Under the pieces are notes generated by a model that saw only the letters and a list, made by a program, of their open reading frames with translations, was not told where the DNA came from and made no database searches. From positions 1 through 22,569 of the IMG/VR virus record IMGVR_UViG_3300047375_000724: 22,569 nt of DNA; one strand, written 5' to 3'. The translations under genes were made by a program, and so were the position numbers. Positions 1-22,569 of this stretch are shown one piece after another (within the stretch, counting starts at the first letter, position 1; every line of letters starts with the position of its first letter). The DNA is from a virus.

Positions 1-3000
1 CATTATATTCTAGCGTGGATGCCTCAAGTTCTTTGACCTCATCACCAAATTCACCACTTGCCTCAAAGTCACTACGATATTCTTGAAGTCTATTATAAAG
101 TTTTAAAACATTCCTGCCATGCTCCATTTGCATCTCGGCAAGCTGAGCATTGGTAAGTATTTTTTCGGCTTTATCCGATCCCTTACTGCGATCCTTAACG
201 GGCAAACCTTTACCTCCGATTTTCTCTATCTTCCTTTCGAGCTGGGAGTCTGTAAGAAAAGTTTCTGCATCAGGTACTACTATATCAATAGGTTGAGTTG
301 GCTTTGAGAGTTCTATTGACCCCACCAATGACCAGCCATCTTCATCAAACATCCCCCTGTCACTTACCTTGCCACCCTTATTATTTTTCAGTGGGCGTAA
401 TTTAGATTTCTCACCTACCTCTTTCCCTTTAGCGTCAACGAGCTGGCTGTCGTATACCTTTACTATACTTTTTCTACCTTTCGTGGCGTTAACTATGGCG
501 GTCATGACACGGAATTGACCACGCTCATCACGTAACACTAACAACTTCTTAGTCGTAGATACTGAAGGCATTAAATTAAAAGTGATCTGATCATAACCAA
601 ATCTTCCGGTAACTAGATTCCCTCCCTCTCCTATATTAGCATCAAAAGAGTCTCCAAAGTCTACATCAATAACTCCCGCCCCACCAAGTTCATCAACCAA
701 CCAATTCTTTGTTCCTGACTCTATGAGGTTGGCGGGTGGTTCAAGTTCAAATGCAGTGTTACCTATGACTAATTCGTTCTCATCTTTGTCAATATATACG
801 CGATACACTCCATCGCCCTTGACCCCTAAATGCCCCTTTTTTCCGCGCTGGTGTAGATCCGTAAAAAATTCAAGCAATTCATCTTCCGAAGAAAAAGGCT
901 TCCTCTTAGATTGATTAAATGTTCCATCATTTTGCTCAGTAAATACATAGTATGAAGTGTCATCTGAGTAATCAAACTCTTTAAGATTATCCTCCGCGTT
1001 GTAAATATTTTCTCGCCAATTAGCACTCTTGGGATCAGGATCCGACTTAGCCTGTTGATTTGGAGTCTTCTGCAATCTCTGCAATCCCTCCTGTATTTGC
1101 TCTTCTGAGTATCCAAACTTTCTACCATTTGATACCCAAAGCTCAGGAATTACCTCGCCGTCTTGAAAATCAGAATCCGTAGGCTCACCCCATCTGACAA
1201 TGTACATCTCCTTACCTTTATGTACTCCGCTTGGTACTGGCTTAGATTCTGCCTGAAGGTCAGGAAAAGGAGTGTAGTCAAATTGACCCTCTGTGGAAGC
1301 TACTTGCTGTGCCTGTTCAAAAGTAGCTTTCTTATTTCGGTATTCTAATTCCTTGATTGTTTTATCGGCAGCCTCTTTGGTCATCCCTCTTGCGCCAACA
1401 TGACCCGATACACGCTTACCTCCAACAGGGATTGCTGACTCTGTGCCCGTTTGGCCACCTATATCCTCGTAGTCTATAGTTACGGCCTTATTTACTAATT
1501 CTTGGTCCTCAAGTAATTCAAAAACACCATTATCATCTGCGGGGCAGGAACTGCCTTCCCTTCTTGGATCATTTCTTGGGGGTGTCGGCTTTTTCTTTTT
1601 CTCAACAAGTGGTTTCCACTCAGAGAGTTCACCTCCGTAAATAGTCTTGCTGATTGTATCATCACCATCCTTGCGAGATATATCAATAGTACCCTCCTCA
1701 ATGTTTGCAGAGTCTATGGTAAATGTATGCGGGTTGTCCTTCTTATCCCTAAATATAGGATTCTCAATCTTTTTACCCTGCAACTTATCAGTTTCAAGAG
1801 TGCCAGCAATAGGATCCCCTTTGTCGTCCTGCTCCTGGTATACCTTTAGTTTCTTAGACCATCTGATTAATTTACTCCGATTAAGCCCTTTTTCATGGGC
1901 GATCTTTTCATCTGCGACCTTTTCGTCTAATTTGGTACGCATTGCATATCGGCCGCTACCATCTAATACGCCCAATGCCTCCATTACCTCTTTGATTTTT
2001 TGACCCTTTTGGGTCTCTAGTGTGGTTCCGGTAATCTCTTTAAATCTTTTTGCGTGGTTTGATTGATCTTCCGTGCGAAGACCTTGCTCCTCATTATCTA
2101 AGTATGCACGCTTAATGTATTCTTCCTCTATTCTCTTAAGCTCGGAATTAAATGCGTCAGCATCTTTAATAGATCCGAGTTCATAAGTTACACCACCATA
2201 CACAGATGTGGTCTGCTTGATTAATGGTTCTTGTTTGGTAGGTTGAGCTGGACTCTCAGGCTCTGAAATAATTTCCTCAATCTCGTCGACTACTGCATCC
2301 TCTTCCTCGAATGGGCGAGATAATAAATCTAATCCTACGGGCTCTGTAATCTTGTAAGGTTTACCCTGAGAATCTATCGCATTGTAACTTACGGATGCTT
2401 CCCTTCCGTCAATATCTTCTACCTGTACCTCCTGCGTGCCGATCTGTGCCTTGTCCCCAACTTTAAAACCTCTTGGATTTGCATCACCAGAAAAGTCTAG
2501 TGGTTGAAGTTCTGGTTGACTATCACGCTCAAAGGTCGGTTCTTCGCTAAGGTCTGTATCATCTGTGCGATCATTATTAATGTCTCTTTTACCAACACCT
2601 GAGAGATCAACTGAACCAATGGCTGCGAACTGAGTACCACCAATTGCACCTAGAACACCAGCATCAATCATGCGATTAAGCTCATCTGGCGTCCATGTTA
2701 GTTCTTCTCCCTTGCCGTACTTTTCGGCGGCCATAATGACAAATTCTTGCGCACCCTCAGTTGCCCCCTCCAAGAATACACCTTCCGGGAGTCTTTTAAT
2801 TAATCTCTTTAAGTAAGTCGTGGATTTTAACTTATCTACGCCAATCATCTGACTTAGCATTGTCCCCGCACTTACAAAGTCTAATGCTCCCGCAATGGTT
2901 CCGAAGCTTAACGCAAGACCACGAGCACTACTCTCGGAAATATAATCAGTATCATCAGGATCAAGTTTTGTGTATTGGTGTAACTCAGAGTAAATCTCAC

Positions 3001-3709
3001 CAATATTCATACCAAGAGAACTCACACCCACCCCACCCAATGCACCAATCTCGGTAAAAGTTCTTTTTATTGCTTGATCTGCAGATTCTCGTGCGGATTT
3101 TGTTCTTATTACTCCAGCTAACGTGTCCCTAATTCTACTTTTTACAACCGCCCTACCGGCAAGTCCACCAACTCCCATTCCCGCACCAAAGCTAACGCCT
3201 GCCTCAATCGCAGATGGCATCGCCTCACCAAATCCACCTGACAAAAATCGTAACACTTCCGAAGGCCGATCCCAGCGAACATCAGTAGCACGCTGTATGG
3301 ATGGTCCTCCCTCTGATGCGCGACTTTGCGCCTCAGCTGCCCTAGCCATTAGCGCTTCCTCTACTCCATCAAAACCAAGTCCGCCAGCTGCAAGTCCGCC
3401 AGCGCCATACATTGTGCTTTTTAGCCCTTCGTATCCCTTGGCGAATCCAGCGGGGATTTCCTTTAATCCGCCTAGGAATCCTTCTCGGCCAGGCTTTGGG
3501 GCATTTAATCTATCTAAGTAAAGATCAGTAGTGCGGTCACCATACTTCTCTGTAAATGTATCCCAATCACCACCCTCCATCTTATTGTTACCAACTAGAC
3601 CTCTCATTAGGTCAAAGTTAGATAATCCACTAGTGTCTAGTCCTGCGTTCTCAAGTTTTTGTCTATACTTTAAAACCTCAGGTGTAGTTGGATCGTTTTG
3701 GTATGCCAT
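1..3709 (-). CDS. Giant internal virion / ejection protein, N-terminal 1236 codons (runs off left edge)
   Basis: I followed one open frame from the ATG at 3709 (TAATG overlap) to base 1 with no stop: at least 1236 codons, incomplete. Residues 1-75 are charged. Residues 75-370 hold glycine/alanine-rich hydrophobic segments (about 100-112, 165-186, 222-236, 263-290, 349-366), such as GVSFGAGMGVGGLAGRAV, and the motif PEGVFLEGATEGAQEF (308-323), a type seen in giant phage 'polyvalent' or ejection proteins. A small beta segment, GFKVGDKAQIGTQEVQVEDI (414-433), resembles an SH3/KOW-like fold. The rest is charged, alternating helix and strand (for example VKVYDSQLVDAKGKEV). No lysozyme or transglycosylase motif was seen in this part. 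T7 gp16 (1318 residues) is the positional counterpart. Confidence 0.75.
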   Translation of the reverse strand, partial: MAYQNDPTTPEVLKYRQKLENAGLDTSGLSNFDLMRGLVGNNKMEGGDWDTFTEKYGDRTTDLYLDRLNAPKPGREGFLGGLKEIPAGFAKGYEGLKSTMYGAGGLAAGGLGFDGVEEALMARAAEAQSRASEGGPSIQRATDVRWDRPSEVLRFLSGGFGEAMPSAIEAGVSFGAGMGVGGLAGRAVVKSRIRDTLAGVIRTKSARESADQAIKRTFTEIGALGGVGVSSLGMNIGEIYSELHQYTKLDPDDTDYISESSARGLALSFGTIAGALDFVSAGTMLSQMIGVDKLKSTTYLKRLIKRLPEGVFLEGATEGAQEFVIMAAEKYGKGEELTWTPDELNRMIDAGVLGAIGGTQFAAIGSVDLSGVGKRDINNDRTDDTDLSEEPTFERDSQPELQPLDFSGDANPRGFKVGDKAQIGTQEVQVEDIDGREASVSYNAIDSQGKPYKITEPVGLDLLSRPFEEEDAVVDEIEEIISEPESPAQPTKQEPLIKQTTSVYGGVTYELGSIKDADAFNSELKRIEEEYIKRAYLDNEEQGLRTEDQSNHAKRFKEITGTTLETQKGQKIKEVMEALGVLDGSGRYAMRTKLDEKVADEKIAHEKGLNRSKLIRWSKKLKVYQEQDDKGDPIAGTLETDKLQGKKIENPIFRDKKDNPHTFTIDSANIEEGTIDISRKDGDDTISKTIYGGELSEWKPLVEKKKKPTPPRNDPRREGSSCPADDNGVFELLEDQELVNKAVTIDYEDIGGQTGTESAIPVGGKRVSGHVGARGMTKEAADKTIKELEYRNKKATFEQAQQVASTEGQFDYTPFPDLQAESKPVPSGVHKGKEMYIVRWGEPTDSDFQDGEVIPELWVSNGRKFGYSEEQIQEGLQRLQKTPNQQAKSDPDPKSANWRENIYNAEDNLKEFDYSDDTSYYVFTEQNDGTFNQSKRKPFSSEDELLEFFTDLHQRGKKGHLGVKGDGVYRVYIDKDENELVIGNTAFELEPPANLIESGTKNWLVDELGGAGVIDVDFGDSFDANIGEGGNLVTGRFGYDQITFNLMPSVSTTKKLLVLRDERGQFRVMTAIVNATKGRKSIVKVYDSQLVDAKGKEVGEKSKLRPLKNNKGGKVSDRGMFDEDGWSLVGSIELSKPTQPIDIVVPDAETFLTDSQLERKIEKIGGKGLPVKDRSKGSDKAEKILTNAQLAEMQMEHGRNVLKLYNRLQEYRSDFEASGEFGDEVKELEASTLEYN

Positions 3710-4392
3710 TAATATATTCCCGATTGAAGAAGTTCTGCAGTTTTGGGCATTGGTGCCTTTTGAAAATAACTAGGAGTCATCTTAGGAAACGGAATGCCAA
3801 AATTTGATCTTTCAGACTTAGGCTCAGGCATGGGAACGCCATTATCTGCACCTTCAATATAAAAGTCAGGATCAATAGGATCAGGCGTAAATGCACTCTT
3901 AATAGGATCAATCACCATATCATACATTGATCTATTAAAGTAGTAGGGGATTCTTCCCACATCAATGCCAGGAAATTCTAAGTACATACCGTGCTTACGG
4001 GAGTCATATCCATCACCAAACATACCTTGCTCAGGGAGGTTTTTATCTTTCTCATACCTACCTGTAAGTAGTGCTGCTGTAGGTTCCGCTATTGCAATTG
4101 CCGCAGGCTGTGCTCGTGCAACATTTTTTAAAGTGTTTGTAATGCTTGGTAATAATGCAGAAGGTGTAACAGTTGGCTTTACTGGGATATTTGGAGTTAT
4201 CTTATCTGCTATTATTTCAGCGGGAACATACGAGGCTGCTGGAATAGCTCCTACTTCAAGTTCCTCTTTAAATTTCTCTAACTTAGGGTTCTCGGGTGGC
4301 GTATAGGTTTCCCTCGCATCATCATATTCTTCTAGAGCTAAATTTAATTCAGCAAGCAGACTCTGCGTTGTACTATTTGAATCATTGCCCAT
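3709..4392 (-). CDS. Proline-rich protein of unknown function, before the giant gene
   Basis: A 227-residue protein. The N-terminus is acidic (LLAELNLALEEYDDARETY), the middle (65-110) is rich in proline, alanine and isoleucine, and the C-terminal half is proline- and aspartate-rich with aromatic residues (GMYLEFPGIDVGRIPYYFNR; PIDPDFYIEGADNGVPMPEP). No domain is recognised; much of it may be unstructured or wrap around a partner. It starts 11 bases inside the previous gene and ends in TAATG, which also starts the giant gene, so translational coupling to the giant protein is likely. A minor virion or ejection component is the best guess. Confidence 0.5.
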   Translation of the reverse strand: MGNDSNSTTQSLLAELNLALEEYDDARETYTPPENPKLEKFKEELEVGAIPAASYVPAEIIADKITPNIPVKPTVTPSALLPSITNTLKNVARAQPAAIAIAEPTAALLTGRYEKDKNLPEQGMFGDGYDSRKHGMYLEFPGIDVGRIPYYFNRSMYDMVIDPIKSAFTPDPIDPDFYIEGADNGVPMPEPKSERSNFGIPFPKMTPSYFQKAPMPKTAELLQSGIY

Positions 4393-5635
4393 TATTCAAT
4401 GAATTTCCAGCTTCACCCAGCAAGTACCCTCTTGGCTCTCCATGAAATGTTTTTATATCATCAATAAGTTTTTTCTGCTCAGGGACCAATGGATTAAGTA
4501 AAGTCTGGTCTGGGGTAGCAAATGGAGAGTTGTATCTTTCTGCCATTTTCCCTAACTGCATCGCATTCTTTCTTTCAGCGTCAACATCTATATTTTCATA
4601 TGACATTGCATTCATTCCGGCCTGCCCAAGATATCCAAGCGAGCCACCTATTACTCCATGGCCCAAAGTTCTCTTAACTCCCTTCCCTGTAAATAATTTC
4701 TTTGGCGATTTTAAAATTCCCTTCGGGTTGGTGCGCATTTGGTTCGCTATATCTTTTATGAATGAAACTTTAGACTTAAGTTGTGAATCCAAATGAGCAG
4801 ACATTTTCTTGCGGGCTCCTTCTATGTCACCGTTTTTTAATTCTTCTGCCACATCTGGTGCTTCCACTCCCATACCTGCAAGTGCATCTATGTCTGCCTG
4901 TATTAACGATTGGGGTGGCAACACATCCTGCACTAAAGGAGTTTGAGCACTTGTAACTCTTTGGTTTAGGTCGTTTAAATTTTTCAATTCTATGTCGTGC
5001 AGTTTTTGTGCATTTTCATAGCTCAGTTTTTTTGCTTCAACTTCTGTATTTACAAAATCTTGAGCAGATGAGTCAACCGGTCCAAGCTCTCCGTTTGCGA
5101 GAGCATTTCTGGTTGCCTCCGTATCCAGAAAATCCTTTTTCTTATGCTGTAAGTTTTGATCAGCAATTTGCAATTTAGCTTGTTGCTCTGGAAGTAATGC
5201 GTTTACTTCTTGTGTTACTTGTTGAAGATTTGAAGCATGCGCGTCAGCTTTTAATTTTTGTTCTGCGTCAAATTGTGCCTGGATTTTACCAGGTGCTTCA
5301 TTGAAAGTTTTCCTAGCATCCTCTGGGGATATTTTATTCTTTTTCTTTTTTCCATCTGGGCCATCTGGGAAGAGTTCTTGTACGAGGTCTCTTTCGGCAG
5401 TAAGCGTATTATAAAGTGGCGTAGCTGAGGCGACAATTCCTCCTGCAACTAATGGATTTGTTAAAAATTCACCTACATTTTGTAATCCAGAGACAAGCCC
5501 CGATCCGGGTGGTGGTGGTGGCGGAGATAATTGATTATTATAGAAGTATGGCGCAACATCTACAAGTTGACCGGGGTTACCTACCTCTATCTCAAGTAGC
5601 CTTAACTCTTCCGCTTCTTCTGGTGTTAGTGCCAT
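4382..5635 (-). CDS. Helical virion protein with proline run, probable ejection protein 3
   Basis: A 417-residue protein. A run of six prolines stands at residues 38-43, followed by a hydrophobic stretch at about 55-77 (FLTNPLVAGGIVASATPLY). A lysine cluster GKKKKNK (95-101) is encoded by an A-rich tract containing a canonical A-AAA-AAG slippery heptamer in frame. Residues 110-245 are coiled-coil-like. A basic, glycine-rich segment follows (KSPKKLFTGKGVKRTLGHGV, then IGGSLGYLGQAGMNAM) that could insert into a membrane. The family is not recognised. A membrane-interacting internal virion protein is a reasonable inference from hydrophobic and helical parts and from its neighbours. It overlaps the next gene by 11 bases. 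Confidence 0.55.
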   Translation of the reverse strand: MALTPEEAEELRLLEIEVGNPGQLVDVAPYFYNNQLSPPPPPPGSGLVSGLQNVGEFLTNPLVAGGIVASATPLYNTLTAERDLVQELFPDGPDGKKKKNKISPEDARKTFNEAPGKIQAQFDAEQKLKADAHASNLQQVTQEVNALLPEQQAKLQIADQNLQHKKKDFLDTEATRNALANGELGPVDSSAQDFVNTEVEAKKLSYENAQKLHDIELKNLNDLNQRVTSAQTPLVQDVLPPQSLIQADIDALAGMGVEAPDVAEELKNGDIEGARKKMSAHLDSQLKSKVSFIKDIANQMRTNPKGILKSPKKLFTGKGVKRTLGHGVIGGSLGYLGQAGMNAMSYENIDVDAERKNAMQLGKMAERYNSPFATPDQTLLNPLVPEQKKLIDDIKTFHGEPRGYLLGEAGNSLNNGQ

Positions 5636-6984
5636 TATTGAGTCCCTGCTTTTTGACGGAGTTGTATAAGGCGATTTCGTTTTGCTTGTAGAGTTGGATT
5701 CGCGCCTTTGCCTTGTGCTTGAGGCTGCCTAGGCTGTAGTGAATTAGGTGGTATATTTACCGAGGTACCACTCGCTGCCGAACTTCCCAAATATCTCATA
5801 AGTAGATTTGAAAACTCCCTATCCCTTGCGGTAACAACATCCGTAACGCTTGATGAGTAATGAGATTTTGCATTATCATCAAGTGATGCAAAAAGTGCAT
5901 TTACCCATTTTTGGTCTAACCTTCCGCTCTTTCCTGTAAATGGTGTCAATGTGTTACCTTGTGCATCCTTCAGATTAACACCTCCCTCAAGGTTGCCTTG
6001 CCTGGCATAATTTACTCCATGGCTTCTCACCCATTGATTTCTTAAGTTTTCGGTCATAGTTTTACTACCCGTACTTTGCCATTTATCGTACTCAGCGACA
6101 ACAGCTCCCGCACTGTCACTAAAGGCATCCCTCGCAGTTTCCTTAAGTTTAAATTCGCGCTTCTTGAGTTTATGCTCGGCATTAAACATTTTCTCTCTCC
6201 ATTCTAACTCAGCCTCGGCTATTTCAAAATCCATAGCCTTTCCAGCCATTGAATATGCACCACGCATTGCGATTCCTTGAAGTGATGCGCTACGATCGGC
6301 TGCCGCTTCACTCTCTCTTGATGTGCGGTCGGCATCGGATTGATCTTTTCTAGCCTTCAGCTCCTTGCGCGCTACCTTAAATCTTTGCGCAGCCTCCGCA
6401 GCCCTCTGTCCTAGCTCGGCGGTTGTTTGAGCTATAGCAATGCCACCTCTTATTGTTGCTAATTCTATAGCATTTTCACTATTTACACCTGCAATCTGAA
6501 GCGTGTTTGCCAACCTCTTATCTTCTATTGATAAAGAATGCAAACGATCCTTTTGACTTTCGCCTGATTGTTGGTTAAATAATGCTCCTTGTAATACCCT
6601 GGTATTAGCCAGTTGAGCCTCAAGCTGCTGTTCGTCGAGCTCCCTATTTAATTTATTTTGCTCAGCAGTAAATTCATTATTAGTAAGAGCCCGTGCATCA
6701 CTACTTTGCTGACGATATGCTTCCATATCCATAGCAGCGTCATTATTCATGCGTGCTCGTAGATCTAATCTGTTTGCATCTGCTGTCGCCCTAATATCTC
6801 TAGCTGGATCAATATTTACCATCTGGACATTTCTGCCTTGTGTTACAGTTGGAGTCATTGCATTTGCTTGCCGAGCGGCCATTAAGGCATCAACACCAAC
6901 CTTACCACCAGATTGTATTTGAGCATACGGGCGGGCCATACCGGCCTGCTTACCCTGCATATATGGATTTAGTGCGTTAGACAT
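5635..6984 (-). CDS. Coiled-coil virion protein, probable internal/ejection protein 2
   Basis: A 449-residue protein. Residues 60-300 are long charged helices with heptad-like spacing and many glutamine, alanine and arginine residues (for example ELKARKDQSDADRTSRESEA and EWREKMFNAEHKLKKREFKL). Residues 395-449 are proline/glutamine-rich and end basic. There is no signal peptide, membrane segment or known enzyme motif. It follows AAGGAAAG, shares eight bases with the upstream gene and one base (TAATG) with the downstream gene, so it is translated as part of the same run. An internal-core or ejection role is inferred from position and composition only. Confidence 0.55.
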   Translation of the reverse strand: MSNALNPYMQGKQAGMARPYAQIQSGGKVGVDALMAARQANAMTPTVTQGRNVQMVNIDPARDIRATADANRLDLRARMNNDAAMDMEAYRQQSSDARALTNNEFTAEQNKLNRELDEQQLEAQLANTRVLQGALFNQQSGESQKDRLHSLSIEDKRLANTLQIAGVNSENAIELATIRGGIAIAQTTAELGQRAAEAAQRFKVARKELKARKDQSDADRTSRESEAAADRSASLQGIAMRGAYSMAGKAMDFEIAEAELEWREKMFNAEHKLKKREFKLKETARDAFSDSAGAVVAEYDKWQSTGSKTMTENLRNQWVRSHGVNYARQGNLEGGVNLKDAQGNTLTPFTGKSGRLDQKWVNALFASLDDNAKSHYSSSVTDVVTARDREFSNLLMRYLGSSAASGTSVNIPPNSLQPRQPQAQGKGANPTLQAKRNRLIQLRQKAGTQ

Positions 6985-8443
6985 TAAAGATTTTCTTTCC
7001 TTGATTAATAATATCAGGCGCCGCCTTTAATGCCTTAACCCAATCTATTCCGCCACTCTCGGGGATAGGGGCAGGGTTAAATGGAGTCTCAGAAAAGTTT
7101 GTTTGACCAGGTGCGAGTGCGCCCGTTGTTGTGAATGGTGACACCTCATTCTTAAGAGGATCAGTTGGTGCAAGTGCGGCCTCTCCAAATAGAGAAGGTA
7201 GCAATGCCTTATTCATGGCTATTCCCGTAATTGCATCAACATTACCTAACTGACGATTCATAATTTCGTCATACATATTAGACTCGTTCATGATCTTGCT
7301 CTCATCAATTCCAAGATTAGTTGCCTGTGCATCTAGTTCTGGAGTTCCCATCTTGAGCATAACCTCATCGCGATATACATCTGCCATGGCAGGATTGATC
7401 TCACCAATTTTTTCAAAGCGACCAGATTCAATCTCGCCCCTTCTTTGAGATTCATTAATTAGGGCATCAGCAAGTAGGTCAGATTGTCTCATTCCACGCT
7501 CGGCATTCATCATCATACTTGCCATGCGTCCACCAGTTCCAGTTGATCCACCCATGCTATTTAATCCACGCATACCAGACGCTGCATCCATTGAGGCATT
7601 CCTTCGGCCAACTGCGGCTTTTGCTTGCTCCCCTGCTAGTGCTGCATCAGATGCATTTCGTAAGGCATCAAATTCTTTATTTGCATAATCAACTTCTGTA
7701 TTAACAGAGCCCGCCAATGAATCACCATAGTTTTCATTTAACTCTCTTGTACGCGCTGCAGTTGCGGTATTAATGCCCTTTAATTCATCAAGTACATTAT
7801 TGATATCGCTATTATACCCCTCCATTCTAGCAGTCATGCCATTCGGGTCATATACATCCGATAATGCACTTACCGCAGAATCAAGATTAGCATTCGACTG
7901 GTCAAAGGTATCTTGAAATCCTTCCATTCTGGAACGAGCATCGCCAATAAAATCTGGAAGTGCCTCGGCGGTACTTTCCATGTTATCAAGGATTAAATCT
8001 CCCGTTTTCTCTGCATAATCAGGGAATGGGTCAATTGCTTCTCCTCCTTGGGAAAATCCTTCGACATAATTTTCGTCACCGGGTGACGCCATAAACTGCT
8101 CGAGCTTTAAGTCGTCAGTAAAATCAAATAGTTCGCCTTTTCCGCGACTAACCATATCGGTTGCCCATGCTTGGCGATTAGCGCGATTTTCTTTATCCAA
8201 TGCTTTTTCTTCAGCCTCAGTAATTGCTGCTTGTTGAGCCTCTTGTGCTTTTCTAGCTGCTTTCTTTTTTCCGAATGGATCCGACAATGGTTTCCAATAC
8301 GATGGGATTCCTGCTACCCACTCCTGCCCAGCACCACCCCTAGATTTAAGTAAGGCCTCTTCCTCTGGATTAAGGTATGCCAATCTTTCCCCTGGTGGGG
8401 CTAAGGCATTTAATGCCTCTGATGCCTCCTGTATATTACGCAT
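6977..8443 (-). CDS. Helical virion protein, probable internal/ejection protein 1
   Basis: A 488-residue, alanine-, aspartate- and methionine-rich, mostly helical protein with no membrane segment. A lysine/alanine-rich helix lies at about 58-90 (KKKAARKAQEAQQAAITEAE), long helices at about 145-275, and a glycine/serine/methionine-rich patch at about 278-313 (GLNSMGGSTGTGGRMASMMM). The C-terminus is basic (QGKKIFNV). I do not recognise the family. Size, composition and location (after tail genes, before the giant gene) fit T7 gp14/gp15-type internal core proteins that are ejected with the genome. TGGAGATG ahead of the ATG is the ribosome site. It overlaps the next gene by eight bases. Confidence 0.6.
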   Translation of the reverse strand: MRNIQEASEALNALAPPGERLAYLNPEEEALLKSRGGAGQEWVAGIPSYWKPLSDPFGKKKAARKAQEAQQAAITEAEEKALDKENRANRQAWATDMVSRGKGELFDFTDDLKLEQFMASPGDENYVEGFSQGGEAIDPFPDYAEKTGDLILDNMESTAEALPDFIGDARSRMEGFQDTFDQSNANLDSAVSALSDVYDPNGMTARMEGYNSDINNVLDELKGINTATAARTRELNENYGDSLAGSVNTEVDYANKEFDALRNASDAALAGEQAKAAVGRRNASMDAASGMRGLNSMGGSTGTGGRMASMMMNAERGMRQSDLLADALINESQRRGEIESGRFEKIGEINPAMADVYRDEVMLKMGTPELDAQATNLGIDESKIMNESNMYDEIMNRQLGNVDAITGIAMNKALLPSLFGEAALAPTDPLKNEVSPFTTTGALAPGQTNFSETPFNPAPIPESGGIDWVKALKAAPDIINQGKKIFNV

Positions 8444-8449
8444 AATTAT

Positions 8450-8941
8450 TCATCTCCAATTAACAGATAGGGAAACGCGAGGTGTATCGTTTCCGTGGGC
8501 AGTAACAAAATGTTTTAAACGAGATGGAAATATTATGTATTTACCTTTCTCAGGAGTAATTGCTGCCTGCATTCCAAGTTCTTCAACTATAAAACAAATT
8601 TTTCCCGAACGCTCTGGGGTCTGCAAGTAACATGCCGCACTCCAATTAGATGGAAGATGCCCATGCGTATTTGTACTCATGTTTTTATTATGTACATGCA
8701 CCCAATGGGATTCGTACTTTACAGACTCTCCACAATCTTTAAGTGCTTGAGTCATTTCTTCTATTAGACCTACAACTTCTTGCTTGGATACCTTGCGATC
8801 TTTGGGATCCGCAGAATCCAGACCATCATTTGTATTCTCAGCTAAAGTGGGTGCATTAATTACGCGGTCAATAAAACCTTGATCCGGCATATTTAAAACC
8901 TTTCCTGTTATAATAGGCACAGTAAACAGGCTTTGCATCAT
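8450..8941 (-). CDS. 2-oxoglutarate/Fe(II)-dependent oxygenase-like protein
   Basis: A 163-residue protein with the layout of the putative 2OG-Fe(II) oxygenase family (PF13759 type). H93 and H95 (NTHGHLPSNWSAACYLQTPE) sit where that family has its first metal ligands. FPSRLKH at 138-144 supplies the distal histidine H144, and R155 (TPRVSLSVNW) is the expected 2-oxoglutarate-binding arginine. The C-terminus ends one residue after the conserved NW. Iron- and oxygen-dependent hydroxylation is known for the superfamily; the substrate is unknown. Such genes occur in phages of marine bacteria. Its place between the fibre chaperone and the internal virion genes could mean that it modifies a virion or host protein, which is inference. 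The start ATGATG overlaps the upstream stop; the second ATG is an alternative. No Shine-Dalgarno. Confidence 0.7.
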   Translation of the reverse strand: MMQSLFTVPIITGKVLNMPDQGFIDRVINAPTLAENTNDGLDSADPKDRKVSKQEVVGLIEEMTQALKDCGESVKYESHWVHVHNKNMSTNTHGHLPSNWSAACYLQTPERSGKICFIVEELGMQAAITPEKGKYIIFPSRLKHFVTAHGNDTPRVSLSVNWR

Positions 8942-9321
8942 GGCTTAGTTGGCCAATTTACAATTAAATTTCCATCCGCATCATAAGTAGGGTTTTCATT
9001 TGCGGGTAAATCTCTTAAAGCTTGGCGATATGCTTTTATTTCATCTGATGGTGACCGATCGGGTAACACTTCAACATCTGACTCCTTTAAGAGTTCATCT
9101 CTGATTCTACGCATTTCTGCAATTGCAAACTTACTCTCATGTAATACATATTTGGCCTCTACGTCAGCCCACTTAACTCCATGAGAAGCATTAATTTGTC
9201 CATCTCTACTGCATTTGGCAAGTTCTTCAAAAGACTTTTGATCAGTAGGAACTCCACTTAACGAGTAGAGCGAATCCGGTTCAAGTTCGTCAAGAATATC
9301 ACTAATAATTTCAATTTTCAT
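8938..9321 (-). CDS. Tail (fibre) assembly chaperone-like protein
   Basis: A 127-residue protein. Residues 65-127 match the phage tail assembly chaperone family (PF16778 type): helix FAIAEMRRIRDELLKESDVE, then LPDRSPSDEI, the hallmark YRQALRDLP at 98-106, and a final WPTKP at the very C-terminus. The usual tryptophan in the SDW motif is replaced by valine (SDV at 81-83). The N-terminal half (1-64) is acidic and not recognised. The family is usually found directly after a tail-fibre gene and thought to help fold or assemble it; here it overlaps the 377-residue fibre gene by 11 bases. It then shares four bases (ATGA) with the oxygenase-like gene. Confidence 0.8.
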   Translation of the reverse strand: MKIEIISDILDELEPDSLYSLSGVPTDQKSFEELAKCSRDGQINASHGVKWADVEAKYVLHESKFAIAEMRRIRDELLKESDVEVLPDRSPSDEIKAYRQALRDLPANENPTYDADGNLIVNWPTKP

Positions 9322-10444
9322 ATTTTAAGAATGTTACTACGCCGTAAGACCATGCGGCAGAATTTCCAGAGCGTAGATGTAAATCAACCTTACCGTCACC
9401 CCTACACCTAACCCAAGTTGTATTACCATTCATTGCAGTACAAAAACTCTGCCCATTGCCATATATATAATTTATTACTTTTAATGACCCGCTACCGCCA
9501 GCATTAGTGTAGCATGGAGGGTTTTGGGTAATATATGAACTATTATGAAGTGCATTATGCGGGATTACCCAACTGTTTGAAACGGCCCTTTGCCTGTTGG
9601 CGAGGTTAAAGGCTATAGTATTTGTATACCAGTTTGATGTGCTGCCAGGATAGTATACCGTAACCCAGTATTTACCAGTTGTTAAATTACCATCTAGTGC
9701 AGTGGCGCCATGACCAATGCCACCATTAATAGTGCCCCCTTCAGCAGTCCCATCAAGATTATCATCAGAACCATCAATTGGATATCCAGTTGTTGCATAC
9801 TTATTTCCAACATATGGTAACCTAAATCGCTTAACATCAATCCAGTCAGCAGATGATAAATTTACAGAAGTAGAAATCTGTGTGGCAGTAATCGCTCCAG
9901 TGGCAATTTCTGAAGAAGTAATTGCGCCAGGCGCAATTTGCGTAGAAGTAATTGAATCATCTGCAATTTCTGCGGCTCCAATTGTATTAGCTGCCACGGT
10001 CATATTACCCGCGGCATCAATATCAATATCTCCACCCTCCTTAACTCCCCCAATTGCAGTGTCTGCCACAGGTAAATTGTAAACTGTATCAGTAAAAACT
10101 GCACCTGAAGGTACGTTTGTGAGGACTTGACCGTCATCAACTTTACCCGCCAGCGCGGTTGCGAGGCCGGTAATGTTAGTCATTGGGAGCGCCGTACTCC
10201 CATTTGTAATATTTGTTATGCGATTACCAAGGGTAGTGTCGGCTTGAGTGAGGGTAGTAATCTGTCCTGCTTGCGTACCATGATCAGTAACTAGTCCATT
10301 AACTGCCTTACGGAGGATATCAAAATTGGCATCAACGTCGTCATGCTGAAGTGGGTTCCCACTATTTTTCGTGCGATACTTTAATGCGGTCGCCGATGTT
10401 GTATAATTATGCCCTGAGGCTTGCCCTATTGATGATTGTGCCAT
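9311..10444 (-). CDS. Tail fibre, 377 residues
   Basis: A 377-residue fibre with a clear ribosome site (AGAGGA). Residues 23-49 carry the NPLQHDDVDANFDILRKAVN motif that opens many phage fibres. Residues 55-125 are typical fibre shaft segments (MTNITGLATALAGKVDDGQV, AVFTDTVYNLP). Residues 151-190 are four ten-residue repeats of the form x-x-x-I-x-x-x-[EQ]-I. Residues 200-377 are a compact C-terminal domain rich in aromatic and asparagine residues, with three cysteines (PPCY, FCTA, VRCR), probably the receptor-binding tip. It overlaps the next gene, a tail assembly chaperone-like gene, by 11 bases, an arrangement usual for fibre and chaperone pairs. Confidence 0.85.
   Translation of the reverse strand: MAQSSIGQASGHNYTTSATALKYRTKNSGNPLQHDDVDANFDILRKAVNGLVTDHGTQAGQITTLTQADTTLGNRITNITNGSTALPMTNITGLATALAGKVDDGQVLTNVPSGAVFTDTVYNLPVADTAIGGVKEGGDIDIDAAGNMTVAANTIGAAEIADDSITSTQIAPGAITSSEIATGAITATQISTSVNLSSADWIDVKRFRLPYVGNKYATTGYPIDGSDDNLDGTAEGGTINGGIGHGATALDGNLTTGKYWVTVYYPGSTSNWYTNTIAFNLANRQRAVSNSWVIPHNALHNSSYITQNPPCYTNAGGSGSLKVINYIYGNGQSFCTAMNGNTTWVRCRGDGKVDLHLRSGNSAAWSYGVVTFLKYEN
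9875..9994 (-). repeat. Four 30-base units in the 377-residue fibre gene
   Basis: Four in-frame ten-codon units: AANTIGAAEI, ADDSITSTQI, APGAITSSEI, ATGAITATQI. On the plus strand this shows as a GTAATTG / GCAATTT alternation with a 30-base period. It is a common fibre-shaft repeat pattern. Confidence 0.7.
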
Positions 10445-10465
10445 TTTGAGTCCTCTGTAATATAT

Positions 10466-10488
10466 TAATTAGTGTTACACTAATAGTC
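10466..10488 (-). promoter_or_regulatory. Palindromic element, copy B (candidate promoter or operator)
   Basis: A 23-base element in the 49-base gap, the largest in the window, between the 284- and 377-residue fibre genes. It contains a perfect 17-base palindrome, ATTAGTGT-T-ACACTAAT, at 10468-10484. It differs from copy A at one of 23 bases. It is followed on the minus strand by an AT-rich stretch (AATATATTACA) and a good ribosome site (AGAGGA) before the ATG of the 377-residue gene. The same reading as copy A applies: phage promoter, operator or RNA hairpin, with promoter slightly favoured by position upstream of a gene start. Confidence 0.5.
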
Positions 10489-10493
10489 AAAGA

Positions 10494-11348
10494 TTAAGCT
10501 AGCCCAGCAGAGAAGTCAGCCAAGTCCCCTAATTCTTGAGATCCCAACTTAAGGCTTCCTACTGTTAATGGTGCAGGCGTAGTGTTAACCGTATCATCAG
10601 TTGAATCACTTGCCCCGGAAGTAGTCTCGGCAGAAATGGATATTATACCATTAGCTACAGATGTTGTATCACTCCCAGTTAGCGTTGCAGTTATATTTGC
10701 ATCAGTTCCTGCGGCAGTAACAATATCAGCAAGAGTTGCCGAGTTTGAGTAGAAATACAAGTCGGGCGAGGATACTTTATCAAAGTCATTTTCCCCGGGT
10801 CCGCCTGAATAGGTACTTATAGTTAAGCTTGTAAATGCATTACCACTAGCAAATTCAAGTACTACATTATTTGTGGAGTCACCAATTTGTACGCTAGAAG
10901 GTGTAAATGTGCCAGCTAGCGTGCCAACAACAAATGAATCCTCAGACTCATCAAATATGAAAGCCCCTGCATCGGATCCACTTGCACGCTCGAAGTAAAA
11001 GCCCTGGTCTTTTGTGAACGCTCCAGCGTTAGCTCCTTCAGATAATCTGATAAAATTATCTTTAACATCCAAGGTGCTTGTAGATAGCGTGGTAGTTGTT
11101 CCATTGACGGTTAAGTCTCCACTAACTGTTAAGTTTCCACCAATAGTGGCCGCACGAAGAGTAGATAATGTATCAAGGGCGGTAGAACCACCTATACTCA
11201 CATTCCCACCAATGCTAACATTATTATTAAATGTATTAGAAGAGCCCGTCCATACATTATTCGCAGATAGGATTTGTTGTTTACCGAGGCTTACTTTGGC
11301 GGCAACCGCCTCCCCCATTTGATATAGTACTGAGCTTGGATTTGACAT
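10494..11348 (-). CDS. Modular tail fibre, 284 residues
   Basis: A 284-residue fibre. Residues 1-22 share the SS-[IV]-LYQ-[VM]-G docking peptide with the 101-residue protein. Residues 40-70 are NVSIGG repeats like those of the 801-residue fibre (also the shared word LSTLRA). Residues 71-143 (GNLTVSGDLTVNGTTTTLST onward, ending FDESEDSFVVGT) form the same module as the C-terminus of the 801-residue fibre. The last part is serine/threonine-rich with a stretch like a carbohydrate-binding or Ig-like beta domain. There is no Shine-Dalgarno; the ATG follows an AT-rich 17-base gap. It most likely forms a short fibre. Confidence 0.75.
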   Translation of the reverse strand: MSNPSSVLYQMGEAVAAKVSLGKQQILSANNVWTGSSNTFNNNVSIGGNVSIGGSTALDTLSTLRAATIGGNLTVSGDLTVNGTTTTLSTSTLDVKDNFIRLSEGANAGAFTKDQGFYFERASGSDAGAFIFDESEDSFVVGTLAGTFTPSSVQIGDSTNNVVLEFASGNAFTSLTISTYSGGPGENDFDKVSSPDLYFYSNSATLADIVTAAGTDANITATLTGSDTTSVANGIISISAETTSGASDSTDDTVNTTPAPLTVGSLKLGSQELGDLADFSAGLA

Positions 11349-11365
11349 GATATTATGATTTTATT

Positions 11366-13603
11366 TTAAAGTAAGCTTGGAATAAGCTTAGAGTTGTTAT
11401 TAATTGAAGAAATTTTTGCATTCGCATTTAATCCTGCCTCCACCTGTGGTTGTATGCTTGTTACTAATGCACCGGAGTCCATGACGAGTGGTTTATCTCC
11501 ATTTACTGCAAACAGGACAGAAGTGCCGTTATCTCGGTACATTCTGCCATCAGATACTATGACTGCGTTATTGCCTATGTTCTGTATCTTAATATCTGCA
11601 TTAGCTGTGACTACTTCGTAGTTTGCATTGTCAATTGCACGTATACCACCAAACCATTTATCAACCCCATCCTCAGTTGTAGTGGAATACACAAAGAATG
11701 CATACATTTCTTTTACGCTCGCTGTGCCATCCGCATCCGATACATCTACACCCATTGGGTTGCTGTAGTCTGCAGTTAATGTAGATACTTGACTTCCGTT
11801 TATACCATTAGAGTTGTATACTTCATCTGCTATTTGGTCTACTTGGAATGTAATACCTGTGCTTGTCGCAACGCCTGTTACCTCAACGGGTAGCATAGCT
11901 GTAGCACCTACTACACAAGTGCAACGCAGTCGAACAACATCACCTACTGAAATTTCTGCTTGGTCGTATGTACCAGTTGCATCTACGTAAGTACCTGCTG
12001 TGCCAGATAATTTCTGTGTAATTACAAGTGCATCCTTGGTTAAATTATAAAGCTGTAACCTAGTGGTCGCTTCCACATTTTTTACTTCCCAGGGAAGAAC
12101 CGTGGTTGCCCCGAATGTACCAATGACTTTTGCGCCATTAGATAAGGTGGCGCTCCCAGAGGTACTTATATTGCCCACAAATGTAGTGGATTTAATAGTT
12201 AAAGTATTACCGCTAATCGCAAATACCGAACCTGCGCTTGCGTCCACAACCACATCATAGCCACCTGCATCAATAGTGTTTCCATCCCTTGACACTAATG
12301 GTGATGCTTCACCTGCATAATTACCAACGAGGTAAGATTTTGCTATGTCGTAAAATTTCTGTGGAGTGTCTATTGACGTATACGCATCTACAACTGATTT
12401 TGTTGCTTCAGATACTACCAAATCAGGTGTCATTTTAACCGTACTCTCTAAAGTATTAAGTCCAACTAAATCTTCAGCAAAATCTGTTATTGTCTGATTA
12501 TATGCAATAATTGAAAATGGAATTTCTGAATTTGAGTTGGTGCGAGAATCAGTAGTGATGGTCTTATTGATGTAATTGATTACCTCGACCAAAACATCTG
12601 CGTCTAAATTGCCAGACTGGTTGACTCCACTGTAGATCTTATCAGTTCTATCATCTTGATTTTTTGAACCTAATGCTCTGTTGCCACTATCTAAATCTTT
12701 AGCGTAATAGGAATAGGTTAATTCGTTACCATCTAAATCCTCGACTACTAAACTTATAGTTCTGACGCATTTGAGATACATGAAATTATTTCTGCCAGCA
12801 TCAAGTTCAACCCTTAATCTGTCAGAAAATCCTTTTATGGTAATTGTCTCACCATCTACTTGGCTGCGAGTAACATTAATAACATCGGAATCGTGCAGAT
12901 TCGGACTAGTGTCAAAATTCTCAAAAGTTAGTGGTGGAAATGACGAATTAAAACTTTGGTATGCTCCTTTTTTAAATTTAAAGATTCCAACATTCCATCC
13001 ACTCTTTGTGAAAATTCTCGACTCAAAAGCCTCACCATCAAAAGTTAAATCGTAAATGTTTATTTTTGCGTCACCTGTAGAGTTAGTGGACTCAATCCTA
13101 AACTGAGATGTGTTCGCCGATTGCTCTGCAAGGTTGTAAAAAATCCCATTATTGATTGTGACTGTTGCCCCACCTGCAGTTCGCAAAGTTGCGGTAGTAC
13201 GAATTATTCCACCATTCCATAAGAATGTAGAGCTACCACCAAACGAAATCCCAAAGGTATTAAACATCTGCCCACTCGTATTCTCATTGGGTAAATCAAT
13301 ACCCACTCCGACTGAGTATTTATCTTTTCCATTGGCAGTAGTTTTCACACCTAAATTCAATGTGTCTGTCACTGTGAGTGGAAAACTACCTGAGTTGACC
13401 GCTTGCTTCATCAATTGCAAAGTCTCATAGGCAGGATCAATGCTTAGTGTTCCCGTGACCTGCAAGGAATGAGTTGATGCAATGGTGTAAGTAGTGTGAT
13501 TTGCACGAACCGTAGTAGTTACTCCTGTTATTCCATTCAGCCCACTAAGATCAGCGTCAGTTCCTGTTTGCGTAATCTTGTTACTTGCTTCCGTAAAACT
13601 CAT
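11366..13603 (-). CDS. Large beta-rich fibre or receptor-binding protein, 745 residues
   Basis: A 745-residue protein with AAAGGAT ahead of the ATG. The start (SFTEASNKITQTGTDADLSG, LNGITGV) is of a type I recall from marine phage structural proteins. Residues 35-210 read as successive short strands (SLQVTGTLSID, TVTINNGIFYN, INIYDLTFDG) typical of a parallel beta-helix; a middle part (about 255-400) is mixed. Around 445-500 the stretch VFAISGNTLTIKSTTFVGNI, then STSGSATLSNGAKVIG, is another strand-rich module. The C-terminus ends in a serine/asparagine-rich tail (AKISSINNNSKLIPSLL). No enzymatic motif was found. Its size and location in the fibre cassette make it a good candidate for the main receptor-binding or depolymerase-like spike, but enzymatic activity is not supported. 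Confidence 0.65.
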   Translation of the reverse strand: MSFTEASNKITQTGTDADLSGLNGITGVTTTVRANHTTYTIASTHSLQVTGTLSIDPAYETLQLMKQAVNSGSFPLTVTDTLNLGVKTTANGKDKYSVGVGIDLPNENTSGQMFNTFGISFGGSSTFLWNGGIIRTTATLRTAGGATVTINNGIFYNLAEQSANTSQFRIESTNSTGDAKINIYDLTFDGEAFESRIFTKSGWNVGIFKFKKGAYQSFNSSFPPLTFENFDTSPNLHDSDVINVTRSQVDGETITIKGFSDRLRVELDAGRNNFMYLKCVRTISLVVEDLDGNELTYSYYAKDLDSGNRALGSKNQDDRTDKIYSGVNQSGNLDADVLVEVINYINKTITTDSRTNSNSEIPFSIIAYNQTITDFAEDLVGLNTLESTVKMTPDLVVSEATKSVVDAYTSIDTPQKFYDIAKSYLVGNYAGEASPLVSRDGNTIDAGGYDVVVDASAGSVFAISGNTLTIKSTTFVGNISTSGSATLSNGAKVIGTFGATTVLPWEVKNVEATTRLQLYNLTKDALVITQKLSGTAGTYVDATGTYDQAEISVGDVVRLRCTCVVGATAMLPVEVTGVATSTGITFQVDQIADEVYNSNGINGSQVSTLTADYSNPMGVDVSDADGTASVKEMYAFFVYSTTTEDGVDKWFGGIRAIDNANYEVVTANADIKIQNIGNNAVIVSDGRMYRDNGTSVLFAVNGDKPLVMDSGALVTSIQPQVEAGLNANAKISSINNNSKLIPSLL

Positions 13604-13905
13604 GCGTAATCCTTTGTTATTGATGCAAGGTTACCCCCTGCGTCGTATGTTAAAGTCTTGGTGAGTGTAGTAGTATCAGAGCCGTCTTTTTCTACTACGC
13701 TAGTTAGATTACCGCTTGTATATGTAAATGCCTTGCTGCCCACTTTTGTTCCCTTCCCGCTATTTGTCCATGTCGTCAATGATGTAAGGTCGCCCCCTGA
13801 ATTAAATACGGGCTCGGAGAACGAGTCATCCTTACCGAGAGCGGAGGAAATACTATTCTTAACGCCTTGTCCGACCTGATATAAAATTGATGATGTGTTT
13901 GGCAT
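13600..13905 (-). CDS. Short fibre-type protein with YD-like repeats
   Basis: A 101-residue protein. The first 22 residues (PNTSSILYQVGQGVKNSIS) are similar to the start of the 284-residue fibre (SNPSSVLYQMGEAVAAKVS), which points to a shared N-terminal docking peptide. The rest is made of short beta hairpins: FTYTSGNLTSVVEKDG and LTYDAGGNLASITKD look like YD repeats of the Rhs type, but in only two to three copies. There is no toxin domain and no room for one. It begins two bases after the previous stop and overlaps the 745-residue gene by four bases (ATGA). A fibre or tail-decoration role is inferred. Confidence 0.6.
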   Translation of the reverse strand: MPNTSSILYQVGQGVKNSISSALGKDDSFSEPVFNSGGDLTSLTTWTNSGKGTKVGSKAFTYTSGNLTSVVEKDGSDTTTLTKTLTYDAGGNLASITKDYA

Positions 13906-13907
13906 TA

Positions 13908-14480
13908 CTAGGAAAAGTTAGCGATTAAATTACGCGCCGAGGACATAGTAATGGTGGTTGTTGCGATGTCCGCTTCACCACTTAGCAGGCCAGTCCAACC
14001 TGAGAATGTCTTAGGATTAAACGCAACTGCGGATATTGCGACCTGAGTGCCGTCGCTATAAGTATTGTACTTTCTTGAAGCCCCATTTATTGATGCTGCT
14101 CCGCCTGTATTTGCAGTAACACTAAGTTCAAATAGTTGGCTAAATGTGTCTTGATTGATGCCTGCCTCAAAGTATGCATTGGCATTATCCTCAAGTAGGT
14201 CGTGGTGATACTTAGCATAATCAATTGCCTCTTTCTGGTTCGTAATGAACTCAGGGTATAATCCGGATAAGTCATTTGTCCACTCACCTGCCCCGCCAAG
14301 AGATTCAATATATGGTAGTTGCGACCAATTATCTACGCCATTTCCTATCTTGAATTTATTTAATGTAGTATCTACCGAAGGCTCTCCTTGTATAAGTATA
14401 GGATCGTGATCCTTCCACTCCTGAGTAGTTCCCTTACGGAAACTCAATCTGGCGGTTACGAATCTATTAGGCTGAGGCAT
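13908..14480 (-). CDS. Mtd-type N-terminal domain with C-terminal InlB/Flg_new-type repeat
   Basis: A 190-residue two-domain protein. Residues 10-58 (ARLSFRKGTTQEWKDHDPIL, GEPS, then FKIGNGVDNWSQLPYI) match the N-terminal domain of the major tropism determinant family, whose signature is R-x-GT-x-x-x-W, L-x-x-GE and K-x-G-[ND]-G-x-x-x-W-x-x-LPY. Residues 62-117 are a helical linker. Residues 118-189 (LSVTANTGGAASI, Y-x-DGTQVAISA, FSGWTG, TITM, ANFS) match the bacterial beta-repeat domain of the divergent InlB B-repeat type. The protein is probably a small trimeric receptor-binding or collar component. There is no C-type lectin variable domain and no template repeat nearby, so this is not a diversity-generating-retroelement target as far as the window shows. 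Confidence 0.75.
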   Translation of the reverse strand: MPQPNRFVTARLSFRKGTTQEWKDHDPILIQGEPSVDTTLNKFKIGNGVDNWSQLPYIESLGGAGEWTNDLSGLYPEFITNQKEAIDYAKYHHDLLEDNANAYFEAGINQDTFSQLFELSVTANTGGAASINGASRKYNTYSDGTQVAISAVAFNPKTFSGWTGLLSGEADIATTTITMSSARNLIANFS

Positions 14481-14506
14481 TGTTACTTATTTACAAGTGT
14501 TACTAA
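14481..14506 (-). promoter_or_regulatory. Degenerate third copy of the palindromic element
   Basis: In the 22-base gap between the 105- and 190-residue genes the minus strand reads TTAGTAACACT, a ten-base spacer, then TAACA-ATG. Compared with copy A this lacks two bases (GT) in the first half and is no longer a perfect palindrome, but the ACACT core and the TAACA directly before the ATG are kept. Again there is no Shine-Dalgarno. Partial matches of this size also occur inside genes (for example near 21921), so chance cannot be excluded. Confidence 0.25.
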
Positions 14507-14820
14507 ACAGAATATAAATTATTTTGAACAGACTGCAAGTTAGTTGATACATCATTGAGTAATTGTATTGTCTTCTCATCCAAACCTGCTAGCGCCTGAT
14601 CGGTCTGTTGCTTGTTTAATGAAATGCTCTCATTGAGCTGATCTTTGGTATATGTGGAGATTTGATCATCTAGTCTAGCTAGGTTCAATTTCACATCGTC
14701 CCACCATTCATTAAATCTTTTATCAAACTTTTTTTCATCTTCATTCTTCTTAGGGAGGGCTTCATTATCCGGGAATGAAGGGTCAGAAGTTCTTTCAAAA
14801 GTTGTAACGCTAGCCCTCAT
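14503..14820 (-). CDS. Short coiled-coil protein after the nozzle gene
   Basis: A 105-residue, highly charged helical protein. Residues 25-70 (KNEDEKKFDKRFNEWWDDVK, then LARLDDQISTYTKDQLNES) and 71-103 (LNKQQTDQALAGLDEKTIQL, NDVSTNLQSVQNNL) show heptad-like spacing of leucine and isoleucine, so an oligomeric coiled coil is likely. It begins at the ATGA overlap with the nozzle-like gene, with AGGACAGGG ahead of the ATG. Its position between nozzle and fibre cassette suggests a fibre anchor or tail accessory protein. I do not recognise the family, and the role is inference. Confidence 0.55.
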   Translation of the reverse strand: MRASVTTFERTSDPSFPDNEALPKKNEDEKKFDKRFNEWWDDVKLNLARLDDQISTYTKDQLNESISLNKQQTDQALAGLDEKTIQLLNDVSTNLQSVQNNLYSV

Positions 14821-17480
14821 CCCTGTCCTACTGCTTGTGTTGCTGACCTTGTATCAATACCAGAGGCCTCAAATGTACGCCCTACAACTTTCACTGGATT
14901 ATCAACCACGACAGGTTTATTTTGCTCATAATAGTAAGCCTCTACCTGTATCCCATCTGGGTTTGTAGTCGTTTTCTGCTCAATATACCCATCTAAAACA
15001 TATAGTTCGCTATTTTCTAAATATACAGGGAGGACTGTAATCTCATCTCTTATGTAAGGAGCCCGTAAATATAAGGGTATCATATTTTCATCCCTCATAT
15101 TATTGAGTGTTACATAATCTATTTGCGTACCATCAATAGTAGACATTGTCTCTACAGTCTCAGTTCCTTGTGGTGCGGAGGTTGTGCTAATTTTTACCCG
15201 AACGGGGGTTACGCCATATTTACTGGATAACTCTAGCACATATGACCTCACCTCTTTATCTGAAAATGAATCCCCAAAGTCTATCAAACCACTTCTTATC
15301 CTTGATTCATAACCATAACCTATTCTGCTGTACCTCCTATAAGGCTCGGTCTCTCCGTATAATGGCGGGCCATAACCATACCTAACTAATACGCCACCAT
15401 ATTGAGGGTCTACCCTCCATTGGGTTCCTACATATAGATCACTTCTATTAGTAGCTTGATGAACGCCCATTAGGAACCAGGTCTGCTCGGGTCCAAGGCG
15501 GTTAGCTTTCGGTTTCCTTATTGTGCAACATGTCGTAAAACTTGAATCTATCTGCGAAAGTGTTTCATTAATGTAGTCGTATGCTATCACGCCCCAGTCA
15601 AGTATAGGCTGCGAACCTTCAGCTAATGGTTGATTAAATTCATCAACAAATTGACCCTGTGAGTTTTTCTTATACCCAAGGGGGCAATTTATAAATATCT
15701 CACGAGTAACAGGATTATCTATCGTGTAAATAAATTCTGATAACTCAGGGGGAACAATATTCCAAAATGGGGGACCAAGCTCAAATGTTGGGACAGGTTG
15801 AGGCTCAGTGGCTGATCTATTTATAGTATAAACACCAGTATTCCCCATAAATAAATGCTTATTACCGGATACTTTTATTACTGTGTGCCTGAAGTCTGCC
15901 GTTCGGCCACCCCTATACCTAGGATCTACGGCAAATGGCTTAAGGGTACTATTGGCTGCCGTGAGAAAGAAGAATCCTGAATCTCTGTATACTACCAATT
16001 TATCTGCCAACTCCACCATCTTGACAATTCTTGACCCGTCTTGACTAAACTCTTGAAAAGCTGCTGGGCGATGTAATTGCTCAGCATACGGGCGTATTAC
16101 GCAACTATAGGATCCGGCTTGTAATGGTTGGCCTGTTGCTGGGTTTTTTAATACTATATTTGCTTGAGATTTATTAATTAACTTAATTGAGCCAACACCA
16201 ATTGCTGAGAAAAAGATACCACTTGTATCTATGTAACTTATTTGTTCAGTCAATATTTCAGAATCAGTAAATGATAATTCATCCCTAGTCGGGAATTTAA
16301 CTTTTAATCTTCCTATCGCGGCCGTTCTATCGCTTGCTGAGAAATCTTCATTATCAAACTTTACATCTGCTATTCCGAGTGCAGGGTCATCTATAAAAAC
16401 TCCGATATGATCACGGCCTCCATGTAATCCAAACTCAAATTCCTGATACATGCTAGCTGGGTCATTTAACTGAAACTTCTGAGTTGTGCTAAATGTATAC
16501 TCTCCGCCCGCACTTACAGTTAATGTACCAGGCGCACCACCAGACTCTGCTACTATTAATCCACTTGGAGTCTCAACTCCTGCATTAAAAAGTTTGGGCT
16601 CTCCTTCGGCCGAATAAACTATTCTATATTGGAACCTTTGGGTTTGCACTGCTCCTTGTAACGGATGATTTACTCCGAATGTCGCATAAGCGTCAGAAGC
16701 ATTCTCAAACCAATGCTCAAAGCCTGAAGATATGACCGTTAAGTCTGCGCAGAATAACCTGTCTTGAAATATTCCTATTGTCCCCACGGACATCACGCCA
16801 TTTTCTCTTAATCCATAAAGCGGATAGGCTTTATCGTACTCATTTCCGCCTGCATATATAATAGGTAGATCTACCCCATTATTGATAATTACATGGTTTT
16901 TAACCTCTGCAAATTCCCACCTATATGCACCTCCTTCATATGGATCTTTGTAAGTACCATCAGACTCCTTTGCGTCCATGTGGTTTTCAAATGTATAAAT
17001 CTCTACCCAATTAAAATCCTCACCATCATTATTAAAGTAATCAACAGATGGAAGTGATGGTTCTGGTGCATCAACACCATCGGAAGTCGCATACTCCTCT
17101 ATGGGGTCGGGATTTAATAAATCTTGGCCGTAATTAATAGCGAATCTTCTATCTCCCGATTGTAGCTTAAGTACTTTATTTCCGGCACAAGCAATCAAAG
17201 TGGGATTACCATCAATATCTGTAAACTGGTATAATCCCCTAATTGGGAATTGGCTATTTATTGCATCATCATTACCGGATGGATTAAATAGATCCCAGCC
17301 CTCTCTCCTTAGTTCCCCATCTACCTCTCTGCGGAAATTTAATTTCTCGGTGTAATTAGCAGACGACGCAAGGAAGTTTGTATTGTTAGCTAGTGGGATA
17401 TCATCGGATGTGGATCCAATTAACTGCCCGCCCTGCGAGGGGTGGATTGTTATATGCTTATATCTCTTTCCTTTTGCCAT
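14817..17480 (-). CDS. Tail nozzle-like protein (T7 gp12-like), 887 residues
   Basis: A large beta-rich protein with no membrane segments. It carries repeated blade-like segments: RGLYQFTDIDGNPTLIA near 81-97, IFQDRLFCADL near 237-247, KLVVYRDSGFFFLT near 494-507, KHLFMGNTGVYTIN near 541-554, and GLIDFGDSFSDKEVRSYVLEL near 731-751. A 'print the value, then check origin and minimum' pattern of short strands with G-VY-x-[IF] turns is typical of the beta-propeller tail nozzles of podoviruses (T7 gp12, P22 gp10 types). Length is close to T7 gp12 (794 residues) and the gene sits where a nozzle gene belongs, after the adaptor and before internal virion genes. It is the best anchor for calling this a short-tailed phage. 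The exact family could not be confirmed without a profile search. TAATG links it to the fibre gene and ATGA to the next gene. Confidence 0.6.
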   Translation of the reverse strand: MAKGKRYKHITIHPSQGGQLIGSTSDDIPLANNTNFLASSANYTEKLNFRREVDGELRREGWDLFNPSGNDDAINSQFPIRGLYQFTDIDGNPTLIACAGNKVLKLQSGDRRFAINYGQDLLNPDPIEEYATSDGVDAPEPSLPSVDYFNNDGEDFNWVEIYTFENHMDAKESDGTYKDPYEGGAYRWEFAEVKNHVIINNGVDLPIIYAGGNEYDKAYPLYGLRENGVMSVGTIGIFQDRLFCADLTVISSGFEHWFENASDAYATFGVNHPLQGAVQTQRFQYRIVYSAEGEPKLFNAGVETPSGLIVAESGGAPGTLTVSAGGEYTFSTTQKFQLNDPASMYQEFEFGLHGGRDHIGVFIDDPALGIADVKFDNEDFSASDRTAAIGRLKVKFPTRDELSFTDSEILTEQISYIDTSGIFFSAIGVGSIKLINKSQANIVLKNPATGQPLQAGSYSCVIRPYAEQLHRPAAFQEFSQDGSRIVKMVELADKLVVYRDSGFFFLTAANSTLKPFAVDPRYRGGRTADFRHTVIKVSGNKHLFMGNTGVYTINRSATEPQPVPTFELGPPFWNIVPPELSEFIYTIDNPVTREIFINCPLGYKKNSQGQFVDEFNQPLAEGSQPILDWGVIAYDYINETLSQIDSSFTTCCTIRKPKANRLGPEQTWFLMGVHQATNRSDLYVGTQWRVDPQYGGVLVRYGYGPPLYGETEPYRRYSRIGYGYESRIRSGLIDFGDSFSDKEVRSYVLELSSKYGVTPVRVKISTTSAPQGTETVETMSTIDGTQIDYVTLNNMRDENMIPLYLRAPYIRDEITVLPVYLENSELYVLDGYIEQKTTTNPDGIQVEAYYYEQNKPVVVDNPVKVVGRTFEASGIDTRSATQAVGQG

Positions 17481-19885
17481 TACTGCGAATATGCATCTTC
17501 AACAAATGCCAAGGTTCTTACATCTCCACCAAGATTAACCTTCCATCTATCAGTGCCCTCATCCCAATAGAGCTTAGCATTAGTGGAATTTCCACGCTCT
17601 ACCTCAATACCTGAATCAAGATTTGCTGATGGAGTTCCGGTTTGGTTTTTATTGAGAATAACCATATTATCTTCAATTAATAGATTAGTCGTATCAATTG
17701 TTGTGGTTGTTCCATTAACTGTAAGATTTCCCGAAAGCGTTAAATCTTCACCTTGTATATTTCCAGTTGTTTTGACTAGGCCTGCCCCAGCATCCAGAGA
17801 TGTAACAGTTGCCGCGCCTGTTGAAAGTGTGCCTGTAGTAGAGATTTCACCTGCCCCAGCACTTAACGATGTTACAGTTGCTCCGCCAGTTGAAAGTGTG
17901 CCCGTAGTAGATATGCTACCACTGCCTGCACTAAGTGATGTTACAGTAGCGCCTCCGGTGGATAATGTACCTGTCGTAGAAATTGCCCCTGATCCTGCAC
18001 TAAGAGATGTTACAGTGGTGGCTCCGCCCAGTATTTGACCAGTGGTTTGAATTGTACCGCTACCAGAATCTAATGAATCAACTGTTGCAGTGGTGGCTCG
18101 CAATGTACTTAAAATAGAGTGGGCAGATACATTAAGCGTATTACTTATTGAGACTGCACCCTGCGTGCTCATTCCACTGGCAAGTGAAACCTGACCATTT
18201 ACATTAAGAGTATTGCCACCAAGGGATACATGAGTGCTTGAGATATTTGTAGTGTTTCCAGCTACATTAAATGTAGACCCGCCCAAAGAGACTGCACCAG
18301 TCACATTTAGGGTATTATCAATATTAGTAGCGCCACCTATGGAGACATTGGCAGTACTTATATTCGTAGTATTAGTGGTCTTATCTACCTGAAATAGATT
18401 TGATACATTTAATGAATTACCAAGGGAAACATCACCTGTAACATTTAAAATATTACTTATATTGGTAGCACCACCAATAGAAACATTGGTGGTGTTAATA
18501 TTTGTAGTATTTGTAGTATTATCTACCTTGAATAAGTTTACTCCACCAGGCGTGATAACTTCAAACTTTGGAGTTTCTACCTCAAATGTACTACCCGGAC
18601 TGCCGTCATTAAATTTCTTACTTGCAAGAATTTGCCTCCAATCAGTAGGTCCAAACTTAAAAAATAACCCCAAATCGTCATACGCAATATCACCTACTGC
18701 ACCCGCACCATCAGTTGGTGAAGTTGGCTTAAAGGAGTATCTCAGGGCATCAATATAAAATTGTATGCGAGTGTCGGTCTCAGCCTTGGAGAATACATCA
18801 AAGTAAGTTAAGTTTATATTATGAGGATTCGACGCATTTAAGTGGGAATCCAATAATGACTGAAAGTTAATATCTGGCACATTACTTAAGCCAACCTGTG
18901 CTTTTGTTACGGAATGCGGATTATCCGTTCTACCCGTATGCGCAGTTGATCCAGCACTTGCTGCATTTAATTCTGCTTTTGTTGCTAAGAGTTGTGCTTC
19001 AGATGATTGAAAAATCTCGGAAACATTGAAGTTTTCGACCTTATCTAAACCTAGTTGACCTTTTGTTACAGCGTGCGGGTTATCTGTCCTTGTATTGTGA
19101 TCCGAAAGTTTGAGGTCAACGGCTCCTGTTGTGTATTTATCAAGGTCTGTGATGTCGCTCTCAATATGAGTGTGAGGCTTAGGTACGACATTATTCAGCA
19201 ATGAGTCAGTTTGTGACTTGTTGTAATAAGAGGTTCCTATATCACTTATATTCGCAACTACATGAGTATGCCCAGTATCCGCTTTGGCATCCAAATCAGA
19301 GGTTGTAGGTAAGCCGGAAATTGTTGTATTAATTGTACCTACTTGAGACTGAAGTGAAGCAACCTCAGCGCTTGAGTCTGTGCCTAAATCAAGTGCCGCG
19401 ATATTTGCATTGATACTCGACTCAATAGAGTTCACATATGCAGTCGTTGCCTTGGCGTCTATAGCGGCCTGCAGTCCCGTAATTTGCGAAATTGTGTGAG
19501 AATGAACAACCTCGGCGTAGCTCCGCCCCTCTAATGTTGTAACCCTAGTACTTAATGCACTGATTTGGCCCGAGTGAGGCAGATTGTTGATTGTTGTATT
19601 TAGACCAGATACCTGGGAATCTACTTCCGTCTTAGTGTAGTAATTCGCAGCAAAGCTATTATCCGCACCCTCAAGTGTTACAACTCTGCTCGTTAGGGAA
19701 GTAAGTGAATCATTTAAGGTCTTTCCTGCGGATGCGGTAAGAGCAAGGACCGAAGAACTAGTACTGAGACTATCCGTAAGATCTTCGCTTAAAACTAATA
19801 CGCTATCTATTAGATCAGCAAAGTTTGCTTCTGTTGGGGTGGCACCTGTTAGAAAATATGATTTTAATGTAGTTCTTCCGCTCAT
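17480..19885 (-). CDS. Long modular tail fibre, 801 residues
   Basis: An 801-residue fibre built of distinct modules. Residues 1-40 hold the motif LKSYFLTGATPT, then NFADLIDS, a known opening of phage fibre proteins. Residues 40-260 are helical coiled-coil stretches broken by three HxH motifs (H128/H130, H206/H208, H238/H240), the type that binds iron in the T4 gp37 needle. Residues 267-355 carry three [DS]NPH repeats, two of them with VTK-x-Q-[LV]-GL, a classic fibre repeat. Residues 451-542 hold two 46-residue repeats, and residues 601-715 hold five 23-residue repeats. The C-terminal module (719-801, GNLTVNGTTTT onward) recurs in the 284-residue gene. Its location between the adaptor-like and nozzle-like genes is unusual for a T7-type order. 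It overlaps the next gene by one base (TAATG). Confidence 0.85.
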   Translation of the reverse strand: MSGRTTLKSYFLTGATPTEANFADLIDSVLVLSEDLTDSLSTSSSVLALTASAGKTLNDSLTSLTSRVVTLEGADNSFAANYYTKTEVDSQVSGLNTTINNLPHSGQISALSTRVTTLEGRSYAEVVHSHTISQITGLQAAIDAKATTAYVNSIESSINANIAALDLGTDSSAEVASLQSQVGTINTTISGLPTTSDLDAKADTGHTHVVANISDIGTSYYNKSQTDSLLNNVVPKPHTHIESDITDLDKYTTGAVDLKLSDHNTRTDNPHAVTKGQLGLDKVENFNVSEIFQSSEAQLLATKAELNAASAGSTAHTGRTDNPHSVTKAQVGLSNVPDINFQSLLDSHLNASNPHNINLTYFDVFSKAETDTRIQFYIDALRYSFKPTSPTDGAGAVGDIAYDDLGLFFKFGPTDWRQILASKKFNDGSPGSTFEVETPKFEVITPGGVNLFKVDNTTNTTNINTTNVSIGGATNISNILNVTGDVSLGNSLNVSNLFQVDKTTNTTNISTANVSIGGATNIDNTLNVTGAVSLGGSTFNVAGNTTNISSTHVSLGGNTLNVNGQVSLASGMSTQGAVSISNTLNVSAHSILSTLRATTATVDSLDSGSGTIQTTGQILGGATTVTSLSAGSGAISTTGTLSTGGATVTSLSAGSGSISTTGTLSTGGATVTSLSAGAGEISTTGTLSTGAATVTSLDAGAGLVKTTGNIQGEDLTLSGNLTVNGTTTTIDTTNLLIEDNMVILNKNQTGTPSANLDSGIEVERGNSTNAKLYWDEGTDRWKVNLGGDVRTLAFVEDAYSQ
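17741..18085 (-). repeat. Five tandem 69-base units in the fibre gene
   Basis: Five in-frame 23-codon units with exact 69-base spacing (matching anchor triplets at 17799, 17868, 17937, 18006 and 18075). The consensus protein unit is TVTSLSAGSGSISTTGTLSTGGA (first 20 residues: TVTSLSAGSGSISTTGTLST). The inner three units are nearly identical in protein; the outer two have diverged. The spacing and conservation fit expansion by recombination or slippage in a fibre shaft. Confidence 0.85.
18260..18535 (-). repeat. Two tandem 138-base units in the fibre gene
   Basis: Two consecutive in-frame units of 46 codons (residues 451-496 and 497-542 of the 801-residue fibre). Both begin LF-x-VD-x-TTNTTN and continue NVSIGGATNI and LNVTG-x-VSLG. 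A shorter, decayed third unit follows (TTNISSTHVSLGG). The strands are typical of a triple beta-helix shaft, so unit number probably sets shaft length. Confidence 0.75.
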
Positions 19886-20649
19886 CCTATTATGAATCCT
19901 CCTCCACCTACTCCACTACTGATAACTTGCTCAACGGAAGAACTTTGGTATTCCTTCTCGTTAAGGAAAACTTGGGCTCTCCCCTTGGAGTACATTTGGA
20001 AGTAAGATGCGTATTGGTTTAAGTCATTGTCAACTTCTCGTGAAAGGTGTGCCTTAACATAATCGGCGGATGCTTTTGCTACCATATCATCAAATACAAC
20101 AGGTGTGGCCTTCTCCTCTGTTGTTGCTTTAAATATTGGAACATAGTGATTCTCCCCTTCGAAGTACACATACATTGCCTCTGATTCTATTAGCTTGGGT
20201 GCTGTCCAGAATTTATCTGCACCAAAAGTAATACGGCCAGGTATGGTAGATGTTCTCTCCACTATCCCTCCGTCTATTAAGGTAAATCTTGATTCCCATG
20301 GAATTGACCTAGGATAGAAGTATCTGGATATAGACTGCCCATTATCATCTGTTGCAATTCTCCTAATGACTATTTGCTTGATTCTCGTCTTTCCTGTATT
20401 GAATGTCCCTTGATGAACATCCACATCTTCTGAGTTTACGGAACTCAGGTCATTGGGATCCGGCTCAACTAGACTTGATGGTGAGTAAAACTTATACTGG
20501 TTTGCACGCAAGGATGGCACATACCTCTGTAGGTCAATTACGGAGGCCACAATCATGCGATCTATGTAGTTCTGGACGCCTCTACCTTTTCTTTCGCTAT
20601 CCACCAAAAGGTAGGTTCTTACTACATCATTAAACTCACTCCAGTTCAT
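19882..20649 (-). CDS. Tail adaptor-like protein (T7 gp11-like position)
   Basis: A 255-residue soluble protein with a strong ribosome site (AGGAGG) about nine bases before its ATG. The N-terminal helices (WSEFNDVVRTYLL, then YIDRMIVASVIDLQRYVP at about 28-45) and the C-terminal helix (KASADYVKAHLSREVDNDLNQ, followed by a YSKGRAQVFL stretch) flank a beta-rich middle. A helical bundle around a small beta domain is the design of podovirus adaptor proteins such as T7 gp11, and the gene lies one fibre gene upstream of the nozzle-like gene, as expected for that role. I did not recognise a named family motif, so the adaptor call rests on order and fold impression. The C-terminus is glycine-rich (SSGVGGGGFIIG). 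It overlaps the fibre gene by four bases (ATGA). Confidence 0.5.
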   Translation of the reverse strand: MNWSEFNDVVRTYLLVDSERKGRGVQNYIDRMIVASVIDLQRYVPSLRANQYKFYSPSSLVEPDPNDLSSVNSEDVDVHQGTFNTGKTRIKQIVIRRIATDDNGQSISRYFYPRSIPWESRFTLIDGGIVERTSTIPGRITFGADKFWTAPKLIESEAMYVYFEGENHYVPIFKATTEEKATPVVFDDMVAKASADYVKAHLSREVDNDLNQYASYFQMYSKGRAQVFLNEKEYQSSSVEQVISSGVGGGGFIIG

Positions 20650-21110
20650 GTTCTTCCTCCTGGGGTGAAATAAAATCCAATAATCATTGGCAATACCACG
20701 GAACAGCTAAAAAGACTTATGGAACCCGTGGTAACGACCATAGGGGCTTGCTCTGCTGGAAAACTGATGAGTCCGAATAAAAATTCCCTTTTTCCCTCTC
20801 CTGTAATGTTCGTAGTTGTAAGGAGTGGAACTGACGGGTAGACGGTGGTGATACAGGTGACGAAGCTGAACGTGCACATCCCGATAAGTGCCAGCATACG
20901 ACGAGTGGCACGAGTAAACGCACCACCAGGCCCGCTATTGAGTGATTGTTGAAACTTAAGTGCTTGTTCATTTGCTCTACATTCCCTCGCCATTTCCATT
21001 TCATACTTTTGCTGACGTGAGTCCGTAATGGCACCGAACACGCCTTTTAGTATACTGCCCATAGCTGCCGAGCCTCCCCCGGTTAAAAATAATGTCAGTA
21101 GCTCAAACAT
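20646..21110 (-). CDS. Conserved phage membrane protein, possible holin
   Basis: A 154-residue protein. The N-terminus is hydrophobic and glycine-rich (FELLTLFLTGGGSAA, then GSILKGVFGAI). Residues 30-68 form a charged helix, followed by two clear membrane segments at about 72-92 and 124-148; the second ends GFYFTPGG. With the N-terminal hydrophobic stretch there may be three membrane passes. The layout (amphipathic start, charged helix, R-[ATR]-RR before the first membrane segment) resembles a conserved small membrane protein I recall from phages of marine bacteria, sometimes annotated as holin. The holin role is inference from size and topology; an inner-membrane role in DNA entry is the other option. 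There is no Shine-Dalgarno: the ATG follows ATAACA directly. It shares ATGA with the next gene. Confidence 0.6.
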   Translation of the reverse strand: MFELLTLFLTGGGSAAMGSILKGVFGAITDSRQQKYEMEMARECRANEQALKFQQSLNSGPGGAFTRATRRMLALIGMCTFSFVTCITTVYPSVPLLTTTNITGEGKREFLFGLISFPAEQAPMVVTTGSISLFSCSVVLPMIIGFYFTPGGRT

Positions 21111-21120
21111 TGTTATAGTA

Positions 21121-21143
21121 TAATTAGTGTTACACTAAGAGTC
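21121..21143 (-). promoter_or_regulatory. Palindromic element, copy A (candidate promoter or operator)
   Basis: A 23-base element in the gap between the 63-residue gene and the 154-residue membrane gene. It contains a perfect palindrome, TTAGTGT-T-ACACTAA, at 21124-21138. It matches copy B (10466-10488) at 22 of 23 bases. On the minus strand the sequence continues as TATACTATAACA straight into the ATG of the membrane gene, with no Shine-Dalgarno sequence. The right half (ACACTA) resembles the core of SP6/T7-family promoters. A dimeric-repressor operator or an RNA hairpin are alternatives. No T-run follows, so a terminator is unlikely. The function is inference; the repeat and its symmetry are seen directly. 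Confidence 0.5.
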
Positions 21144-21326
21144 CAACTCATTCACTTTTTTCACCAACTCATTAATCTTAGCCCTAAGAATCTCTAAGTT
21201 GTTATCATTCTGATCCCAGGTTAATGGGTCGTCCGCCGTATTCTTTCTTAGGATTATTTTCTTGTCTACCGCAGGTAAATTATCTGCGTAGTCTGCTCCG
21301 TTAGATGCTACTTCTTCAACCGCCAT
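21135..21326 (-). CDS. Small protein with fibre N-terminal motif
   Basis: A 63-residue protein with a good ribosome site (AAGGAT) ahead of its ATG, overlapping the upstream gene by 11 bases. Residues 33-52 (DPLTWDQNDNNLEILRAKIN) match the motif near the N-terminus of the 377-residue fibre (NPLQHDDVDANFDILRKAVN, residues 30-49) at 9 of 20 positions. This is the P-L-x-x-x-x-x-D-x-N-[LF] motif that often opens phage tail fibres. The tail (INELVKKVNELD) is a short heptad-like helix. The protein may be a stand-alone attachment or trimerisation peptide, or the remnant of a fibre that lost its shaft. Its TAG stop lies inside the palindrome at 21124-21138. Function is not established. Confidence 0.6.
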   Translation of the reverse strand: MAVEEVASNGADYADNLPAVDKKIILRKNTADDPLTWDQNDNNLEILRAKINELVKKVNELDS

Positions 21327-22098
21327 GATGTATCCTTGTTGTTTGGAATAATTGTGCTGAACCTAATTTAGTAAGTTCCCCTAAATGCATTGTTCCTTCT
21401 ATGAATGTACCTTTGTATAATCTTTGATCTTGCCTACCTATACTGAGGTTTGTGAAGGAAGGGTTGACTTGAGTACGAGTGCGAGACCCCTGCCCCGTGC
21501 TTGTCCTCACAGTCATAACGTAATTTCCATTCTGAGTGGGATCATAACCAGAAAAACACTGAGTCGCCTTATCATCTTGGTTATGGATTGTACCTAAATT
21601 ACTATTAAATGAGAACCTTGTTGCTAGATCGCTAGGCTCGAATGTAATTATATCTGATGACCCCCAGATGCCTATAAGTGGCCTTGGTACATCTGAGCCA
21701 TCTCCGATTGCGGTAATCGTAAAATTCTGACCTATAAAAGATGCTAAATTTGGTACATCAAAATATTCTTTTTGATCAAATAATGCCTCATATATTGATC
21801 CATCGTAAGTTAACTTAGGTTGCTTAGACTGATCAACCTGTACAGCATCCTGTACGGGTACTCCATGTTTTACTTTTTGGTCGTATATCTTAACAATAAA
21901 AACATCCTCCCCCAAGTTAGGAGTGTTACTAGGATAATCGTACTCCCCTCCGCTAGTCTGCCTATAACGAAAGTACTCACCATCATATAGGTATCTTAAT
22001 TTTCTATTAAGAGAGTAAGCAAATAATGCAGGTACTGCATCAGCAGGCAATCTCTCTGTTGAGACATCCGACTGAATACCAGAGTGGGCAACGATCAT
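21316..22098 (-). CDS. Arabinofuranosidase-like / concanavalin-fold virion protein
   Basis: A 260-residue protein starting at the ATG that overlaps the upstream stop (ATGA), with GGAGA ahead of it. A start at 22137 would add 13 residues that overlap the upstream gene, so I reject it. Residues 25-115 follow the pattern of the GH54 arabinofuranosidase-type (AbfB catalytic-like) fold often found in phage structural proteins: an AYSLNRKLR strand, YFRYRQTS, then F-x-VKIYDQ at about 67-74, QPKLTYDG at 93-100 and a strand ending EYFDV. The last third (SIGRQDQRLYKGTFIEG at about 219-235) looks like the closing strands of a laminin-G/concanavalin-like jellyroll. No signal peptide or membrane segment is visible. 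A role in binding host surface glycan is inferred. Catalytic activity cannot be claimed, because I could not place the acid/base pair. It overlaps the 63-residue gene by 11 bases. Confidence 0.55.
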   Translation of the reverse strand: MIVAHSGIQSDVSTERLPADAVPALFAYSLNRKLRYLYDGEYFRYRQTSGGEYDYPSNTPNLGEDVFIVKIYDQKVKHGVPVQDAVQVDQSKQPKLTYDGSIYEALFDQKEYFDVPNLASFIGQNFTITAIGDGSDVPRPLIGIWGSSDIITFEPSDLATRFSFNSNLGTIHNQDDKATQCFSGYDPTQNGNYVMTVRTSTGQGSRTRTQVNPSFTNLSIGRQDQRLYKGTFIEGTMHLGELTKLGSAQLFQTTRIHHGG

Positions 22099-22569
22099 AC
22101 CAAGTCTCCAATGCCATACCATGCACTCCCGTCCCAATAAATAGTAGCAGCTGAAAATTGTTCACCCAGTACCGTACCTCTTGCGTTTACTAGATTGACA
22201 AATGTCACAGTCTTGCCCGCTACGCAGTTGTTGACTGTAAACATTGTGCCAATATTTGAAGTTTGGGGAAGAGTAATTGCGACACTTGCTCCCGCGGGTT
22301 TACATTGATAAATGTATCCTGTGTTTGCATTATCAAATGTTATATCTGCTGTGACTTGCAGGATTGGGGCTTTAGTATTAGAGAAGCCCCTCATTGTGTC
22401 GCACTCAATGTCGCCTACTACGGTCAAGTCGGCACCCACATCAAGGTCACCGGGTATTGACATGTTTGTACCACCAATATTTGTAGCACCAACTTGGAGT
22501 CCGCCATCAATTACTACATCTTCATAAAATTTAGCATTATCTACATACAGATCGTAACCTTGTATAGCT
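22095..22569 (-). CDS. Fibre-like virion protein, 3' part (5' end outside window)
   Basis: This is the C-terminal part (about 158 codons visible) of a probable tail-fibre or other surface virion protein. An in-frame ATG sits at 22463, but the frame stays open to the window edge. The extra residues upstream (about 35, with the pieces NAKFYEDV and GGLQVGATNIGG) read like the same kind of protein, so the true start is probably beyond 22569. The segment around the ATG (SIPGDLDVGADLTVVGDIEC) is the short-strand repeat type G-x-L-x-V-x-G-x-L seen in the 801- and 284-residue fibre genes of this window. The C-terminus is beta-rich and ends with YWDGSAWYGIGDL, an ending style common in phage fibre tips. 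It overlaps the next gene by four bases (ATGA). The fibre role is inference from composition and context. Confidence 0.6.
   Translation of the reverse strand, partial: AIQGYDLYVDNAKFYEDVVIDGGLQVGATNIGGTNMSIPGDLDVGADLTVVGDIECDTMRGFSNTKAPILQVTADITFDNANTGYIYQCKPAGASVAITLPQTSNIGTMFTVNNCVAGKTVTFVNLVNARGTVLGEQFSAATIYWDGSAWYGIGDLV

Follow-up and report, generated by a model that had tools for sequence, protein, structure and literature searches.

We propose that the gene cut off at the left end of the window (the whole 22,569-base stretch of DNA analysed here) encodes a giant polyvalent ejection protein from a lineage of uncultured podoviruses, with a layout resembling that of the virion RNA polymerase (vRNAP) of phage N4 but no polymerase. 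We put the probability of this reading at about 0.7. Both the place of the gene in its operon and the layout of the protein match those of N4 gp50. It is by analogy that we infer packaging, injection and enzymatic activities, along with every other role assigned to the protein. Full-length relatives carry an enzyme-like region whose content differs between lineages and has been exchanged between them.

A giant coding frame truncated by the contig end

The giant ORF comprises 1,236 uninterrupted codons on the reverse strand, read from an ATG at position 3709 and still open at the contig end. Its start, TAATG, overlaps the stop of the adjoining upstream gene. It is a real coding frame, and its length far exceeds chance: the best of 100 shuffled windows reached 251 codons without a stop, and a codon-usage model built from the remaining genes of the window scored the frame positive in 12 of 12 blocks of 100 codons and above all five other frames. 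An earlier note had described this unclosed frame, and small shadow ORFs across the same region, from the letters alone; both are present. Since the window is the complete IMG/VR record, the gene is truncated by the contig and its 3′ end lies off it. No contig overlapping the left end was found, either with a degenerate pattern taken from the contig end or in a close-relative scan with the giant itself as query.

The window protein had no PHROG match, and a match to DUF6302 fell below the cut-off of that family. Its closest full-length ortholog (L165, on contig C6 of the metagenome-assembled genome CALIKS01) is 72% identical over 1,218 aligned residues, with dN of 0.21 and a near-saturated dS of about 2.8. 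The alignment reaches the last codons of the window, and the frame of the ortholog continues past the cut to a full length of 4,214 residues. By this comparison, the window probably holds the front 29% of a protein of ~4,200 residues. The operons are also parallel, with genes of 229, 405 and 476 aa upstream of the ortholog in the places of the 227, 417 and 449 aa genes of the window. In all, four mid-size late genes precede the giant gene (Table 1).

Table 1. Features of the window, with residue numbers referring to the giant protein
Feature	Position	Strand	Basis or remark
N-terminal 1,236 codons of giant ORF	2..3709	-	ORF, codon statistics, 72%-identical 4,214-aa ortholog
Conserved small domain, middle region, residues 1052-1159	233..556	-	Profile from four relatives
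Possible SH3-like segment FKVGDKAQIG..., residues ~414-447	2369..2470	-	Alignable in relatives
Conserved N-terminal domain, residues 1-427	2429..3709	-	Small-residue-rich, moderately hydrophobic segments; part probably homologous to tf_51 (phrog_6958)
Hydrophobic small-residue segment MIDAGVLGAIGGTQFAAIG, residues 347-365	2615..2671	-	
EGATEGAQE motif, residues 314-322	2744..2770	-	
Hydrophobic small-residue segment GLALSFGTIAGALDFVSAG, residues 264-282	2864..2920	-	
227-aa late gene, overlaps giant's start	3709..4392	-	Similar-sized gene at same place in L165
417-aa gene, putative internal/ejection protein	4382..5635	-	Position; no family match
449-aa gene, putative internal/ejection protein	5635..6984	-	Position; no family match
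488-aa gene, putative internal/ejection protein	6977..8443	-	Position; no reliable family match
2OG-Fe(II) oxygenase gene	8450-8941	-	Lies between the fibre genes and those for internal proteins; PF13759 E 8e-14; phrog_81
Tail fibre gene	17480-19885	-	Internal repeats of type SLSAGSGSISTTGTLSTGGATVT

The oxygenase gene listed in Table 1 occupies a site that may be another variable locus, as other small genes are found there in the related genome G007.

Full-length relatives and their common plan

Relatives were traced from the window's tail protein (14817-17480), which led to three contigs; the terminases of two of these led to 80 loci of the lineage. A relative of the N-terminal part is encoded in 11 of 29 contigs, in open frames of up to 5,700 codons. 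The giants of these relatives range from 3,751 to 5,699 residues, on contigs of up to about 80 kb. Full-length examples are those of G007 (4,042 aa), G018 (4,138), G014 (3,751), G013 (3,771), G020 (5,699) and G034 (3,943), and a further giant, in G010, spans a 141-base terminal repeat and is about 3,960 aa long with the overlap counted once. Their sequences point to a common plan, in which an N-terminal domain is followed by a variable middle, a zincin-like domain, a slot of changing content and a C-terminal domain. In the middle region, the small domain at residues 1052-1159 is recognised in the window protein by the profile of four relatives at 34.5 bits, with reversed decoys at 0.7 or below.

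Two members depart from the usual form. In G020 (L110 1883-18979), ~3,000 residues of the giant are middle sequence, with one sub-threshold LysM match (E 0.03). In G004 (L113 7805-19430), the giant consists of two ORFs that overlap in different frames and measure 794 and 3,092 aa, which could be a true gene split, a frameshift or an assembly error. Behind the giant of G007 lie genes (L129 6271-7179 and 4523-5578) for a calcineurin-like phosphoesterase (phrog_7339, E 4e-11), an HNH-like small ORF and a tyrosine integrase (E 6.5e-23), which suggests a temperate member.

Among 50,697 phage records searched with tblastn, the window fragment retrieved a weak match to tf_51 alone (E 0.2), and the C-terminal and N-terminal-to-zincin parts of the relatives retrieved nothing. 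The ortholog resides in a 1.6 Mb genome labelled as an uncultured archaeon, and we reject that label as proof of an archaeal host. This genome contains three different giants, on contigs C21 (L117/L167), C6 (L165) and C36 (L166), together with three terminases of the lineage, and has a single rpS7 gene. The C-terminal domain occurs in 1 of 300 genomes searched from its phylum and 1 of 12 from its family. With three giants beside one rpS7, and other genomes of the family and phylum free of the domain, co-binned viral contigs are probably a better account than a host link.

An N-terminal domain related to a virion structural protein

The N-terminal domain appears to be a distant homologue of a LUZ24-like virion structural protein, through a link that is weak in score. 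A profile of nine N-terminal domains found tf_51 as the sole significant ORF in the 30.5-kb stretch of phage tf examined, at 26.7 bits; the next ORF scored 3.2 and reversed tf_51 less than zero, and hhalign gave 89%. Window residues 216-367 align with residues 142-291 of tf_51, and an EGATE-QE motif is common to both. The EGATEGAQE motif had been picked out in the earlier note; most relatives have the form EGxTExxQE, and tf_51 has EGATEAAQE. The tf_51 protein is assigned to phrog_6958, virion structural protein, a family that the G007 giant matches independently (E 2.5e-4). LUZ24 particles contain nine proteins by mass spectrometry, seven of them with homologues in tf; the tf_51 homologue may or may not be one of these (PMC3517423).

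The proteins of this type (tf_51, LUZ24 gp50 and PaP3 p19) share with the giants ~150 residues, including the motif, with no homology detected beyond them. Unlike the giants, they are ~1,020-1,050 aa long. The gene for tf_51 is the penultimate one of its structural operon, a place equivalent to that of the giant gene.

Two further features had been proposed in the earlier note. Glycine-zipper-like segments are borne out as a mild enrichment of small-residue zipper spacing, of which the window protein has 21 instances where shuffled versions average 11.4, and only 20 of 2,000 shuffles reach 21; for GxxxG alone, 111 of 2,000 shuffles reach the observed value. A possible SH3-like segment is alignable in relatives; the resemblance to SH3 is suggestive, with a weak PDB profile match to bL19 (E 0.9).

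A zincin-like domain followed by an exchangeable slot

Because the window stops before any enzyme domain, its zincins, slot content and C-terminal domain are taken from the ortholog, which carries two HExxH motifs and the common C-terminal domain. The zincin-like domain has an HExxH motif, present in every full-length giant, and a downstream DEF Glu. A profile of this zincin-like domain aligned over 139 columns with the metallopeptidase (MPTase) domain of N4 vRNAP, HExxH and downstream Glu in register, at P 3.2e-4; the comparison gave a probability of 39% with seven N4-like sequences, and P 0.008 with a single N4 sequence. The two domains may thus be weakly related.

The slot, which the C-terminal domain follows, contains either a Kinase-PolyVal domain or a second zincin motif. 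Kinase-PolyVal (PF18762, cut-off 27) matched the giants of G004 (66.6 bits), G014 (38.0) and G010 (37.1), and G013 has a divergent copy that retains the motifs. No match was obtained in 14 control genomes or in the window's ortholog. The lysine and catalytic-loop motifs of kinases are present in the Kinase-PolyVal domains. The second zincin motif (HE-QHA-D, downstream GE-T) is found in G007, G018, G034, contig C21 and the window's ortholog; the pair of HExxH motifs in G020, like that in contig C36, is of other kinds. Confidence in the AlphaFold models was low (mean pLDDT 50 and 54), which leaves the folds without independent confirmation. Foldseek matches of the zincin-kinase model were to protein kinases, the best at E 0.009, and to zincin metalloproteinases, at E 0.09; given so poor a model, these are supportive at most.

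The zincin-slot region has undergone natural in-frame recombination between lineages, as read from the pattern of sequence identity. Compared in blocks of 100 residues, the giants of G007 and contig C21 mostly share 94-100% identity at a synonymous divergence of 0.1-0.4, whereas at residues 1696-2450 identity falls to 31-78% and dS rises to 1-2. Over residues 2093-2440, C21 is instead 92-95% identical to G034, more than in most other blocks of that pair. A shorter dip in identity between G007 and C21 (72-89%) lies at G007 residues 1296-1496, with no donor identified.

The C-terminal domain

The C-terminal domain spans ~1,550 residues and contains a hydrophobic segment that lies some 300 residues from its end. 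It had no PDB match, with nothing below E 0.39 in a Foldseek search of its model. PDB profile matches to a designed helical repeat and to TRIM25 were discarded as helical-repeat noise. Fragment 4 of UniProt A0A516MLU2 (BFVD) resembles the model of the domain over ~1,257 columns, at 29% identity and E 1.9e-39.

Relationship to polyvalent proteins and to N4 gp50

Phage-type polyvalent proteins combine many domains in a chain encoded beside late genes, commonly with a zincin as hub; their zincins are proposed to act on the host or to process the polyprotein itself, and their kinases to modify host proteins (Iyer et al. 2017, PMC5512222), a model that we adopt. The giants resemble them in several respects. 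The relatives are multi-domain chains, as the window protein would also be; the HExxH and downstream Glu of the zincin lie beyond the window's cut; three relatives carry a curated polyvalent enzyme family in PF18762; and the gene is encoded with late virion genes. Unlike those proteins, the giants have N- and C-terminal domains without a curated family, and lengths of 3,750-5,700 aa. Kinase-bearing members were previously known mostly from Verrucomicrobia-Chlamydia and Bacteroidetes phages and prophages (PMC5512222).

N4 gp50 is packaged and ejected through the tail, and it includes an HExxH subdomain along with a large helical domain whose fold is unknown (PMC12633501; PMC5512222). As in that protein (Schitoviridae; phrog_2206), the giant is the product of a giant late gene adjoining ejection genes, and its domains run in the order N-terminal domain, payload, HExxH domain, large helical C-terminal domain. 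The N- and C-terminal domains of the giants are not detectably homologous to those of N4 gp50, no RNA polymerase was detected in the giants, and they have an exchangeable kinase or zincin slot. The C-terminal domain showed no homology to the C-terminal encapsidation domain of N4 (hhalign probability 0.2%).

The giant could instead be an internal core protein like T7 gp16, serving mainly to form an ejection channel and open the cell wall, with its enzyme-like domains as remnants. We regard this as rather unlikely. The podovirus gene order agrees with it, the gene following smaller internal proteins in a late operon as T7 gp16 does, and so do the helical C-terminal model and the hydrophobic segments towards both ends. 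However, no lytic transglycosylase of the T7 gp16 type was matched by Pfam in the window or the relatives scanned, no peptidoglycan domain exceeded its cut-off in those giants, and key zincin and kinase residues are kept.

Slightly less probable is an intracellular host-takeover protein, made late or early and never packaged, whose gene adjoins the structural genes by chance. Enzyme domains could work without packaging. Nevertheless, the TAATG overlap with the last small late gene, the kinship between the N-terminal domain and a virion structural protein of the LUZ24 type, and an operon place equivalent to those of tf_51 and N4 gp50 argue against it.

That the giant is itself a virion RNA polymerase of the N4 type, its polymerase domain lying in an unseen or divergent middle, is very unlikely. 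Its size and position are similar, as are the HExxH-then-large-C-terminal order and the zincin profile, but the full-length giants scanned had no match to the vRNAP family, against 3,964 bits for the N4 gp50 positive control. Profiles of their middle, N-terminal and C-terminal domains scored no better against N4 than the reversed control, and no T7-type motif B is common to them. A tape-measure-like tail protein, to which the long helical C-terminal model and its weak matches with tape measures in Foldseek (best E 7e-4) might point, is scarcely credible: the gene order fits short-tailed phages, the matches resemble generic helices, and exchangeable modules such as the kinase and zincin would be superfluous in a tape measure.

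A polyvalent ejection protein remains our preferred reading. The earlier note had supposed the largest virion protein, ejected into the host; size as seen in relatives supports the first part, and operon position, LUZ24-type homology and the zincin in common with N4 give good support to a virion protein that is ejected, for which injection would follow by analogy. Its suggestion of enzyme domains further left holds in the relatives for a protease-like (zincin) and a polyvalent (Kinase-PolyVal) domain; a transglycosylase and an RNA polymerase were not detected.

A proposed route into the host and its implications

On the polyvalent ejection model, the giant would be made late and packed in the capsid together with the smaller products of the genes immediately before its own, then threaded through the short tail, either along with the DNA or before it. 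The N-terminal domain and the hydrophobic segment near the C-terminus may aid assembly and the meeting with the cell envelope. Inside the cell, the zincin-like metallopeptidase domain could act on its own chain or on host proteins, and the slot module, a kinase or a second zincin (the latter in the window's closest full-length ortholog), would act on host proteins. The C-terminal domain would most likely be needed for packaging and assembly, a role that the C-terminal region of N4 vRNAP has without being homologous to it.

We speculate, tentatively and with the balance of probability against it, that the giants represent an injected chassis with a cassette slot, in which fixed end domains provide packaging and entry, the host-takeover enzyme is interchangeable between lineages, and the C-terminal domain is a new delivery fold. 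If this were true, the giants would parallel, in phages, the way polymorphic toxins exchange cassettes. The in-frame exchange seen in the enzyme region makes the old suggestion that domains are swapped as cassettes in polyvalent proteins directly testable. The uncultured podovirus lineage gains a candidate delivery protein of 3,750-5,700 residues, with a build like that of the N4 polymerase and other payloads. This raises the question of how a chain of 400-600 kDa would pass through a short tail.
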